A stretch of 64,000 nucleotides of DNA, taken from contig DATKVT010000073.1 of assembly GCA_035529935.1 (NCBI GenBank), forward strand, positions 1 to 64,000, in the 5' to 3' direction. The stretch comes from Williamwhitmania sp. (GTDB lineage: Bacteria > Bacteroidota > Bacteroidia > Bacteroidales > Williamwhitmaniaceae). Positions 1 to 64,000 of this stretch are shown here, in pieces; position 1 is the first letter of the stretch, and each line of letters starts with the position of its first letter. Under the pieces are notes generated by a model. That model saw nothing but the letters and a program-made list of their open reading frames with translations. It was not told the origin of the DNA and ran no database searches. The position numbers and the translations under genes were made by a program.

Positions 1-166
1 GAAGATGGCAAAAACCCAGAAAGCGTTTTCGGTGGTGGCAACGCTGGTGAGGATACACCTGATTAGCATGCTAGACGTTTTTGAGCTGCTCCGCAGCACC
101 AGGCGAAGCTACTTAAACAAGCGGGGGTCGCCAGCTTTAGAGGCTCAAATTAAACTTGCTTTTTGA
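1..166 (+). mobile_element. C-terminal end of an IS4-family transposase (cut by window edge)
   Basis: Reading from base 2, about 54 codons run to a TGA at 164-166. The peptide contains VATLVRIHLISMLDVFELL followed by LLRSTRRSYLNKRG, which matches the conserved tail of IS4-type DDE transposases common in Bacteroidota (a basic segment after an amphipathic helix). The catalytic part lies outside the window, so it cannot be told whether the element is intact. The terminal inverted repeat should lie between 167 and about 260, but with only one end visible I cannot define it. Confidence 0.6.
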
Positions 167-362
167 GGGGGTGCCATTTGCGTAGCAAGAATAATGCCTT
201 TGTTTATTGGTGTGCAGAGTCAAAAACCTGTTATTCTAAATTTAGTCGGACAGTAGTGATTATATATGTTAGGTTATTCTGTAAAATAATTAACTTAGTT
301 CTAGAATTTTTATATTGAGAAATGATGTAACTATTAAAATATCAAATGTTTAATCTTAATTC

Positions 363-2837
363 ATGCAAATCATGAAAAAAACTTTACTGCTTTTTTTTAT
401 AATGCTGTGTCTCGTGGGTGTTGATTTTGGTCAAGTTAAATGGAGCCAATATCAAGGACCTTTTGCTGGTAATGTAGTTTCTTTTGCAACGTATGGAGAT
501 ACCCTTTTTGCAGGGACTGGCACTATTGGGGTCTTTAAGTCTGCCGATTTTGGTAAAACTTGGACACGTTCAATAGACATTAATGGTTCTTGTGGAGCTA
601 TGTTTACTATTGATACATTGATTTATGGTAGCAGAGATGCGTGTCCAACGGTTTCCCATGATGGAGGGAGGAATTGGCGATATTATCCAATGTTGGACGG
701 AATTATTCTTGGCTACTCATTTTTTGAAGATACTCTTTATGCCGTGTCTTCAGCAGGTGTATATGCTTACAGCAACGATTCAGATTCCTGGTTGTTAAGC
801 AGTAATGGTCTTGGAAACGATGGTGATCCATGGTCCAAAGTGCCTACAGAAATGTGTGTTTTAGGTGATAGTTTGTTTTGTGGCACCCATACTGGTCTTT
901 ATTGTCGAAGCAAAAACACTCCATGGCTCGAAATCTCCAAATCTGCTTCTGGTTTGAACGTTGATTATGGAGTGCAGCATATTTGTAGTTTGGATAGCCT
1001 TTTATTTGCAACAAGTTTCGCCAATCAGATGATTTTTCAATCTTCTGATACTGGCAAGCATTGGACTAATATTGGTGATTTTTTTGACAAATCGACGCTG
1101 TTCAATAAAATATTGGGGTATAATGATACACTTTGGCTGGCTACTAACCAAGGTGTTTTTAATTATGATTTAAAGAATCATCAGTGGCAAAAGGTTGCTG
1201 AAGAGGCTTTTACATACTTGTATACCAAGGATTCCTTGTTATTTGGGTCTAACGATTTTGGTTTGTACCGTTGGGACAAGAAAAAAAGAAATTTTTGTCT
1301 TTCTAATTTTGGTATTAATAACTCCAAGGTTTATGACATTGCCTTGTTTAATGATAAACTAATAGCAGCAACTAATTCCGGATCGTTTTTTATTCCTGAT
1401 ACAAGCAAAACTTGGTACTCATTCAATAATACCCGCAACCAAATTTGTTATACACTAGGGGCGGCGGATTCTTTATTGTTATTAGGGACTTCGAATGGTC
1501 TTTACTCTCTTATTCCAGACTCTACCGATTTTAAACCTATTGCAAGAGATTATTTTACTTGCACTGTTTGGGATATTGATTTCTTAGATACATTAATATA
1601 TGCTGCTACAGATGATGGCCTTTTTGTATCAAAGGATACGAGTAAAACGTGGAAAAATCTTGATCCTGCTTTTGGACAAGCACTTAAAGTCGCTACCTGC
1701 GACACTCTAGTTTTTGTTGGCAATGCTAATGGGCTTTATGAACTTGAAAATAATCATTTGCAACTAATCGGTTTTAATGGGGCAGGAGTTCGAACTTTAA
1801 AAATTATTGATGGCGTTGTTTTTGTAAGTGACTATTATAATGGGTTGAACTATAAGTCTACCGATACATGCAAGACATGGAAGCCAATGGATATGATTGA
1901 GTACTCCCCATTTTATGATTTGTTGAAACGTGGTAATAACTTATATGCAACAAGCACCTTGCATATCTTTTATTCTAGCGATATGGGAGACACTTGGGAT
2001 ACTTGGACGGAACAAGGCATGCCTGATTTGTATATTTACAGGATAATCGAGGGCAAGGATGCATTTTATACCGCAACCTTTGGTCAAAGCATATGGACTA
2101 GAGAGTATTTGAGTGAGGCCGCAGTTAATACTTCGTCATGTGGAGTGGTTAGTGATGGAACAATAAGCAAGATTCCAGCAAATACTAATGCTGATTCATT
2201 AGAAAAAAAATTATCACTAACATATGGCGCGTCTGGCAATATCGTTCATAATAGACGCGGAGATAATTCAATAATCAATTCTGGCGACATGCTTAGGGTG
2301 ACTGCTGAAAACGGCATTGACTTTAAAGACTATTTACTCCAATTGGCTTCAACTGAAGCCATACTAACCTCCAGCATCTTTGAAGTGGATCAGGATCAGA
2401 ACATCGTTACAGTTCCTGATAATACTTCGTTGTCCGATTTCAAGGCAAATGTAACTGTTAGTAGTGGTGCCTCCTTTGAAGTTTATAATGAAGATGGCAT
2501 AACTATCGCCTCTGAATTAGTGTCTGGTTGTATTGTTAAGGTGTTAGCCGAAGATGGTGTTTCAACACATGCGTATACCATTAGCGTAGCTACAACTGTG
2601 GTAAATAACGAATATGCTAAGATTCAGATTTATCCAATTCCTGTTGTTGATAGACTCTACATAAATGGCGTTGACTTAAATGCTGTGTGTTCAGTTTTTG
2701 ATATGGCTGGCCAAGTTGTAGCAAAAAGCAGAAGTTATGATAATTGGGGCATTGATGTAGCATTTTTGCCAAAAGGTAGCTACGTGTTGTGTCTTGAGCA
2801 AAATGGTAAAAAAACATTTTTCAAGTTTGTTAAATAG
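363..2837 (+). CDS. Secreted Asp-box/beta-propeller protein with type IX secretion sorting domain
   Basis: An 824-residue exported protein. An N-terminal signal peptide (MKKTLLLFFIMLCLVG, ending near GQ) is followed by many short repeats of the form SxDxGxTW (for example SSDTGKHW, SKDTSKTW, SSDMGDTW), the Asp-box signature of sortilin/BNR beta-propellers. Around residues 650-740 there is a small domain ending in YTISV, of the kind found in bacterial surface proteins. The last 70 or so residues (IYPIPVVDRLYI ... GSYVLCLEQNGKKTFFKFVK) form a type A T9SS C-terminal domain, so the protein should cross the outer membrane by the Por machinery and be attached or released. No catalytic motif is visible; a binding or adhesion role is inference. 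The second ATG at 372 gives the tidier signal peptide. The gene is AT-richer than the housekeeping genes. Confidence 0.85.
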   Translation: MQIMKKTLLLFFIMLCLVGVDFGQVKWSQYQGPFAGNVVSFATYGDTLFAGTGTIGVFKSADFGKTWTRSIDINGSCGAMFTIDTLIYGSRDACPTVSHDGGRNWRYYPMLDGIILGYSFFEDTLYAVSSAGVYAYSNDSDSWLLSSNGLGNDGDPWSKVPTEMCVLGDSLFCGTHTGLYCRSKNTPWLEISKSASGLNVDYGVQHICSLDSLLFATSFANQMIFQSSDTGKHWTNIGDFFDKSTLFNKILGYNDTLWLATNQGVFNYDLKNHQWQKVAEEAFTYLYTKDSLLFGSNDFGLYRWDKKKRNFCLSNFGINNSKVYDIALFNDKLIAATNSGSFFIPDTSKTWYSFNNTRNQICYTLGAADSLLLLGTSNGLYSLIPDSTDFKPIARDYFTCTVWDIDFLDTLIYAATDDGLFVSKDTSKTWKNLDPAFGQALKVATCDTLVFVGNANGLYELENNHLQLIGFNGAGVRTLKIIDGVVFVSDYYNGLNYKSTDTCKTWKPMDMIEYSPFYDLLKRGNNLYATSTLHIFYSSDMGDTWDTWTEQGMPDLYIYRIIEGKDAFYTATFGQSIWTREYLSEAAVNTSSCGVVSDGTISKIPANTNADSLEKKLSLTYGASGNIVHNRRGDNSIINSGDMLRVTAENGIDFKDYLLQLASTEAILTSSIFEVDQDQNIVTVPDNTSLSDFKANVTVSSGASFEVYNEDGITIASELVSGCIVKVLAEDGVSTHAYTISVATTVVNNEYAKIQIYPIPVVDRLYINGVDLNAVCSVFDMAGQVVAKSRSYDNWGIDVAFLPKGSYVLCLEQNGKKTFFKFVK

Positions 2838-2864
2838 GCTTGACATAAATTGAGTCTAAAAGGA

Positions 2865-2895
2865 GCGGGTGATGTAAAATATTTACATCACCCGC
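2865..2895. terminator. Bidirectional intrinsic terminator
   Basis: A perfect 14-bp stem (GCGGGTGATGTAAA with its complement, 3-nt loop) lies between two convergent genes. It is followed by a T-rich run on the plus strand, with an A-rich flank on the other side. It can stop transcripts from both sides. Confidence 0.85.
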
Positions 2896-2940
2896 TTATT
2901 TTTTACTATCGAAGACTCTTTAAGGTATTCGTTATTTCTA

Positions 2941-3432
2941 TTACGTTCTTATTCTCTTCACGTAAACCCTCTTGTCGTCGCCAATGTCGTAGAAGTCGCG
3001 GAAGGTGGCCTCAAGGGTGCAGCCGGCAGCCTCGTAGAATTTTTGGGTAGGCCGGTAGAGCTCCTTAGCCGATGTTTCGATGTAGATGGCACTACCGCCC
3101 ATCTTCTCCACGTCGCGGGTAACCTCGTTGAGCAGAATTTTTCCAATGCCCTTCCCCCGTTGGCTGTTATGCACTACAATCCAGTAAAGATCGTAGCTGG
3201 TTTTTGTGCAGGGAATTAACCCATAGCAGGCGTATCCCGCAGGTTTGCCATCGATATCGGCAAAAATCACCTCGTAACCACTCTCGCTGCCCTTGCTGTA
3301 TGCCTCCTCTACCAGCTCAACGGCCACGGGGATCTCATGGTCGTAAAAAAAGTTGGTTGAGGTTACAATATCCCGAACGGCCTCTATGTCCGACTCCCGA
3401 ACCTCTTTTCGAAGTGTGATTTCCTTTTGCAT
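2941..3432 (-). CDS. GNAT-family N-acetyltransferase, last gene of the aminomutase/ATP-grasp cluster
   Basis: A 163-residue protein starting at MQKEITLRKEV. A longer frame exists upstream but would overlap the preceding ligase gene. The GNAT fold is visible: the acetyl-CoA pyrophosphate-binding segment around NSQRGKGIGKILLNEV (R/Q-x-x-G-x-G/A type), a preceding LYWIVVH strand, and the late FYEAAGC motif B. The family transfers acetyl from acetyl-CoA to an amine. It lies 25 nt after an ATP-grasp ligase in a tight operon, so its likely substrate is an amine made by that pathway, possibly a beta-amino acid or its conjugate (inference). By analogy, AblB acetylates beta-lysine in N-epsilon-acetyl-beta-lysine synthesis, but I do not see enough to call it AblB. 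Confidence 0.85.
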   Translation of the reverse strand: MQKEITLRKEVRESDIEAVRDIVTSTNFFYDHEIPVAVELVEEAYSKGSESGYEVIFADIDGKPAGYACYGLIPCTKTSYDLYWIVVHNSQRGKGIGKILLNEVTRDVEKMGGSAIYIETSAKELYRPTQKFYEAAGCTLEATFRDFYDIGDDKRVYVKRIRT

Positions 3433-3457
3433 GTTGGGTTGCCCGTTTGTGTGATTA

Positions 3458-4432
3458 TTACTTGCGAAAAGCATCCGCAATGATGCGTTCCACCATTTGT
3501 GCATTCGATAGTCCCGCTTGCCTGCAGGCGGCAACAAAGCCGCTGTCGGGAGAGATGCAAGGGTTTGTATTTACCTCCAGAATCAATGGCTGGCCATTGG
3601 CATCTACTCTGAAATCTACCCTTACGTAACCTCTTAATCCTAGAGTGTTCCAAGTCTGTAGGCAGAGTGTCTCCAGTTTTTTTAGTAATGGAATATCGCT
3701 ATCGCTGTATTCGAAAGTTCGCTGGGTATGAATGTATTCAAACGAATCCTCTTTCCACTTTGCGGTGTATCCAACCACCTTTGGCTTGTCGGCGGGGTAA
3801 TCGAGAAAGCGAATCTCTGCGGGTGGCATCACCTGTGGTCCATTTTTCACTGCAAGTATGGAGATGTTGAACTCCCTTCCGTCGATGAACTCCTCAATGA
3901 AGTAGGTTTCGTCGCTCAGCTGCTTAATTTTTTCAACCATCTCGTGGTTGTTGCCATCGAACACCGAGTGCTCGTCGAGTCCCAGTGAGCCCTCTTCCCA
4001 AATGGGCTTTAGAATGTAGCGCTTATTTGCATCTGCCACAAAATTCGATGGCATATGCCATGGTGCCGTTGGAAGTCCAGCAGCAGCAAGAAGTCTCTTG
4101 GTGAGCACCTTGCTGGTGGTTACGAAGATTGCTTCGGTGTGCGAACCGGTGTAGGGTATTCCCAACGTGTCGAGATAGGCTGGGGAGAAGTGGACCAGGC
4201 TGCCCTTGTTGTTGATGGACTCCACGAGGTTGAACACAAACTCTGGCTTGGCTGCGGCAATGGCCTTGGCCGCCTTCTTCAGCTTTATGGAGAGTGGAAT
4301 GGCAACCGGGAGATAGCCCAGCTGAAGCATGGCTTCGGAAACCAGCTGAACTTGGTCGAGCACATCGGCCTCATCGGCTAGGGCGTTCTTCGATAGCTTG
4401 TTGAAGAGGATTACTGCCGTTTTTGGACTCAT
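3458..4432 (-). CDS. ATP-grasp ligase, D-Ala-D-Ala ligase-like (second of a pair)
   Basis: 324 residues with the ATP-grasp fold. The nucleotide-binding lysine/acidic segment ILKPIWEEGSLG is near 140-150, the adenine-binding strand YFIEEFIDGREF near 177-188, and the metal ligands are D273, E286 and N288 (RVDF, LEVNTNP). ATP-grasp enzymes activate a carboxylate as acyl-phosphate and couple it to an amine. The N-terminal domain differs from true Ddl, and the C-terminal NTNPCISPDSGF lacks the usual Ddl signature, so peptidoglycan synthesis is unlikely. It overlaps the upstream ligase by 4 nt, implying translational coupling and consecutive ligation steps. Substrates are unknown; the upstream aminomutase suggests a beta-amino acid (inference). 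Confidence 0.85.
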   Translation of the reverse strand: MSPKTAVILFNKLSKNALADEADVLDQVQLVSEAMLQLGYLPVAIPLSIKLKKAAKAIAAAKPEFVFNLVESINNKGSLVHFSPAYLDTLGIPYTGSHTEAIFVTTSKVLTKRLLAAAGLPTAPWHMPSNFVADANKRYILKPIWEEGSLGLDEHSVFDGNNHEMVEKIKQLSDETYFIEEFIDGREFNISILAVKNGPQVMPPAEIRFLDYPADKPKVVGYTAKWKEDSFEYIHTQRTFEYSDSDIPLLKKLETLCLQTWNTLGLRGYVRVDFRVDANGQPLILEVNTNPCISPDSGFVAACRQAGLSNAQMVERIIADAFRK

Positions 4433-5421
4433 GGCTTGGGCATATTAAAGTGTAGCCGTTTTGCAGCCGACTCCATAATTTCTTTGATGAGCTGGGTGTA
4501 GGTGTAGCCTGCTTTGTAGGCAAGAATGGGAAGATCGGAGTAAACTAGATTTAGCCCAGCCAGCGGGTTCACCTCAATAAAGTTGGGCACACCATGCTTG
4601 TCCATCCTTAGGTCGACACGGCCACCATCTCTGCACCCAAGCGCATTCCAGGCTTCAAGCGCAACCTTGTAGCATTGTTGGGCAACCTCGGGCTCAGGAA
4701 CGGTATACTCAACCCTGTTGTGGTAGTTCTCCTTTACAAATAGGGAGTAGATGGTTTCGGCAGATTGGTCGGTGATGGTAATTTCCATTATTCCAACCGT
4801 GTGGGCATCGCTGCCAGTTCCTACAATACCAACGGTAAACTCTCGACCCGGCAGAAACTCTTCCACAAGCACTGGTTGACCAAACATTTCCAGTAATTCG
4901 ATGGTGTTAACTCGGAATTCCTCCTTTGTTCTAACTAGGGATTTTCCTGTAATACCTTTACCGGTTCCTTCTGCAACTGGCTTAATGAATAAAGGGTATG
5001 TCAACGAAATTTTTTCAATATCGTTTGGAGTTTCAACCACGGCAAATGGGGCGGTTGGAATACCTCTGTCCCGAATGATGTGCTTGGTCATGCCCTTGTG
5101 CAGTGTTAAGCTCAGAACTAGCGGGTCGGAAAACACGTAGGGAATTTTATAGGCATCCAAAATGGCTGGAACCTGCGCCTCTCGGCCAATGCCATACACA
5201 CCTTCAGCAATATTGAATACCAAGTCCCATCGTTTCCCAGCAACGAGAGCTTGCGTTAGCTCCACTATGTTACCAATGCGTTCGGTGTTAAACCCAAGTT
5301 CGCCAAGTACGTTTTCAAAGCCAACAATGGTATCTTCGGAATCAAATTCGGCAACCTCCTCTTTGGTGAAACCATTCTTAAGGTAGGTGCTTTTTAAATC
5401 GTAGGTTAGCCCTATGGTCAT
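4429..5421 (-). CDS. ATP-grasp ligase, D-Ala-D-Ala ligase-like (first of a pair)
   Basis: 330 residues with ATP-grasp architecture: FIKPVAEGTGKGI (residues 145-157) for the phosphate-binding loop, VEEFLPGREF (186-195), and metal ligands D270, E283 and N285 in RVDLRMD and FIEVNPLAGL. The N-terminal pre-ATP-grasp domain has the LVFNIAEGVYG segment also seen, diverged, in the neighbouring ligase (FVFNLVESI), so the two are paralogues that probably arose by duplication and now act on different acceptors. The stop overlaps the next gene by 4 nt and the start overlaps the GNAT/deacetylase gene by 1 nt. Substrate unknown. Confidence 0.85.
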   Translation of the reverse strand: MTIGLTYDLKSTYLKNGFTKEEVAEFDSEDTIVGFENVLGELGFNTERIGNIVELTQALVAGKRWDLVFNIAEGVYGIGREAQVPAILDAYKIPYVFSDPLVLSLTLHKGMTKHIIRDRGIPTAPFAVVETPNDIEKISLTYPLFIKPVAEGTGKGITGKSLVRTKEEFRVNTIELLEMFGQPVLVEEFLPGREFTVGIVGTGSDAHTVGIMEITITDQSAETIYSLFVKENYHNRVEYTVPEPEVAQQCYKVALEAWNALGCRDGGRVDLRMDKHGVPNFIEVNPLAGLNLVYSDLPILAYKAGYTYTQLIKEIMESAAKRLHFNMPKP

Positions 5422-7187
5422 TATGCTTTAAGCATTTTTTGGTTCGAAAATAGGGGATAGCTGGTGGCCAATCCCTTAAAAAAGTTTCTGGCATTAACGC
5501 CAATGTTGGCTGTTCTGTAGCCACCCTCCTGAACTATCAGCGTTGGAAGTTTTAGTGCTCCTATGAGTAAACCATTTTCGTAGAAATCGGGAGCGGTGAG
5601 ACTCCAACTGCCCGTGGGGTCACCTTTGGCAACGTCGAGACCAAGTGCAACCACAAGGAATCGCGGGTTGAAGGCTTTTACTTTTTTTATGGCCAGCTGA
5701 AGTGTCTCACGATACTGCTTTCCATCTATTTTTTCGGACAATGGGAAATTTACGTTAAACCCCAATCCAGGGCCTTCTCCCTTTTCTTCCTTGAATCCTG
5801 AAAAGTAAGGATAGGCAAAGGAGGGATGACCGTGAACGGATATGGTGAGCACGTCATTTCTCTTATAAAAAATATTCTGTTGGCCGTTACCGTGGTGGTA
5901 GTCAATATCGAGTATGGCCACCTTACCATAATCCGATAGCATTTGAGCCGCAACTGCATTGCTGTTAAAGTAGCAGAATCCTCCAAATACCTTACTCTCG
6001 GCGTGGTGACCTGGTGGACGAACGAGGGCGTAGGCAACAGGGTAATCCTCAATAATTTTTTCGGCGGCTGTCAGCGCGCAGTCGACAGCTCTACGAGCAG
6101 CCAGAAAGGCGTTGCGCGTGATGGGGGTAAAGGTGTCGATGCAGTAGTACCCGGCAGCCACCGTTCTATCCTTGGGTGGGCGAGTAGTATTCCTAATTGG
6201 AAATACGTATGGGTAGAGCGACTCTGACGGAGATATGTCGGCGCAAACCTTCTTAAGATAGTTGTATAAGGAGTAGTGGTGCACCGCCTTGATGTATTGC
6301 TCTGAAAAAGATTCCGGAGGAATTTCTTGAAAAATTTCGGTTTTGAGAATCTCCTTTTTAATGCTATCAATCCTTACGGGCGACTCCACATAGCCACGCT
6401 CGCGAACGTGGTGAATGTTATGCTTGTCGTTAATTACAAGAATGATTTTTTTTCGAATGGGAACGGTACTTCCCTCTGACACGTGGTTTTCTCTCTTCCG
6501 ATATCGAAAAGGTCTACGTTCAACTAAACCCTCGCCTATGGAGTTAACCACCATGTTCCTGTAGTTCTCGGGGCAGAGGTCGGCATACTTTCTTTCCAGA
6601 ATGGCCTTCACAATCTTTCGCAGCTCCAATCCCATTAGAGGTGTCTCTCTGTCGAGGTCGTCGTAAACTAGGTGTGGCGGACAGGTGTCCGTTTCCGATA
6701 GAGGTGTTTCGTATAGGGTGTTGGCGATGGGGCGAGCTCCAAAGGCTTCGTAAAAGCGTAATCGCCTTTTATTTTCTAAAATTAGATCGCTGTTTTTGCA
6801 AAGGGTTAGTTCATCGGGAAGGCACTCAAAGAATAGCCCTGATGCCTTCAAGTTTTTCCCTTCTTCACGAACTCGTTGGTAAAGTGCTCCCCCAACTCCA
6901 CCTGATATTATGTCTTTGTGGGTGGCAATGTAATCGAGAAAGCAGAATCCAAGGTCAGGTGCATGGTAAAGAAAGGCAAATCCTTTAACCATTCCGCTGT
7001 AGTCGTCGGCCACCAAGAGTTTGGTGGTAAACTTATACTTTAATGGATTGCGAAGTTGTTCCGGTATGAGGTCAAACTTCTCAGCATCAACTGCGCCGAA
7101 GTGAGATTTTAGAATCTCCTTGACCTGTTCAATAGCTTCCTTATCCCTTGGATAACTGTCGCTTACTACGGTTCTTATCCGGAACAT
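5421..7187 (-). CDS. Fusion of GNAT acetyltransferase and HDAC/acetylpolyamine amidohydrolase-like deacetylase
   Basis: 588 residues. Residues 1-190 resemble a GNAT acetyltransferase (strand FCFLDYIA, acetyl-CoA loop SGGVGGALY at 95-103, LRFYEAFGARPI at 143-154). Residues 250-575 are a histone-deacetylase-superfamily metal amidohydrolase: RPPGHHAE with catalytic His pair 394/395, zinc ligands D429 and H431 in LDIDYHHGNG, the third ligand D523 in KGDPTGSW, and the transition-state Tyr557 in EGGYR. The family removes acetyl or acyl groups from lysine side chains or polyamines. Having an acetyltransferase and a deacetylase in one chain suggests a protect/deprotect step on an amine (inference). 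It lies between the aminomutase and the ligases, in the same operon. Confidence 0.85.
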   Translation of the reverse strand: MFRIRTVVSDSYPRDKEAIEQVKEILKSHFGAVDAEKFDLIPEQLRNPLKYKFTTKLLVADDYSGMVKGFAFLYHAPDLGFCFLDYIATHKDIISGGVGGALYQRVREEGKNLKASGLFFECLPDELTLCKNSDLILENKRRLRFYEAFGARPIANTLYETPLSETDTCPPHLVYDDLDRETPLMGLELRKIVKAILERKYADLCPENYRNMVVNSIGEGLVERRPFRYRKRENHVSEGSTVPIRKKIILVINDKHNIHHVRERGYVESPVRIDSIKKEILKTEIFQEIPPESFSEQYIKAVHHYSLYNYLKKVCADISPSESLYPYVFPIRNTTRPPKDRTVAAGYYCIDTFTPITRNAFLAARRAVDCALTAAEKIIEDYPVAYALVRPPGHHAESKVFGGFCYFNSNAVAAQMLSDYGKVAILDIDYHHGNGQQNIFYKRNDVLTISVHGHPSFAYPYFSGFKEEKGEGPGLGFNVNFPLSEKIDGKQYRETLQLAIKKVKAFNPRFLVVALGLDVAKGDPTGSWSLTAPDFYENGLLIGALKLPTLIVQEGGYRTANIGVNARNFFKGLATSYPLFSNQKMLKA

Positions 7188-7217
7188 AACTCTACAAAAT
7201 ATGTATTGAAAGGTTGC

Positions 7218-8492
7218 TTAGTCGAAGTCGGGGTAATAAAAGGTTTTGTCCTCGTAGTTTTTAAGAATAATCTGACCTTTTTCATCCCTACCTTGATAAT
7301 ACTCTGGCAGCAGCGGGATTTTTCCACCTCCACCAGGTGCATCAATTACATAGTGCGGAACAGCATACCCCGATGTCCAACCTCTAAGACCTTTGATTAT
7401 CTCGAGGCCTTTCTCAACTGGTGTCCTAAAGTGCGTTGAGCCTGGAATTGGATCACATTGGTAAAGGTAGTATGGTCTAACTCTATTTCGTAGCAGGCCC
7501 TGCATTAAATTCTTCATGGTTTCCAGGTTGTCGTTGATGCCTTTTAGCAGAACGGTTTGGCTACCGAGGGGAATACCAGCATAGGCAAGACGGCTGCAGG
7601 CCTCTTTTACCTCAGGCGTAAGCTCGTCGGGGTGTGTGAAGTGAATGCTGATGAACAGCGGATGATATTTGCGCAGAATGGCTGTCAACGAAGGTGTAAT
7701 GCGCTGTGGTAACACAGCAGGAACCTTGGTGCCAATTCTAATTATCTCTACATGGTCAATGGCCCTTAACCTCGATAGCAGATACTCTAACCGATGATCC
7801 GGCAAGGTTAGCGGATCTCCTCCCGATATCAGCACGTCGCGCACCTCGGTATGCTCACGAATGTACTCAATGGCCTGATCCCAAATAGTGGTTCCAAAGT
7901 GTACCTTGTCCTTGGCAACCATATGCGAACGGGTGCAATAGCGGCAGTAGGTGGAGCAAAATCCTGTGGCTAGAAATAGAACTCTGTCTGGATAGCGGTG
8001 CACAAGATTTGGGAGTGGGCTGCAGTGCTCCTCGCTGAGCGGATCCGACTCCTCTCCAGCAGAAAGAATGGTCTCTGCATGAGTGGGCACTACGCTTTTA
8101 CGAATAGGCTGATTGATGTTGTAGGGATCAATTAAACTAGCGTAGTAGGGCGTAATTCGAAGTGGTAATGAGTCGTTTTCATCTGAAATTGGCTGTTGCT
8201 CATCATGGCTAAGCCGGAGAAGTTGTCGGAGTTGGCTGTAGGAGGTAATGCCGTTTTTGAGTTGCCATTGCCAGGAGTTCCAGTCCTGATCGGATAACCC
8301 GGGATAGTTTTTGGTGATAAATTCTCTTGCTTGGCTAGAGATTGGAAAGGTTTCGGATTTTGGTTGACTAACTCTTTTTTCTAGTGTTTGAGTGGTGTTC
8401 TTGTGGTTACCACCCAGTGACGGAGGCTCATCTTCGTCGATTGAAACTTCGTTTACCATGTAAACTGCTGTTTCTTTGTTTTGGTTATTCAT
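7218..8492 (-). CDS. kamA: KamA-family radical SAM aminomutase (lysine 2,3-aminomutase-like)
   Basis: 424 residues. The radical SAM cluster motif is C179-x3-C183-x2-C186 (GFCSTYCRYC), and PLP would bind Lys391 in DAPGGGGK. The two aspartates that contact the epsilon-amine in clostridial lysine 2,3-aminomutase are both kept, at D347 (YQCD) and D384, with the same 37-residue spacing, which favours lysine or a similar diamino acid over glutamate. The enzyme would move the alpha-amino group to the beta carbon, giving beta-lysine. The N-terminus has about 45 low-complexity residues before the family core; an ATG at codon 12 is another possible start. It is the first gene of the five-gene minus-strand cluster. 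Confidence 0.88.
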   Translation of the reverse strand: MNNQNKETAVYMVNEVSIDEDEPPSLGGNHKNTTQTLEKRVSQPKSETFPISSQAREFITKNYPGLSDQDWNSWQWQLKNGITSYSQLRQLLRLSHDEQQPISDENDSLPLRITPYYASLIDPYNINQPIRKSVVPTHAETILSAGEESDPLSEEHCSPLPNLVHRYPDRVLFLATGFCSTYCRYCTRSHMVAKDKVHFGTTIWDQAIEYIREHTEVRDVLISGGDPLTLPDHRLEYLLSRLRAIDHVEIIRIGTKVPAVLPQRITPSLTAILRKYHPLFISIHFTHPDELTPEVKEACSRLAYAGIPLGSQTVLLKGINDNLETMKNLMQGLLRNRVRPYYLYQCDPIPGSTHFRTPVEKGLEIIKGLRGWTSGYAVPHYVIDAPGGGGKIPLLPEYYQGRDEKGQIILKNYEDKTFYYPDFD

Positions 8493-8926
8493 GATAACTA
8501 TTTGTTGTTTAAGATTATGCGTTGTTTTTTAGTTAGAATTATCATGCACAATAATAGTGCATTTTTGACTTGATTGCACTTTTTTTACAAAAATCTTATT
8601 AACCGTCAACTTTTTTTTGGTAACCGATCATTCATCGCTTGGTTAACCAACAAAATATAGGTATTCAACAGGGTGTAAGATAGGCGTTTGAACTTTTATT
8701 AACAATTTCCATTGCCAGTTGTGGGTTGATTGGATTGGAGATTGACTTAGTGAAGGCGTTTTTGGGGTTAATGGTTTAAAATTCAATCAATAAAAGTTCA
8801 AAGATGCCCATTGCAAGTTTCATCTATAAGTATCGTTCCTAAAAATGATTTCATGACGTAATGCTGCTGTAGGTAATTTTTGAAAAAACTAGGAAATAAA
8901 TCCAATGAGGCTATGGACAGTTTGTC
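8493..8926. other. Intergenic region between kamA and the nitroreductase gene
   Basis: 434 AT-rich bases separating divergent genes. Apart from the palindrome at 8544-8562 I see no gene, RNA or repeat. It presumably carries the promoters for both directions. Confidence 0.6.
8544..8562. promoter_or_regulatory. Palindromic candidate operator upstream of kamA
   Basis: ATGCAC-n7-GTGCAT is a perfect 6+6 inverted repeat about 50 bp before the kamA start, with a further TTGCACT half-site at 8574-8580. On the minus strand the spacer and right half form TATTATTG, close to the Bacteroidota -7 box (TAnnTTTG). A repressor binding here would cover the promoter. This is sequence pattern only. Confidence 0.35.
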
Positions 8927-9430
8927 TTGCTTTTAAACCAAAAAAGCGTGAGGAACTATACCTCCGAGCCGGTGTTGGATGAAAACTTAGAACTATTGGT
9001 CAGAGCAGGCATGGCCGCTCCAACTTCGGTCAATCTTCAGCCGTGGGGCTTTGTGGTGATTACCAACAGGCGTAAGCTCAATAGGTTGGCGGATAAGTTA
9101 CCCTATGCCAAGATGTTGGCGGGTGCCCCTGTGGCAATTGTTGTATGCGGCAATACTCTTAAAACGCTTCTCGGCTGGGAACAGCAATTATGGATTCAGG
9201 ACTGCTCTGCTGCTTCGCAAAATATACTGTTGGCCGCTGAGGCTCTTAGACTAGGAGCGACCTGGACTGCCGCATTTCCCGATCCAGCTAGGATGCGGGT
9301 GGTGGCCGATGAACTTCACCTACCCGATTACGCCATCCCGCTCAATGTAATTCCTGTGGGCAATCCAGAGGGCGATAACCAGCCAAAGGAAAAGTGGAGA
9401 CCTGAACATATACATAGGAATAGGTGGTAG
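8927..9430 (+). CDS. Nitroreductase-family flavoprotein (start uncertain)
   Basis: 167 residues. KSVRNYT near the N-terminus and APTSVNLQPWGFVVI (FMN-binding, S-x-x-N-x-Q-P-W) identify the nitroreductase fold. ASQNILLAAEALRLGATW is the usual central helix, and VIPVGNPEG is a characteristic late strand. The family reduces nitro compounds, quinones or flavins with NAD(P)H. The frame opens after a stop at 8906-8908 and contains no ATG before the conserved region; TTG at 8927 is the only usable start. An out-of-frame ATG at 8913 (MDSLSCF, then stop) suggests either a non-ATG start or a single-base frameshift near the 5-prime end. Confidence 0.8.
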   Translation: MLLNQKSVRNYTSEPVLDENLELLVRAGMAAPTSVNLQPWGFVVITNRRKLNRLADKLPYAKMLAGAPVAIVVCGNTLKTLLGWEQQLWIQDCSAASQNILLAAEALRLGATWTAAFPDPARMRVVADELHLPDYAIPLNVIPVGNPEGDNQPKEKWRPEHIHRNRW

Positions 9431-9565
9431 CTAGTTTATAGCCATATTCGGATCTCTTTCTGCCATGCTATTGCGATAGTTTTTGCAGATGAAGTAGTGA
9501 GAATATCAAAAAAAGCTACTAAATTTGCGCGCTCGATGATGAGATCGAAATTCTTTGTATAAAGC

Positions 9566-9596
9566 TTTGTAAGTCATGCAAAGTTTTATACTTTTG
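9566..9596 (+). promoter_or_regulatory. Bacteroidota-type promoter of rplU-rpmA
   Basis: TTTG at 9566-9569, exactly 19 bases, then TACTTTTG at 9589-9596, a perfect fit to the TTTG/TAnnTTTG sigma-ABfr consensus. Transcription should start near 9603, about 25 bases before rplU. Confidence 0.8.
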
Positions 9597-9628
9597 CACT
9601 CCAATTGTAATGAAATAATTTTTTACCG

Positions 9629-9940
9629 ATGTACGCAATTGTTGATATAGCAGGACAACAGTTCAAGGTTCAGAAAGATCAGAAGATTTACGTGAACCGT
9701 TTGGTGGGCGAAGAAGGAGCTCAGGTAAGTTTTGACCAAGTTTTCATGATTGATAATGAGGGTCAAGTTAAGGTTGGTGCTCCCACCGTTAAGGATGCTA
9801 AGGTATCCGCCAAGATTCTTAACCACCTAAAGGGTGATAAGGTTATCATCTTTAAGAAAAGGAGAAGAAAAGGCTACAAATTGAAACGTGGTTTCCGCGC
9901 TAGCCTTACCCGCATTCAGATTGAAGAAATTGTTGCATAA
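9629..9940 (+). CDS. rplU: 50S ribosomal protein L21
   Basis: 103 residues, the family's normal length. It starts [14 protein letters not shown] and contains the basic KRRRRKGYK segment and the [13 protein letters not shown] end typical of L21, which binds 23S rRNA. It is followed 19 nt later by rpmA, the universally conserved rplU-rpmA pair, and preceded by a consensus promoter. Confidence 0.98.
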
Positions 9941-9959
9941 TTGATAAAACCTTTCGGAA

Positions 9960-10220
9960 ATGGCACATAAAAAAGGTGTTGGTAGTTCTAGGAACGGTCG
10001 TGAATCCGAAAGCAAACGCTTGGGCGTAAAGCTTTTTGGTGGACAGGCCGTAAAGGCCGGTAACATTATCGTGCGTCAGCGTGGTACTGTTCACAATCCT
10101 GGAAAGAATGTTGGCATTGGTAGAGATCATACCCTCTTTGCAATGGCCGATGGTATTGTAACTTTCCAGAAAAAAAGAGACGATAAGTCTTTTGTTTCGG
10201 TGATTCCTGCTGCCGAATAA
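9960..10220 (+). CDS. rpmA: 50S ribosomal protein L27
   Basis: 86 residues starting [16 protein letters not shown], the conserved flexible N-terminal tail that reaches the peptidyl transferase centre. [22 protein letters not shown] is nearly universal in L27. There is no Firmicutes-type N-terminal extension. It is co-transcribed with rplU. Confidence 0.98.
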
Positions 10221-10242
10221 CACAAAATATTTGGTACATTAG

Positions 10243-10289
10243 CTCCTGATATTTGCTGTCGTTGGCAGTAAATATCAGGAGTTTTTATT
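10243..10289 (+). terminator. Intrinsic terminator after rpmA
   Basis: A 16-bp stem (10243-10258 with 10266-10281, one G-T pair, 7-nt loop) is followed by TTTTTATTT. It lies 22 nt after the rpmA stop and just before serS, so serS needs its own promoter or readthrough. Confidence 0.85.
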
Positions 10290-10309
10290 TGACTATAATA
10301 TTCACTACT

Positions 10310-11578
10310 ATGCTCACCCTAAAGCAAATCCGTGACAACACCGCTGAGGTTGTCGAGCGCCTTTTGGTTAAAGGCTTCGATAGCAAGCAGCTGGTTAATG
10401 AAATTCTTAAGCTCGACGATGAGCGTCGTTCGGTGCAAAGGTCGCTGGACGACAATCTTGCTGAAATCAACAGAATATCAAAGGAGATAGGCATGCTCTA
10501 CAAGCAGGGCAAGCAGCAGGAGGCTGATGCTGCCAAAGAGCAAACCTTTCAGATTAAGGAGCAGTCGAAGATGCACTCACAGCGGCTGGCTGAGGTTGAG
10601 GAGCAGCTAAATGCAAAGCTGGTGGTGATTCCAAATTTACCCCACGCTTCGGTCCCCAAGGGCAAAACTCCAGAGGATAACGTGATTGTTCGGCAGGGTG
10701 GGCAAATGCCAACCTTGGCTGCCGATGCGGTTCCCCACTGGGACTTGGCCAAGAAGTACGACATCATCGATTTTGAGCTTGGCAATAAGCTAACCGGTGC
10801 AGGATTTCCGGTTTTTAAGGGTAAAGGTGCTCGTTTTCAACGATCGCTTATCAGCTTTTTTCTCGATAGAAATACTGCTGCAGGCTATACAGAGGTGCTC
10901 CCTCCATTTATGGTTAATGCTGAGTCTGGTTATGGTACCGGTCAGCTCCCCGACAAAGATGGGCAGATGTACCACGTAACCGTTGACAACCTATACATGG
11001 TTCCCACCGCCGAGGTGCCGGTAACCAATATTTTTAGAGACGTTATTCTCGAAGCTGCTGAGCTGCCTGTAAGGATGACTGCCTACACCCCCTGCTGGCG
11101 TCGCGAGGCTGGTAGCTACGGCAAGGATGTGCGTGGACTCAACCGCCTGCACCAGTTCGACAAGGTGGAGATTGTTCAGGTGTCTCATCCCGACACCTCC
11201 TACGAGGCCCTTGAGGGAATGGTAAAACACGTGGAATCAATTATTCAGGCACTGGGTTTACCATACCGAATTCTACGTCTCTGTGGAGGCGATATGAGTT
11301 TTACCTCAGCCTTGACTTATGATTTTGAAGTTTACTCGGCTGCGCAGAAAAAGTGGTTGGAGGTTAGCTCGGTTTCAAACTTTGAGTCGTTTCAATCTAA
11401 CCGACTAAAGCTGCGATTCCGCGAGGATAAAAAGACTCAACTGGCCCATACGCTCAATGGAAGTTCTCTTGCACTGCCTCGCATTGTGGCAGCCTTGCTC
11501 GAAAATAACCAATCGGAAAAAGGTATTGAAGTTCCTGATGTGCTTAAACCTTACACCGGTTTCGATTACATCGATTGA
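10310..11578 (+). CDS. serS: Serine--tRNA ligase
   Basis: A class II aminoacyl-tRNA synthetase of about 422 residues, starting at MLTLKQIRDNT. An in-frame ATG 57 nt upstream falls in the rpmA terminator stem and is unlikely. The N-terminal coiled-coil arm (roughly residues 25-105, rich in E/K/Q) binds the long variable arm of tRNA-Ser. The catalytic core has motif 2 (RREAGSYGKDVRGLNRLHQF) and motif 3 (ALPRIVAALLENNQ). It charges tRNA-Ser and is the substrate source for selenocysteinyl-tRNA where present. Complete. Confidence 0.97.
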   Translation: MLTLKQIRDNTAEVVERLLVKGFDSKQLVNEILKLDDERRSVQRSLDDNLAEINRISKEIGMLYKQGKQQEADAAKEQTFQIKEQSKMHSQRLAEVEEQLNAKLVVIPNLPHASVPKGKTPEDNVIVRQGGQMPTLAADAVPHWDLAKKYDIIDFELGNKLTGAGFPVFKGKGARFQRSLISFFLDRNTAAGYTEVLPPFMVNAESGYGTGQLPDKDGQMYHVTVDNLYMVPTAEVPVTNIFRDVILEAAELPVRMTAYTPCWRREAGSYGKDVRGLNRLHQFDKVEIVQVSHPDTSYEALEGMVKHVESIIQALGLPYRILRLCGGDMSFTSALTYDFEVYSAAQKKWLEVSSVSNFESFQSNRLKLRFREDKKTQLAHTLNGSSLALPRIVAALLENNQSEKGIEVPDVLKPYTGFDYID

Positions 11579-11602
11579 TGAGAACAAAAATTATATAATA
11601 CG

Positions 11603-11632
11603 AAAGGGACGGTTCATGGCTGTCCCTTTTTT
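11603..11632 (+). terminator. Intrinsic terminator after serS
   Basis: AAAGGGAC pairs with GTCCCTTT across an 11-nt loop, followed by a T run, 25 nt after the serS stop. Confidence 0.75.
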
Positions 11633-11685
11633 GTTGGCTGCACCTAAGCAAGAAATAATTGTGTATTTTCGAAAAAAAAAGATTC

Positions 11686-11991
11686 ATGAAGGGATACATT
11701 GTTAATCTAACTGTAAATGTGGATAATGCATACACTTTGCCTTGGATAACTTGGGCAAGAGAGGACTTCTTCCCATTTCTAAAGCAGTGGCCTTTTGTGC
11801 AAGATATCGTATTTACAAGGGTGATTTCTCGAGAAGAGGACGGAAACACTTATTCCATTCAGATTGTTCTAACAAATCAACAAGGAGTGGCATATTTTGA
11901 GCGCGATTGTATGTCCTACTTTACCAATATGGCTAGCAATCAATTTTCGGGGAAGGTTGTTTTCTTTAAAACGCTGCTGGAGCTCCAGTAA
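11686..11991 (+). CDS. DUF4286 family protein
   Basis: 101 residues starting MKGYIVNLTVNVDN. The start is at 11686; the frame is open upstream, but the only earlier start there is a TTG within the promoter-like spacer. The pattern (N-terminal beta strand, WITWAREDFFPFLKQ, late FGKVVFFKTLLE strand) fits the small DUF4286 family of Bacteroidota, which has a ferredoxin-like alpha/beta fold and no known function. It is 6 nt ahead of the EamA transporter gene, so the two are probably co-transcribed. Confidence 0.75.
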   Translation: MKGYIVNLTVNVDNAYTLPWITWAREDFFPFLKQWPFVQDIVFTRVISREEDGNTYSIQIVLTNQQGVAYFERDCMSYFTNMASNQFSGKVVFFKTLLELQ

Positions 11992-11997
11992 TTATAC

Positions 11998-12894
11998 ATG
12001 AAGCCCAATACCAGAGCATATATTTATGGGGGATTTACAGTCCTGTTTTGGGGAACCTCTGCATCCGCTTTTAAAATAGGGTTGCAGCAGCTTAGTTTCA
12101 TTCAGCTGCTTTTTTTAGCCAACCTAACCTCTGTATTCATTCTGCTTGGGTTTTTGATTTACCAGGGCAAACTTTTAACCGTGTGGCCAACCAACAGGAA
12201 GGATTGGGGATACTCGGCGTTGTTGGGATTACTGAACCCTTTTGGCTACTACCTCATTCTCCTTAAGGCATATACATTACTTCCTGCACAGGTGGCTCAG
12301 CCACTAAACTTTGTATGGCCTGTGGTGTTGGTGTTTTTGGCCGTTCCCATATTGGGCCGAAAACTTTCGGGGTGGAGCATCCTATCGCTGCTCATTAGCT
12401 TTGTGGGGGTGGCAGTAATCTCTTCTCAAGGAAAACTTACAGGGTTGGCCAATACCAGCTTGTTGGGTGTGTTCCTTGCACTTTTCAGTTCCCTACTCTG
12501 GGCGCTTTTCTGGGTTTTCAACGTAAAGGATCGGCGTGCCGAGGAGGAGAAACTTTTTCTAAACTTTCTTTTTAGCCTAATTTATCTGATTGCTATTTCT
12601 CCATTTATTCCAGACTTTTATATCATTAATACAGGTGGTATTTGGGCTGGCGTTTACGTAGGATTTTTTGAAATGGGTGTTGCATTTTTGTTCTGGTTAA
12701 AGGCGTTGAGTTGCACAACTTCTACCGATAAGCTAGGCAACATTATTTACCTTGTTCCGTTTCTTTCCTTGGTATTCATCCACTTTGTGGTTGGCGAAAC
12801 AATATTCTGGACAACATTTGCTGGGCTTTGCCTTATAGTGTTTAGCGTGGTTTTTCAGCAGGTTATGGATAAACGAATAAACCGTCGAGTATGA
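11998..12894 (+). CDS. EamA/DMT-family transporter
   Basis: 298 residues made of about ten hydrophobic helices in two five-helix repeats, the layout of drug/metabolite transporters (EamA). FWGTSASAFKIGL at the start of helix 1 and PLNFVWPVVLVFLAVPILG in helix 4 are typical. Such carriers export or import amino acids, nucleotides or other small metabolites; the substrate cannot be read from sequence. The stop overlaps the next gene by 4 nt (ATGA), indicating translational coupling with the S41 peptidase. Confidence 0.9.
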   Translation: MKPNTRAYIYGGFTVLFWGTSASAFKIGLQQLSFIQLLFLANLTSVFILLGFLIYQGKLLTVWPTNRKDWGYSALLGLLNPFGYYLILLKAYTLLPAQVAQPLNFVWPVVLVFLAVPILGRKLSGWSILSLLISFVGVAVISSQGKLTGLANTSLLGVFLALFSSLLWALFWVFNVKDRRAEEEKLFLNFLFSLIYLIAISPFIPDFYIINTGGIWAGVYVGFFEMGVAFLFWLKALSCTTSTDKLGNIIYLVPFLSLVFIHFVVGETIFWTTFAGLCLIVFSVVFQQVMDKRINRRV

Positions 12895-14162
12895 AAATGC
12901 TTTTTAGAATGGGCGTTGTTACTGCCTTGGCAGCATCGCTGTTTTTAACGAGTTGTACCAAGGAGAGCAGCGTTTCCGAGGTAGACTATGCCAATACGCA
13001 GCTGTATCAGATAATGCAATCTTACTATCTGTGGTATGATCATGTACCAAAGGTTAATCCTTCTGATTTCTCAAATCCCTCGGCACTCATGGATTCGTTG
13101 CGGTATAAGGCCTTAGACCGCTACAGCTTTGTGATGAGTTATAACGAATATGTCTCCTACTTCCAGCAGGGTGTTTACGTTGGTTATGGTATTTCACTGG
13201 CATTTGACGACCAAAACAACCTTCGCCTTGCCTACATTTTCGACGATAGCCCATTGAAGGCCGCTGGTGCTACTCGTGGCTGGATAATCAATTCGATAAA
13301 CGGTACGGTTCCTACCTCTGGCAATCTCAGCTCGCTGCTTGGTCCAGCCACCGAAGGCTACTCGGCCACCTTTGCCATGACCGATTTAAACGGCGTTGCT
13401 CATCAGGGCGTTTTTGCCAAGAAGCAGGTGGCCATGAATACGGTTTTGGCAAAGAAAATACTAAATATTGGAGGTGAGAGGGTTGGCTATCTCTCGTTTT
13501 ACAGCTTCATTGATAATTCGGTGGCCGAGTTGGATTCGGCATTCAAATATTTTGAAGAAAATAGTATTACCAAGCTGGTGGTGGATCTTCGTTATAATGG
13601 TGGTGGACTCACCAATGTGGCTACGCAGCTTGCCAGCGAGATTATTGGTAATGGCAATAGCTCCAACGTGTTCTATCGCTTTGTAAACAATAACCTACAC
13701 TCCAACCTCGACAGCACCGTTTACTTTGAAAACAGCACCTATGCAGCTAGCGGCCTTACCAGCGTGGCGTTTATTACCACCGCCAATACTGCATCCAGTA
13801 GTGAGTTGGTAATTAATGGGTTAAAACCATATATGGATGTTAAATTGGTTGGTTCAACTACCTATGGAAAACCGGTAGGTATGTATATCTTCTTCGATAA
13901 GAATTATAGCTATGCCTTTTTTCCCATCTGCTTCTCTACACAAAATTCACGTGGTGTAGGCGATTACTATTCCGGTATTCCCGTGGATATTGCTGCATCT
14001 GACGATCTTGCCAAGGATTTTGGAGACCCAACAGAAGATTCAATGGCAAAAGCGTTGCAGGCTCTTGGCGTCTCTACAACTCGAGGCTATTCCGTTACGG
14101 CTCCATCAGTTCAACGAGTTTTACCAAATGGTGCATTTGGCGTAATTTTAGGCTCCTACTAA
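12891..14162 (+). CDS. S41 (C-terminal processing) peptidase lipoprotein
   Basis: 423 residues. Signal peptide with lipobox LTSC (Cys22) predicts a lipoprotein. A degenerate PDZ region follows (about 95-170), then the S41 catalytic domain with Ser302 in TASSSE and Lys327 in YGKPVG, the same 25-residue spacing as the Ser/Lys dyad of C-terminal processing proteases. [10 protein letters not shown] is the family's oxyanion-side strand. It would cleave periplasmic or outer-membrane proteins; the target is unknown. It overlaps eamA by 4 nt and ruvC by 1 nt. Confidence 0.88.
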
Positions 14163-14725
14163 TGGCTGATGTTGGCGAAAAAATAATTCTTGGCATCGAC
14201 CCAGGTACAACCATGATGGGCTATGGAATTATTAGGGTTGAGGGAAAGAAGATGAGCTTGGTGGTGCTTGGGGTTATTGAACTTAAGAAGTATGCCAACC
14301 ACTACATTAAGCTGCAGAAGATATACGAGCGGGTGAGCCAGCTAATTGATGAGTATCATCCCGACGAGCTGGCCATTGAGGCACCCTTCTTTGGGAAGAA
14401 TGTGCAGAGTATGCTTAAGCTGGGAAGGGCACAGGGCGTTGCCATGGCTGCTGCGCTTATGCGCGATATGCCTATTTTTGAGTATGCCCCTCGCAAGATA
14501 AAGATGAGCATTACAGGAAGGGGCGAGGCGTCGAAGGAGCAGGTTGCTGCTTTGCTACAAAGCATGCTGCAAATAAAAGATTTGCCAAAGGCGCTAGATG
14601 CTACCGACGGCTTAGCCGCTGCCGTATGCCACTACTTTCAATCGAGCAGTGGCGTTCCAACCTCAGGAAGCTATTCCGGTTGGAAGGACTTTTTGACCAA
14701 GAACCCAGAAAGGTTGAAGAAGTAA
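14162..14725 (+). CDS. ruvC: Crossover junction endodeoxyribonuclease RuvC
   Basis: 187 residues. The RNase H-like fold has acidic residues in [14 protein letters not shown] (Asp13), [11 protein letters not shown] (Glu) and [13 protein letters not shown] (Asp near the end), the magnesium-binding tetrad used to cut Holliday junctions. [14 protein letters not shown] is the conserved DNA-contact helix. It acts with RuvAB in recombination repair. The start overlaps the S41 peptidase stop by one base; it is the last gene of this plus-strand run. Confidence 0.95.
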
Positions 14726-14737
14726 AGTCGTAAAAAG

Positions 14738-14805
14738 TTGCTCCGGATAGGGTATACCGCTTGAAAAGGCTTTTGGCCTTCGATTCAGGTTCCTGTCCGG
14801 AGCAA
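14738..14805. terminator. Nested palindrome between convergent ruvC and HIT genes
   Basis: An outer 10-bp perfect inverted repeat (TTGCTCCGGA at 14738-14747, complement at 14796-14805) encloses a shorter hairpin (AAGGC/GCCTT around 14767-14780). It probably works as a bidirectional terminator for ruvC and hinT, although no long T run follows on the plus strand. Confidence 0.5.
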
Positions 14806-14809
14806 TGCT

Positions 14810-15202
14810 TTAAAGCTGTTTCTTTATGGATTCCGCTATTTGCAAAAACTCTTCGGTGGTGAGCTTTAGCTTTGGCTTGCGAAAGTCGATGTCGCTTTCG
14901 TGGTTGAGCGGAATAAGATGAATGTGTGCATGAGGCACTTCTAATCCAAGAACGGCAACGCCAATACGTTTGCAGGGAACTGCTGCTTCTATTGCCTTTG
15001 CAACCTTTTGGGCAAAGACCATTAACCCTGAAAGAGTCTCCTTTTCAAGGTCGAAAATGTAATCTACCTCAACTTTTGGAATTACCAAAGTGTGCCCTTT
15101 GACCACTGGATTTATGTCCAAGAAGGCAAAGTAGTGCTCGTCCTCTGCAATTTTGTAGCAGGGGATTTCGCCATTAACAATTCTTGAAAAGATGGTAGGC
15201 AT
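14810..15202 (-). CDS. HIT family nucleotide hydrolase (HinT-like)
   Basis: 130 residues. It starts MPTIFSRIVNGEIPC and carries the histidine triad H91-A-H93-I-H95 in VPHAHIHLIPL, with PVVKGHTLVIPK upstream. HinT-type proteins hydrolyse adenosine phosphoramidates and acyl-adenylates by an AMP-His intermediate. Cytoplasmic homodimer by family knowledge. It follows greA by 17 nt on the minus strand and is likely co-transcribed with it. Confidence 0.93.
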   Translation of the reverse strand: MPTIFSRIVNGEIPCYKIAEDEHYFAFLDINPVVKGHTLVIPKVEVDYIFDLEKETLSGLMVFAQKVAKAIEAAVPCKRIGVAVLGLEVPHAHIHLIPLNHESDIDFRKPKLKLTTEEFLQIAESIKKQL

Positions 15203-15219
15203 GGCTTTTTAGTGGCAAG

Positions 15220-15693
15220 TTAGCGCGAAATTTCCATAATTTCAAAGGTTACCATCCCCGATGGTACCTGAACGTCAACCGTATCACCCACCTTCTTGCC
15301 AAGCAGAGCTTGCGCAATAGGGGTGCCAATGGATAGCCTTCCCTCCTTTATGTTGGCTTCACTTTCGGCAACCAACAGATAGACCATTTTTGCCTTGGTC
15401 TTCAAGTTCTTAATTGTTACTCGATTAAGAATCTGAACCTTGGATGTATCAATCTTTGATTCGTCAAGTACTCGAGTATTGGCAACAATATCATCGAGCT
15501 TGGAAATCTTCATCTCCAAAAGCCCTTGAGCCTCTTTTGCTGCATCGTACTCAGCATTTTCGGAAAGATCTCCTTTATCTCTTGCCTCTGCAATCTGGCG
15601 CGAAATGGCAGGTCTTTCCACGTTTTTAAGTTGGTCGAGTTCGGCTTTTAATCGCTGTAACCCTTCTTCCGTAACGTAATTTACCTGTGCCAT
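15220..15693 (-). CDS. greA: Transcription elongation factor GreA
   Basis: 157 residues from MAQVNYVTEEGL, the standard GreA length; the longer frame upstream runs through the leader hairpin and is rejected. The N-terminal coiled coil (GLQRLKAELDQL ... RDKGDLSENAEYDAAKEAQG) contains the acidic DLSENAEYD tip that enters the RNA polymerase secondary channel, and the C-terminal domain (IGTPIAQALLGKKVGDTV) is the FKBP-like part. It rescues backtracked polymerase by stimulating transcript cleavage. A leader hairpin with a U tract precedes it. Confidence 0.96.
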   Translation of the reverse strand: MAQVNYVTEEGLQRLKAELDQLKNVERPAISRQIAEARDKGDLSENAEYDAAKEAQGLLEMKISKLDDIVANTRVLDESKIDTSKVQILNRVTIKNLKTKAKMVYLLVAESEANIKEGRLSIGTPIAQALLGKKVGDTVDVQVPSGMVTFEIMEISR

Positions 15694-15720
15694 AAATATC
15701 TGTTTATAAGGGGTAAATAA

Positions 15721-15743
15721 AAAAGAATTCCGATTACTCGGAA
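15721..15743 (-). terminator. Hairpin plus U tract in the greA leader (attenuator-like)
   Basis: On the minus strand TTCCGA pairs with TCGGAA across a 4-nt loop, followed at once by TTCTTTTTT, about 25 nt before the greA start and downstream of the likely greA promoter. It could end the upstream gene's transcript and also attenuate greA. Confidence 0.55.
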
Positions 15744-15759
15744 CTCTCCCTAATGGGGG

Positions 15760-15767
15760 CAAATATA
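15760..15767 (-). promoter_or_regulatory. Candidate greA promoter -7 box
   Basis: On the minus strand TATATTTG is a perfect TAnnTTTG box followed by GC. No clean TTTG lies 19 bases upstream; the nearest TTTG is at 13 bases. Predicted start is near 15753, giving a leader of about 60 nt. Confidence 0.45.
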
Positions 15768-15804
15768 CTAAAAAACTTTTCAAAAAATAGATCGCGATGA
15801 TCTT

Positions 15805-16383
15805 CTAAAATTCCTGAAATTTAGGTTTCATCACCTCAGAGTAGAGCACCGCCTTTCGCAGGCTGAAGTCTTGGTGAAAGGCTCTGAGGTTGTTTGAATC
15901 AATCATTGAGTGCGTTTCCTTACCAATCTCGTTGTTTGCATTTATGGTGGCCTCATCCTGAGCATCGGTTTCAAAGGCTCCAATGTGTGAAAATACCTCC
16001 TGGTTGGCAAAAAAATCATTCTCGTCCGGCAATATGTCTAATGACTGGAAGATTCCGTTGGCAGGGCTGTCAAGGTCCTCATCCCTACTTTGAAGAATAA
16101 CATCTTCCTTCGATTCATCCTCAATGGTGGAGTAGCGAAAGGAGGTTGGCTTTGGTTCAGGTGCAGGCTCAGTAACGGGTTGCTTTTTGCCAAAACTCTC
16201 AAATATCTCCTCAAATGGGTCGGCAGACTGCTTGGGTGTTGTTGCGGCCTCCTCACCAAATAGAGCGTCGAGAAAAGAGCCGCCACCAGCTTTTGGTGCA
16301 TCCTGTTGCTTCTTTTTACCAAGAACTTTCGTCAAGATGAATATCCCGATGGCAATGATGTAGATGATGGTGCTCTTATCCAT
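15805..16383 (-). CDS. Hypothetical single-pass membrane protein
   Basis: 192 residues. One N-terminal transmembrane helix (STIIYIIAIGIFILTKVLG) is followed by a basic KKKQ stop-transfer and a long, acidic, proline-rich tail of low complexity (PFEEIFESFGKKQPVTEPAPEPKP). No catalytic motif. A short conserved-looking block ends the protein (LRAFHQDFSLRKAVLYSEVMKPKFQEF). I do not recognise a named family. It overlaps the end of the next minus-strand gene upstream by 8 nt, so the two form an operon. Confidence 0.7.
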   Translation of the reverse strand: MDKSTIIYIIAIGIFILTKVLGKKKQQDAPKAGGGSFLDALFGEEAATTPKQSADPFEEIFESFGKKQPVTEPAPEPKPTSFRYSTIEDESKEDVILQSRDEDLDSPANGIFQSLDILPDENDFFANQEVFSHIGAFETDAQDEATINANNEIGKETHSMIDSNNLRAFHQDFSLRKAVLYSEVMKPKFQEF

Positions 16384-16753
16384 GACGTTGTCTTTTTTTC
16401 TTTGTTGTGGCTATTTTCTGCCTTTTCGTTTCTACCTGATAGGGCATACTGCCATTCTTCATCTCTTGCTCCAGTTCCTTTCTTAGTTTTGGCGACTGAT
16501 TGGCCAAATGCATTTTTATGCTTGCCTTTCTTGCCTTCTCATATTCCCTCTCCTGTTTTTCTTTGATTCTGTCAGCCAGCCGCTCTTTCCGCTTTTTGTC
16601 ACGGTTGTAGCGCATTCTGATAATTTTTCTCGATAAGGGATCTTTTATGGGACCAATATCGATACAATACTTTTTTGTACTTTGCGCTGAAGTTTTTGGA
16701 ACTACAGAAAATAACAAAATAGCTACCAGTATCGTTTTAACATGAAACCTCAT
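16376..16753 (-). CDS. Hypothetical secreted basic protein
   Basis: About 125 residues starting MRFHVKTILVAILLF, which gives a clear signal peptide ending near TSAQS. The frame extends further upstream but would overlap the divergent lipoprotein gene. The mature part is strikingly rich in Lys/Arg/Glu and predicted helical (YNRDKKRKERLADRIKEKQE). No recognised domain. It is co-directional and overlapping with the membrane protein gene that follows. Confidence 0.6.
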   Translation of the reverse strand: MRFHVKTILVAILLFSVVPKTSAQSTKKYCIDIGPIKDPLSRKIIRMRYNRDKKRKERLADRIKEKQEREYEKARKASIKMHLANQSPKLRKELEQEMKNGSMPYQVETKRQKIATTKKKRQRHG

Positions 16754-16775
16754 TGTCACAAATTTACAATTTTTA

Positions 16776-17213
16776 ATGGAACAAGTGTTTCGTAAGATTA
16801 GTTTTATTTTGCTTTTCCCAATCCTCTTGCTCTCGTGCAACAAGGAGATTGTGAATCCTGTTCCAGACGTGACTGTCAACTTTCAGATAAATCTGGATAT
16901 GCCGGATGCCAACAATCTTAACTTTCCCCTAAATTCCATTATCGTGCCGAATTATGGCTACCAGCTACACGGCGTGATTATTTACAACTCCGGTGTTGAT
17001 GGGTATTATGCATTTGATGCTACCTGTCCCAATGACCTCGGTCAGGCAGTCGCTATCGACCCTAATAATCCTCAACAGGTGGTTTGCCCCAAATGTAAAA
17101 GAGTCTACTCCTTGCCGGGCTATGGCTATCCTACAAGCGGCGGGGGCTATTCCTTAAAAAAGTATTCGGTAAATGCCAGTGGTCGCCTACTTTTTGTTTA
17201 CAATGGTTACTAG
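16776..17213 (+). CDS. Rieske-like lipoprotein lacking the Rieske histidines
   Basis: 145 residues. Lipobox LLSC puts the lipidated Cys at 21. The segment DATCPND (Cys84) and VVCPKCKRVYSL (Cys104, Cys107) has the layout of a Rieske [2Fe-2S] domain, but the two positions normally filled by His are Asn86 and Cys107. The C-terminal LKKYSVNASGRLLFVYNGY matches Rieske-like lipoproteins of Bacteroidota. It may bind no cluster, or a different one (inference). Monocistronic, divergent from the upstream hypothetical gene. Confidence 0.75.
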   Translation: MEQVFRKISFILLFPILLLSCNKEIVNPVPDVTVNFQINLDMPDANNLNFPLNSIIVPNYGYQLHGVIIYNSGVDGYYAFDATCPNDLGQAVAIDPNNPQQVVCPKCKRVYSLPGYGYPTSGGGYSLKKYSVNASGRLLFVYNGY

Positions 17214-17240
17214 CTTATTCTTCAAAAAAAATTCTCAAGA

Positions 17241-18620
17241 CTAATCGATATCCTTCAACAGTTTGTTGTCGGGGTCACTGTTTAAGTGATCCTCAAAATT
17301 CTGCTGAATGGTCAGAATGTGATTCAGCACGGGCGGTGCAGATTCAATAACAGGGTCAACGCCCAAGCCGTCAAGCGCTTGGTTTACGAACTGTACCGAT
17401 ATTTTTTCAATCCAGATGGCTGGCACGTATGCTCTGGTTTTTGGCTCGTCGGTGTAGGTTTCTGCAATTAGGTTGGCCTGGGTAAGGTCATGAAGAATAT
17501 GCCTAACCAACCGAATGGGCATGTTTAAATCGGTGGAAAGATCGGTGGCAGTTAAAGGCGGTTCCCCATTTTTAAACCGGCTTACAATTCGATGTATAAC
17601 CAACAGTGAAAGGGCTCGCTTCGAACGATGGCTAATATTAACGGCTTCGTTCTCAAATTCATATAGGTGAACATTCTGTATGGCGAAGGAGATTTCCGCC
17701 CCCAGAAGCACTATTAACCAGCTGGTCTGCATCCAAATGAGGAAAAGCGGGAGGGCGGCAAAGCTCCCATAGATGGCGTTGTACTGTGAAACGCCCACCT
17801 GAAAATGTACGTAAATCCACTGCGTAATTGCAAAGAGCGTTCCGGCCACAATACCGGCCACAATTCCCGATTTGGTTTTCACAGTGGTGTTGGGCATCAC
17901 AATGTAGATGAGCGTAAAAAGAACCCAGACCAGAAAGTAAGGGATTAGCTTCACCAAAAAGAAGAGAAACGGGCTTATATATCCCAGCATTTCATGCTGC
18001 TGGGTATAGGTGCCCAAGTGAGTAATAATGTAGACGTTGGTGCTGCTGGAGGCCACAACTAAAATTGGGGCAATGAGCATCATGGAGAGGTAATCGCTGA
18101 ATTTACGGGTAAAGTGGCGCGGTTTGTCTATCTCCCAAATGGCGTTGAACGACCGTTCGATGTTGCCAAAAACCTTCAAGATTGACCAAAATAAAACAGC
18201 AATACCAATTCCGGCAATTAATCCACCTCCCGTACGGGCAAGCAGTGAGTTGGAAAAATCGATGAGTTTTGATGCTATCTCCTCGTGACCCTTCAGCGTG
18301 TCCAGCAGCTGGGCTTCCAACAGCTTATCGTAGCCAAACCCTTTGGCAACACCAAAGCCCATGGCCAGAACGGGAACAACGGACATCAAAGTGTAGAAGG
18401 TGAGTGCCGATGCCCTGAGCGATACCTGATCCTCCATGAACCCACGAAAAGCCAATACTATAATCCTCAGCGTACGGTAGAGGAACGACTTGTTTTTGGA
18501 AAATTGCTCCAGCCGTATGCTCCATATGCGCCTGGTGAGAAAGTGAACGGCTTCTCTGTGGAGCTGCATCAACTTGCCCTTCTTCGGCTTATGGCTTGGT
18601 ATTGACCTACTTGTTTCCAT
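17241..18620 (-). CDS. YihY/BrkB family membrane protein
   Basis: 459 residues. Six predicted transmembrane helices lie within about residues 50-320, including SLRASALTFYTLMSVVPVLAMGFGVAKGFG, the family signature near helix 1, and the segment GSFAALPLFLIWMQTSWLIVLLGAEISFA. The C-terminal ~130 residues form a soluble winged-helix-like region (LTATDLSTDLNMPIRLVRHILHDL), common in longer Bacteroidota members. Once called ribonuclease BN in error; actual function unknown, possibly transport. Confidence 0.88.
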   Translation of the reverse strand: METSRSIPSHKPKKGKLMQLHREAVHFLTRRIWSIRLEQFSKNKSFLYRTLRIIVLAFRGFMEDQVSLRASALTFYTLMSVVPVLAMGFGVAKGFGYDKLLEAQLLDTLKGHEEIASKLIDFSNSLLARTGGGLIAGIGIAVLFWSILKVFGNIERSFNAIWEIDKPRHFTRKFSDYLSMMLIAPILVVASSSTNVYIITHLGTYTQQHEMLGYISPFLFFLVKLIPYFLVWVLFTLIYIVMPNTTVKTKSGIVAGIVAGTLFAITQWIYVHFQVGVSQYNAIYGSFAALPLFLIWMQTSWLIVLLGAEISFAIQNVHLYEFENEAVNISHRSKRALSLLVIHRIVSRFKNGEPPLTATDLSTDLNMPIRLVRHILHDLTQANLIAETYTDEPKTRAYVPAIWIEKISVQFVNQALDGLGVDPVIESAPPVLNHILTIQQNFEDHLNSDPDNKLLKDID

Positions 18621-18690
18621 ACGAATAAGTTTGGTGTGTAAGTTATAGTATCAATGCCCCAGCGTGGCCTGAGTTTGTTGCCAACGCTTC

Positions 18691-19023
18691 TTATTCTATT
18701 TTTTTGAAATTGTCGGTTCCCTCCTCGCGCTCCAGCTCCGTTCCAACGGGCATCTTCAGGTAAGGAATTATGGCAGGGTCGTAGTTGGCAATAACGTTTA
18801 CCTCGAAAAACATGCTGTTGGTGTCGTCGTCCACATACTCGTCGGTTTCGGTTCCGGAGAGGAAGCGCCAGCCGCTATCGTCATCATCCTCGCGCGTTTC
18901 GCGGTACATGTAACCCACCTTCATACCATCTACCGTAATGGTGTCGGAGGCGTAGCAGAATCCCATTGGCGGAATCAGCTCCTTAATGTCGTATGCCTTA
19001 ATTCTGTATTGATTGCTTCCCAT
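18691..19023 (-). CDS. DUF2185 family protein
   Basis: 110 residues from MGSNQYRIKAYDIK; the upstream ATGs in frame give an unconserved extension. ASDTITVDGMKVGYMYRE, followed by DDSGWRFLSGTETDEYVDD, matches the DUF2185 (Imm33-like) fold: substrate-like loop G-W-x-F-x-S-G-x-E. Members occur both as immunity proteins and as general cytoplasmic proteins of unknown role. There is no toxin gene beside it, so an immunity role is not supported here. Confidence 0.75.
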   Translation of the reverse strand: MGSNQYRIKAYDIKELIPPMGFCYASDTITVDGMKVGYMYRETREDDDDSGWRFLSGTETDEYVDDDTNSMFFEVNVIANYDPAIIPYLKMPVGTELEREEGTDNFKKIE

Positions 19024-19470
19024 TGTGCTGTTTTGTTTGTTGCGTGAAGTTTTTTCAGGGGATAAAGTTAGCGCCATTGTTGCTGTTAACAAAATTGTGC
19101 CAGAACCCCGTTCTTCAAAGTTACTGAAAAGCTCATTCGCTGCGATATCTTTCGTTGAAAAAAGAAATTAGGAGAAGGGATGTTCCTTCTGTGAGAAATA
19201 GTTCTTAATTCCCTCTCTCGTTGCTGCCAGAGTGCTGCCAGCTGGCTTGCTGCCAATATGATGAAATCAACTTTGCGGTTAATTTGTTTCCCGACTCCTT
19301 TTTGCGAATAATCCCATTAACAATCTTTTAACAGCCGCCATAGGCCCAAAGGGTTACATTTGTTGCAATAGGAGTATGCGATATTCTGAGTTTCCTGTTC
19401 TAATGGTGCATCCTTTTTACAAAAACTCAGAATAGCCCATATAGCCAACAAATTGTAAAGACTAAACCTT
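19024..19470. other. Intergenic region with short GCTGCCAG repeats
   Basis: 447 bases between divergent genes. A short stretch near 19223-19256 repeats GCTGCCA three times. A -7-like box lies at 19355-19362. No gene or RNA is seen. Confidence 0.5.
19355..19362 (+). promoter_or_regulatory. Candidate -7 box for the S46 peptidase gene
   Basis: TACATTTG fits TAnnTTTG perfectly, but no TTTG stands 19 bases upstream. It would give a leader of about 100 nt. Confidence 0.4.
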
Positions 19471-21624
19471 ATGAAAAAGTTAATCATCTTAATTGTTTGC
19501 ACTCTCTTTTTGGGCATTCCGGTTGTCAACGCTGACGAAGGTATGTGGCTTTTGCCGCTCTTGCAAAAAATGAACATGGGAACAATGAAGGCACAGGGGC
19601 TAGAGCTCTCTGCCGACGATATTTATAGCGTAAATCACTCTAGCCTAAAGGATGCTGTGGTGATGTTTGGACGAGGATGTACAGGAGAGGTTGTGTCCGA
19701 TAAAGGGTTGCTCATCACCAACCATCACTGCGGATTCGATTACTTTCACTCCTTCAGTAGCAAGGAGAACAATATGCTGGAAAATGGATTTTGGGCACAG
19801 TCGATGGAGGAGGAGTTGCCGGTGCCGGGTCTTACTGTTTCTTTTCTAGTAAAAATTGAAGATGTTACCGATAAGGTTAAATCGCAGCTGGATACAATTA
19901 CCGATGAGTCTGCTCTTGGGTTTAAGTTGAGGCGGATAGGTCGAACCCTAGCAGGTGAGGTGGCAAAAGAGAAGGGAATGGAGGCCAGCTTGGAGTCGTT
20001 TTACAATGGAACTAAGTACTACCTCTTCATTTATCAAACATTTAGCGATGTTCGGTTGGTTGGAGTTCCTCCTGAATCCATTGGGAAGTTTGGTGGCGAT
20101 ACCGAAAACTTTATGTGGCCAAGGCATACTGGTGATTTCAGCCTTTTCAGGATATATGCCGATAAGGATAATAATCCAGCGGAATTCAGCCAAAAAAATA
20201 TACCATACGTGCCTCACAATCATCTGAAAATATCGCTTAAAGGTGTTAAGGAAGGCGATTTTACCATGGTGCTTGGGTACCCCGGTTTTACCACTCGATA
20301 CCTCACCTCTCCGGAGGTTGATGAGCTCATGGAGTCCACACATTCAATTCGCAATGAAGTTAGGGCGCAGCGGCAACAAATTATGATGAATGCAATGCGT
20401 GAAAACAGCGATATACGGCTTAAATACTCCGCCAAATATTTTGAGTCGAGCAATGCATGGGTTGTTTCAAAGTCGATGCTTGAGCTCTACCGGAGCTGTA
20501 ATCTGCAGGAGAAATTCTTTCGGCGCGATTCCATTTTTAGGCAGAAGGTAAACACCTCCTCCGAATTTGGCCAAGAGTATGGCACAGCACTACCGCTTAT
20601 TGAAGGAGCCGTGGCGGGAAGACGGAAGGCGATGTATGCGCATCACTTCTTAAACGAAGCACTTATGATGGGTACCGAAGTTTATGTTAATGGCATTCGA
20701 AGTTCCTATTTTGTTAAAATGCTTGGTGAACCCAACCAAGGAGGAGCCAAAATGGTTGAAACAAGGGAACGGTTGGTGAAGAATGCCAGAGCCTTCTTTC
20801 GTGATTACGACAAGGAGGTGGATCGGAAAATTACGGTTGCCATGCTAACTTTGGTGAAGAGCCATCTTACTCCTGAATACAGGCCAGTGTTTTTTAAAAC
20901 TATTGATGACAAGTTTAAGGGCAATATTGAGGCATATGTGGACGATATGTTTAGGCGATCCGTGTTTGTGGACTCTGTCAAATACATGAAGATGATGTTG
21001 AAGCCCTCGGAGACAAAGTTGCAGAACGATCCTGGATTTGTTTATGCTCAGGAACTATTTAACAAGGTGCTAGAATTGAAGAATGTATACATAAAGTATA
21101 GCCCGGAACTAAAGAAAGGTAAGCAGTTGTTTATGCTAGGTTTGATTGCTATGGATTCCACAAAGGCACTATATCCTGATGCCAATTTCACAATGCGACT
21201 TAGTACAGGTAGCGTTGAAGGTTACAGCCCTCGCGATGGAATTTACGACCTGCCTTTTACTCGTTTGAAGGGCGTGATTCAGAAGGAGGATAGCACCGAT
21301 TTCGAATTTGTGGTTCCACGCAAGCTCAAGCAGCTATATGCCGCGAAGGACTATGGTCGATATGGAAATAAAGGAGAGATGCCCGTGTGTTTTTTAACCA
21401 CCAATGATATTACTGGAGGTAATTCTGGAAGTCCTGTGCTTAATGCCCACGGCGAGCTTGTTGGAGTTGCTTTCGATGGGGTATACGAGTCACTGGCCAC
21501 CGATATTTTTTACGATAAGCAGCTGAATCGCTCAATATGTCTTGATATACGCTACTTGCTTTTTGTCATTGACAAGTATGCTAACGATAACCGCTTAATT
21601 CAGGAGATGTCATTTGCTGATTAG
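19471..21624 (+). CDS. S46 family dipeptidyl-peptidase (DPP7-like)
   Basis: 717 residues with an N-terminal signal peptide (ending near VNADEG); periplasmic. The chymotrypsin-like fold has His in LLITNHHCGFD, Asp in the GGDTENFMWPRHTGDFSLFR region and Ser652 in GGNSGSPV. Position Ser+18, which is Arg in DPP11 (Asp/Glu specificity) and Gly in DPP7 (hydrophobic P1), is Gly670 here, so DPP7-type specificity is predicted. It removes dipeptides from oligopeptides, part of the peptide-feeding habit of Bacteroidales. Full family length. Confidence 0.93.
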   Translation: MKKLIILIVCTLFLGIPVVNADEGMWLLPLLQKMNMGTMKAQGLELSADDIYSVNHSSLKDAVVMFGRGCTGEVVSDKGLLITNHHCGFDYFHSFSSKENNMLENGFWAQSMEEELPVPGLTVSFLVKIEDVTDKVKSQLDTITDESALGFKLRRIGRTLAGEVAKEKGMEASLESFYNGTKYYLFIYQTFSDVRLVGVPPESIGKFGGDTENFMWPRHTGDFSLFRIYADKDNNPAEFSQKNIPYVPHNHLKISLKGVKEGDFTMVLGYPGFTTRYLTSPEVDELMESTHSIRNEVRAQRQQIMMNAMRENSDIRLKYSAKYFESSNAWVVSKSMLELYRSCNLQEKFFRRDSIFRQKVNTSSEFGQEYGTALPLIEGAVAGRRKAMYAHHFLNEALMMGTEVYVNGIRSSYFVKMLGEPNQGGAKMVETRERLVKNARAFFRDYDKEVDRKITVAMLTLVKSHLTPEYRPVFFKTIDDKFKGNIEAYVDDMFRRSVFVDSVKYMKMMLKPSETKLQNDPGFVYAQELFNKVLELKNVYIKYSPELKKGKQLFMLGLIAMDSTKALYPDANFTMRLSTGSVEGYSPRDGIYDLPFTRLKGVIQKEDSTDFEFVVPRKLKQLYAAKDYGRYGNKGEMPVCFLTTNDITGGNSGSPVLNAHGELVGVAFDGVYESLATDIFYDKQLNRSICLDIRYLLFVIDKYANDNRLIQEMSFAD

Positions 21625-21667
21625 ATACAATATTTTGTTTGTTAGTTTTAGGTTTCGGTTATGTTTT

Positions 21668-21696
21668 GGAGGGTGCCAAATGGCACCCTCCTTTTG
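21668..21696 (+). terminator. Intrinsic terminator after the S46 peptidase gene
   Basis: GGAGGGTGCC pairs perfectly with GGCACCCTCC across AAAT and is followed by TTTTGTTTT. Confidence 0.9.
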
Positions 21697-21900
21697 TTTT
21701 GTGTTTTTCTGCCGTTGTTCATACGGTGTTTGAAAGCTGATTGTGTGAAACTAGCTGTTTTGATGCGGACTCGGACAATATGGTCGCTATCCTAAGCGCG
21801 TCTCTAGGCTCAAAAACATCTCCTCTTGATACGAGCAACACCATTCCTTATAATTGCTATTGTGTATGGCACTGGTGTTAGAACACAGCTATACCCGCTA

Positions 21901-21941
21901 CAAACAAAGTTGGGCATTCCCATTGCTGTGGAATGCCCAAC
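21901..21941 (-). terminator. Intrinsic terminator after the S9 peptidase gene
   Basis: A perfect 12-bp stem, GTTGGGCATTCC (21909-21920) with its complement at 21930-21941 and a 9-nt loop. On the minus strand it is followed by TTTGTTTG. Confidence 0.85.
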
Positions 21942-21958
21942 CATAAAGTGAAGTAATG

Positions 21959-24529
21959 TTATTCAAACGAAGGATCTTTCATCCATACTGGCATGCCTGA
22001 TCCCTTAAGGTAGTACGTGAAAAAGGTCATCATTCTCTGGGTGAGGTCTACTTTGTTTTCATGCTTGTTCAGCACATGGGCATCGCCCTTGTAGTTTATG
22101 AGCCAAGCCGGTTGGTTAAGCCTTCGTAGAGCAAGAAAAAGCTCTATGCCCTGCTCCCAAGGAACGGCTCCGTCATTGTCGTTTGCAATGATGAGTAATG
22201 GGGTTGTAATTCTATTTGCAAAAAGTACCGTTGAGTGGTTGATGTAGGTTTGTGGAGCTTCCCATAGGGTTTTGCCTATGCGGCTTTGCCCACTCTCATA
22301 CTGAAACATTCTGCTGTTACCTACGCCTCTTCTAAGTCCTCCGTAGGCGCTCACCATATCGCTTACCGGAGCAACGGCAACAGCAGCTTTGAATAAGTTA
22401 GTGCGGGTTAAAAGATATGCCGCTTGGTATGCACCCCAGCTGTGCCCTTGAATGCCAACTCTGGCGCTGTCTAACTGCGGATAATTTGCAAACACGTAGC
22501 GGAGTCCACTGGTAACACATTCAAAGCTGCTCTCTCCGGGATTGCCAACTTCGAAAACAATGTCTGGGATGAATACGGCAAATCCATTGGAGGTATAGTA
22601 GGGGATGTTTATAGTGGCCTCGGAAAATTCTGGACGTCTGAATAGGTGGAGATCGTCGCTCTGCCTTTCGTAAAGGTTGACCACTAGAGGGTATGGCGGT
22701 TTGATACACGTATCTGGTAAAAATAGCATTCCCTGGATTTGTTTGCCATGCTGAGTAAACCACTGAACTAGTTGAACGTTGCCGGTGCCCCATTTTGAGT
22801 AGTAGGCGCCAAGGTTGGTGACTTTTTTTACCTCCCCTGCCGGTGTTTTGTAGAAAATATCGGGATAGCTGTTATACGTCTCCTGCCTCCATGCAATTGC
22901 TCCGTTGCTTAAAACTTTTGTGGCGGTTAATTTGAAATTTCCGCCATGGAGCAATCGTGGTTGAGTTGACTTTGAGAGTGCTATCTCAAATAATCCAGAT
23001 TCTTTGGTTGAGAGCGAAAATCCTTCTGCCACAACCACCTCTTTCTCGTTTAGTCCACGCTTTTTGCTGGCTTCGCATATACGCAGCTGCATGTTGTGCT
23101 CTTTTCCATATCCAGCGGTGAGGCACAGCGGAGCCTCTTTGCCCGATGGGTCGCATTTCCAGAGGTCGTAGTAACCCTTTAGAATGATGTGCTCATCGTT
23201 TTTTGTCCATCCTTCGGGGGCAAATGGCCCGGGCCAAGTGGGTTCATCGTTCCTGATGTTGAAAAAGAAATCGTTAGCACCTTCTGTTATAATGTTCTCC
23301 TTTTTGCTGGCAATGGAGTAGGAATGCCAGCAGGAATCGGTATCGAACCAGTAGAGATACTTGCCACTTGGGGAGGAGTTTACGTAAAACATCGCCCCTT
23401 TTTTAAGGCAGGTGGCCGAACTGTTTTCTAGGTCAATTAGGTAGTAATCTGCCTTTTTCCCACTCTCCCAAGAGCGCTGCTTTAGGTAAGGATATTCAAC
23501 GCTGCCTATGTAGTAGCGCGTGCTGTTTCCTACTTGACGAGCCTTTTGCAGCGTGTCATTTTCTACCTGTTGGAGCTTTCCGTTCTGGGCTATCCACAAG
23601 AATTTTCGATTGAGATTCCGCTCCTCCCTTTTCGCTTCGGCAGAGGCAAGTGTTACATCGCGATAATCCCATACTTCGATGCTGCTGTTTAGTAGGCTGG
23701 TACTATCAACTTTCTCAAGAAGAAGTTGTAATGTTGCTCCACTGCTGCTAAAGGATAGCATGGGCTTTGTGGCAAGTGCCCATCCGGAGGGAATGGTATC
23801 GAGATGCTCACCCACTTTGTTCAAGTTAAGCTGAAGAAGATAGCTTCTCCCTTTGTTTGTGTAGGCTATGGCGGCACATTCACCATTTGGGCTTATGGCT
23901 AAATCAAGAATGTTTCCGGTTGTTTCTGCAATTGTCTTCTTCGACTTGTTGGCAAAGGAGTAACGAAAGAATTGAGTGGTTGAATCTATGGTATTTCCCA
24001 ACAGCAGGTATCCATTGTCGGGGGATGTGCTGTAAATATTGAAGGTGTCGGGAAGTGAGTTGTTGTGAGCAATGTTGAATGTGATGTACTCCTTCTTTTT
24101 CTTACTATTCAGTTCCACTATTACGCTATTCTTCCCCACATCAATAAGCCTCTTACCATTCTTGCCAATGGGCGCTTGCTTTAATGTCTCTGTGTTGATG
24201 AGTGAAACCTCTTTTTTTTGCTTAGCTACAACGCCAATGAACCTTCCATTGTCAATTTGTTCCCAAGATGTTAGTTCTCCCAGACATTTTGTGACACCAT
24301 TCAATTTGACAAGGAAGTAGTTCTCATTCCTGTTTTCCTTTATTGAGTAAATAAAGGCCTTTCCATTTTCAAGTGCTGTAAACTGACCTATTTCAGGTCC
24401 CTTTCCAAGGCTGTCGATCGGGATCCCCTGTTGAGCACTTAGCTGCAGGGTAAGGAGTAGGAAAGCGGTCAGTAGTAAAAAGCGAGCAATAGGTAGTGTA
24501 GAGTGTGCTTTGAAGTTTTGTCTATTCAT
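21959..24529 (-). CDS. S9 family prolyl-oligopeptidase-like serine peptidase
   Basis: About 856 residues from MNRQNFKAHST. An ATG 27 nt further upstream sits on the predicted -7 box, so it was not chosen. Signal peptide ends near LSAQQ. An N-terminal beta-propeller-like region (about 40-600) precedes an alpha/beta-hydrolase domain: Ser in GHSWGAYQAAY, Asp in NDNDGAVPW, His in GDAHVLNK. The C-terminal part looks like a dipeptidyl-peptidase IV-type enzyme. Periplasmic peptidase, convergent with the S46 enzyme and plausibly part of the same peptide-degradation capacity. Confidence 0.9.
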   Translation of the reverse strand: MNRQNFKAHSTLPIARFLLLTAFLLLTLQLSAQQGIPIDSLGKGPEIGQFTALENGKAFIYSIKENRNENYFLVKLNGVTKCLGELTSWEQIDNGRFIGVVAKQKKEVSLINTETLKQAPIGKNGKRLIDVGKNSVIVELNSKKKKEYITFNIAHNNSLPDTFNIYSTSPDNGYLLLGNTIDSTTQFFRYSFANKSKKTIAETTGNILDLAISPNGECAAIAYTNKGRSYLLQLNLNKVGEHLDTIPSGWALATKPMLSFSSSGATLQLLLEKVDSTSLLNSSIEVWDYRDVTLASAEAKREERNLNRKFLWIAQNGKLQQVENDTLQKARQVGNSTRYYIGSVEYPYLKQRSWESGKKADYYLIDLENSSATCLKKGAMFYVNSSPSGKYLYWFDTDSCWHSYSIASKKENIITEGANDFFFNIRNDEPTWPGPFAPEGWTKNDEHIILKGYYDLWKCDPSGKEAPLCLTAGYGKEHNMQLRICEASKKRGLNEKEVVVAEGFSLSTKESGLFEIALSKSTQPRLLHGGNFKLTATKVLSNGAIAWRQETYNSYPDIFYKTPAGEVKKVTNLGAYYSKWGTGNVQLVQWFTQHGKQIQGMLFLPDTCIKPPYPLVVNLYERQSDDLHLFRRPEFSEATINIPYYTSNGFAVFIPDIVFEVGNPGESSFECVTSGLRYVFANYPQLDSARVGIQGHSWGAYQAAYLLTRTNLFKAAVAVAPVSDMVSAYGGLRRGVGNSRMFQYESGQSRIGKTLWEAPQTYINHSTVLFANRITTPLLIIANDNDGAVPWEQGIELFLALRRLNQPAWLINYKGDAHVLNKHENKVDLTQRMMTFFTYYLKGSGMPVWMKDPSFE

Positions 24530-24553
24530 GGCAGTTTTAAAGTCAAATAGAAA

Positions 24554-24561
24554 CAAACATA
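24554..24561 (-). promoter_or_regulatory. Candidate -7 box for the S9 peptidase gene
   Basis: TATGTTTG on the minus strand matches TAnnTTTG. No clear -33 box. It would start transcription near 24547 and supports translation from the ATG at 24529. Confidence 0.4.
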
Positions 24562-24771
24562 GTAGAACTTTTCCTCCCTTTCGCCTATTTCACGGCGTTA
24601 ACACTTTTTTTACACTTTGCAAAGGTGTCTGTTTGTTGTAACTGACAAATATGCAGCGTTTTATATGCTAGGTGTTGTTAAATCCGGGTTAACGAAAGGC
24701 TTTCTTTCAATTATGAGAAATGGCTTGCCTAAGTTCGCTGCATCACAAATCGAATTTTAGCATCTCATACT

Positions 24772-26700
24772 ATGAAAGGAAATAAGAACATTTGGCGCAT
24801 GCTGCTGCAGCTTGGATTGTTGGGCGGCATTATTCTACTGCTGCTGGTTGTATGGTTTCGACCTAGCACTGTCATCGATTTTGAGGCATACTGTCCGTTT
24901 GGTGGATTCCAAGCTTTTTTGCGGTATGCTGAGGCAGGCTCTCTAGCTTGTTCCATGACAACCACCCAGATATTTGTGGGGCTGGCCCTGCTTGGTGGCA
25001 TATTGATTTTTAGCAAGCTTTTTTGCGGATACCTTTGTCCACTGGGTACCATTGGCGAATGGCTAGGAAAGTTAGGGGATAGGCTTAAGGTAAAGGTTGC
25101 AATTCCCACTTTGGCCGACAAGGCATTACGTTCGCTTAAATATCTGCTGGCCTTTGCCACAATTTACTTTACTGTAAGTTCAGGTGAGCTATTTTGCAAG
25201 CAGTACGATCCTTTCTTTGCAACGGTAAGTGGATTCAATAGCGATGTGGTAGTTACCTATGCCATTATTGCTATAATTCTTCTTTTGGTTGGCTCCATTT
25301 TTATTCGCCAGTTTTGGTGTCGTTACTTCTGCCCAATGGGAGCCGTTTCCAACATCTTTTCCTTTTTTGGACTGACCTCCGTTTTGGTGTTGGGATTCTT
25401 GGTGCTAATTGCTTTAAATATTAACGTGGGATGGACATGGCTGCTGGCGGCATGTTGCATTGGTGGTTATATTTTGGAAATTGCTCCTTACAGGCGCAAG
25501 GTTTTCCCATTGATAAAGGTGACCAAGAATGATAGTGCCTGCAGTGGATGTAAGCTGTGCGATAGGGCCTGTCCTCAAGGAATTAAGGTGTCGGAAGTGA
25601 AGGGTTCCGTAACGTGCATCGATTGCAACTTGTGTGGCGAGTGTGTTACCGCATGTAAAAAGGAGCAGGCGCTGGGTTACAACGGGAAACGAAAGCTGTG
25701 GATACCTGCTTTAGCTATAGTGGCGTTGGTTTTTTTAGGCATTGTGTGGGGGAGCATTACAGAGGTTCCTACAATTGATGAGCGTTGGGGTTCAGCCGAG
25801 GAGATTGAGCAGGCTGGCGTTTACGTTCAGGACAAAATGGATAATGTTAAGTGCTACGGAAGCTCAATGGCCTTTGCAAGCCAGATGCACAAGGTTAAAG
25901 GTGTGCTTGGCGTTAAGACTTACGTTGGTTCACATCATGTGAAAATTTACTATAACCCCGACATCATTGCTGAGAAGGATCTGAAACGGGCTATTTATGC
26001 TCCATTCCACTCTTGGATAAATCGTCCAAAATTGGAAAGCGATACCTTGAGGGCTGTGGTTATAGGAGTTAACAACTTCTATGGACGAAACGACTACGTT
26101 AACTTTCTTCGGTTAATGAAGCCACATAAAGGGGTTTACGGCTACGAAACGGAGTGGGGTGAACCAGTGCTCATCCGAGTATTTTACAATCCACAAATAT
26201 TTCGCGTAGAAGAGTTACCCGGCATAATATCATCGCCCACACTTACCTATACCGAAGGGGAGGGTGCTGCAGCAAGGACTGTTACCACCGATTTGGACTA
26301 TAAGTTTGAGTTTCTGAAACCAGGCTACGAAACTTTTACGAAGCTGCAGGTTGAACAGAGATGGTTTAAACCATTTGAGCAAGAATTTAAGGCAGCGGGT
26401 AGCTATAACCTCAGCAATACAGATTCACTTGCTGTTTTCCTTCCGCAGGCAAAGTCCCCAATATTTGCAAGACCAATAATGTATTTGGCAAGTCATTTAT
26501 CTAACGATAGCACCATTGTCAGCTTCAAAACGCGATTTTCCTCCTCCAACCCCGAAGGCGTGGTTGTATTCCTAAAAGGTCTAACGTCTAAGGATAAGGT
26601 GCTCGACCTCATGAGAGCTGATACGCTTACCATTCGATTTACTGATGGTTCCGTTAAGAAGATTGAAAATCAACTTAACGTATTAAAAGAGAAAGATTAA
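24772..26700 (+). CDS. Membrane polyferredoxin (NapH/NosR/CcoG-like) with C-terminal HMA-like domains
   Basis: 642 residues. Residues 1-250 hold about five transmembrane helices with two CxxxCP motifs (FCGYLCP, WCRYFCP) as in NapH and NosR. Residues 257-300 carry two clusters of cysteines for 4Fe-4S centres (CSGCKLCDRACP and CIDCNLCGECVTAC), and one more helix follows. The C-terminal ~320 residues look like ferredoxin-like HMA modules: MDNVKCYGSSMAFASQM then VLGVKTYVGSHHVKIYYNP, and a second diverged copy with FYNPQIFRVEELPGII. It probably passes electrons across the membrane, perhaps for reductive metal handling (inference). It precedes a TonB receptor operon. Confidence 0.8.
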   Translation: MKGNKNIWRMLLQLGLLGGIILLLLVVWFRPSTVIDFEAYCPFGGFQAFLRYAEAGSLACSMTTTQIFVGLALLGGILIFSKLFCGYLCPLGTIGEWLGKLGDRLKVKVAIPTLADKALRSLKYLLAFATIYFTVSSGELFCKQYDPFFATVSGFNSDVVVTYAIIAIILLLVGSIFIRQFWCRYFCPMGAVSNIFSFFGLTSVLVLGFLVLIALNINVGWTWLLAACCIGGYILEIAPYRRKVFPLIKVTKNDSACSGCKLCDRACPQGIKVSEVKGSVTCIDCNLCGECVTACKKEQALGYNGKRKLWIPALAIVALVFLGIVWGSITEVPTIDERWGSAEEIEQAGVYVQDKMDNVKCYGSSMAFASQMHKVKGVLGVKTYVGSHHVKIYYNPDIIAEKDLKRAIYAPFHSWINRPKLESDTLRAVVIGVNNFYGRNDYVNFLRLMKPHKGVYGYETEWGEPVLIRVFYNPQIFRVEELPGIISSPTLTYTEGEGAAARTVTTDLDYKFEFLKPGYETFTKLQVEQRWFKPFEQEFKAAGSYNLSNTDSLAVFLPQAKSPIFARPIMYLASHLSNDSTIVSFKTRFSSSNPEGVVVFLKGLTSKDKVLDLMRADTLTIRFTDGSVKKIENQLNVLKEKD

Positions 26701-26703
26701 TGA

Positions 26704-26745
26704 AAGTTGGGCCCGGTAGTTTCTACTGTGGCCCAACTTGTTTTT
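26704..26745 (+). terminator. Intrinsic terminator after the polyferredoxin gene
   Basis: AAGTTGGGCC pairs with GGCCCAACTT (26730-26739), followed by GTTTTT. Confidence 0.85.
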
Positions 26746-26890
26746 CACCTTTGGTTTTAGCTAGGATAAGGAGTTGTTAAAGAATTGTTAAACGCCTAAT
26801 GAAAAATTGGTACGGGTGGCAAAGCAATAACTTCGAACCTTAGATGTGATGCCTTCTTTCTGTTTCTGAAACAAACAACATCCCGTGTAA

Positions 26891-29623
26891 ATGAAAACGA
26901 TGAAATATAGTCTTGTTCTGCTTAGTCTACTGTTTCTTGGTTTAAATTCTGTAGAGGCTCAGAACGGTAATGGTCCATATCCCACAGATGGGTTGGTCGC
27001 AATTCGTGGGGTTGTGGTCGATAAAGCAACAGGGAAACCAGTTGAAGCGGCAGCCGTGAATTTGGTGCAGTATGGTCTATGGAGTATTACCTGTTCGAAG
27101 GGAACTTTTACCTTTAATAATGTACCATTAGGTAAGGTTGATATTGTTGTTCAGAATCTTGGTTACGCTCCATTTCAGCAAACGTTTGAGTTCAACGAAA
27201 GCAAAACATTTCAGCTTACCATATCCATTGAGGAGATGTCGTTTGGCCTCAAGGAGGTTGCCGTAGTTGCCAAGGAAAATAAGGCTGGTGCCAGTACAGG
27301 CTCCACCCTTGAACGAACCGTAATTGAGCACTTGCAGCCAAACAGCCTTGGCGATTTGATGCAGCTTCTTCCTGGGCAGGTGGCTCAGAACCCCGATTTA
27401 AGCAAGGCCGCTCAGGTTTCCATTCGGCAGGTGGAGGCAACCGATAACAATGCATTTGGGGCATCTGTGGTAGTGGATGGCGCACCAATATCAAACAATG
27501 CAAACCTTCAGGTTCAAAATACCGCGTCCAGCTCCGATCCAAACTTTACATCAGTTTCAGGGAAAGGTGTCGACCTTCGTCAGATTTCTGCGGACAATAT
27601 TGAGTCCATTGAGGTTATTCGGGGTATCCCCTCCGTTGAGTATGGAGACCTAACTTCGGGCGCCGTGATTGTGAATACGAAGGCAGGGAAAGCACCATTT
27701 GAGTTTCGAACTAAAATTAATCCCAACAATATGGAATTTTCGGTTGGGAAGGGTTTTGAACTGGGGGAAAAACGTGGATTTCTAAATGTTGATGCTGACT
27801 ATACCAGTAGCTATTCCGACCAGCGTTTCTCCAATAAGGGGTTTAAGCGTTTCAATGGTCAGCTATCCTACTCCAACAGTTTTTTGGAGGGGAAGATGCA
27901 AGCTACTCTTAAGTTGTCAGGGTATAGCACCATTGATGAGGTTAAGAAAGATCCGGACGATGAGGCCATGCATTCCGACACATGGTCGAAGGAGCGGGGT
28001 GTGCGATTTACAGGAACTACCCGACTTTCGCTAAACAAACCGTTTTCTCGTTCATTGAAGTTTGACTTTTCTGCTGCTTATGGCTACTCCGAAGGCTATT
28101 ATCGCGACTTGATCTCTCCCGATAGGCTAGCCATTACATGGGCTAAAAAGGATACCATGGTAGCCGCTGCTTATTTGCCTGGCGAGTATTGGGGTGTAGC
28201 AACGGTTGAGGGTGAGCCGATTAATCTGTTTGCAAAGCTCACCAACAGCATGTCGACGGAAGTTTTTGGTGGAAGACATCGGATAGTGGCAGGGCTGGAG
28301 GTTAAGTCGGATGGTAATATTGGTGCTGGTTTTCAGTACGATGTTACTAGACCTGCAAAGAAAGCGGGTTCATCAACACGTCCTAGGTCATATAACGACA
28401 TTCCTTTTCTTAACATCTACTCCGCCTTCCTTGAGGACAATCTTACCTATAGAGTAGCCAGTAGGGACCTGAAGGTTCAGGCTGGTTTACGCTACGACCT
28501 TATTCAGCCAGGAACTAACGTAGAATCGAGCGTGCTTGCTCCACGGTTTAATGCCTCGTATAAAGTGGCTTCGTTTTTGGAAATTCGCGGAGGCTACGGT
28601 GTAACGGCAAAGGCTCCTGGGCTTGTTCACCTCTACCCCAATAATGCATACTTCGATTTGGTGAGCTGCGATTACTACTCTTCCCTGAATCCAGCGGAAA
28701 GACTAACTCTTCTTACCACCCGGGTGATATCAACCGAAAACCATAGCATTAGATCTTCAGAGAATAGCAAGGTTGAGGTGGGTGCCGATTTGTCGTTTGG
28801 TAAGGTGAAGTTGGCAATTACCCTGTTTCAGGAGAAGCTCCGTCACGGTTTTAGCTTCAGCCAGACCGTAAAACCGGTAACCTATGATTACTGGAATACC
28901 TCTGATTTGGTTCTTCAAACGGGCCAACCACCTCTTTACGATCCAAACAATCCTTCGGTAAAAGATACTGTTTTCATGGCCATCTACACCACCCCAACCA
29001 ACTCTGTGAAGGAGGACAATAAAGGGATAGAGTTCGATCTGAACCTAGGTCGAATAGATGCCATTCGCACCTCCATTTCTGCCAACGGAGCCTACATATA
29101 CTCCGAGCGTTCTTCATCCGACAACCTTGTTCAAACTGGGAAGAATCAGCAGAACTATACCCGTTTGGGGATATACCCAGCCGATGCTAAGTTGAGCCGT
29201 AACAAGCGATTTACCACAACTATTCGCATCGTTCATAATATTCCTGAGCTACGGTTTGTTGTGTCTCTTACCATTCAAACCATTTGGTTAAACTACCAGA
29301 AATACAGTTGTGCAGAGTACCCCATTGGGTATATCGATTCGAAAGGAGTACCCACGTGGTTGACCCCAGAACAGGCACGTCTGCCCGAATATTCCGATTT
29401 GGTTGCGGTGGTTAACCCTAATGCTTCAAAGGCAGAGACTTGGCCAAATTTGTGGCAGTTTAACCTTCGGTTAACCAAGAATATAACGCCTAATATTGGC
29501 TTTTCCTTCTTTGCCAACAATGTTTTCTACAGTCGCCCTACGGTAAAAAGCAAGCGCACTGGTACCTATCAAACACTTAACCCCAACATCTTCTTTGGCA
29601 CAGAACTATATATGAAATTCTAA
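26891..29623 (+). CDS. TonB-dependent receptor with carboxypeptidase-like regulatory domain
   Basis: 910 residues. Signal peptide (MKYSLVLLSLLFLGLNSVEA), then a CarboxypepD_reg-like beta-sandwich (about 35-115, IRGVVVDKATGKPVEAAAVNL), a plug domain (about 150-260, with IESIEVIRGIPSVEYGDLTSG) and a large outer-membrane barrel ending in ...ELYMKF with a terminal Phe. It takes up a ligand with energy from TonB/ExbBD. There is no SusD partner; instead a DUF4876 lipoprotein and a DUF6850-like barrel follow, so a polysaccharide is less likely than a metal complex or peptide (inference). Confidence 0.92.
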   Translation: MKTMKYSLVLLSLLFLGLNSVEAQNGNGPYPTDGLVAIRGVVVDKATGKPVEAAAVNLVQYGLWSITCSKGTFTFNNVPLGKVDIVVQNLGYAPFQQTFEFNESKTFQLTISIEEMSFGLKEVAVVAKENKAGASTGSTLERTVIEHLQPNSLGDLMQLLPGQVAQNPDLSKAAQVSIRQVEATDNNAFGASVVVDGAPISNNANLQVQNTASSSDPNFTSVSGKGVDLRQISADNIESIEVIRGIPSVEYGDLTSGAVIVNTKAGKAPFEFRTKINPNNMEFSVGKGFELGEKRGFLNVDADYTSSYSDQRFSNKGFKRFNGQLSYSNSFLEGKMQATLKLSGYSTIDEVKKDPDDEAMHSDTWSKERGVRFTGTTRLSLNKPFSRSLKFDFSAAYGYSEGYYRDLISPDRLAITWAKKDTMVAAAYLPGEYWGVATVEGEPINLFAKLTNSMSTEVFGGRHRIVAGLEVKSDGNIGAGFQYDVTRPAKKAGSSTRPRSYNDIPFLNIYSAFLEDNLTYRVASRDLKVQAGLRYDLIQPGTNVESSVLAPRFNASYKVASFLEIRGGYGVTAKAPGLVHLYPNNAYFDLVSCDYYSSLNPAERLTLLTTRVISTENHSIRSSENSKVEVGADLSFGKVKLAITLFQEKLRHGFSFSQTVKPVTYDYWNTSDLVLQTGQPPLYDPNNPSVKDTVFMAIYTTPTNSVKEDNKGIEFDLNLGRIDAIRTSISANGAYIYSERSSSDNLVQTGKNQQNYTRLGIYPADAKLSRNKRFTTTIRIVHNIPELRFVVSLTIQTIWLNYQKYSCAEYPIGYIDSKGVPTWLTPEQARLPEYSDLVAVVNPNASKAETWPNLWQFNLRLTKNITPNIGFSFFANNVFYSRPTVKSKRTGTYQTLNPNIFFGTELYMKF

Positions 29624-29653
29624 TCTCATGTTTAACTTAACTACTACTGACCT

Positions 29654-30829
29654 ATGAAAAAGTTATTATGTTTTGTCCTTCCCCTTGCAGTGGCTGTGCT
29701 AGTCAGCTGCACAAAAAGTGATAGTAATACAACTTATACTGCCACTGTTACGGTGAGCTATCCCGATACCTACATCCAGCAGCATGCTGTAGGTGCCGAT
29801 GTTTCCATAAAGAATACCACCACTAGTGTTACCTATACTGGCGTTGTTGGTTCGGATGGAACTGCTATTTTCGAAAATGTAGAACCAGGCTCCTACACTG
29901 TTACTTCCAGCATCACCCTCGATGCTCAGCAGGCAAAGGAGGTATCCGGTATTGAGATTAGCGTAGGATTGAGAGCCGTAAAGAATGTTGAAATCTATGG
30001 TGTTGAATCGGCCAGTTTTGCCATGGTGCTTGAGCCATATTCTCAGGGCTCTTTGGTAATTGGACAAGTTTATTATCAGGGTTGTAAAACCCCTTCTGGT
30101 GCCAACTATAAGGCGGATCAGTTTATAGAGATTTACAATAATTCGGACCAAGTAGTTTATCTCGATGGACTGCTTATCTCCGACATCTGGGGAAATCCAT
30201 CAGGCACAACACCTACCGAGTTTCAGAGCGACAATAGTAACGTGTATGCTTCCACCGTGTGGCAGATTCCTGGTACAGGACAAGAATATCCTCTTGAGGC
30301 TGGAAAATCAATTGTTATTGCACAAACTGCCCTTAACCATTTGGAGCAGAATGCCAACTCCATCGATTTATCAGGTTCAAAGTTTGAAACTTATGTGGAA
30401 AAACAGAATGGAACTGATGTTGATGTTGCTGAATCGATAAATCTAAACCTTCAGTATTTTACTTTCCTTGGTTACGATTACTACTTGAATATGAATGGTC
30501 CTGCAATTGTTATTTGGAGAACCGACAACTTTGATGCCTTGGCAAAATGTTTACGCCCAGGTACCACCTCAACGGCACTTTACATACAGATTCCCAACGC
30601 CCTCGTTATTGATGGTGTTGAAATTCTTGCTGATGCCAACTCCTCCGGATTGAAGCGGTTAAATACACCTATTGATGCCACCTTTGCTTATGGTCAAGGG
30701 CTTTACAGCGGCTATACCATGAAGCGTAAGGTTGCCAATACTACCGATGATGGTCGTAAGGTGTTGCAGGATAGCAACAGCTCTGCCGACGATTTTGAAT
30801 GTGTAACTCCTGTTTCTTTAGGATTTTAG
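29654..30829 (+). CDS. DUF4876 lipoprotein, partner of the TonB receptor
   Basis: 391 residues. Lipobox VSC places the lipid on Cys19. Residues 28-115 form a carboxypeptidase-regulatory-like beta-sandwich (GVVGSDGTAIFENVEPGSYTV), and the rest resembles DUF4876, with GSLVIGQVYYQGCKTPSGANYKADQFIEIYN, a lamin-tail-like segment. By position it is probably a surface-exposed ligand-binding lipoprotein of the uptake system. 30 nt after the receptor gene; followed by a hairpin. Confidence 0.8.
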   Translation: MKKLLCFVLPLAVAVLVSCTKSDSNTTYTATVTVSYPDTYIQQHAVGADVSIKNTTTSVTYTGVVGSDGTAIFENVEPGSYTVTSSITLDAQQAKEVSGIEISVGLRAVKNVEIYGVESASFAMVLEPYSQGSLVIGQVYYQGCKTPSGANYKADQFIEIYNNSDQVVYLDGLLISDIWGNPSGTTPTEFQSDNSNVYASTVWQIPGTGQEYPLEAGKSIVIAQTALNHLEQNANSIDLSGSKFETYVEKQNGTDVDVAESINLNLQYFTFLGYDYYLNMNGPAIVIWRTDNFDALAKCLRPGTTSTALYIQIPNALVIDGVEILADANSSGLKRLNTPIDATFAYGQGLYSGYTMKRKVANTTDDGRKVLQDSNSSADDFECVTPVSLGF

Positions 30830-30838
30830 CAAGTGTTT

Positions 30839-30879
30839 AGAAACCTGCACTTATTTGTTAGGTGCGGGTTTCTCGCTTT
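30839..30879 (+). terminator. Hairpin between DUF4876 and barrel genes
   Basis: AGAAACCTGCAC pairs with GTGCGGGTTTCT (one G-T pair, 11-nt loop), followed by CGCTTTT. Likely partial terminator that lowers expression of the following gene. Confidence 0.6.
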
Positions 30880-30894
30880 TAACATTTTCATGCC

Positions 30895-32499
30895 ATGCAA
30901 AAAATATTAGGTGGAATTTCGCTTTTGTCATTGCTCTGCTGCTTGGCTTTTGAACCTGCATATAGTCAGAAGCATTGTGTAGCCATTACCGATTCAACGC
31001 TGGGTCTTTCCTTGCCACTCAAGTGGAGCTATGTAAATAGGGAGTCGCTGTGGTTAAGAACATCCAATGCAGCAGGATTGAGCGTAAGCGAAGTGGAGCG
31101 AATAGGCATGGCTACCTTGGATATAAACCATGAAATAGGGGACTTCCGTCGTCCGCAGGAGCCGTACGAGTCAAATTCATACGGTTTTAGCGCGGCAAAG
31201 TATGAGCGAGTTAAAGGTCTTAAGCTATATGGTTCTTTTTCGTTTAAGCAGGTAGACGAGTCTGCCTTGGGAGGCACAGATATTCTCAACCCTTACAGGG
31301 GCACTCCCTATGTTTATGCCGATTATACTAGTGCAAAGTGGATTAAGCAGGTTTACAGGCTCAATGCACTAGTTGCAACCAATCACTTCTGGGAGAGATA
31401 TTACGGTGGGCTGGGTATTAACTATGGCGTTGCCACGGGGGCACGGCAGCTCGATCCAAGACCACTTTCCATGTCGAATGACCTAACCGTGACACCTTCT
31501 ATTATGGGCCAATTCGGTCGATTTCAGTTTGGGTTGAATGGTGTGGTTGAGACTTTTAAGGAGGCACTCGATTTTAAGTTTAGTAATAGCAATAAGCAGT
31601 ATCACTTTATTAAAATGCTTGGACTTGCCAGCTACAAAGATGCGGTAATGGAGGATACTGAGGAGCGCACCTACAAGGGGTTTGCCGCAGGTGCCGAGGT
31701 TCAGGGGAAGTATTGCTGGCTCGGTAATGCCGTTATGCTATCAGGTGGCTACCGGTCGTATTCGGAAACCACCACCGACGGTTATAGTGTTAAGCAAAAT
31801 GGTGGCGACTACTCACGTAACCGGTACTATGGGTTCGCTGCATTTGAAAAGCGACCATCGTTTGGCAAGCTGCAAATTATTGTAGGAGGCGATTTTGTCC
31901 AACACGAAGGTTCTGAGTCGGACCAAAAGTTTGTTTCCAATGATCCAACGAATCCTCACTATGTTACCTTGTTTAAGACAGTTAAATACAAGGCTACAAG
32001 CGATAATGTTTATTCGGAGCTGAACATGTTTGGGCTGACAAATGGTAATGTGAGGTGGATAGGAGGCTTGCGCATTTCAATGGAGTCGATTGATCAGAAG
32101 TACTTCTTTACTCCGAAGTCGGAGCTAAAGTTTACTTCTCTGTCCGTTGGCCCCAACTTTACGCGCCAATGGAGTTTTGGCTCATTGGCTTTGTTACCGT
32201 CTGCTGCTTTTACCTATTACCATGTGCTCTCGAGCAGCCTAAGCGTTGGCAATTTGGTTACGGGCCTTTCGTGGGAAGCCGACAATATTACCTATCCCGA
32301 TTTTGAGTATCTCACCACTAACCGATGCAAAGTGTCTGTTGGTTGTAAGCTAATAAGACCTTTGCGAATGAAAGGTAAAGTGTATTCCTCGTTCATTGAT
32401 TTTCATTGGGATGGACAAACCTCTACGGATGCGTTTAGCCTAAAGCGAAACAGCTCCCGTCAGTGGTTTTCCATATCTGTTGGACTGTCTTATCTCTAG
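30895..32499 (+). CDS. Outer-membrane beta-barrel protein, DUF6850-like
   Basis: 534 residues. Signal peptide ending near AYSQK. The body is a series of amphipathic strands typical of outer-membrane barrels (for example VKGLKLYGSFSFKQVDES, RFQFGLNGVVETF, WIGGLRISMES) and ends in ...WFSISVGLSYL. The order TonB receptor, DUF4876 lipoprotein, barrel recurs in Bacteroidota genomes as far as I know. Ligand unknown; possible auxiliary channel or assembly part of the uptake system. Confidence 0.75.
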   Translation: MQKILGGISLLSLLCCLAFEPAYSQKHCVAITDSTLGLSLPLKWSYVNRESLWLRTSNAAGLSVSEVERIGMATLDINHEIGDFRRPQEPYESNSYGFSAAKYERVKGLKLYGSFSFKQVDESALGGTDILNPYRGTPYVYADYTSAKWIKQVYRLNALVATNHFWERYYGGLGINYGVATGARQLDPRPLSMSNDLTVTPSIMGQFGRFQFGLNGVVETFKEALDFKFSNSNKQYHFIKMLGLASYKDAVMEDTEERTYKGFAAGAEVQGKYCWLGNAVMLSGGYRSYSETTTDGYSVKQNGGDYSRNRYYGFAAFEKRPSFGKLQIIVGGDFVQHEGSESDQKFVSNDPTNPHYVTLFKTVKYKATSDNVYSELNMFGLTNGNVRWIGGLRISMESIDQKYFFTPKSELKFTSLSVGPNFTRQWSFGSLALLPSAAFTYYHVLSSSLSVGNLVTGLSWEADNITYPDFEYLTTNRCKVSVGCKLIRPLRMKGKVYSSFIDFHWDGQTSTDAFSLKRNSSRQWFSISVGLSYL

Positions 32500-32526
32500 T
32501 ATACATGTGTTAAGTTTTAGATTGAA

Positions 32527-32561
32527 AAAAGAGGTTGCCGCATTATGCAGCAACCTCTTTT
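32527..32561. terminator. Bidirectional intrinsic terminator
   Basis: AAAAGAGGTTGC pairs perfectly with GCAACCTCTTTT across 11 nt, between convergent genes, with A and T runs on either side. Confidence 0.85.
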
Positions 32562-32582
32562 GATTTATGATTGTGCCGTGGT

Positions 32583-33290
32583 TTATGAGGCCATATTAAA
32601 ATCGTTCAACTTGAATCCTTGGCCATGCACGGTTTCAATCTCAACGCTTCCAATCTTTTTTAAATGCTTACGTAGCTTAGCAATGTATACGTCCATGCTT
32701 CTTCCCAAAAAGTAGTCGTTGTCACCCCAAATGGTTTTTAGTGCCGTTTCCCGCGATATGGTTTGGTTACGGTTGAGGCAGAATAGCCGCAGCAGCTCCG
32801 CCTCTTTTTTGGTTAGCTTATGCTGTTCGCTAGTGCTGGTGAGAACTAGGTTTGGGTAGTCAAAAATTGCTTTTCCTAGCGTAAAAATGTTGAATTCTTC
32901 CTGAACGGGAATCATGTCTTTGGTTCTGCGGAGAATAGCCTCAATGCGAAGCTGCAGTAGTTCGGTGTTGAACGGCTTGGTTATGTAGTCGTCGGCACCA
33001 GCCTTAAATCCCTTTACTATATCGGGATGCAAGTTTTTTGCCGTGAGAAAGATTATGGGCACATGCTTATTCCTCCGTTTAATCTCCTTCGAAAGCGTTA
33101 GTCCGTCCATGTGGGGCATCATAATATCGAGCAACACAAGGTCAAACTCTTTTTCGGTAAATGCCGTAAATCCTTCAATTCCATCATTTCTGAGATCAAC
33201 AACGTAGCCTTGCATTTCCAAAAAATCTTTGCACACAAAGCCTAGATTTTTGTCATCTTCTACAAGTAGTAGGTTTCCTTTTGGTTTCAT
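32583..33290 (-). CDS. rprY: OmpR-type response regulator, RprY-like
   Basis: 235 residues. Receiver domain with the acidic pair E11/D12, phospho-acceptor Asp55 (LVLLDIMMPHMDG), Thr and Lys105 (DYITKPF), then a winged-helix effector domain (KLTKKEAELLRLFCLNRNQTISRETALKTIWG). The sequence is of the RprY type of Bacteroidales. It is 11 nt after its kinase in one operon. In Porphyromonas RprY has been linked to oxidative stress and respiratory gene control; the targets here are unknown. Confidence 0.85.
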   Translation of the reverse strand: MKPKGNLLLVEDDKNLGFVCKDFLEMQGYVVDLRNDGIEGFTAFTEKEFDLVLLDIMMPHMDGLTLSKEIKRRNKHVPIIFLTAKNLHPDIVKGFKAGADDYITKPFNTELLQLRIEAILRRTKDMIPVQEEFNIFTLGKAIFDYPNLVLTSTSEQHKLTKKEAELLRLFCLNRNQTISRETALKTIWGDNDYFLGRSMDVYIAKLRKHLKKIGSVEIETVHGQGFKLNDFNMAS

Positions 33291-33301
33291 ACGATGGTCT
33301 C

Positions 33302-34591
33302 CTATGCTGTTTTAAGCGGTAATTGTATCGAGAATGTTGTGCCTTTTCCTACTTGGCTGCAAAGCTGGATGGTTCCGTGGTGATGCTCCACCACCTTTTG
33401 GACGTAGAAAAGTCCTAGCCCAAATCCTTTTGTGTTATGGAGATTTCCAATGTTACACCGGTAGAATTTTTCGAAGATATGTTTTTGGTGCTCCTTGCTA
33501 ATGCCATTCCCGTTGTCTTCTACTGCCATCAACACTTTCCCATTGGTAATTTGAGTGCTGATTTTTATAATAACATCTTCCGAGGAGTACTTAACGGCAT
33601 TGTCCAGCAGGTTCGATAGGGCATTTTTTAGGTGGAACTCATCTCCATCAACTTCCTTGATTTCGGGTGCAAGGCACAGCTTAATGTCAATGTGTTTCCC
33701 TCGGTCGAACATGACAAACTCTTTTACCGATTTGTAAATTAGGCTGTTTAGATCGAAAGGTTTTATGTTAAAATCGACGCACCGCCTCTCCATCTGTGCT
33801 ATTTTGAGAATGTAGTTCGTTTGGTTTTTAAGGCGGGAGTTCTCTTCGTGAATAATGCCGGCATAGGTTCTAATCTTATCTAGAGCAGTGTGCTGGTCAA
33901 TTTTGGTGAGAAACGATGAGGCAACCTCAATGGTGGATATGGGCGTTTTAAACTCATGGGTAATGTTGTTTATAAAGTCATCCTTAACCTCCGAAAGTTT
34001 CTTTTGACGTAGCGTTTTGAAGGCAATGTAGAGGAATATTGCTGCAAGGGCAATGGTGAAAACAACGGACAATCCAATCCACCACGAGAGCTTTGCTAGG
34101 ATGAACTTTTGCTTTTCGGGAAAGTAAAGCCTGATGTAGTAGGTTTCAGGTTTCCAGTCGAGGCATGCTTTGTGCGGCTTAAGGCAGAGCTCTTTGCTGA
34201 TGGTTCCTTTCGAAAACAGAACGGTGGTGTCCTTGGCCTTGGTGAGCGTAAAGAGATACAGTGTGTCGAGATCGTAGTTGGCAATATGGTTGGCAATCAT
34301 TTTTTTGAGATTGTCGGTTTTAACTACATCGGCGACGCAGGTATGTGCTTGGTCGTATCTCAGGCAGGTGATATTTGTGCACCCGTGGTATTTGTCGATG
34401 TCCTGATTGAGTTCAGTGGTTATCTCATTTAAGGCCAGCGTAACCCTATGATCAAACTGTTCTTCCGAAAGAGTGAATGCATTGGTGATCCAGAAGTATT
34501 GGGTGACAAGCAACCCTGCAAGGGCACCAATGAAGGCAATGCCACCAAGAAGGGGGATGTTCTTTTTTCTCAAGAGATACTTTTTCCCCAT
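33302..34591 (-). CDS. rprX: Sensor histidine kinase, RprX-like
   Basis: 429 residues from MGKKYLLRKKN. TM1 is about 12-32 and TM2 about 168-190, with a periplasmic sensor between them that contains five cysteines (71, 76, 85, 136, 143). His212 in INNITHEFKTPIS is the autophosphorylation site; N box NLLDNAVKYS, G1 DNGNGIS and G2 GFGLGL complete the ATPase. It phosphorylates the RprY-like regulator downstream. The cysteine-rich sensor suggests a thiol or redox signal (inference). Confidence 0.87.
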   Translation of the reverse strand: MGKKYLLRKKNIPLLGGIAFIGALAGLLVTQYFWITNAFTLSEEQFDHRVTLALNEITTELNQDIDKYHGCTNITCLRYDQAHTCVADVVKTDNLKKMIANHIANYDLDTLYLFTLTKAKDTTVLFSKGTISKELCLKPHKACLDWKPETYYIRLYFPEKQKFILAKLSWWIGLSVVFTIALAAIFLYIAFKTLRQKKLSEVKDDFINNITHEFKTPISTIEVASSFLTKIDQHTALDKIRTYAGIIHEENSRLKNQTNYILKIAQMERRCVDFNIKPFDLNSLIYKSVKEFVMFDRGKHIDIKLCLAPEIKEVDGDEFHLKNALSNLLDNAVKYSSEDVIIKISTQITNGKVLMAVEDNGNGISKEHQKHIFEKFYRCNIGNLHNTKGFGLGLFYVQKVVEHHHGTIQLCSQVGKGTTFSIQLPLKTA

Positions 34592-34780
34592 GATACTCTT
34601 TTTTGCTGGAGTTGTTGCAGGGTGTGGAATCAGCATTGTTTTGGATTGTTGTTTCTACTTTTTTCAATATTAGGTTATTACACGCATGAATCCTTGCGGC
34701 CTCTTGTTAAAATAATGTTAAAGAACACGGAGGTTGGTACCTCTATTTTATGGATGACCTATAACCATGGGTGAAAAGAA

Positions 34781-34805
34781 AAAAGCACCTGTTTAAGGTG
34801 CTTTT
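34781..34805 (-). terminator. Intrinsic terminator at the end of the esterase pseudogene
   Basis: AAAAGCACCT pairs perfectly with AGGTGCTTTT across 5 nt, with a T-rich tract following on the minus strand. Confidence 0.8.
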
Positions 34806-36142
34806 CTTTCAAACTTAATCCCGTTTTTGCTATAGGTAACAATTAACTTGAGGTTGCTTTTGGGCCTGATTGGTATTGTCGTATTGTTCTTTTCCTGAAA
34901 AATAGTATTTGAAAGAACTATTGATGCTGAATTTACTACTGAAAAATTGGTAAGGGTTACCTCTCCGTTGGAGAATAGGTTGACATATACTTTAATACTA
35001 TTGACGTTCCCTTTGATCGCAATTTTATTGATGAGAGAGTTAATCCCCATTTTGAGTGTGTCTCGTGTCGATTCTAGATACATATTGCCATTGAAGAACT
35101 GCGTTTCTACTATCGTTTTGCAGGTCGTATTATAATCCGTTGTCACCGTTACTGAATCACAATTTATTGTGCTGTCAATTTTTGCATTATAGTTTGCATA
35201 AACATAGTAATTTCCATTTCGCATGAGGTTAGATGCAGACCATATGCTGTCATGAAAGACAATAGCATCGAACCATTCGTTGGGTTTGCATTTATAGGAC
35301 CTCTTTATACCAATACTTGGAAGCGATGCTCCATACAGCCAAACGTGTCTTGCTCTCCTTAGCATACGGTTTCCGCTTGTTACGACTATTGTCTCCTTTT
35401 CTGTGTTTTCCTTCAACTTTTTGGACAAATTGCTTATGTCGTAGGTTACATAAGAGGTGTCGTTAAGGTCATAGCCATTACTGGCAAGAAGAGTGTTGAA
35501 ACTTCCTTTGCCAAATAGCTGACCAATGGTGAAGTAGTTTGCTCCTTACATTCTTTTCAAGTAACCACCCATAGATGTGAAATCAGAATGGTCGTACCCA
35601 GCAATATGGCTATCCTGAGCCAACAAGATGGCTTTGCTGTTTTGGGAATCGCCCATAGTATATTTGACGTTTACAGCCATTAGCGAGTCTCTCATTTTTA
35701 CAGAGTTGTCGTTTACATCAATGCCGACCAATTGCACTTTTCTCCCTGTGTTTTTGTTGTGTTGTTTTATCCAGTCAAGCAATTCCACATACTCATCGGT
35801 TTTCCATACCCAATACAATCGGTAATCGCGTATCATTTCGTTGCGAATGTCCACGGTTGTGTCGCTTTGTATGTAACTATTTAGTGGCTGAACTGCTTTG
35901 CGGTTGGCTTCTAATAGTATGGTATTAAACCCACATACCTTTACTAAGTTTCGAATCAGGCTATCCTTGAAGACCTGCTCTTGATGACTGCCATGTGTAG
36001 CTTCGCCAATGGCAATAATTCTCCTGTTACACAGCAATGCAGTATCTATTTTGCTTGTCTTTGTATAGCTGTTTTGGGAATAAACCAATACTCCATGCGC
36101 AACAAGAAGGGTTGCCAAAAATATTTGGGTAAACATTTTCAT
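34793..36142 (-). pseudogene. Erythromycin-esterase-like gene interrupted by one in-frame stop
   Basis: The frame begins MKMFTQIFLATLLVAHGV (signal peptide) and shows erythromycin esterase-like motifs: IIAIGEATHGSHQEQVFKD, LLEANR, WVWKTDEYVELLDWIKQHN, VGIDVND, AQDSHIAGYDHSDFTSMGGYLKRM. It then meets TAA at 35546-35548. The same frame continues without shift: GANYFTIGQLFGKGSFNTLL, then a DUF-like C-terminal region to 34793. About 450 codons in all, split by a single nonsense codon. Either a recent pseudogene, a sequencing error, or a truncated product. Probable family role: hydrolysis of an ester or lactone, not necessarily macrolide resistance. Confidence 0.8.
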
Positions 36143-36165
36143 ATTATGATATCGATATGGTATAA

Positions 36166-36203
36166 AAATTAAAGGTACCACAATATTGCAGTACCTTTAA
36201 TTT
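36166..36203 (-). terminator. Intrinsic terminator after ahcY
   Basis: A perfect 13-bp stem AAATTAAAGGTAC / GTACCTTTAATTT with a 12-nt loop, 65 nt after the ahcY stop on the minus strand and followed by TTATA. Confidence 0.75.
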
Positions 36204-36267
36204 CTTGTTTAAGTATTTTAGTTTTATTTAAAACTTTCAGATAAAATCGAAGAATGAAAGTGGATTT

Positions 36268-37686
36268 CTAGTATCTGTAGTGGTCCGGTTTGTAAGGCCC
36301 CTCGGGTTTTACTCCGATGTAGCTGGCCTGCTTGGGGGTGAGACTGGTGAGCTTTACACCTAGCTGTTCTAGGTGCAACCGTGCTACCTCCTCGTCGAGT
36401 TCCTTGGGCAGACGGTAAACGTCAACCTTGAGCGACTTTGTCCACAGTTCCAGTTGGGCCAACGTTTGGTTGCTGAAGCTGTTGCTCATCACAAATGAGG
36501 GGTGCCCCGTAGCGCAGCCAAGGTTTACTAGGCGGCCTTCAGCCAGCAGGAATATGGAATGTCCGTCGGGAAAGAAGTATTGATCCACCTGAGGCTTCAC
36601 GTTTACCTTCTTTATGCCCGGCATGGTGTTGAGCTTGTCCACCTGAATTTCGTTGTCGAAGTGGCCAATGTTGCACACAATGGTTTGGTCCTTCATCTGT
36701 TTCATGTGGTCGAGGGTGATGATGTCGCAGTTGCCGGTGGTGGTAACGTAAATGTTGCCTTCGTTGAGGGTCTCCTCTACGGTCTTTATTTCGAAGCCCT
36801 CCATGGCAGCCTGCAGCGCGCAAATGGGGTCGATTTCGGTAACAATAACGCGTGAGCCGTAGGAGCGCATGCTTCTGGCGCAGCCTTTTCCAACATCGCC
36901 GTAGCCACACACCACAACCACCTTGCCTGCAAGCATCACGTCGGTAGCGCGCTTAATGCCATCGGCAAGCGATTCGCGACAGCCGTAGAGGTTGTCGAAC
37001 TTACTCTTGGTAACCGAGTCGTTCACGTTGATGGCGGGAACCAGCAGCTCGCCCTTCTCCTGCATTTGGTAGAGACGGTGAACACCGGTGGTGGTCTCCT
37101 CCGAAACGCCCTTCCACTCCTTTACGGTGCGGTGCCACTTCTGCCCATCCTCGGCCAGAATATCTTTTAGAATGTTCAATATTACCTGCTCCTCGTGGCT
37201 CTCGGCCTTTTTGTTGAGCACCGTGGCATCATCCTCGGCCTTGTAGCCATTGTGTATTAGCAGGGTAGCGTCACCGCCATCGTCCACAATAAGGTTTGGA
37301 CCTTTGCCACCGGGGAACGATAGCGCCTGTGCGGTGCACCACCAATACTCTTCCAACGTTTCACCCTTCCATGCAAAAACTGGAATTCCGGCTGCCGCAA
37401 TGGCTGCAGCGGCGTGGTCCTGCGTGGAGAAGATGTTGCAGCTGCACCACCGTACGTCGGCTCCAAGTGTCTTCAGCGTTTCGATGAGCACTGCGGTTTG
37501 GATGGTCATGTGCAGCGAGCCCATTACCCTAGCACCTTTAAGTGGCTTTTGGTCGGCATGCTTCTTCCGAATGGCCATCAGACCCGGCATCTCCTTTTCG
37601 GCAATGGCTATCTCTTTTCTGCCCCACTCTGCAAGTTTTATGTCGGCAACTTTGTAGGGGAGGGTTTCGTTGATTATCTTTTCCAT
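36268..37686 (-). CDS. ahcY: Adenosylhomocysteinase
   Basis: 472 residues. It contains [40 protein letters not shown], the NAD-binding [13 protein letters not shown] and the C-terminal KPDHYRY that ends all members. It hydrolyses S-adenosylhomocysteine to adenosine and homocysteine, restoring methylation capacity; NAD-dependent cytoplasmic tetramer. 12 nt after ribF on the same strand, probably co-transcribed. Confidence 0.97.
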
Positions 37687-37698
37687 GGTAGCGTGGTT

Positions 37699-38673
37699 TT
37701 ATACGGATAAAGTTAGAAAATACTTTTTAAAATCGTTGAGGTTGTGGTTGTCCAGCACCTCGGTGGCCATCTGCTTGTCGAGATGGAGCTGCACCTTGAG
37801 CTCCTCCACGCTAGCAAACTTTAGCTCGTCGCGCAGCCTCTCCACAAAGGCCACCTCCACTTTGTGGTTATAAATGTCTGCGTTGAAGTCGATGATGTGA
37901 ACCTCAATGGTGCGATGGTGCGAGCTATCAACAGTGGGGCGGACTCCAATGTTCATCATGCCGCGTTCCACCTTCCCGTCGATGTGGAGCAGAACGGCAT
38001 AAACGCCGTTAGCCGGTACAAGCTTCAGCGGGTCGTTGGGCTTGATGTTGGCCGTGGGGAATCCAATGGTTCGTCCCAACTGGCGACCAGTTTCAATGCT
38101 GCCCGCCAAAAGGTAGGGGTAGCTCAGCATTTGATTTGCTGCTTGGAGGTTGCCAGCCATGAGCGCCTCCCGAATGTTGGTGGAGCTGATGCGCTGGCTG
38201 TTGTCGCTCACCGTATCGAAGGCGTCGATGGTGTAGCCAAGCTCTGAAGCTAGCTGCTGTAAAAGTGCGAAATCGCCCTTGGCCTGCTTTCCAAAGCGGT
38301 GGTTTTTTCCAACCACGAAGTGCTTTACGTTGTATGTTTCCACCACATGTTTTACAAAGGCGGTAGCCTCCATGGCAGCCAGTGCCAGGGTAAACTCCTG
38401 CACAATAAAGTAGCGTATGCCAAGCTTAGCAATGAGTTCAGCCTTTTCGGGAAGGGTGGTTAGGAAGAAGAGGTTTTGCGGATCCTTGTCCAGCACAATG
38501 CGGGGGTGAGGCCAAAAGGTCATCACCGCCGATTCCAGCTGGAGCTCCTTTGCCTTGTCGATAGCAGTGTTTATAAGCTTGCGATGACCGCGGTGCACAC
38601 CGTCGAAAAAGCCTAGCGTGAGAACAATGCCTTTGTTGTGCGGTATTTTATTAGGGGTATTTACTATTTCCAT
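37699..38673 (-). CDS. ribF: Bifunctional riboflavin kinase/FAD synthetase
   Basis: 324 residues. The N-terminal FAD synthetase (nucleotidyltransferase) domain has LTLGFFDGVHRGHRKLI and SSTNIREALMAGNL; the C-terminal riboflavin kinase domain has LGRTIGFPTANI and MNIGVRPTV. It converts riboflavin to FMN and FAD. Adjacent to ahcY; no functional link is obvious. Confidence 0.96.
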   Translation of the reverse strand: MEIVNTPNKIPHNKGIVLTLGFFDGVHRGHRKLINTAIDKAKELQLESAVMTFWPHPRIVLDKDPQNLFFLTTLPEKAELIAKLGIRYFIVQEFTLALAAMEATAFVKHVVETYNVKHFVVGKNHRFGKQAKGDFALLQQLASELGYTIDAFDTVSDNSQRISSTNIREALMAGNLQAANQMLSYPYLLAGSIETGRQLGRTIGFPTANIKPNDPLKLVPANGVYAVLLHIDGKVERGMMNIGVRPTVDSSHHRTIEVHIIDFNADIYNHKVEVAFVERLRDELKFASVEELKVQLHLDKQMATEVLDNHNLNDFKKYFLTLSV

Positions 38674-38708
38674 TATTTGCTGGGGCGACTCCTCTAAAAC
38701 CGCCGATG

Positions 38709-38738
38709 CAAATTTAGGCTATTTGGTTTGTTATGAAA
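38709..38738 (-). promoter_or_regulatory. Candidate ribF-ahcY promoter
   Basis: On the minus strand TTTC, 18 bases, TAAATTTG. The -7 box is perfect and the -33 box has one mismatch. Start about 35 bases before ribF. Confidence 0.5.
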
Positions 38739-38996
38739 GCTCTTTGGCGAAAAAGTGTAAAAGGCACGTGAGTGTTGGGGTTTGGAGAAGGGTTGCGGTA
38801 ACTGGCCTAGCTGGGATTTATGGGATTAGTGGATTTCCTTGATTCTTTTGTTTGAATTGCTTGTTGTTTCATCTGGGCAAGGTCCAACTTTAGGTTTCTT
38901 ATACCTTAGCTCTTATAATCAAAGTTTTTCTGTTTTGAATCTAATCTTGAGGTAACTGAGATGTTAGTTTTCTATTCTATCTAGTATAAAGTTGGC

Positions 38997-39067
38997 TTGA
39001 CTCCGGAGGAGTCAAATGTGTGTAGAAACCGTGCGCAGAAATAATTGCACGACCCCGGATGGGGTCG
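38997..39067. repeat. REP-like pair of palindromes
   Basis: Two GC-rich palindromes, TTGACTCC-GGA-GGAGTCAA (38997-39015) and CGACCCC-GGAT-GGGGTCG (39050-39067), are separated by a 34-base spacer (AAATGTGTGTAGAAACC...). Similar hairpin pairs occur as dispersed extragenic repeats in many Bacteroidota genomes to my recollection. Only one copy is in this window. Confidence 0.6.
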
Positions 39068-39116
39068 AATATTTAGCACAATTAATAATTGACTTGAAGT
39101 TGTTGATCGTCAGTTG

Positions 39117-39147
39117 ATTGGTGCTTTCGTTAGTGTCTATACTTTTG
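39117..39147 (+). promoter_or_regulatory. Candidate cyo operon promoter
   Basis: ATTG, 19 bases, TACTTTTG: perfect -7 box, one mismatch in the -33 box. It would give a leader of nearly 300 nt before cyoA, so another, nearer promoter is possible (a weaker TACTTTG lies near 39334). Confidence 0.4.
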
Positions 39148-39449
39148 CTACTTACCCTTCTCCCTTTTAAACTTCTATACACTGTTAATAATTTTGACTG
39201 AGGAGCATTGAGCTAATCCCGCAAACGGTTGTTTTAACACTCGTTTAGAATAAAATGATGATATGAGACTTTATTTCATTCACACAGGTTAATTAGTGTA
39301 ATAATTTTTGGTGAGTATTGTTTTGAAAATAAGTACTTTGCATAAGTGTGCTGTTGATTTTTTCATTGTCATTTTTTTTCAGTTATTTATACACTGCTTA
39401 AGTTACAAATCGTGTCCAACTCAATTTTAACATTATTGCGAGGAGCACT

Positions 39450-40445
39450 ATGATGAAAAAAAATCTTTACAAATTTTTTAAGGGAGCAGGACTACTGACG
39501 GTATTTGCGTTGCTCACCAGCTGCAGCCATTGGGTCGTGCTCGAGTCCAAGGGCCCCATCGGGATTCAGGAGGCATTTCTCATCAAGATTGCATTTCTGT
39601 TAATGCTGATTGTGGTGCTTCCCGTTTTTGTGATGGTGTTCTGGTTTGCATACCGTTACCGGGCCACCAACACCAAGGCAACCTATAAACCTAAGTGGAC
39701 GCACTCCACCGCCATTGAGTGGGTTATATGGATTGTGCCCATTGCCATTGTGGCGGCACTTTCGTATCTAACTTGGGTAAAAACCTATGAGCTCGATCCG
39801 TATAAACCACTTAAGTCGGAGGTTAAGCCAGTCCGTATTGAGGTTGTCTCAACCGACTGGAACTGGCTCTTTATCTACCCCGACTACAATATTGCGGTGG
39901 TTAATCAGGTGGTTTTCCCTGTAAACACACCGCTGAGTTTCCGAATCACCTCTGCCTCGGTAATGACCTCATTCTTTATTCCTCAGCTGGGAAGCCAGAT
40001 GTATGCCATGGCAGGAATGCAAACCAAGTTAAACCTTATGGCTAGCGATACGGGTGTTTTTGAGGGACACAATCAGGAGTTTAGCGGAAACGGCTATGTG
40101 AATATGCACTTTGAGGCCATAACCACCACACAAGAAAAGTTTGAAGCTTGGGTGCAAAAGGCAAAGCAATCGCCAGACACCTTGAGCATGGCTAGGTACC
40201 AAGCGCTTATTAAACCCAATGTGGACTACCCGGTTACCATCTTCTCGCAGGTGAAACCCAGCTTGTTCGACAGCATTACAATGGAGTTTATGAGCTGGAT
40301 GGGCGGTACCGACAATACGATGGTGGACAGCACGCATGCGATGGACAACATGGAAGGTATGCATCACATGCACGAAAACCATGACGGAATGAACATGGCA
40401 TCCGATTCCACTAAGATGAACGATAAAAAAATGGAGGGAAAGTAA
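39450..40445 (+). CDS. cyoA: Cytochrome bo3-type quinol oxidase subunit II
   Basis: 331 residues. Lipobox LLTSC, two transmembrane helices (about 40-65 and 90-110), then a cupredoxin-fold periplasmic domain ([42 protein letters not shown]). The CuA-binding Cys-x3-Cys motif of cytochrome c oxidases is absent, so the electron donor is a quinol. The tail is unusually rich in Met and His ([16 protein letters not shown]), a possible copper-binding extension. First gene of cyoABCD; two bases before cyoB start. Confidence 0.93.
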
Positions 40446-40446
40446 T

Positions 40447-42459
40447 ATGTTTGGAAAGTTGAGTCTTTCGGATATACCGTATAACAATCCGATCATCATG
40501 GGGGCAGTGGTCAGCGCATCGCTGGCAGCCCTAGTTGTCATTGGTTTGATAACCTACTATCGAAAGTGGCCCTATTTGTGGAAGGAGTGGCTTACCAGCG
40601 TCGACCACAAGAAGATTGGCATCATGTACATTATTCTCTCCTTGGTGATGATGCTGCGTGGTTTTGCCGATGCATTAATGATGCGTGCACAGCAAGCTCT
40701 TGCAGCCGGTGCATCACAGGGTTACCTTCCGGCTCACCACTACGATCAGATCTTTGGTTCGCACGGAACCATCATGATTATTTTCGTGGCCATGCCGTTA
40801 ATGGTTGGGCTGATGAACATTGTAATTCCACAGCAGATTGGTGCACGCGACGTGGCTTTTCCGCTTCTGAACTCAGTTAGCTTCTGGCTAACGGTAGCGG
40901 GAGCAGGCCTCGTGATGATATCGCTGGGTGTGGGCGAATTTTCCAACACTGGTTGGACCGGCATTGCACCCCTCTTCGAGAAGCAGTTTAATCCGGGAGT
41001 GGGGGTCGATTACTGGATGTGGGCGTTCCAGATAGCGGGTATTGGCTCGCTGCTGAGCGGAATCAACTTTTTTGTAACGATCATAAAGATGCGGGCACCG
41101 GGTCTTAAGTTAATGCGCATGCCGCTATTTACTTGGACCACATTGACCACCAACGTGCTCATGATTTTGTCGTTCCCCGTTATTACCACGGCTCTTGTTA
41201 TGTTAACGCTCGACAGGTATATGGGAATGCACTTCTTTACCAACGACCTTGGTGGTAACGTGATGCTTTGGAACAACCTTTTTTGGATGTGGGGTCACCC
41301 GGAGGTGTATATTGTGATACTTCCTGCCTTTGGCGTTTACTCGGAGGTTGTGGCAACCTTTTCACGAAAGCGGCTTTTTGGCTACACCTCTTTGGTTTAT
41401 GCCACGGCGGCAATTATGCTATTGTCGTTTACAGTGTGGCTGCACCACTTCTTTACCATGGGCAATACGCCCGATGTGAACATTTTTTTCGGCATTGCAA
41501 CCATGCTCATTGCCATACCCACGGGTGTTAAGGTCTACGATTGGCTCTTCACCATGTATCGAGGGAGGATTAGCTTTACTACCCCAATGTATTGGACTTT
41601 GGGATTTCTTACAACCTTTGTTATTGGTGGTATGACCGGTGTGCTGATGGCAATTCCACCAGCCGACTTTGTGGTGCACAACAGCCTCTTTCTCATTGCC
41701 CACTTCCATAATGTTCTAATTCCCGGTGCGCTGTTTGGCTACTTTGCTGGAATTGCTTACTGGTTTCCCAAGGCCTTTGGTTTCCGTCTCGACGAGAAGT
41801 GGGGCAAGCGCGCTTTTTGGGGCTGGATTATTGGCTTCCTCGTAGCCTTCTCACCCCTCTATATCTTAGGGTTTATGGGCATGGCTCGCCGTATGCAGCA
41901 CTACGATAATCTGGCTTGGCAGCCTTACCTTATTGTGGCCCTCTTCGGCGCATTTATTGTTGCCTTTGGCATTTTTGCTCAGATGATGCAAATATTTGTG
42001 AGCATTCGTGATCGGAAGAAGAATGCTGATCTTACCGGAGACCCGTGGGATGCTCGAACGTTGGAGTGGTCAACCGCTTCACCTCCTGCCGACTATAACT
42101 TTGCAGTAATTCCAACGGTGGAGGATTTGGATGCTTTCTGGGATATGAAGGAGAAGGGTACCGCCTACATTCAACCTACTGATTACCACGATATACACAT
42201 GCCTAAGAATAGTATGTTTGGTCCAGTCATAGGTGGGTTGGTCTTGGCCTTTAGCTTTGCCATGGTTTGGTATATCTGGTGGCTTGCCATTGGAAGCATG
42301 TTGGCCATTGTGGTATCTCTAATTCTTATTGGTGCCAACGACAACGACGAGTATGTTATCCCGGCAGCTGAGGTGAAGCGCATAGAAGATGAGCGTTTTA
42401 AAATTCGGGCTGCTGCATTGGAGACAATGAAAATGAATAACTTAAAAGGAGAAAGGTAA
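40447..42459 (+). CDS. cyoB: Cytochrome bo3-type quinol oxidase subunit I
   Basis: 670 residues, about 15 transmembrane helices. Haem and CuB ligands: FGSHGTIM (low-spin haem His), [10 protein letters not shown] (CuB His and cross-linked Tyr), LHHFF (two CuB His) and IAHFHNV (haem ligands). The quinol-site residues of E. coli CyoB (Arg71, Asp75 in LRGFADA-x-MMR) are present as [12 protein letters not shown]. It reduces O2 to water and pumps protons. Stop overlaps cyoC start by one base. Confidence 0.96.
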
Positions 42460-43058
42460 TGAGCACTAAAATAGCAAACACAGCAGAGCTGGGGCATGTG
42501 GATCATGCTGAAATTAAAACCTTTGGCTTTTGGATATACCTCATGAGCGACCTCGTTCTCTTTTCCATACTCTTTGCCACCTTTGCCGTAATTGGGTTCA
42601 ACTATGCAGGTGGTCCCACCGGAAAGGATTTGTTCGATTTGCCCTACCTGTTTGTTGAAACCATGCTGCTGCTGGTGAGCAGCGCAACCTTTGGGCTGGC
42701 GGTAATTGCTATGCACAACGGCAAGAAAACACAGGTGATTGCTGGATTGGTCGTTACGTTCCTTCTGGGGCTTGGCTTTGTATCCATGGAACTTCATGAG
42801 TTTTATGGGATGATAATGAGCGGAGCGGGTCCCGATCGAAGTGGTTTTCTATCGGCCTTCTTCACACTTGTGGGCACCCACGGACTTCACGTTACCATCG
42901 GCCTGATCTGGATTTTGGTGATGGGGGCGCAGGTTGCCACCATGGGAATGACCGACGGGGTAAAATCGCGGATGGTTCGCCTGAGTATGTTTTGGCACTT
43001 CCTGGATATTGTTTGGATTGGCGTTTTTAGCTTTGTTTACCTCATGGGCGTCATCTAA
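42459..43058 (+). CDS. cyoC: Cytochrome bo3-type quinol oxidase subunit III
   Basis: 199 residues with five predicted transmembrane helices. The N-terminus ([32 protein letters not shown]) and the HEFYGMI...[28 protein letters not shown] segment are typical CyoC/COX3 landmarks. It stabilises subunit I; no redox centres. Third gene of the cyo operon. Confidence 0.95.
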
Positions 43059-43098
43059 GTAGCTGTATTGTTGTTGAACGAATTAAAGAAGCAAAGAT

Positions 43099-43425
43099 AT
43101 GAGTCAAACACATAACGAGGAGATGGGAGCGAGCCATGCAACCGCTAAAACCTATATTATTGGGCTGATATTGGCTGTAACGCTCACCGTTGTATCATTT
43201 GCGCTGGTGATGAGCCATGCCGTTAGCCGGCCGGTTGCCATGGGTGGGCTGTTTCTTGCTGCCATGCTGCAAATGCTGGTGCACCTCTACTACTTTCTGC
43301 ACCTCAACAGGTCGTCGGCAGCACGGTGGAACGTAATTGCCCTGGCCTTTACCGCCCTGCTGCTGTTTATCTTCATTGGCGGAACGCTCTGGGTAATGTA
43401 CACCCTCAACTCGCGGATGATGTAG
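43099..43425 (+). CDS. cyoD: Cytochrome bo3-type quinol oxidase subunit IV
   Basis: 108 residues with three transmembrane helices: KTYIIGLILAVTLTVVSFALVM, VAMGGLFLAAMLQMLVHLYYFLHL and VIALAFTALLLFIFIGGTLWVMYTL. VHLYYFLHL is the CyoD signature. It supports assembly of the CuB centre. Last gene of the operon; no cyoE (haem O synthase) follows, so haem O must come from a gene elsewhere, or the enzyme uses another haem. Confidence 0.94.
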   Translation: MSQTHNEEMGASHATAKTYIIGLILAVTLTVVSFALVMSHAVSRPVAMGGLFLAAMLQMLVHLYYFLHLNRSSAARWNVIALAFTALLLFIFIGGTLWVMYTLNSRMM

Positions 43426-43467
43426 CAAGTGCTGGTGTACAGCTGCCGCACGCATAAATATGTTGGA

Positions 43468-43511
43468 CTGCTCCCATACGCCGAGAGGCTGTGTGGGAGC
43501 AGTTCGTTTTT
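43468..43511 (+). terminator. Intrinsic terminator of the cyo operon
   Basis: CTGCTCCCATAC pairs with GTGTGGGAGCAG (one G-T pair), followed by TTCGTTTTTT, about 45 nt after the cyoD stop. Confidence 0.85.
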
Positions 43512-43696
43512 TGAGAAATAGCCAATTGTTTCTTGTATGATCTTCCCACTTTTAAGTGTAAATGGAAGGCATTCAGCCGATTTACTACGCGCATTGGTAT
43601 GAAGGATTCCCAATTTCGAAGCACCGACCTGTCTCAAATTACACTAAAGTTTATTCGTTGTCGAAATGTTGAAACCATCACCCTACTTGGTCTTTT

Positions 43697-44206
43697 CTAC
43701 CATGCTAATTGATGGTTATATAGCTTCACTTTAATGTCTTTAATTTTTTGGTAAAAGAAGCGTTCAGAAATTCGTATTTCCCTTATGCGTTCTTGCAGTT
43801 CGGTAAAATAGTTCATGGAATTGCCCGACTTGAAACGCTCATCGTTCAATGCAAAGCCTTTTACAATATACTCTTTAAGCCTTTGGGTTGCCCAAATACG
43901 GAACTGCGTACCTTGTTGTGATTTAACCCGGTAGCCAACCGAAATTATAACATCGAGGTTGTAATGGTTTACATCGTAAGTTTTACTATCGTTTGCAGTT
44001 GTCCGGAAATTCCGGACAACTGAATTTTCGTTCAACTCGCCTTCTTTGAAGATGTTGCTAATATGCTCGGATATGGTACGTTTGTCCTTATTAAAAAGCA
44101 TACCCATTTGGGCTTGTGAAAGCCAAACGGTTTCTTCTTCGAGGCGAACATCAATTTTGATGCTGCCTTCTGAGTTTTGGTATATGAGAATTTCGCCTGT
44201 ATTCAT
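43697..44206 (-). pseudogene. Truncated RhuM-family gene
   Basis: 169 residues. The N-terminus matches the virulence RhuM family: ILIYQNSEGSIKIDVRLEEETVWLSQAQMGMLFNKDKRTISEHISNIFKEGEL, then FRIWATQRLKEYIVKGFALNDERFK and ISERFFYQKIKDI. Complete members run to about 330 residues; here the frame changes to KVKLYNHQLAW and stops, so the C-terminal half is missing. The family is common in accessory islands next to restriction or Fic/Doc genes; its function is not established. Starts two bases after the dinD remnant. Confidence 0.75.
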
Positions 44207-44213
44207 GATTAAA

Positions 44214-44422
44214 TTAGTCTTTTTTGCCTTTTATTTTTTCGCGCCTCAGCTTTTCTTCGGTTTGCGTTGTACAGAACATGTTGGCGGCTAAATTCGGTGC
44301 TACCCGTTTGGTCTAGAATGTTTTGGCTCATTTTTTAGGCCTTCCTTTTTATGAATGCCTTTGGCCTTGAGACCACCACATAAGCCCATGTAGCTATGAT
44401 TTTGGAATATAGCATAAACAGG
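44214..44422 (-). pseudogene. dinD: Frameshifted remnant of a dinD gene (DNA-damage-inducible protein D)
   Basis: Read with frame changes, the minus strand gives YMGLCGGLKAKGIHKKEGLK, then SQNILDQTGSTE, then LAANMFCTTQTEEKLRREKIKGKKD and a stop. This is the DinD pattern (GLYGGL-x-x-KDIH ... KKSQ-x-ILD-x-MGSTELAANLFRATQTEEKLRRE). The three blocks lie in different frames and both the N-terminal part and the C-terminal QTHFEVGKKVR part are gone. DinD is a BRO-family SOS protein in E. coli. Decayed gene in the accessory island. Confidence 0.7.
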
Positions 44423-44625
44423 TTCTATAACACCTGCATTGGCAAGCTCAATGGGCCTTAGTATTAACCTTTCCGTTAGTAAGTTCATCTCTCCTGCTAC
44501 TTAGGCTGTTTGCCGTAATGCATTTATCTGTAGCCTAAAATTATGCAATATATCCCAAACTCACGAGCCCGAAATCCATTTCCTACCCATTATTTTGCTC
44601 TCTCCGAAGACCGCTTCTTTTTCTT

Positions 44626-44773
44626 CCGTGAGTTTTGGAAAAAATCTTCACCATCTTTTTTTAAAATCTCCGTGAGTTTTTAAAAAATCTTGCCCAAGAT
44701 TTTTTACGCGGATGCTTAAGGAAATTTACGCGCATACTTATGGAAATTTTCGGCAACACTTATGCGGATTTTG
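44626..44773. repeat. Cluster of short AT-rich repeats
   Basis: A 22-23 base unit beginning CCGTGAGTTTT occurs at 44626-44648 and 44670-44691. The second copy runs into a perfect hairpin (AAAAAATCTT-GCCC-AAGATTTTTT, 44682-44705). Three degenerate tandem units follow (starting 44706, 44728, 44751), sharing ACGCG-n-AT-n-CTTA-n-GGAAATTT. Confidence 0.5.
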
Positions 44774-45170
44774 CTGGATAGGTGTTGCGAGGCGACCGCA
44801 CCATATTAATGGCGAAGTTTTTCGAATTCCTTCGAGAAATGGTGGATGAACCGGTGGGATTTACTTGGAGGGGTGTGAAACGGTTGGCGGTATAAAATCG
44901 TTGGGGGAGTTCGGAGCTACTTCATTATCAACCGAGAAGAATGCACGATGCGAGACAGAATGCCTACTTAAACACGTGATCATCAATGTTTTGTGACCGC
45001 ATGTTACCGCCTGGTGTTCTTTCATCTTTCTTTGTAAACCATTGTCATTATTGAGTTTCCTTGTCATTTTATTTTCTTGCTTATTAGTCGGCTCCTGTGT
45101 CAGCGTTTTTTAATTTTTTTAGTGTTGGCAATTTTTTAAAACAATTTCTCTAGGTGTGTTGGCTTTGCAA

Positions 45171-45224
45171 ACTCTTTGAAAAAGCTTTGGTTGAAGCGTT
45201 GGCTCGTGGGGCTTTGGCAATGTG
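45171..45224. repeat. Left copy of 54-bp direct repeat flanking the DUF262 cassette
   Basis: 45 of 54 bases match 48901-48954 without gaps. The last 28 bases (CGTTGGCTCGTGGGGCTTTG...) differ at one position only. An 8-bp inverted repeat (CTTTGCAA 45163-45170, TTGCAAAG 45226-45233) brackets this copy. Confidence 0.75.
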
Positions 45225-45390
45225 CTTGCAAAGTTCATCGCATTTTGTGTGATTTGAAAAAATTGAAAAGCAAATTTTCATCCACACAATCAAAACGGTT
45301 GTATTGACTATAATGCCTTTCTACAAAAGCATTCACAAAACAATTGTGTTATATGGACTTCTAAACCCTTTTCTGTTGTGTCTATTTTCA

Positions 45391-46260
45391 TCAATGAAAT
45401 TCATAATGACCTTTACAAGCAATAAATGTTACTATATTATTTTCAACTGTATAGCTAAGTCTATCACCATCAGGGTAGCTGTTTGTTACTCTTTTTGATG
45501 CTTCTTTTCCTCTGCCTTTTAAATTTTCAGTCTGTCCCATTCCACCAGTAAAAGGATGAATTTGAACATCTTTCATCAGAAGTAATAAGTATTTAAAAGT
45601 TTTAAAATCATCTTTTTTCCAGTTCAGAAACTGCGTCATAAAATCATCTGTGAATACAGGTTGATACTTTGTAAAACCCAGATACTTTGTCAATATTTCT
45701 TTGGCATCAATGAATTTGGGCATTGACATATCAGCCCATTCTGTTATTTCCTGTGTATTAATATCACTTTCCAAGCAAATATTATAGGCAACAAAGTCAA
45801 TGTTTTCAGTTGCATTCGCGGTGCTTTTTCTGACGATTATTTTTCTATTCCGCCAAAACAAATTAGAATCTAAACTTATTGAAGGAATAGTTTTTATATG
45901 ACTAACTGGCAAGCCAATAGGTTCGGTATCTGTAGGAATATTATCACCAATTAAAGCATAATCACTCTCAAAAAAGGCATCTAATTCAGCTTCTTCCAAT
46001 TCGTCTGTAAATGGCTTTTTGCAAAGGTCAATGATTAAATTCTTAATAGTTCTGTTAGTAAGTGTTGAAACCCATTCAAAGAATGTTTCTGTTGTTGTTA
46101 TTTGAAGTGCAGCGTAATCTTTCGGGAAATGAATATGAGTGAATCCATAAACCTTTTTAGCTTCTTTAAATGTTGCTAAAAGCTTTCTGAAACCAACCTC
46201 TGCAATCTGACCATTCTGTGCAATCGGATAAATTGATAATTCGTTAAATACTAAATTCAT
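45391..46260 (-). CDS. Protein with unknown N-terminal domain and C-terminal YoeB/RelE-type toxin domain
   Basis: 289 residues. Residues 1-200 match no domain I can name (it starts MNLVFNELSIYPIAQ, mixed alpha/beta). From about residue 203 the sequence follows YoeB toxins: WKKDDFKTFKYLLLLMKD, HPFTGGMGQTENLKG, RLSYTVENNIVTFIACKGHY. The YoeB catalytic residues Glu46, Arg59, Arg65, His83 and Tyr84 correspond to Glu245, Arg257, Arg267, His285 and Tyr286. YoeB cuts mRNA at the ribosomal A site. No stand-alone antitoxin is adjacent. The gene is 4 nt after the ATPase gene and is the last of a three-gene operon, so it is the likely effector (inference). Confidence 0.8.
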   Translation of the reverse strand: MNLVFNELSIYPIAQNGQIAEVGFRKLLATFKEAKKVYGFTHIHFPKDYAALQITTTETFFEWVSTLTNRTIKNLIIDLCKKPFTDELEEAELDAFFESDYALIGDNIPTDTEPIGLPVSHIKTIPSISLDSNLFWRNRKIIVRKSTANATENIDFVAYNICLESDINTQEITEWADMSMPKFIDAKEILTKYLGFTKYQPVFTDDFMTQFLNWKKDDFKTFKYLLLLMKDVQIHPFTGGMGQTENLKGRGKEASKRVTNSYPDGDRLSYTVENNIVTFIACKGHYEFH

Positions 46261-46264
46261 AGGA

Positions 46265-47617
46265 CTACAAAAGTTTTAATAATTGGTTACTCCATTCGTC
46301 CATCATGTTTTCGGGATAATCACTTAACTCTCCACTGCTATCAACTTTTATAGGCGTGATTTTCGTATATTGCTCTTTCTCGGTGGTAGTCTTTTCAAAA
46401 TACATTACATTGACTTTGGATTTATCAATATCTCCTTCTTTTACTGCAACTCTGATTCCATTTAAAATATGGTCACTATGTGTTTCGATAAATAATTGTG
46501 CTCCAAGGCTTGCTGCTAAAGAAATAAGCTTACCCAATTGTGCTTGACCTCTTGGGTGTATGTGCGATTCAGGGTTTTCTATAACTATGATTTTGCCTTC
46601 TTCTGCAGTAAGTAATGCCAAAACTATTGGTAATACATATGAAATTCCGAAACCAACATTTTTTGGTCGGAACGAGTTGGTTTTTTGATTGCCATAATCA
46701 AATTGATAATCCAGAATTACTTTGTTAACTTCGGGAACGTATTTGGTATTTAATGAAACACCTGGAGAAATTTCTGTAAGCCACGCATTAATTTGTGCAA
46801 GCAATTTTTCAGATTTAGCAGAAGGGTGTCTAAGTTGTTCTCCAACAATATGTTCAAGCCCAAATATATCAATATAGTGGGCAGCAAATTCTCCTAGTAA
46901 TCCTAATTGTTTTTTATCCTCAACAACTATGCTGGATGACTCATATAAATCTTTAGGGCCAATCCGTTCTGCACTTAGGTATTGAAACTTTTTGGTCTGG
47001 GATCTAAAAAACCCCATAGCCGTTTTAGTATACTTTTCTTTAGAAATCAGTTTGTCTTTATCTTTTTGATATAAGAATTTCCACTTAAAAGTATTATATA
47101 TTGCTTTTTCAAATTGTGCCTTATTATTTTTTTGTTTATGCTCAATAATTAAACCTGAAGAAATTAATAAATCCTTAGTATTATAAAATGTAGCTTTACT
47201 GATATGAGAAGATTCGGCCATTCTTAAATATAAAGCGTCAATGTCAAAAGCACCGTCTATGGAATAAATTTCTTTTAAAATAGCAAATCTCTCAGGAGTT
47301 TTTCTTTGATTAGTGCCGTCTAAATATTTAGTAAAGATCTTTTCTATTGAATTGTAGTCAAATTCTAAATGAAGATAAATAATATCTTCTGAAGCAAACT
47401 GATACAATGCATCTTTACCTTGACCAATTTTTGCCAATAAGCCATTAAGATCAATTACACCATCCTCCAATTTGTCACTTTGCATTAGCAAAAGCAAGGT
47501 TTGTATGAACGAACTTTTACCCATTCCATTTAATCCCATCAACAGATTTAAGTTTGAAATACTTACATTAGCCACTTTAAGGGATTTGAAATTCTGGATT
47601 TCAATTTGTTTTATCAT
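46265..47617 (-). CDS. DUF3696-type AAA ATPase with inserted Fur-like winged-helix domain
   Basis: 450 residues. The ABC/SMC-like ATPase starts IKQIEIQNFKSL, with Walker A GLNGMGKSS (28-36), Walker B IIVIENPESHIHP (343-355) and H-loop ETHSDHILNGIR (378-389). It ends with the DUF3696 tail (IKVDSSGELSDYPENMMDEW). Between residues about 104 and 172 sits a segment that reads as the DNA-binding domain of a Bacteroidota Fur protein (RKTPERFAILKEIY, DIDALYLRM, ISKATFYNTKDLLISSGLI), without the Fur metal-binding C-terminal half. It overlaps the DUF262 gene by 4 nt. Probable ATP-driven sensor or regulator of the operon's effector. Confidence 0.85.
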   Translation of the reverse strand: MIKQIEIQNFKSLKVANVSISNLNLLMGLNGMGKSSFIQTLLLLMQSDKLEDGVIDLNGLLAKIGQGKDALYQFASEDIIYLHLEFDYNSIEKIFTKYLDGTNQRKTPERFAILKEIYSIDGAFDIDALYLRMAESSHISKATFYNTKDLLISSGLIIEHKQKNNKAQFEKAIYNTFKWKFLYQKDKDKLISKEKYTKTAMGFFRSQTKKFQYLSAERIGPKDLYESSSIVVEDKKQLGLLGEFAAHYIDIFGLEHIVGEQLRHPSAKSEKLLAQINAWLTEISPGVSLNTKYVPEVNKVILDYQFDYGNQKTNSFRPKNVGFGISYVLPIVLALLTAEEGKIIVIENPESHIHPRGQAQLGKLISLAASLGAQLFIETHSDHILNGIRVAVKEGDIDKSKVNVMYFEKTTTEKEQYTKITPIKVDSSGELSDYPENMMDEWSNQLLKLL

Positions 47618-48744
47618 GCTTCTAATGTTTCTTTTATTATTCTCTCAATACTTGAAAAACGATAATAAACACTTCCTTTATTACCTGTTGATGTAGTAAT
47701 ACTATTAAAAAAAGCCAAATCCTCTTTTATAAGTTTAATTGATTTCCCAAACAAAATATCTTTCTTGATAAGCAATTGTATTCTCTGATTTTCATCAAGT
47801 TTAGCAAGTGAAACACTCCAAATTTCAAATAATGCTTTGTTTATTGGTTTTCTCTTTTCAGGATATTTGTCTGATTTACGAAAAGCCCAATTGCCAAATA
47901 TCTTTTTAGTTAATATCATTGATGCTGAAAAATCGCTCTTCATTTTTTCTCTTTCTGAGTTTGAGAGTTTTTTAATATCACCCATACAGGAATTCATAAA
48001 AGTATCTAAATCAGGAATGTAATTTTCATAATTATTCAAATAGAAAGTAATAAATCTTGTAACAAATTCTCTGTCCAACATTCGTTTTGGACTAATTGCC
48101 CCTTGTGTAGCTTCAATAAATTCAGGAAGTTGTGACAATTCTTTTACATAAATTGCAGGAATTCCCTGATTCATAGCGTGACGGATTTCTTGAGGTTCCA
48201 TTATCAATCCTCCTGTATTTACCCGCCTGAAAATATTGAACTTTACTTCTTCTGGCGTCCCAGGATTAATGACATAGGCTGTAATTTGAGCTTCTTCAAT
48301 TTGTCGCTGAAGGTTTCTTGGAAGGTCGTCAAATCCATCCCCTTCAAGTTTTTTCAAAAATTCAAGGCCGGTTAGCTTCAGTCTTTTATTTATTGTAAAA
48401 TTCCTAATGGCACTAAGGCGTTGAAGTCCATCTACAACTAACCATTTGTCATTGTCTGTTCCGTCAAAATAAAAGGCAGGCAATGGAAATTTAATTAGTA
48501 AGGATTCTATTAATCGACTTTGTTTGCCAGCATCCCACAAATCATCCTTTCGTTGAAAATCAGGATACAAATCTATTTCTGGTGGATCTGTTTTTAACCT
48601 CTTTATTAATAAATCAATTGTAAGTGTCTTAGTCGATATATCAATTTGTGAAGGATTAAATGGTCTCTCCATCAAAACCCCTGTATTTATGTCCTCATAC
48701 TCCACTTGAGGCTCATCAACTATATAATTGCTTTCTTCTTGCAT
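47614..48744 (-). CDS. DUF262 (GmrS/ParB-like) protein
   Basis: 376 residues. DUF262 landmarks: DFQRKDDLWDAGKQSRLIESLL (about 64-85), the VVDGLQRLSAIRNF motif (D-G-x-Q-R, about 103-116) and FRRVNTGGLIMEPQEIRHA (about 175-193). This fold is shared with ParB/Srx proteins and with the N-terminal part of GmrSD restriction enzymes, where it binds and hydrolyses NTPs. There is no DUF1524/HNH nuclease domain, so it is not a complete GmrSD enzyme. First gene of the three-gene operon; its stop overlaps the ATPase start. Confidence 0.87.
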   Translation of the reverse strand: MQEESNYIVDEPQVEYEDINTGVLMERPFNPSQIDISTKTLTIDLLIKRLKTDPPEIDLYPDFQRKDDLWDAGKQSRLIESLLIKFPLPAFYFDGTDNDKWLVVDGLQRLSAIRNFTINKRLKLTGLEFLKKLEGDGFDDLPRNLQRQIEEAQITAYVINPGTPEEVKFNIFRRVNTGGLIMEPQEIRHAMNQGIPAIYVKELSQLPEFIEATQGAISPKRMLDREFVTRFITFYLNNYENYIPDLDTFMNSCMGDIKKLSNSEREKMKSDFSASMILTKKIFGNWAFRKSDKYPEKRKPINKALFEIWSVSLAKLDENQRIQLLIKKDILFGKSIKLIKEDLAFFNSITTSTGNKGSVYYRFSSIERIIKETLEA

Positions 48745-48755
48745 TATTCTACACT

Positions 48756-48848
48756 TTAAAATACAAACTTATAATATTTCTTCATAACCGCTTCATTAGT
48801 CATCATCTCTTTGTATTCTCTAATTAGTTCAATTTTATCTTTTACAAT
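48756..48848 (-). pseudogene. Short open-frame remnant upstream of the DUF262 gene
   Basis: After a TAG at 48849-48851 a frame of 30 codons runs to TAA (48756-48758), reading IVKDKIELIREYKEM...MKKYYKFVF, charged and helical like the tail of a larger protein. It has internal Met codons but no upstream start. It may be the surviving 3-prime end of a lost gene or chance. Not assigned to a family. Confidence 0.25.
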
Positions 48849-48900
48849 CTAATAATTTGCGAAAGCGTCAGCCTAGAACTGTGTGAGTTGGTAAGATTGC

Positions 48901-48954
48901 ACTCTTTGACAAAACATTTGTTATGACGTTGGCTCGTAGGGCTTTGGCAATGTG
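48901..48954. repeat. Right copy of 54-bp direct repeat flanking the DUF262 cassette
   Basis: Matches 45171-45224 at 45 of 54 positions, in the same orientation, 3730 bp away. The three genes lie between the two copies. Confidence 0.75.
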
Positions 48955-49290
48955 TCGATAATAATTTTAAAAAATGTGAGGTAGGCAAAAGAAATACATC
49001 GGATCGGTTTGAGTGCTGGCTTTCTTTTTTTCAAAATTTCGTTATTCAGTCCTTTCACAATGGTTTACTTTTTATTATTTCACTGTCATCTGTTGTACAC
49101 TTGGCGGGAACTCATTTATAACCCCAACAAAGATGAGCTCATCCACCCAATTTGGTATGTATGACCCCACCTTTTAGTGTGGTTTATTTCCAATACAAGT
49201 TAGAAAAACTTTTCCTTGAGTGGGCTATAAACTTAATTTTTAATGAGATTTATACCTTAAGCATATCGGGTTGCTAAGACTAGCCACAAA
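48955..49290. other. Intergenic tail of the accessory island
   Basis: AT-rich sequence between the right direct repeat and the mscL terminator. No gene, RNA or repeat recognised. Confidence 0.5.
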
Positions 49291-49326
49291 AAAATCCCGT
49301 GAACTCATCTGGGTTCACAGGATTTT
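49291..49326 (-). terminator. Intrinsic terminator after mscL
   Basis: AAAATCCCGTGAAC pairs with GTTCACAGGATTTT (one mismatch) across 8 nt; on the minus strand it ends in a T run. Confidence 0.8.
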
Positions 49327-49360
49327 GTATAGCCTTCAAGTTCTGCTGCGTAATGCTTAT

Positions 49361-49765
49361 TTACTTCTTCAGCAGGTCGCGAATTTCGGTGAGCAGTATC
49401 TCCTCCTTGGTGGGGGCTGGAGGAGCGGGTGGTGCTGCGGGTGCCGCCTCCTTCCGCTTGGCGGCATTCATGGCCTTAATCACCATAAAAATGGCAAAGG
49501 CAACAATCAAAAAATCGAAGGTAACCTGCAGAAAGTTACCGTAGTTTAGGGTAACGGCGGGGCTTGTCTCGGTGGCCGCCTTCATCACAACCTTGAGGTC
49601 AGAGAATCTTACTCCACCAACCAGCAGCCCAATGGGTGGCATTACAATGTCGGTTACAATGGAGCTTACAATCTTGCCAAAGGCGGCTCCAACTATAATA
49701 CCCACTGCCATGTCGATAGCGTTGCCCTTCATGGCAAACGCTTTGAATTCACTTATAATTTTCAT
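49361..49765 (-). CDS. mscL: Large-conductance mechanosensitive channel
   Basis: 134 residues. TM1 segment [33 protein letters not shown] is the MscL pore helix, and TM2 is [24 protein letters not shown] short Ala/Pro linker leads to the cytoplasmic helix [15 protein letters not shown]. It opens under membrane tension to release solutes during osmotic downshock. Monocistronic. Confidence 0.96.
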
Positions 49766-49924
49766 CGTGGTTAATATTTAGTGCGATGTAATCTAAAGTT
49801 CAATGTTGCAGGCATTGCATTTGCCAACCCAATTATAACCACAATAGGCAGTTAATGTTCTGTGGGATAGCTATTCGGGAGAATTTTATCCTTCTCCTTT
49901 AGTGTTCAACTTGGAAGGAAACAG

Positions 49925-50461
49925 CTACTCCTCAAACAGCGATAGCTGGTGCGGTGCTCCGGTGGCCTCTAGGTTTAGCAACTTGCGCTTGGCAGGTAAC
50001 CCTCCGGCGTAGCCCACCAGCTCGCCCTTGCTGCCCACAATGCGGTGGCAGGGCACAATTATGGCTATGGCGTTGGCACCGTTCGCCGAGGCTACGGCTC
50101 TTATGGCCTTGGGGTTGTTGAGGCATTTGGAAAGACCAAGGTAGGTTTCGGTTTTGCCGTAAGGTATTTCGAGAAGGGCGTTCCACACGCCTTGCTGAAA
50201 GGGCGTTCCCACCATCAGCAGCGGTAGGTCGAACTCCTTTCGCTTGCCAGCGAAATATTCGGTAAGTTGGGCCTTGGCGCGTTCAATTACAGGAGTTTCG
50301 GCAGGGAGGTAGGTGGCCTCCAGCCCTTCGGTAATGCGGGCATCCACCTCGGTGCGCATTTTGCGGTAGCGCCAGTCGCACAGGCAGAGCTTGTCGCCAA
50401 AGGAGCCCAGTATAAGCTCTCCCACCGGAGTGGCAAGGTAGTCGATGTAAATGCTGTTCAT
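49925..50461 (-). CDS. ogt: Methylated-DNA--protein-cysteine methyltransferase
   Basis: 178 residues. The acceptor Cys138 lies in IIVPCHRIVG, with GTPFQQGVWNALLEIPYGKT and RAVASANGANA upstream (DNA-binding helix-turn-helix with Arg finger). It removes methyl groups from O6-methylguanine in a suicide reaction. The N-terminal ribonuclease-like domain (IDYLATPVGELILGSFGDKL) is present, so it is an Ogt-type enzyme without an AdaA part. Confidence 0.95.
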   Translation of the reverse strand: MNSIYIDYLATPVGELILGSFGDKLCLCDWRYRKMRTEVDARITEGLEATYLPAETPVIERAKAQLTEYFAGKRKEFDLPLLMVGTPFQQGVWNALLEIPYGKTETYLGLSKCLNNPKAIRAVASANGANAIAIIVPCHRIVGSKGELVGYAGGLPAKRKLLNLEATGAPHQLSLFEE

Positions 50462-50531
50462 GCTTGCGGGTTGTTAGCTTCCTTCTCCAAAGATAGGATT
50501 TACGCGTGAGGAACGGTTTGTGTTGTGTCAA

Positions 50532-50564
50532 TAAAAAAACGGTGCAGCCACAAGGACCACACCG
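50532..50564 (-). terminator. Intrinsic terminator of the glycogen operon
   Basis: On the minus strand CGGTG pairs with CACCG around a 15-nt, partly paired loop, followed by seven T. It lies 22 nt after the fused synthase/phosphorylase gene. Confidence 0.7.
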
Positions 50565-50586
50565 CCTGCTATTTGAACGGAATATT

Positions 50587-53500
50587 CTATATCCAGCGAA
50601 CTAGGCTGAAGTCCATCCGGTTTGGAAGGTTTGGATGCTTAGCATAGATTCGTATGCCTGCCTCAAATGTTCCCGGTTCGGTGGGCATCATTACCAATGT
50701 ATAGCTGGCCTTGGTGCCCTCCATGTGGGTGAGCTCAAATTCCTGCTTATACTTTATGGTGATTTTGTCGTTTTCGATTGGGTCGGCTACCACCAGCTCC
50801 ACACCAATGTCCTCTGGACTTAGGTCGTGCACATCGAGCTCCACTGTGGCGCAGTACTTTTGACCAACCACAATAGTCTCGTGGGCAAGTTCAAACTGCT
50901 TTACCCCCAGCACCTCAATGTCGTCCCAACTGCGTGAAACCCTCTTTTTCCAGCTGGCAAGTTCCTTTGCCATTCTGAAGTCGTTGGCCTTAATTAGTGC
51001 CTGCCGCTCGTCCAACTTGTGGTAGTACTGCCGTTCATAGTCCTCCAGCATTCTGCGAGTGGTGAACTGCGATGCAACCTTGGAGATGGAGTTCTTAATA
51101 AATCCAACCCACTTGTCCGGCTCTCCCTTCTCGTCCATGGCGTAGTAGGAGGGTACAATCTCGTTTTCGAGCAGGGTGTAAATGGTCTCCGCGTCGAGCT
51201 CGTCCTGGTAGGCTTGCTCATCGTAGGTTTGCTCCTCAGGAAGCGCCCATCCGGCATTCTCCCTGTAGCCCTCACACCACCATCCATCGAGCACGCTGAA
51301 GTGGAGCACGCCGTTCATTACCGCCTTTTGGCCCGATGTTCCCGAGGCCTCCATGGGACGCGCCGGGTTGTTAAGCCAAATGTCGACACCCTGAACCATC
51401 TCCCGGGCCAGCTCCATGTCGTAGTTCTGCATAAACAAAACCTTGCCAATGAATTGCGGCAACTTCGATACCTCCACTATGCGCTTGATCAGGTCCTGAC
51501 CAGCCTTATCGTTGGGGTGTGCCTTTCCTGCAAAGAGAAACTGAACCGGCATGTCGGGGTTGTTTATAATCTTACTAATCCGGTCGATGTCCTTGAAAAG
51601 CAGATATGCGCGCTTGTAGGTGGCAAACCGTCGGGCAAAGCCTATGGTGAGCACATCGTCGCGCATTTTTTCCTTGATGTCGAAAACGTGCTTTGGGTTT
51701 TCGTACTTAATGATGTTGGGATCGGCAAGCCTGCCCTTGATAAAGGTGATGAGGTTCTTCTTCAACTCCTTTCGGATATCCCAAATTCGTTGGTTAGGTA
51801 CGTTGTAAATATTTTCCCAGCACGATGGTGTTTCGGAATGAATATCTCCAGAGCCTAGCTCACTTTCACACAGCTGTTTCCACTTTGCCGATGCCCAGGT
51901 GGGGTAGTGTACCCCATTGGTTACATATCCAATGTGGAGTTCCTCTTCGAAGTAGCCGGGCCACATATTCTTGAAAATCTCCCTTGAAACTTTTCCGTGT
52001 AGCTTCGATACCCCGTTTACCTCCTGCGAAAGGTTTGTGGCAAGAATGCTCATGGAGAACAGCTCGTTGGGGTTGTTCGGTATAATCTTCCCAAGGTTGA
52101 TAAACTGCTCCCACGAAATTTTTAACCTGTCGGGGTAGTGTGCTATGTATGCTCTAAGCAGATTTTCGGGGAAGGCGTCGTGACCTGCAGGAACTGGCGT
52201 GTGGGTGGTGAATAGTGACGATGAGCGCACATACTCCATCGCCTCTGCAAACGACAGCTTCTCCTTGTGGATGAGGTTGTTGATTCGCTCAATGCCGATG
52301 AAAGCGGCGTGGCCTTCGTTGCAGTGGTAAACTTGCGCCTTTATGTCAAGTGTTTTCAGCGCTCGTATGCCACCTACACCTAAAAGCAACTCCTGCTTTA
52401 GCCTGTTCTCAAGATCACCTCCATACAGGTGATGGGTAATGGTCCTGTCTTCGGCGAGGTTGTCCTCAAAGTCGGTATCGAGGAGATAAAGTTCTGTTCT
52501 ACCCACGTCAACCTTCCAAATTCTGACGGTTATGTTTCGGCCGGGAAGAGCAATTAATATGGTTTTCCAGTTACCATCGCTGTCTCGAACAGGTGAAACA
52601 GGTAGCTTGGAGAAATCCTGAGGGTCGTAAACCGCCACCTGCTGGCCCGTGGCTGAGAGTTGCTGGTGAAAATAACCGTAGCGGTATAGTATTCCAACGC
52701 CAACAATATCGGTGTTCTTGTCGCTGGCCTCCTTGAGGTAATCCCCGGCAAGAATGCCAAGTCCTCCGCTGTAAATCTTAAGCGAGTTGTGAAGGCCAAA
52801 CTCCATGCTGAAGTATGCAATTCGTGGCTCCACTTTTTCACTCTTCTTGGCCATATAGGCCTTGAATTCGGTGTGAACCTCATTCAATCTTTCGAGAAAG
52901 TTGGTGTTTCTATCCAGCTCCTTATATAGCTTAAGCGATAGTTTTTCCAGCAGAATAATGGGGTTTTGCTGCGATTCCTTCCATAGGTTGGCGTCAATGC
53001 TCTCGAATAGTTCAACTGCCTTTTGGTTCCAACTCCACCAGAGGTTGTGCGATAGTTCTTCCAGCGCTGAAAGCTTTTGTGGAATATTCTTTTGAACCAT
53101 TATTCTTGTCCACAGTGGCTTAATTATCTCAGGATGCTTTTCGATAACTGGAAGTGGCTCCTGTCGTTCCTGATCGATGAGCTGATCGAGCCGCTTGTCC
53201 ACCTTCTCAAGTGCTTGGTGATAGGCCTCGTGGTAATGCACTATTAGATTTTTCCAAAGTGCAATTTGGGAGACCTCTGCTGCATTCTCCTTGATGCTCT
53301 CCATCTGGTTTCGGTCAAGGCTGCAGAAGTAGAGCATTTTCTCAACCATTTTTCCAACAACATCCTGATCGTTGGTGTCGTTGCGCAGAATAACTTCAAT
53401 GCCTGGATGTGGTTTCTCGTAGCTGGTATTAACCCAAAGCCCAAATCCGGCAAGGGTGGTGGTTATGGTGGGAACTTTAAATGCTAAACTTTCAAGCGGT

Positions 53501-54840
53501 GTGTATCCCCATGGTTCGTAGTAAGATGGGAATACGGAAAGGTCAAGACCGATTAGCATGTCGTAGTAAGTCTTGTCGAAGATGCCATCCTTGCCATCGA
53601 GGTAGCAGGGTACAAAAAAGAGCTTAACCTTATCTTCGGGGGCGTTGTTAAGTCCAACCTCTTTGGCCTTTTTTAAGATCGGATCATATTCCGGATCGAT
53701 AAGGTAGTGAGTTAGATGGGTGTCGTTGATTGCCACCACATTTTCGCTTGACTTGTCCATGAGGTTCTGGAACACATCTTTGCGAGGGCCATGGTGGGCA
53801 GCGGGAACCATTATAAAGGCAAGAATATTTTTGGTTAACTTTTGATCATGATTTAAGGTGCTAAGCGTATCCATGAATAGGTCGATACCCTTATTGCGGA
53901 ACTCGTATCTGCCACCAATTCCAACAAGAAGTGAGTCTTTTGGAACATCGTGGGAGAGCAGCGCTTCTGCCACTTCATAGTATTTTACCCGTGCTTCAAC
54001 CTTCCTTAATTTAAATTCGTCATCGTCAGGGAGAATACCGTTTTCGAAACCATTGGGTGTAACAACATCCACAACTTTGCCAAGGAATGCCTTACACTCC
54101 TTGGCGGTAATTTCGCTCACAGTTGTAAAGGCATCCGCACTTTGTGCCGAAAGCCGTTCCATCGATTGCTTTGCCACAACGTTGAACTCCCTTGACTTAG
54201 CATCGGGGTTATACTTTTCAATGTTGTCGTAAAGCGGTAAATTGTTTCCAGCAATGGATCGGCCTAGTACCGTGGCATGGGTTGTAAACACTGTGGCAGC
54301 TTGAGGAAGGCTCGATTTTAGATATAGAAGTCCCGCTCCAGTCATCCATTCGTGAAATTGGGCTACTACATGTAGGCCTCGGCTAAGGAAATAGCGGTAA
54401 AAACTTTCAATAACCCTTCCCGCAGCATAGCCAAAAAGTGCCGGCTCCACGTAGTCCCACTGGCCAGTTAATGAATCTAGCCGAAACTCTTCCCAGAATT
54501 TTCTAAAAATTTCGTCTTTCTGAGGCATAAAGGGGGTAAAGTCCACTAGCACGGCTATTGGATTCCCTGCAATGTTCCATCGTCCAACTTTGATGCGCAA
54601 ACCCTCCTGGCTGGCCTTCTCCCTCCAACCCTTAAAGAGCAACTTGTCTTCAATAAACTCTGGATTTACAGTTGTGTGGCGCCAAACATCTGGGCCGATA
54701 AGGATGTGGTTGCTCTTAAGTTCCTCATGCATGGTAATTGCCTTTGTGGCAATAACGGTATGAATCCCGCCTACCTTGTTGCAAACCTCCCAGCTTACTT
54801 CAAACAGGTAGTCGGGTTTTTTCCGAACTATATTTTCCAT
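50587..54840 (-). CDS. Glycogen synthase (GT3) fused to alpha-glucan phosphorylase (GT35)
   Basis: 1417 residues. Residues 1 to about 560 are a GT3 (eukaryote-type) glycogen synthase: [19 protein letters not shown] at the N-terminus, [17 protein letters not shown], and [22 protein letters not shown] as the nucleotide-sugar site. From about 575 on it is a GT35 phosphorylase ([58 protein letters not shown]); Lys1172 in that motif would bind PLP. One chain thus holds both a chain-building and a chain-degrading enzyme. Known in Bacteroidota as alpha-glucan family phosphorylase. Last gene of the operon, 3 nt after the GH57 gene. Confidence 0.92.
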   Translation of the reverse strand: [1417 protein letters not shown]

Positions 54841-54843
54841 AAA

Positions 54844-56283
54844 TTACTCTTTTGTGTCCTTTTTCTTTGTTTTAGAAACAGCTTTGGCAGGAGTTTTACC
54901 CTTAACCGGTACCTTAGTTTTTGCTTTCGGTGCTGTTTTTTTGACGGAGGGAGTTTTGGTGATAGGCTCCTTGGTCAGCTTCTTTCCAAAAGAAGTGGCT
55001 GTTTTAAGCCTCTCTATTTTCTCCTGATATTCCGCAATGAGCTTCATCGCATCCGTTTGGGTAATAGTTTCTAATTGGAGCGATTCTATCCTAGTTTTTA
55101 GATAATCCTCAATACGAAGAATGAAGTCACTGAGGATATTCATGTAGTTAATAAACGCCTCGTAGGGTGTGTCGTAAGGGTTGAAATACTTGTGAACATC
55201 GCCATCGGAAAACCACTTGGTGCACATGTAGTAGAAATGGTCACTGGTTTGCAAATACTTCCAATCTCGCAGAATACTCTCGTCTTGAATTTGGTCAACC
55301 AGCGGTTTGAGGGAGTATAGCTTGTCGAAGGCTTCGTCCTGCAGGTCATTTCCAAGCCATGCGGTAAGGTCGCGCTCCTCGTCGGCCCAAGAGATGGGGT
55401 ATTGCACATGCATTACCGCTACGGGCTGATGCTTGTCGGCCACCTCTGAGGGGGTCAAAAACTCAAAGTTCGTGCTTGAAAGTACGGCACCGGGAAGGTG
55501 ACGCATAAATTCAAAAATTCCAGTTTCAGCCCACTGGTGCTCGCCAAAGGTTTCATAATCCATGAACAGGTTAATTACCTCCTCTTTTGGACTTAGATGA
55601 TTTAGCCATTGCACGTACTTGTCGGTTGTGAGTGGCCATTCGCTCCAGTCCCTGTTGGAGAAGCGGAAGGCGATATCGTCGCTCATCCTGAAGTTCTTGA
55701 GCAGAAGTTTTAGCTTTGGGTTAATGGCATTTGCGTAAAGGTAGTTAGAACTCTTCCATCCTAAAACGTGCTTGGCACCTTCGGTTAGCATGGCCTTAAA
55801 TCCCATGTCGGCCACCACCTCACCAATAAGGTCGCTGTAGATAAGCTCGGTGTTGCGGAATACCTTTGGTGTTTGGCCAAAAAACTCCTTTACCATGGCG
55901 TTTTGTAGCTTCACCTGCTGCTCAAACTCCTCCCGACTCTTGAGCGCTGAAAGGGAGTGGGAGTAGGTTTCGCCAATAAACTCTACGCATCCGGTTGCAG
56001 CCAGCTTTTTAAAACTCTCTAGCACATCGGGAGCATACAGCTGAAACTGGGTAAGTGCCACCCCCGAAATGGAGTAGCTTATCTTAAACCGTATGCCATA
56101 CTCGTTGATAAGGTCCAGCATCAGCTGGTTTGTTGGCAGATAGCACTTCTCCGCCACCTTTCGCATAATGGAACGGTTGGCAAACTCATCGTAGTAGTTG
56201 TGGTCAGTTCCTATGTCGAAAAACCTATAACGGCGGAGTCTAAAAGGCTGATGCACCTGGAAATAAAAACAAATTGTTCTCAT
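54844..56283 (-). CDS. GH57 family glycoside hydrolase (alpha-amylase or branching type)
   Basis: 479 residues. GH57 landmarks: FYFQVHQPFRLRRY at the start, EFIGETYSHS (about 101-110), and INLFMDYETFGEHQWA (about 240-255). The family acts on alpha-1,4-glucans, as alpha-amylase, 4-alpha-glucanotransferase or branching enzyme; I cannot tell which. The last ~45 residues are a Lys/Pro/Thr/Ala-rich tail resembling a histone H1 tail (TKTPSVKKTAPKAKTK), an odd addition for a glucan enzyme. Confidence 0.9.
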   Translation of the reverse strand: MRTICFYFQVHQPFRLRRYRFFDIGTDHNYYDEFANRSIMRKVAEKCYLPTNQLMLDLINEYGIRFKISYSISGVALTQFQLYAPDVLESFKKLAATGCVEFIGETYSHSLSALKSREEFEQQVKLQNAMVKEFFGQTPKVFRNTELIYSDLIGEVVADMGFKAMLTEGAKHVLGWKSSNYLYANAINPKLKLLLKNFRMSDDIAFRFSNRDWSEWPLTTDKYVQWLNHLSPKEEVINLFMDYETFGEHQWAETGIFEFMRHLPGAVLSSTNFEFLTPSEVADKHQPVAVMHVQYPISWADEERDLTAWLGNDLQDEAFDKLYSLKPLVDQIQDESILRDWKYLQTSDHFYYMCTKWFSDGDVHKYFNPYDTPYEAFINYMNILSDFILRIEDYLKTRIESLQLETITQTDAMKLIAEYQEKIERLKTATSFGKKLTKEPITKTPSVKKTAPKAKTKVPVKGKTPAKAVSKTKKKDTKE

Positions 56284-56300
56284 GATTCAATGTCTTTAGG

Positions 56301-57590
56301 TTACGATTTCAACAGCGATTGGTACACTTCAATAACTTTTTGGGCGGCTTCATCCCACTTGAGGCTTGTAACCTCCTCCTGTCCATATCGACGGAAGAGT
56401 TTCGAGAGCCCATCGTAGCAAAGCAAACCGTAAATGGCGTCGGCCATGGCCTCAACATCCCAAAAGTCGATTTTAAGGGCATGTTTAAGCACCTCTGCAA
56501 CGCCCGATTGCTTGGAGATAATAACAGGCACACTTGCTCTCATGGCCTCCAGCGGTGAGATACCAAATGGCTCTGATACCGATGGCATAACATATACATC
56601 GCTTTGGGCAAACATTCGGTGAACATCGGCACCCTTCAAGAATCCGGTAAAGTGGAAGTGTTCACTTATGCGTAGCTCTGCAACACGCTTAATCATCCGG
56701 TTCATCATGTCACCGCTACCGGCCATTACAAAGCGAACGTTGGAATACTTGGAAATCACCATGTTGGCGGCCTCCACAAAATAGTCGGGTCCTTTTTGGA
56801 AGGTTATACGACCAAGAAACGTCACTATCTTTTCGGGAACTGCCTTAGCGGAGTAGGCAAATTCGCTGTAATCGAGGTTGAACTCCACCGCGTTGTGCAC
56901 AGTAACCACCTTGTCTGGATTTATGCCATATCGGTTGATCACTATGTTACGAGTGTAGTTGCTCACGGTAATAATGCGATCGGCCTCCTCCATCCCCTTC
57001 TTCTCAATGTTCCAAACACCTTGATTGATGTTCTCCCCCGAACGGTCATATTCGGTTGCGTGAACGTGAATTACCAGCGGCTTGCCCGATACTCGCTTGG
57101 CTGCAATACCGGAGGGGTAGGTGAGCCAGTCGTGCGCATGAATTACGTCAAATGAGTTCTGCATGGCAAGCGCCGCGGCAACAATAGCATAGCGTGTAAC
57201 CTCCTCCATGAGGTCGGTTCCATACTTCCCTGAAAATTTGAAGTTGCTGGAGGTGGAGATGTCGGTTAGCGTTGTCTTATCGTGCAAACTTTGCTCTATT
57301 ATTTTGCGAAATTCTTCCGGTGAAACATAGGGAATTAGGTTCGACTCCACCTCCATAAGCAGGAACCGTTTCCAGAAATCTTCCACGCTAATGCTTTGGG
57401 TTGAGACCAGCACATCGCCGGCATCCACAATTCGAGCCGCGCTTTGGTCCTCGTCACCGTATGTTTTTGGTACAACAAAAATTACCTCCGTGTTGGCTTT
57501 GGTTAACCCTGTTACCAATCCCTGGCAAGCGGTACCAAGCCCTCCCGTTATATGAGGTGGAAATTCCCATCCAAACATCAAAACTCTCAT
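56301..57590 (-). CDS. GT4 family glycosyltransferase, glycogen-synthase-like
   Basis: 429 residues of GT-B fold. N-terminal MRVLMFGWEFPPHITGGLGTACQGLV is the sugar-acceptor lobe with the GGLG loop; VIHAHDWLTY follows, and the donor lobe holds VTFLGRITFQKGPDYFVEAA and YVMPSVSEPFGISPLEAMRA (E-x7-E motif). Probably uses a nucleotide-glucose to build an alpha-glucan. Second gene of the glycogen operon, 11 nt after the debranching gene. Confidence 0.88.
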   Translation of the reverse strand: MRVLMFGWEFPPHITGGLGTACQGLVTGLTKANTEVIFVVPKTYGDEDQSAARIVDAGDVLVSTQSISVEDFWKRFLLMEVESNLIPYVSPEEFRKIIEQSLHDKTTLTDISTSSNFKFSGKYGTDLMEEVTRYAIVAAALAMQNSFDVIHAHDWLTYPSGIAAKRVSGKPLVIHVHATEYDRSGENINQGVWNIEKKGMEEADRIITVSNYTRNIVINRYGINPDKVVTVHNAVEFNLDYSEFAYSAKAVPEKIVTFLGRITFQKGPDYFVEAANMVISKYSNVRFVMAGSGDMMNRMIKRVAELRISEHFHFTGFLKGADVHRMFAQSDVYVMPSVSEPFGISPLEAMRASVPVIISKQSGVAEVLKHALKIDFWDVEAMADAIYGLLCYDGLSKLFRRYGQEEVTSLKWDEAAQKVIEVYQSLLKS

Positions 57591-57601
57591 TGGCCAGTGG
57601 A

Positions 57602-59551
57602 TTATTGGTTGCTATAAACATCAATGAAATCAAGAATTCTTAATACGGCTGCTACGCTCCATGCCTGGGAAATGGCACCTTCCGGATGTTGGGGCGGATC
57701 GCCGTCATAAATTTCGGCAATGGAGCAAAGCCCTCGGGTTGTCATGTCCTCTTTAAAGTTATCGGCAATTTTTTTAGCAGTAGATAAGTAGGCTTTGCCG
57801 TGAAGTTTAAAGTTGGCTTCCACGTAGAAGCCAAGTAGCCATGGCCATGCAGTTCCTTGGTGGTAGGCGCTATCGCGCTCTGCTTGGCCTCCAAAGTATC
57901 GCCCAGTGTATTTGGGATCTTGGGGTGAAAGTGTTCGAATGCCCTTTGGCGTGAGTAGTTCCTTTTCAACCACCTTAAGCAGCGAAGCTTTTTGGTCGTC
58001 GGAAATGGCGCTGTATGGAAGTGCCGCTGCAAAAATTTGGTTGGGCCGCACCTGCTTACATTGCGTGTTGTTGTGAACTACGTCAGCAAGGTAGCCCAGC
58101 TCCTCAATCCAGAAGGTGTTTGAGAAGTTTTCTTCAATCAAGTTGGGCAGCGATCCCCACTCCTTTACAAATGCACTATCCTTGAATTCCTTAGCTAGGC
58201 TGAGCGTAAAGCATACGGCGTTATACCAGAGTGCGTTGATTTCAACCGGGAAGCCTTCGCGAGCAGTTACCGGCTTTCCAGCAACAACCGCATCCATCCA
58301 GGTAAGTGCTACACCGGGTTCGCCAGCAAATACCAATCCGTTATCGTGCATTTTGATGTTGTAAGGAAGTTCTCCTGTTCGGTAGGCATGGAGAATAGTT
58401 TTCATCTTTTTGCCATACGATGTCCAGACTTCTTTACGGTCTTTGGTAGTTTCGGCATACATTTGAATAGACCAGAAAAACCAAAGTGGCGCGTCTACGG
58501 AGTTGAAGGCAGTGGCGGTAGAGTGACCAACGTTAGGGAAGAGGCCATCTTTCATTTCCGCAGCCAGCGTATCGATCACCGCCTTGCAGGTTTTTACATC
58601 ACCATTTGTGAGCGTGAGCCCCGGCAACGATACAAAGGTGTCGCGACCCCACCTCCCAAACCATGGATAGCCGGCAATAAGTTCCACCTTTTTTTCCTTC
58701 TTCACCAAGAATTGCTGCCCAGAATTATTTAGGCAGTTTCTGAAAGAATCCTTCTGAGGACGATGCTTAATTTCGTTATTCAGTTTTGTGACAAATGAGT
58801 TGGGTGCCTCTTCCTTTGTGGAGGCAGAAAACACAACACTTTCCCCTTTTTTTATTGAGATTTCGAAGTATCCTAGCGTGAGCAAGTCCTCCTGAAATTC
58901 ATAGCCTCTGTTCTGCTCCTCCATATACTCGATGTTGTAGAACCAATCGGGGGCTGCTACAAACTCATTCTTGTGGCTTAGCTGCATGTGAAGGAATGGA
59001 AATCCCGGATAGAGCTTTGCCTTAATGCCATTTGCAATGGGCTTGAAATGGGTGTCGGCATTCATGTTGGCCTTTGAAAGGGCATGCGAGTTTCTGAAGG
59101 CAAGAAATGGCTTAATGCGCAACTTTGTTGGTGAATGAGCATCAAGCAGTGTATAGCGAATAAGAAGTTGCTCTTCGTTGTGGGTAAACGCTATCTCCTT
59201 AAGCAACTTTACACCGCCCACCTGGTATGTTAGCCTTACTGTAGGCTCATATTCAAAGTCGACGATATACTTATGACCTCTGGGTTCGTAAAGCCCTGGA
59301 TATTTGTGAATCCCAAGGTTAAACGATTGTCCTCGCTGGATAACGGTTTCGTCAACCGAAGAGAGGAGTACGTGATTTTCGTAATCAAACTCCTTGAGCG
59401 GCAGCACCATCATCCCATGGTATTTCCTGGTATTACATAGCACAATGGTGCTGCTGCAATACCCACCAGCTCGGTTCGTGCTCAGAATTTCTCTCTGGAG
59501 AGAATATTCTAAGTTAACCAACTCATCTTTGTTGAAGGTAAGATATCCCAT
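57602..59551 (-). CDS. Glycogen debranching enzyme (amylo-alpha-1,6-glucosidase, GH133)
   Basis: 649 residues. The N-terminal GDE_N-like domain (LSTNRAGGYCSSTIVLCNTRKYHGMMVLP) is followed by an (alpha/alpha)6 catalytic domain: LIAGYPWFGRWGRDTFVSLPGLTL, NSVDAPLWFFWSIQ, TWMDAV, EINALWYNAV and QGTAWPWLLGFY. It hydrolyses alpha-1,6 branches. First gene of the minus-strand operon. Confidence 0.93.
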   Translation of the reverse strand: MGYLTFNKDELVNLEYSLQREILSTNRAGGYCSSTIVLCNTRKYHGMMVLPLKEFDYENHVLLSSVDETVIQRGQSFNLGIHKYPGLYEPRGHKYIVDFEYEPTVRLTYQVGGVKLLKEIAFTHNEEQLLIRYTLLDAHSPTKLRIKPFLAFRNSHALSKANMNADTHFKPIANGIKAKLYPGFPFLHMQLSHKNEFVAAPDWFYNIEYMEEQNRGYEFQEDLLTLGYFEISIKKGESVVFSASTKEEAPNSFVTKLNNEIKHRPQKDSFRNCLNNSGQQFLVKKEKKVELIAGYPWFGRWGRDTFVSLPGLTLTNGDVKTCKAVIDTLAAEMKDGLFPNVGHSTATAFNSVDAPLWFFWSIQMYAETTKDRKEVWTSYGKKMKTILHAYRTGELPYNIKMHDNGLVFAGEPGVALTWMDAVVAGKPVTAREGFPVEINALWYNAVCFTLSLAKEFKDSAFVKEWGSLPNLIEENFSNTFWIEELGYLADVVHNNTQCKQVRPNQIFAAALPYSAISDDQKASLLKVVEKELLTPKGIRTLSPQDPKYTGRYFGGQAERDSAYHQGTAWPWLLGFYVEANFKLHGKAYLSTAKKIADNFKEDMTTRGLCSIAEIYDGDPPQHPEGAISQAWSVAAVLRILDFIDVYSNQ

Positions 59552-59849
59552 GACAACTAATTTTTACTCCGTCCAGCCAAGGATGGAGGTGATTTTGCAC
59601 TTCGATTTTTATTTCTCCAAAATTCGTATCAAGTTATGAATTTTTAGGCTGTTTGTCAGCTTAATAAGGTTAATATTTCTGTTATTTTTAGCTACATCGA
59701 TTGCGTTGGCACCTTTTATAGAACTTTTTACTGTTAATTTTTACGAATGTGTAGCAGTCAAGAGCCAGTAAGCCAGTGTTGTAGCGTTGTTGCTGATAGA
59801 TGAGGGTTAATTACACCGTTTTTTTTTCGATATTTACGCTTCAAAAAAA
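59552..59849. other. Divergent promoter region between the glycogen operon and the TlpA-like genes
   Basis: 298 AT-rich bases. No clear TTTG/TAnnTTTG pair on either strand and no repeat seen. Confidence 0.4.
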
Positions 59850-61025
59850 ATGACGATGATGAAGTGGATTTCATTTCTAATGGTCGGATTTGCAATGCTT
59901 TCCTGCACTGGCGTTTCCGGAAACAAAACTGAAATCAAGGGGAAATTTTTTCAGCCGGGGGCAAAGTTGGTGCTCTATAGGGTAATGGCAAAGGAGCCGG
60001 AGGAGGTTGATTCTACTTACGTGCTGGATGGTGGGAAATTTTCATTTGAATTGCGGCTAACAGAGCCAACCTTCTTTCTGCTTCGATACACAACTCAAAA
60101 GGAAATTGTGCTGCTTATTGAGCCGGGGGAGCAGGTAAAAATGGATATTACCGATTCTCCCAAGTGGCTGAAATATAGTATAAAAGGATCCCTTGGTAGT
60201 GAAAAAATTAAGGTTGTATCCGATAGCTTAAACCATACATTGAATCTTCTCGATTCCATGAAGGTAAAGTTTGAGGCACTGTCCAAAATGCAGGTAAATC
60301 AGGATAGTCTTCGTCATGTGTTTATGGATACGGTTCGTTACATCGTTCAGCGCCATAGAACATTCACTCGAAATTTTGTAAGGAAGAATACACAGTCGTT
60401 GGCAGTGATTGTAGCGCTGAATCAGCAGTTCGACCCACGCACCTTTGTGCTTAATTCCAAGGAGGATTTTCAGCTCTTTCGACTGGCTGACTCAACTTTG
60501 TATATCAAGTACCCCAGCAATGACTTAGTTAGGGTCCTTCACCAAAATGTGAGCAACTTTGAGCAGCAGCAAGCCTTGTTTGCAGAGGCGCGAAACATGC
60601 CTTCGGTAGGAACAACAGCGCTCGATTTCTCGATGGCTACTCCTAAAGGGGATACTCTTTCACTTAAAAGTTTGCGTGGAAAATACGTGCTGCTAGACTT
60701 CTGGGCTTCGTGGTGTCCCCCCTGTCGCAAAGAAAATCCCAATCTGGTGAAGGCTTACCAAAAATACCATACCTTAGGGTTTGAAATACTGCAGGTGTCA
60801 ATCGATAAAAACCGTGCGTCGTGGATAAAGGCCATTGCCGATGATAAGCTTAGCTGGCATCAGGTTGGAGACCTAAAGTTTTGGGATTCTCCGGTGGCAC
60901 GCCTCTACCACATCACGCGCATTCCAGCCAACTTTCTTATCGATCCAAACGGGAAAATTATTGCCCGGGACGTTAGGGGTGAGGAGCTCGAGAAAACGCT
61001 CAGTAGAATATTTGAAAAAAAGTAG
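59850..61025 (+). CDS. TlpA/ResA-like thioredoxin lipoprotein with DUF4369 domain
   Basis: 391 residues. Lipobox MLSC gives a lipoprotein. A DUF4369-type beta-sandwich (about 25-125) comes first, then a helical linker, then a thioredoxin fold with active site C289-P-P-C292 (LLDFWASWCPPCRKENPNL) and the cis-Pro segment RIPANFLID. It would reduce or oxidise periplasmic disulfides. Followed by a close paralogue in the same operon. Confidence 0.92.
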   Translation: MTMMKWISFLMVGFAMLSCTGVSGNKTEIKGKFFQPGAKLVLYRVMAKEPEEVDSTYVLDGGKFSFELRLTEPTFFLLRYTTQKEIVLLIEPGEQVKMDITDSPKWLKYSIKGSLGSEKIKVVSDSLNHTLNLLDSMKVKFEALSKMQVNQDSLRHVFMDTVRYIVQRHRTFTRNFVRKNTQSLAVIVALNQQFDPRTFVLNSKEDFQLFRLADSTLYIKYPSNDLVRVLHQNVSNFEQQQALFAEARNMPSVGTTALDFSMATPKGDTLSLKSLRGKYVLLDFWASWCPPCRKENPNLVKAYQKYHTLGFEILQVSIDKNRASWIKAIADDKLSWHQVGDLKFWDSPVARLYHITRIPANFLIDPNGKIIARDVRGEELEKTLSRIFEKK

Positions 61026-61040
61026 TTGTTGATTACGAAA

Positions 61041-62198
61041 ATGATGAATATGAAGTTTGGGAAAATTTTGATTTTCGGCCTGGCCATTGCGCTGGCTTCG
61101 TGTCAGGGAAAGCAAACAGTAAGAATTGGTGGAACCATTGCAAATGGCAATAACTTGGTGGTTTATTTGGAGAAGTTTGATATTTCAACTGCCTCACCAA
61201 TGGACTCTGTGGTGCTTGGGCCTACTGGTGAATTTCATTTCAAGGCGAAAGTGGACAACCCCGGCTTTTACCTGCTTAAGCTGTCGGGAAAGAGCCCTAT
61301 TACCTTGCTGCTAGCCCCAAAGGAGAAAGTTACTGTAAATGCTGATGCGGCTACCTTCGATAAATCCTACACCGTTGAGGGCTCCGTTGGCTCTTTGAAA
61401 GTACAGGATATTTATAATCGCTTGATAACGCTTAAAGCAAAAGTCGATTCGCTTTCGAAAGTTGCCAAAGCGGAGGGTGACAACCAACCTGCATTGCTAA
61501 AGATATACTCTACCACCGATAGCCTTATTCAGGCACATAAGGAGTATTCCATCGCATTTATGCAGAAAAACATCAACTCACTTGCCACCGTTTTTGCGCT
61601 TTACCAGCAAATATCGGAGGGAACCTTTCTCTTCAGCTCCATCGACGACCTCACCTACTACAGGATGGTGGCTTCTGCACTTAAGGCGTTCTACCCTAAT
61701 TTGATGATAACAAAAGTGGTGCTTAACGACTATGATCAGCTCGACACCAAGGTAAAGCGTTACAAAGTGAACCAGATGGTGGCAACCGCTCAATCAACTT
61801 TACCCGAAATTGCACTGCCCAATATGGCTGGCGACACTGTTCGACTATCATCTTTCAAGGGTAAGGTTGTGATACTGGATTTTTGGACATCGACTTACCC
61901 GGGTGCACTGCTCGATAATCGTGAGCTGCTCAATATTTATAAGGAGTTTAAAGGCAAGGTGGTGGTGTATCAGGTTTCTCTCGACACCGATAAAGATGCC
62001 CTGATGAGCGCTTTGAAGGAGAGCGGAATTCCGTGGACAGTTGTTTCTGATTTCACTGGTGAAGGTTGTGTGGCTGCCCATGTATATAATGTTCAGCAAT
62101 TACCTGAAAACTATATTATTAGCAAAAAGTATGAGATTGTTGGAAAGAATCTATTTGGGAATGATTTGCGGATGAAGCTGAAGGAAATTGTCGGCTAA
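61041..62198 (+). CDS. TlpA-like lipoprotein that lost its CxxC active site
   Basis: 385 residues from the ATG at 61041 (TTG at 61026 is less likely). Lipobox ALASC; DUF4369-like domain and thioredoxin domain as in the previous gene, but the active-site segment reads FWTSTYPGALLDN: C-x-x-C is replaced by Tyr286-Pro-Gly-Ala289. The late QLPENYII strand keeps the cis-Pro. A redox role is unlikely; it may bind partners or substrates. Its start lies just after the upstream gene and its stop overlaps lpxH by one base. Confidence 0.88.
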   Translation: MMNMKFGKILIFGLAIALASCQGKQTVRIGGTIANGNNLVVYLEKFDISTASPMDSVVLGPTGEFHFKAKVDNPGFYLLKLSGKSPITLLLAPKEKVTVNADAATFDKSYTVEGSVGSLKVQDIYNRLITLKAKVDSLSKVAKAEGDNQPALLKIYSTTDSLIQAHKEYSIAFMQKNINSLATVFALYQQISEGTFLFSSIDDLTYYRMVASALKAFYPNLMITKVVLNDYDQLDTKVKRYKVNQMVATAQSTLPEIALPNMAGDTVRLSSFKGKVVILDFWTSTYPGALLDNRELLNIYKEFKGKVVVYQVSLDTDKDALMSALKESGIPWTVVSDFTGEGCVAAHVYNVQQLPENYIISKKYEIVGKNLFGNDLRMKLKEIVG

Positions 62199-62956
62199 TG
62201 GACAAAACGAAACTTTACTTTATCAGCGATGCCCATTTGGGTTTAGCAACCAAGCAACCCAGTGTAGTAAGGGAGCGTTACCTTGTCGACCTGCTCGACA
62301 GGGCTAAGGCTGATGCACGTGAGATTTTTCTCCTCGGTGATATTTTTGATTTCTGGTTTGAGTATAAACGGGTTGTGCCAAAGGGCTTTACCCGCCTGCT
62401 GGGCAAAATTGCCGAGCTTACCGATAGTGGTATTCCCGTTCACTTTTTTACTGGCAATCACGATATCTGGGCCTTCGACTATCTTCCTGCTGAAATAGGG
62501 GTTCAGATACACCGAGGTCCATTGGTGGTAGAACGTTTTGGGAAGCGATTCTACCTAGCGCATGGCGATGGACTTGGCCCTGGCGACAAAGGCTATAAGC
62601 TGCTAAAGTGGGTTTTCACCAGAAAAATACTGCAGTGGTTGTTTGCCCGTCTTCATCCAAATTTGGCCATGTGGTTCGGCCAACGCTGGTCGTATAACAG
62701 CCGCTATGCAAAGGCAATTTTTAATGATTTTCAAGGTGAAAATGAGGACCTCTATATCTATTCCAACCAGATATTAGAGCATGAGCATTTCGATTTTTTC
62801 GTGTATGGCCACCGCCATGCTTTGGCATTCATGCCCTTGAAAGATAGCTCGGCCACTCTAGTTGTTCTTGGCGATTGGATTGTGAACTTCACCTACGGAG
62901 TTTTTGATGGTGAAAAATTTGAAATGAAGAAATACCGTTTGAATGAGAGCATTTAA
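62198..62956 (+). CDS. lpxH: UDP-2,3-diacylglucosamine diphosphatase
   Basis: About 252 residues. Calcineurin-like metal motifs: FISDAHLGL, LLGDIFDFWFE, TGNHDIWAFDY, LAHGDGLGPGD and YGHRHA. LpxH releases UMP from UDP-diacylglucosamine in lipid A synthesis at the membrane face; Bacteroidota use this type. The 3-prime end overlaps the gate protein gene by 14 nt. Confidence 0.9.
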   Translation: MDKTKLYFISDAHLGLATKQPSVVRERYLVDLLDRAKADAREIFLLGDIFDFWFEYKRVVPKGFTRLLGKIAELTDSGIPVHFFTGNHDIWAFDYLPAEIGVQIHRGPLVVERFGKRFYLAHGDGLGPGDKGYKLLKWVFTRKILQWLFARLHPNLAMWFGQRWSYNSRYAKAIFNDFQGENEDLYIYSNQILEHEHFDFFVYGHRHALAFMPLKDSSATLVVLGDWIVNFTYGVFDGEKFEMKKYRLNESI

Positions 62957-63908
62957 GTTGGCAATAAAAACAGACGAAACATCGGTTCTCGGGAAAATAA
63001 GTAATGCAGTTAAAGAGGCCATCCCGGTGGCCCTAAAAACTGGGTGGTGGCTAATAAAGCTGATTATCCCAGTTTCGTTGGCGGTGACGTTGCTAAAATA
63101 TTATGGAATTCTTGAGATACTATCGCGACTTCTTTCTCCACTGTTTTCTAACTTTGGCTTACCTGGCGAGGCTGTTTTGGCCTACCTCAGCGCTATATTC
63201 CTTAATATTTACTCAGCCATTGCAGTAATTAGCACGCTTCCGCTTACCGGAAGAGAGATAACCATACTGGCCGTTATGTGTCTCATCTCCCACAACCTAA
63301 TAGTGGAGACGGCTGTTCAGCGAAAAACCGGATCACGCGTTGGTGAAATGTTGGCCCTTCGACTGGGGGTAAGCCTCCTGGCTGGGTTTTTACTTAACTT
63401 AATGGTACCTGCTTCGGTGGGTGTTTCCTCCTTTATGATTACAAGCGGGGAGGGTGTAACCCTAAAGGCTGCATTGATGGAATGGATTTCAAGTTCGGCT
63501 TATTTGGCATTAAAAATAATTGTGTTGGTATCGCTGTTGATGATTCTGCAACGCATACTGCAGGCGTTTGGTATTTTAGCACTTCTTTCGAAAGGGCTAA
63601 AACCTATCCTCCGACCGTTTGGGCTTCCGGCCAACACCACCTTTCTATGGTTGGTTGCCAATGTTCTTGGTCTTGCTTACGGCTCGGCGGTAATGATGGA
63701 GGAGACCTCTGCTGGACGACTATCTCGCGAGGAGGCCGACTTGCTTAACTATCACATTGCCATTTCGCACAGCAACCTCGAGGATGTCCTGCTCTTTGTG
63801 GCCATAGGTGCACCTTTCGTCTGGCTGCTTTTCCCTCGATTGATTCTTGCTGGAGTGGCAGTGTGGACCGTGAGGTTTGTAAAATATGGTAATCGAAGTT
63901 TTCATTAA
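62943..63908 (+). CDS. Nucleoside-recognition/gate-domain membrane protein (SpmA/SpmB-like)
   Basis: 321 residues with about eight transmembrane helices in two halves, each with a Gate-like segment (YYGILEILSRLLSPLFSNFGLPGEAVLAYLSA and QAFGILALLSKGLKPILRPFGLPANTTFLWL). Such inverted duplications occur in SpmA/SpmB and ferrous-iron transporter FeoB. A transport role is likely, substrate unknown. Confidence 0.82.
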   Translation: MRAFKLAIKTDETSVLGKISNAVKEAIPVALKTGWWLIKLIIPVSLAVTLLKYYGILEILSRLLSPLFSNFGLPGEAVLAYLSAIFLNIYSAIAVISTLPLTGREITILAVMCLISHNLIVETAVQRKTGSRVGEMLALRLGVSLLAGFLLNLMVPASVGVSSFMITSGEGVTLKAALMEWISSSAYLALKIIVLVSLLMILQRILQAFGILALLSKGLKPILRPFGLPANTTFLWLVANVLGLAYGSAVMMEETSAGRLSREEADLLNYHIAISHSNLEDVLLFVAIGAPFVWLLFPRLILAGVAVWTVRFVKYGNRSFH

Positions 63909-63956
63909 ATTGTAGGACCAATTTTGCATTTTATTGATTAGAAAAATGAATAACCC

Positions 63957-64000
63957 ATGAAGCAATACTTGGCATTACTGGACCATATTGTAGAAAACGG
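63957..64000 (+). CDS. thyA: Thymidylate synthase, 5-prime end only
   Basis: The frame from the ATG at 63957 reads MKQYLALLDHIVENG, the characteristic N-terminus of ThyA, and runs off the window edge. ThyA methylates dUMP to dTMP with methylene-tetrahydrofolate. Confidence 0.8.
   Translation, partial: MKQYLALLDHIVEN

Follow-up and report, generated by a model that had tools for sequence, protein, structure and literature searches.

A Menshen (ptuXYZ) operon with a YoeB-type effector and a Fur-type insert in its ATPase, probably a single cassette of an integron-like array in Williamwhitmania

The window (the whole analysed stretch of 64,000 nucleotides from Williamwhitmania sp., contig DATKVT010000073.1) carries three closely packed genes on its minus strand, whose positions and spacing (one 4-nt overlap and one 4-nt gap) in the list of open reading frames agree with an earlier, sequence-only reading of this DNA. 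The first gene (47614..48744) encodes a 376-aa DUF262 protein (NsnA / PtuX), the second (46265..47617) a 450-aa ABC ATPase of the SMC/OLD/PtuA type with a DUF3696 end (NsnB / PtuY) and the third (45391..46260) a 289-aa protein (NsnC / PtuZ) composed of a conserved N-terminal adaptor and a C-terminal toxin domain. The surroundings were also described correctly: the trio is AT-richer than the neighbouring core genes (GC 29-35% vs 46-55%), it lies between direct repeats (54 nt, 83% identical) and the island around it is decayed, containing the remnant cassette gene of a shortened RhuM-family protein (43697..44206, operon strand; recognised by its ORF and by domain and PADLOC profiles) and a weak attC-like site at the end of that cassette (43580..43718, minus strand; 32.5 bits, E 9.8e-6, outside the training set of the model). 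What that reading overlooked is that a Fur-type insert lengthens the ATPase and that the repeats delimit a cassette.

On the plus strand the repeat copies lie at 48901..48954 and 45171..45224, the only two places in this genome where the repeat occurs. The first forms the core of the cassette start (right end, RE; 48887..49111, minus strand), a stretch conserved over about 225 nt that begins with GTTCCCGCC and holds one copy of the shared core; the second forms the core of the cassette end (left end, LE; 45003..45237, minus strand), whose last bases, GGCGGTAAC, are complementary to the start of the same cassette in all but one of 9 positions (8 of 9). An attC-like hairpin site of the operon cassette (44873..45017, minus strand) scores 92.6 bits, this very copy being part of the model's training set. 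Immediately before the cassette, 49112..49150 (minus strand) is a possible attI-like sequence that resembles, by eye only, what separates the recombinase from the first cassette in another locus (L132); a recombinase gene is absent beside it. A TAnnTTTG word (48764..48771, minus strand; the Bacteroidota -7 consensus) about 20 nt 5' of the nsnA start codon may be the operon's own promoter, and such words are no commoner within the window than by chance. No Rfam match (E up to 1) was found in 43000-50000, two 15-letter pieces of the repeat had no match in literature texts, and the 27-nt repeat core had no exact match in viral contigs, where NsnB relatives with an adjoining NsnA do occur.

The trio had been put forward as an undescribed defence system, to be compared with defence profile sets, and here the earlier reading fails, since the PADLOC profiles place the operon in a named system: NsnA (PDLC03877, 5.6e-132, residues 15-375 of 376) and NsnB (PDLC03878, 1.4e-105, residues 1-450) match over nearly their full length and NsnC (PDLC03895, 1.3e-29) over its N-terminal residues 1-180 only, the three together making up the Menshen system. 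A trio of like architecture has furthermore been published in 2025 as ptuXYZ, a group of 17 operons encoding a DUF262 protein, a PtuA-like ATPase and a PIN'-YoeB protein (PMC11980606), in a text that does not contain the name Menshen (0 matches). Judged by these profiles and the published architecture, the trio is Menshen (NsnABC), and PADLOC names and architecture together therefore identify ptuXYZ as YoeB-type Menshen. The genes also keep company across genomes: nsnA adjoins nsnB in 32 of 34 loci, so that rare co-occurrence in core-genome contexts, the alternative that the earlier reading had named, is not what is found, and an NsnC ORF (>40 bits) comes next in 30 of the 34 (as called, it overlaps nsnB in L015, L017, L020 and L026).

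NsnA matches GmrSD_N/DUF262 (PF03235, 6.8e-19), a ParB-like NTP-binding family, carries the motif VDGLQR at residues 104-109 and has no Pfam match to DUF1524. NsnB matches AAA_15 (5.5e-29) and DUF3696 (2.2e-9), with no TOPRIM family among its Pfam matches; its Walker A, signature, Walker B and H-loop motifs are all present, the H-loop lying about 70 residues before the end of the protein, together with DUF3696. In a structure search its nearest match was a chain of the Retron-Eco8 complex, SMC heads and chains of the PtuA hexamer also being listed.

NsnB exceeds its near relatives by 85 aa, owing to an 81-residue insert at residues 93-173 (47096..47341, minus strand) that corresponds to the DNA-binding half (winged helix) of a Fur-type repressor (PF01475, 1.5e-6, above the cut-off) and shares 52% identity with the Fur of the host over 84 aa. 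As the insert is absent from every other NsnB compared, it is, on the sequences at hand, a feature new inside the operon. A Fur-type winged helix in a turn of the ATPase probably provides an additional contact with DNA or a contact with the operon's own promoter. The alternative, that the insert is a passenger (neutral and sparing the ATPase, or breaking it), is unlikely, if less so than the other rivals considered below: the insert is known from one genome only, its divergence from the host Fur means that the insertion is not fresh, and in L062 a distant NsnB is extended at this position by residues that are not Fur-like, so that insertions may simply be tolerated in the turn; against this, the insert keeps the reading frame, lies where a beta-hairpin turn is predicted, exceeds the Pfam Fur cut-off even now and is surrounded by intact ATPase motifs. 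AlphaFold models the insert with low confidence (pLDDT 38-57), and a comparison of the insert with 97 proteins carried by cassettes of this kind gave no match, though Pfam finds FUR in three of them.

The C-terminal part of NsnC (residues 203-286; 45403..45654, minus strand) matches YoeB in Pfam (6.3e-11) and superposes on solved YoeB structures (Z 13.0-13.3, rmsd 1.9-2.2 A, 82-83 residues). This domain has a BECR fold in which E245, R267, H285 and Y286 (the last two numbered correctly in the earlier reading) occupy the YoeB catalytic positions and presumably have the catalytic roles known there; all four are kept in 8 of 8 YoeB-type members. As the NCBIfam Txe/YoeB equivalog score (37.1 bits) lies under the cut-off of 51.8, we speak of a YoeB-type domain and not of a Txe/YoeB protein. 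The structures listed for NsnC span residues 192-289 only, with none for the N-terminal half and no sign of a new fold. Among 75 NsnC relatives the front half is common and the back half variable, and because only eight have the YoeB match, the domain is to be regarded as a swappable effector; the same is seen among operons whose NsnB is close to the window copy (L064 and L045, 78% and 75% identity over residues 177-450; L005, 77% overall) and whose NsnC C-terminal ends nevertheless differ. The swapped effectors, the kept catalytic residues and the PADLOC names all support the earlier proposal of a defence operon whose effector is the C-terminal YoeB domain. The published ptuXYZ operons are in this way tied to a named defence system in which the third gene is a swappable effector.

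Taken together, we consider it probable (roughly 60%) that the trio is a Menshen/ptuXYZ system acting against phages by abortive infection through a YoeB-type effector, and that the operon as a whole forms one cassette of an integron-like array; the family identity, the modular effector, the active-site residues, the insert and the cassette architecture are results of calculation. For sensing, docking, release and mRNA cleavage we infer a course in which NsnA, with its ParB-like NTP-binding fold, and NsnB, an ABC ATPase, would act as sensor and switch, while the N-terminal half of NsnC would dock on NsnA/NsnB and keep the YoeB domain inactive. Upon infection, NsnA/NsnB would detect either the DNA of the phage or a disturbed state of the host, an ATP-driven change would free or activate YoeB, and the active domain would cut mRNA on the ribosome and halt the infected cell.

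A toxin-antitoxin-like or stress module, in which NsnA/NsnB restrain YoeB until starvation or DNA damage and phage defence is secondary, appears improbable. It draws on the description of YoeB, in the ptuXYZ paper, as a ribosome-dependent RNase of type II toxin-antitoxin modules (PMC11980606), and on a figure legend reporting toxin-antitoxin pairs from integron cassettes (PMC8618304). On the other side, many unrelated third genes follow NsnB relatives and are classed by PADLOC as defence genes, and in 6 of 10 other, hand-picked cassettes with the same ends the largest protein has a defence-profile match (type IIG RM, type II methylase, BrxC, PtuA, MkoC and ZorD; the remaining four have none). 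The cassette cargo matched 416 PADLOC families as compared to 193 in a random background, a count of families rather than proteins, without a formal test, based on 97 of 108 cargo ORFs (11 were set aside because equal or similar lengths suggested duplicates, and two more of 110 spanned sequence borders) and on 107 of 108 randomly drawn ORFs (one of ~3,700 aa was left out). The background falls to 62 families with 97 of its 108 ORFs, and 7 of the 11 excluded ORFs come from L127, the Menshen locus of genome G458, which was chosen for its defence genes. Less probable still is that NsnA or NsnB is the killing nuclease (of the OLD/Gabija type) and YoeB a helper: a passage of a review links Menshen to a predicted OLD/TOPRIM nuclease (PMC10952713) and PtuX is called a putative nuclease (PMC11980606), whereas neither TOPRIM in NsnB nor DUF1524 in NsnA was matched and NsnB stops soon after its H-loop.

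The assignment of the Menshen/ptuXYZ operon to an integron-like array is built on the whole set of sites and not on the window copy, for which both attC-like sites, folded alone, are no more stable than shuffles (z about 0) and the end sites likewise fold no better than shuffles (at L122, z is -3.67 for one end site and -1.14 for the other). Across 19 units the first 9-mer of a cassette pairs with its own last 9-mer at 106 of 114 variable positions (shuffled mean 64.3), and across 13 further cassettes at 77 of 78 (shuffled mean 31.7), scores reached by none of 20,000 shuffles in either set. The first set comprises the 19 of 23 units with both ends at 80 bits or above (G458C57, G421C45, G490C5 and G459C646 were left out), and the second every neighbouring pair (13 in total) of six loci; a further four loci have a single site and yielded no pair. 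The attC-like hairpins covary: 29 sequences have 18 pairs, each of them changed on both sides; 90.6% of the cells are paired (60.1% in shuffles and 32-42% with slid partners) and 146 cells show double changes as compared to 45.7, both measured on a structure derived from the same alignment. Single copies fold with z of -2.8 to -4.4 (five strands of four array sites). A survey of 149 genomes from the order found such hairpins in 88; it scored about 21 candidates per genome, so that copy numbers are lower bounds.

A tyrosine recombinase stands beside attC-like sites in 10 of 20 loci, as compared to 0 of 20 Xer-type control loci; the 20 are the best TIGR02249 matches outside G401, a nearby site being already known for six. 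Training copies are present among the sites of two of these loci (one in L202, two of three in L195), without which the count is 8 of 18, and on the array side 8 of the 10 site-less loci offer less than 2 kb of contig, short loci being present among the controls as well. The window's own genome has such a recombinase with attC sites on contig C113 (L190). This recombinase carries a W-rich N-terminal extension, lacks the IntI-specific insertion and scores 217-221 bits with TIGR02249 (cut-off 265) in two pieces, 5-179 and 239-315 (three proteins). Its gap between KDR and HxLRH is 62 residues (five proteins) vs 68 and 70 in two Xer-type proteins (the true IntI of L164 lies outside this comparison), and one of the three proteins, that of L166, passes NF040815 (XerA / 'integron integrase'; 226.5 vs 220). 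Cassettes with the conserved ends (225-360 nt) hold 0.7 to 19 kb, RE and LE touch in tandem arrays, and smaller cassettes of 0.5-2.7 kb with such hairpins stand beside the tyrosine recombinase. That the repeat-bounded units are instead transposons that have long inverted ends and are mobilised in trans by a transposase is very doubtful: the ends are, by eye, partly inverted repeats of each other, and no transposase or recombinase is among the 25 of 92 cargo Pfam families listed, whereas each unit's 9-mer ends pair together yet differ between neighbours, and the touching ends, the hairpins covarying between units and the small cassettes beside the recombinase all speak against it.

The cassette setting is not general for Menshen. 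Only two of 17 Menshen loci (L003 and L005) have attC-like sites (10 of the 17 cover less than 4 kb, and L045 is part of L127), none was found in the 16 kb around a close relative (L127) or in 28 more distant loci, and in the same-genus genome G473 the window's two right-hand neighbours lie on different contigs and hence offer no clean empty site. In L005, NsnABC stands in the order HsdM-HsdS-NsnABC-HsdR (flanking genes assigned presumptively, from the start of their sequences) between two attC-like sites with an end pairing of 9/9.

Arrays of this integron-like kind seem to be unrecognised in these bacteria and to carry whole operons. With somewhat better than even confidence, we propose a widespread, unrecognised integron-like class in an order of Bacteroidota, with attC-like hairpins of ~140 nt, a tyrosine recombinase that has a W-rich N-terminal extension and lacks the IntI-specific domain, small cassettes, and special cassettes with conserved ends that would move whole operons (within this reading Menshen, BREX, Septu, Mokosh, Zorya, restriction and metal-efflux genes), the window operon being one of these, with an evolved Fur-type insert. 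If true, a platform for complete operons of defence and metal resistance in Bacteroidota would be part of the explanation of how defence islands arise there, and it would put to the test the need for the IntI-specific domain in recombining folded single-stranded sites.

Li et al. reportedly described domain polymorphism in Menshen in 2025 and may already cover YoeB ends or inserts. The window operon resembles Menshen in its three genes of the same order, the nearly full-length NsnA and NsnB profiles and the highly varied third gene, and differs from it in a YoeB end outside the NsnC profile and in an NsnB with a Fur insert and without a TOPRIM match (the passage of the review leaves the subtype of its nuclease unspecified). 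With ptuXYZ it shares, in the same order, a DUF262 protein without DUF1524, a PtuA-like ATPase and a third protein with a YoeB-type C-terminal domain (the N-terminal domain being PIN-like in ptuXYZ); an insert in the ATPase is not mentioned in the ptuXYZ section, and the word 'winged' does not occur in the text (PMC11980606). Cami1 (bound to cA4 on the 70S ribosome, 8phj) likewise has a RelE/YoeB-fold domain within a larger ribosome-acting protein, and matches NsnC residues 192-289 with Z 6.8, a value below 8 that may reflect a common arrangement only; in Cami1 the cyclic nucleotide is bound within one protein, whereas here the switch would be NsnA/NsnB. Integron cassettes are moved by IntI, and the consensus of integron R boxes is RYYYAAC / GTTRRRY. 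The arrays resemble integrons in their tandem cassettes, the hairpin recombination site after each, the same-strand genes, the complementarity of the cassette start to its own R'' and the tyrosine recombinase beside the array. They differ in R boxes that keep GTTR...YAAC (with near-constant GTT and AAC and free inner bases) and do not fit that consensus, in a recombinase of the distinct make-up given above, and in one cassette type reaching 19 kb. According to the passages concerned, integron cassettes generally hold one gene (PMC8618304), Bacteroidetes proper, previously known for In0 elements only, yielded one complete integron with IntegronFinder 2.0, in Salinibacter (PMC9024848), and one perspective and one paper count Bacteroidota among the integron-bearing phyla. 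As the recombinase lacks the IntI-specific domain, we call the arrays integron-like.

The three genes that occupy 45391-48744 on the minus strand, namely nsnA (47614-48744), nsnB (46265-47617, 450 aa) and nsnC (45391-46260), are tightly packed (nsnA and nsnB overlap by 4 nt, nsnB and nsnC are 4 nt apart) and have a GC content of 29-35% (as compared to 46-55% in the flanking core genes). Pfam recognised GmrSD_N (DUF262) in NsnA (in which a VDGLQR motif was found), AAA_15 with DUF3696 in NsnB (which bears the Walker A, signature, Walker B and H-loop motifs) and, at the C-terminus of NsnC, a YoeB domain (residues 203-286). The ORF, GC and Pfam results confirm, as a whole, what the sequence-only reading had observed (three packed minus-strand genes, AT-richer than their neighbours, with these very domains), and its operon of DUF262, ATPase and YoeB parts stands. 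Its suggestion of an undescribed system falls, as PADLOC profiles name all three proteins (NsnA 5.6e-132, NsnB 1.4e-105, NsnC 1.3e-29, the last over residues 1-180) and related operons, ptuXYZ, are already published. We take the Nsn genes to make up Menshen, described by Millman et al. (2022). Among the papers listed by literature searches, none pairs 'Menshen' with an Nsn name. Menshen domain polymorphism is reportedly the subject of a 2025 paper. According to a review (PMC10952713), the resistance conferred by Menshen is lost when its DUF262 gene is mutated or deleted, and the ptuXYZ paper (PMC11980606) describes 17 operons (DUF262 protein, PtuA-like ATPase, PIN-like plus YoeB protein) and makes no mention of Menshen. 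Judging from the PADLOC names and from this architecture, we consider that ptuXYZ is the YoeB branch of Menshen.

NsnA and NsnB are neighbours in 32 of the 34 loci found with NsnA, and an NsnC ORF (threshold >40 bits) comes next in 30; the exceptions are L007 and L011, where no NsnC exceeds 40 bits, the truncated L034, and L035, where NsnB was not found. A YoeB match was obtained for 8 of the 75 collected third-gene proteins; judged by their ends, the YoeB-type NsnC are those of the window and of loci L002, L003, L004, L006, L040, L056 and L065, with Glu, Arg, His and Tyr conserved at their positions in 8/8. The structural model of NsnC (mean pLDDT 89.2) matched solved YoeB with Z 13, and the best match of the NsnB model (mean pLDDT 82.2) was a Retron-Eco8 complex chain, SMC heads and PtuA being among the other matches listed. 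As the NsnC of L064 and L045 differ from the window protein in their C-terminal part despite a close NsnB (78% and 75% identity, respectively, over residues 177-450), NsnC appears to combine a shared adaptor in its N-terminal half with an effector in its C-terminal half that can be swapped. The 67 third-gene proteins without a YoeB match have hardly any other Pfam match; their C-terminal halves include one conserved end of the TTGRNxRET type and another of the form GRIHFR...YIG, which probably represent further effector classes.

The trio is of a known kind, and it is the insert in its ATPase that is new. The window NsnB exceeds its five nearest aligned relatives (365 aa, 69-77% identical) mainly by residues 93-173 (81 aa, 47096-47341), situated at a predicted beta-hairpin turn. 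Pfam matches this stretch to Fur (28.8 bits, cut-off 23.1; 30.4 bits in a genome-wide Fur search), of which it covers the N-terminal, DNA-binding half; its identity to the one further Fur match above cut-off in its own genome is 52% over 84 aa. None of the other 19 NsnB in the alignment carries it, and a search of 1803 ORFs (101 loci plus the window) matched window copies and the host Fur only; one distant NsnB, that of L062, has different extra residues at this position. The insert lacks the metal-binding half of Fur and is modelled with low confidence (pLDDT 38-57); we infer that it would make contact with DNA or a promoter, and it may instead be a passenger.

Judged from sequence patterns, the trio seems to be carried by a so far unrecognised, integron-like platform of Bacteroidota with a non-IntI recombinase; within the limited set of papers covered by literature searches, no platform of this kind was seen. 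The direct repeats that the earlier reading had placed around the operon are real, and form the ends of a unit bounded by two conserved sequences, LE (44879-45237) and RE (48887 to about 49111-49131), around repeat cores at 45171-45224 and 48901-48954. These two repeats have no further place in the own genome; their 27-nt core (<=3 mismatches) was found in 19 of 149 Bacteroidales genomes (own genome counted), and a reversed control pattern gave zero matches in the same set. In other genomes LE and RE enclose other genes: we collected 23 LE-cargo-RE units (window counted; 0.7-19.0 kb between ends), and 107 of the 110 ORFs in the 22 non-window units run from RE to LE. Units also occur in tandem, where an RE abuts the LE of its neighbour; genome G418 has a run of five. 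The largest cassettes (19 and 11 kb) belong to L128 and L145 (G418 contig C3), one unit of which holds two seven-ORF runs with equal lengths. Both ends of the operon-type cassettes carry a shared core of 50 nt, oriented alike and enclosed by different stems; this core might act as a leader, a terminator or a second recombination site.

The start of an integron cassette pairs with the cassette's own R''. On the operon strand, the units open with GTT... and close with ...AAC ahead of a hairpin. Of the 23 units, 19 have strong ends, and across these 106 of the 114 variable positions are paired (14 units perfectly), as compared to a mean of 64.3 after shuffling (0/20,000 shuffles reach 106); the end pair of the window cassette scores 8/9. 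In an alignment of 29 hairpins, each of the 18 pairs is altered on both sides in some of the sequences, and 90.6% of the cells are paired (60.1% shuffled, 32-42% with slid partners). The covariance model built from it (R1, R boxes left unpaired) located attC-like sites (E up to 1e-6) in 88/149 genomes of the order, with at least 20 sites in the own genome, and none in 28 more distant Menshen loci. In 13 cassettes (0.5-2.7 kb) between neighbouring R1 sites beside recombinases, 77/78 positions pair (31.7 in shuffles). The window site at 44873-45017 (92.6 bits) is a training member of R1; a second, untrained and weak one (43580-43718, 32.5 bits) closes a remnant RhuM cassette. AttC-like hairpins are likewise carried by L190, L196 and L206. 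The related Menshen locus L005 lies between two attC-like sites together with apparent type I restriction genes (end pair 9/9), while L003 is flanked on one side by attC-like sites and on the opposite side by an LE end; no such site was found at the remaining Menshen loci scanned, so the cassette setting is not general for Menshen. In both (L005:4348-10424, L003:7001-13153) NsnABC follows genes that we take, from their sequence, to be HsdM and HsdS and precedes a presumed HsdR of a type I restriction operon, and the defence trio may therefore lie within a second defence operon.

An integron integrase above the family cut-off was present in one of 27 genomes searched (G401); array-adjacent genes encode tyrosine recombinases of another kind, whose N-terminal part is rich in W. 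AttC-like sites lie 3' of the recombinase, on the same strand, at 10/20 loci (8/18 without the two loci holding model-training copies) versus 0/20 Xer-type loci. The 20 loci represent the top TIGR02249 hits other than G401, and in six a nearby site had been identified beforehand; 8 of the 10 loci lacking a site offer less than 2 kb of contig on the array side, and certain control loci are likewise short. In genome G539 the recombinase gene ends ~165 nt before the first cassette, and in the own genome a single recombinase of this kind precedes five attC-like sites (L190); none adjoins the window array. The recombinases adjoining arrays in L166, L168, L130 and L190 measure 374-587 aa, their W-rich extensions matching no Pfam family above cut-off in the three scanned; several array recombinases lie at a contig end on the array side. 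Three contigs of genome G458 (L122, L124, L166) share nearly identical ~150 nt before the first cassette, including the palindrome GATACCCGCAATATGCGGGTATAC, and one of these copies adjoins a recombinase; judged by eye, this sequence is likely an attI in several copies.

With respect to cargo, 97 proteins matched 416 PADLOC families at 1e-10 (most commonly type II/IIG restriction, MADS, Mokosh, type I and III methylases, Septu and BREX), versus 193 families for 107 background proteins, or 62 for 97 when most ORFs of one Menshen locus are left out. In six of 10 picked units, the largest protein matched a defence profile at 1e-30 (type IIG RM, type II methylase, BrxC, PtuA, MkoC, ZorD). All of these are matches of individual proteins and not of whole systems. 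The pooled Pfam scan also recovered metal efflux families (ACR_tran, cation efflux, HMA), and neither transposase nor integrase is among the 25 listed of its 92 families.

Three array recombinases score 217-221 bits against the integron-integrase family, below its cut-off of 265; their matches are split in two and leave out the IntI-specific region, where the spacing is 62 residues in five array proteins versus 68 and 70 in two Xer-type ones; that of L166 passes the broader model NF040815 (named XerA / integron integrase). As the IntI-specific domain is given as a defining feature in PMC9668308, we use the term 'integron-like' and not integron: unlike IntI, these array recombinases appear to be devoid of this region. 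According to a perspective (PMC8618304), a cassette as a rule contains a single ORF, so that LE/RE cassettes with up to 19.0 kb between their ends are of unusual size.

What the first reader, a model, noticed from the sequence alone, without database searches (positions are those of the whole stretch)
45394..45654. YoeB-type ribonuclease fused to the C-terminus of a 200-residue unknown domain
The C-terminal segment aligns along its whole length with YoeB, including counterparts of Glu46, Arg59, Arg65, His83 and Tyr84 (Glu245, Arg257, Arg267, His285, Tyr286). Stand-alone YoeB is about 85 residues with a separate YefM antitoxin; here no antitoxin is adjacent and the toxin is tethered to a large N-terminal domain. 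That domain may be the built-in inhibitor or the link to the ATPase.
Basis: partly seen in the sequence, partly recalled or inferred. Interest (0 to 1): 0.8.

Follow-up and report, generated by a model that had tools for sequence, protein, structure and literature searches.

The report
Menshen-type defence effector carrying YoeB ribonuclease
The gene is the third part of a three-gene bacterial anti-virus system (Menshen, also described as ptuXYZ), whose last protein carries an RNA-cutting toxin domain of the YoeB type; this layout is already published, but here it links the two names and shows that the toxin part is an exchangeable cassette.

Summary
ORF 45391-46260 (-), 289 aa, ends in a YoeB domain (Pfam 6e-11). 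The '200-residue unknown domain' is the conserved N-terminal part of NsnC. The gene closes an operon of NsnA (DUF262), NsnB (AriA-like ATPase, DUF3696) and NsnC, i.e. Menshen. The same architecture was published in 2025 as ptuXYZ, so this is a new member of a known kind. The Menshen paper of 2025 (Li et al.) was not readable here.

Added here: (1) ptuXYZ and Menshen are the same kind of operon. (2) NsnC is an exchangeable cassette: two operons with 94% identical NsnB and 97% identical HsdM/HsdR carry NsnCs only 25% identical, one YoeB-type, one not. (3) The commonest NsnC tail in my sample, invisible to Pfam, is predicted to fold like YoeB (Z 8.2). (4) nsnABC repeatedly sits inside type I restriction operons; the window keeps hsdS and hsdR remnants.

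Most likely mechanism (inferred): NsnB with the NsnC N-terminus holds the toxin inactive; infection sensed by NsnA/NsnB releases an mRNA-cleaving ribonuclease and infection is aborted. No separate antitoxin is present. No activity was tested.

The parts
45391..46260 (-). nsnC / ptuZ-like gene, 289 aa: N-terminal NsnC domain (about residues 1-195) plus C-terminal YoeB-type domain (residues 203-286)
45394..45654 (-). YoeB-type ribonuclease domain (residues 203-289); E245, R257, R267, H285, Y286 match YoeB E46, R59, R65, H83, Y84
45676..46260 (-). N-terminal NsnC domain, shared with NsnC proteins that carry other C-terminal tails
   Evidence: PADLOC NsnC 1e-29; alignment; profile comparison 96% probability, E 1.9e-9
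46265..47617 (-). nsnB / ptuY-like ATPase, 450 aa (AAA_15/AAA_21 + DUF3696), Walker A GLNGMGKSS and ENPESHIHPRG present, with an inserted Fur-like winged helix at about residues 104-172
   Evidence: (PDLC03878 1e-105; AriA model 6.5e-31)
47093..47353 (-). Fur-like winged-helix insertion inside nsnB, absent from the other NsnB proteins sampled
   Evidence: Pfam FUR 1.5e-6
47614..48744 (-). nsnA / ptuX-like DUF262 (GmrSD_N) protein, 376 aa, nucleotide-pocket motif DGLQR at residue 105; its end overlaps the nsnB start (ATGA)
   Evidence: (PDLC03877 6e-132)
48777..48833 (-). remnant of the hsdS C-terminal end directly before nsnA (IELIREYKEMMTNEAVMKK, 79% over 19 aa to L003 HsdS)
45217..45391 (-). 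frameshifted remnant of the hsdR N-terminus directly after nsnC (begins MKIDTTEKGLEVHITQ), E 1e-13

Best explanation
The protein is the effector (NsnC/PtuZ) of a Menshen-type anti-phage operon. Shown by sequence: operon order NsnA-NsnB-NsnC, a conserved NsnC N-terminal domain, and a YoeB domain with all catalytic counterparts conserved. Inferred: NsnB, an AriA-like ATPase, together with the NsnC N-terminal domain keeps the YoeB domain inactive, in place of a YefM antitoxin. A trigger sensed by NsnA (DUF262 NTPase fold, perhaps modified phage DNA) or by NsnB frees the YoeB domain. It then cuts mRNA, probably at the ribosomal A site like YoeB, stops translation and aborts the infection. NsnC genes are exchanged as whole cassettes, so the toxin can be replaced while the NsnB platform stays.
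For: All three proteins match PADLOC NsnA/NsnB/NsnC at 6e-132, 1e-105 and 1e-29. The YoeB domain is full length with invariant E245, R257, R267, H285, Y286 and is better conserved than the N-domain (72% against 48% mean pairwise identity); dN/dS is 0.03 over the C-domain in the more diverged pair L003/L005 and 0.07-0.08 over the N-domain in both close pairs, with high dS in places. Six further YoeB-type NsnCs, all with NsnB directly before them. Cassette exchange: L003 and L077 share HsdM 97%, NsnB 94%, HsdR 97% but NsnC only 24.5%, with about 90% DNA identity in the genes on both sides of nsnC. Another NsnC tail type, without any Pfam match, is predicted to have the YoeB/RelE fold: YoeB 2a6r Z 8.2, 82 residues, 2.2 A; the top 20 rows are all RelE/YoeB/HigB/ParE-type toxins, best clearly unrelated row Z 4.2. 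A third tail type matches the C-terminal part of a CARF effector profile (CARF7--CARF_DUF2103, 2.5e-7). No antitoxin gene alongside. Published precedent of an AriA ATPase ring sequestering a translation-blocking nuclease until triggered (PARIS; PMC11455837).
Against: No activity, toxicity or phage-protection data for this operon. The AlphaFold model of the window protein is poor (mean pLDDT 53.5), so its fold search is uninformative. TIGR02116's equivalog cut-off is not reached. The L002/L004 pair shows a higher dN/dS in the C-domain (0.38), though on very few changes. That NsnB or the N-domain is the inhibitor is analogy only.
Confidence: 0.72

Rival explanations
1. Self-inhibited toxin: the N-terminal domain alone acts as a fused antitoxin, and NsnA/NsnB are only loosely connected.
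For: No separate antitoxin; toxin and N-domain are in one chain in all seven homologues; YefM-YoeB fusions exist (PMC11980606).
Against: The same N-domain is found with unrelated tails, so it is not a YoeB-specific antitoxin; NsnB is always directly upstream in the YoeB-type loci.
Confidence: 0.15
2. The YoeB-like domain no longer acts as a ribonuclease and serves as a docking or RNA-binding module; another component does the damage.
For: Equivalog cut-off of TIGR02116 not reached; no activity data.
Against: All catalytic counterparts are invariant in seven homologues whose N-domains differ at about half of their positions.
Confidence: 0.08
3. The operon in this genome is a decaying relict without function: the surrounding restriction operon is gone apart from two end fragments.
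For: hsdS and hsdR remnants on both sides; Fur-like piece inserted in NsnB; truncated RhuM gene next door.
Against: nsnA, nsnB and nsnC are all full length and open; Walker motifs, DGLQR and the YoeB catalytic residues are intact.
Confidence: 0.1

Closest known systems
ptuXYZ (Gerdes 2025, mBio, PMC11980606)
   Same: DUF262 protein + PtuA-like ATPase + two-domain protein with an N-terminal domain (called PIN-like, without catalytic residues) and a C-terminal YoeB-related BECR domain; 17 operons shown.
   Different: The paper does not connect ptuXYZ to Menshen (no mention). The window ATPase has an extra Fur-like insertion, and the operon lies between hsdS and hsdR remnants.
Menshen (NsnABC; Millman et al. 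2022; Li et al. 2025 NAR gkaf357, neither paper held)
   Same: All three proteins match the PADLOC NsnA, NsnB and NsnC profiles, in the same order. That PADLOC's Nsn names stand for Menshen is my own knowledge.
   Different: The NsnC profiles that match the window protein match only its N-domain (1-180); the YoeB tail is not covered by them. Whether Li et al. describe this tail could not be checked.
PARIS (AriA/AriB)
   Same: Related AAA_15-type ATPase (NsnB matches the AriA model at 6.5e-31) paired with a nuclease; AriA sequesters AriB until a phage anti-restriction protein appears, and AriB blocks translation (PMC11455837).
   Different: AriB is a TOPRIM tRNase, not a YoeB domain; PARIS has no DUF262 protein.
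YefM-YoeB toxin-antitoxin
   Same: The C-terminal domain is a YoeB-type domain with the catalytic residues.
   Different: No YefM, toxin fused to an NsnC domain, part of a three-gene defence operon.

Membership tests
YoeB/Txe toxin family (domain level) | Full-length match to the YoeB profile above the curated cut-off | tested here: met
   Pfam PF06769 42.6 bits, cut-off 27, 80/80 positions; the stricter TIGR02116 equivalog cut-off (51.8) is not reached at 37.1 bits
YoeB/Txe toxin family (domain level) | Catalytic residues E46, R65, H83 (plus R59, Y84) | tested here: met
YoeB/Txe toxin family (domain level) | YoeB/RelE fold | tested here: inconclusive
   model of the window protein too poor; weak matches only, HigB2 Z 2.4, barnase Z 3.0
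YoeB/Txe toxin family (domain level) | Ribosome-dependent mRNA cleavage | not testable with these tools
   needs an experiment
YefM-YoeB type II toxin-antitoxin module | Stand-alone ~85-aa toxin next to a YefM antitoxin gene | tested here: not met
   toxin fused in a 289-aa protein; flanks hold hsdS/hsdR remnants, no antitoxin gene seen
Menshen (NsnABC) | NsnA (DUF262), NsnB (DUF3696 ATPase), NsnC in one operon | tested here: met
Menshen (NsnABC) | NsnC homologous to the known NsnC profiles | tested here: met
   N-domain 1e-29, profile comparison with other NsnCs 96% probability over columns 1-232; the tail is not covered
Menshen (NsnABC) | Protection against phage | not testable with these tools
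   needs an experiment
ptuXYZ | DUF262 protein, PtuA-like ATPase, PtuZ with a C-terminal YoeB-like domain | tested here: met
   searches compared with the description in PMC11980606; no direct sequence comparison with its 17 operons was made
ptuXYZ | PIN-like N-terminal fold without catalytic residues | tested here: inconclusive
   [quoted passage not shown] no Pfam PIN match

The most novel reading that the evidence does not exclude
Menshen operons act as a back-up guard of type I restriction: they sit inside hsdMSR operons, sense that restriction has been blocked or bypassed, as PARIS does with Ocr, and then release an exchangeable translation-blocking ribonuclease, most often of RelE/YoeB fold even where no sequence family recognises it.
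Probability: 0.25. Interest if true: 0.7.

Novelty: new member of a known kind. Interest (0 to 1): 0.45.

Why it matters
Menshen's damaging activity is not established in anything I could read. The YoeB-type NsnC, and the cryptic YoeB-like fold predicted for the commonest other tail in this sample, make ribonuclease attack on translation a direct and testable prediction for Menshen. The natural cassette exchange in otherwise near-identical operons separates platform from effector without any laboratory work. Nesting inside type I restriction operons suggests what the system might be watching.

Tried and rejected
Stand-alone toxin-antitoxin reading: rejected, no antitoxin gene and the operon is NsnABC. 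Structure of the window protein: the AlphaFold job with 7 homologues gave pLDDT 53.5, and Foldseek and VIA-align searches with it gave nothing above noise. Profile comparison of the YoeB-type tail against the 'HLPT' tail found no sequence relation (hhalign probability about 2%), so their likeness rests on the predicted fold alone. Relatives in viral contigs: none. In plasmids only the YoeB part matched, to ordinary YoeB toxins, though NsnABC operons with other tails are there. Li et al. 2025 on Menshen and Millman et al. 2022 are not held. Promoter/terminator scan no better than shuffles. A literature search for DUF262/DUF3696 genes inside type I restriction operons found nothing directly on point.

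Full report
Observation. The ORF at 45391-46260 on the minus strand codes for 289 aa. Its C-terminal part, residues 203-286, matches the whole Pfam YoeB model (6e-11, 42.6 bits, cut-off 27) and solved YoeB chains (8yxv 2e-8, E. coli YoeB 3e-4). In seven homologous proteins all five are invariant. The stricter NCBIfam equivalog cut-off is not reached (37.1 of 51.8 bits), which is not surprising for a fused, divergent domain.

What the rest is. Residues 1-180 match PADLOC's NsnC at 1e-29. The gene directly upstream (46265-47617, AAA_15 + DUF3696) matches NsnB at 1e-105, and the next (47614-48744, DUF262/GmrSD_N) matches NsnA at 6e-132. nsnA and nsnB overlap by four bases (ATGA) and nsnC starts four bases after nsnB. 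This is a Menshen operon (that the Nsn names belong to Menshen is my own knowledge). Key motifs are present: DGLQR in NsnA, GLNGMGKSS and ENPESHIHPRG in NsnB. The three genes have 32-34% G+C outside the insert, against 44% for the window.

Already described. Gerdes (mBio 2025, PMC11980606) described ptuXYZ: a DUF262 protein, a PtuA-like ATPase and PtuZ, a PIN-like N-domain without catalytic residues followed by a YoeB-related domain, in 17 operons. The paper does not mention Menshen. A 2025 paper on domain polymorphism of Menshen exists but is not held, so I cannot say whether it describes the YoeB tail. I therefore rate the finding as a new member of a known kind.

Relatives. Five homologues came from the genome collection (48-58% identity) and one more from the phylum sample, all with the YoeB tail and NsnB directly upstream. 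The YoeB domain is more conserved than the N-domain: 72% against 48% mean pairwise identity. For L003/L005 dN/dS is 0.03 in the C-domain and 0.08 in the N-domain, with high dS, so the values are rough.

The tail is exchangeable. NsnB searches in Bacteroidota and NsnA searches in plasmids gave 52 downstream proteins of NsnC size for classification. They fall into YoeB-type (7; enriched because the search began there), an 'HLPT' type (20), a 'TTGRN' type (4) and 21 unclassified, some of which belong to more distant systems. The N-domains are homologous: the profile comparison of YoeB-type and HLPT-type proteins gives 96% probability, E 1.9e-9, over columns 1-232. The clearest case is L003 against L077: same order hsdM-hsdS-nsnA-nsnB-nsnC-hsdR, with protein identities HsdM 97%, HsdS 68%, NsnA 70%, NsnB 94%, NsnC 24.5%, HsdR 97%. 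DNA identity drops to about 50% over nsnC, with about 90% in the genes on both sides. One carries the YoeB tail, the other the TTGRN tail. Conversely L003 and L005 share NsnC at 82% while their NsnA are only 47% identical.

Other tails. The HLPT tail has no Pfam match. An AlphaFold model of one such protein has pLDDT mostly 75-91 over residues 194-309. Its structural neighbours in the VIA-align second look are headed by YoeB (2a6r, Z 8.2, 82 residues, 2.2 A), RelE, HigB and ParE, and drop to Z 4.2 for the first clearly unrelated entry. Plain Foldseek ranks RelE chains with probability only 0.6-0.7 and poor E-values, so this is a good but not conclusive indication. Sequence profiles do not connect the two tails. 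The TTGRN tail matches the C-terminal third of a CARF-effector profile (2.5e-7), which again suggests an effector module.

Inhibition. No antitoxin-like ORF was seen next to the gene. Directly downstream is a frameshifted hsdR N-terminus (E 1e-13), and directly upstream of nsnA an hsdS C-terminal tail (79% over 19 aa). In L002, L003, L004 and L077 hsdS and hsdR genes lie at just these places (hsdR is shortened in L002). So the window operon most likely once sat in a type I restriction operon of which only the two ends remain, while nsnABC is intact. Restriction genes or remnants also match near NsnABC in L005, L015, L027, L037, L054 and L078.

Mechanism. Shown: operon, domains, residues, conservation, cassette exchange, nesting. 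Inferred: NsnB holds NsnC, through its N-domain, with the toxin inactive; a trigger sensed by NsnA or NsnB frees it; the YoeB domain cuts mRNA and stops translation. The precedent is PARIS, where the AriA ring sequesters AriB until the anti-restriction protein Ocr arrives (PMC11455837), and NsnB matches the AriA profile (6.5e-31). Nesting in restriction operons makes a similar trigger attractive but unproven.

Limits. The model of the window protein itself is poor, so its fold is supported by sequence only, and the PIN-like nature of the N-domain could not be tested here. Tail class counts come from a convenience sample. No activity has been measured.

Noticed in passing
window 47093-47353 (-), inside nsnB: A Fur-like winged-helix segment (Pfam FUR 1.5e-6) is inserted in frame in the NsnB ATPase; none of the other sampled NsnB proteins has it, and its best other match in the own genome (contig C209) is only 53% identical.
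   Followed up: partly
window 48777-48833 and 45217-45391 (-): Remnants of hsdS and hsdR flank nsnABC; hsdS-nsnABC-hsdR arrangement in L003, L004, L077, and restriction genes or remnants beside several other NsnABC loci.
   Followed up: yes
L003 1-12764 against L077 1-10000: Natural exchange of nsnC (YoeB-type for TTGRN-type) in otherwise near-identical operons; HsdS and NsnA also differ.
   Followed up: yes
L007 1501-2337 (NsnC, residues 167-278): The TTGRN tail matches the C-terminal part of the CARF7--CARF_DUF2103 effector profile (2.5e-7), so an NsnC tail is shared with a CRISPR-associated effector family.
   Followed up: no
L041, L046, L067, L068, L070-L073 (gene after the NsnB-like ATPase): Distant NsnB-like ATPases are followed by small proteins that start like PIN domains (xxDTNxx), possibly related to the ancestor of the NsnC N-domain.
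   Followed up: no
window 43697-44206 (-) and 44300-44488 (-): Truncated RhuM-family gene (Pfam 1e-41, first 101 of 252 positions) and a short ORF that looks by eye like the start of a GNAT acetyltransferase, next to the island.
   Followed up: no
L076 11789-13780 (-): A 663-aa protein that looks by eye like a DUF262 type IV restriction enzyme lies close to another YoeB-type NsnABC operon.
   Followed up: no
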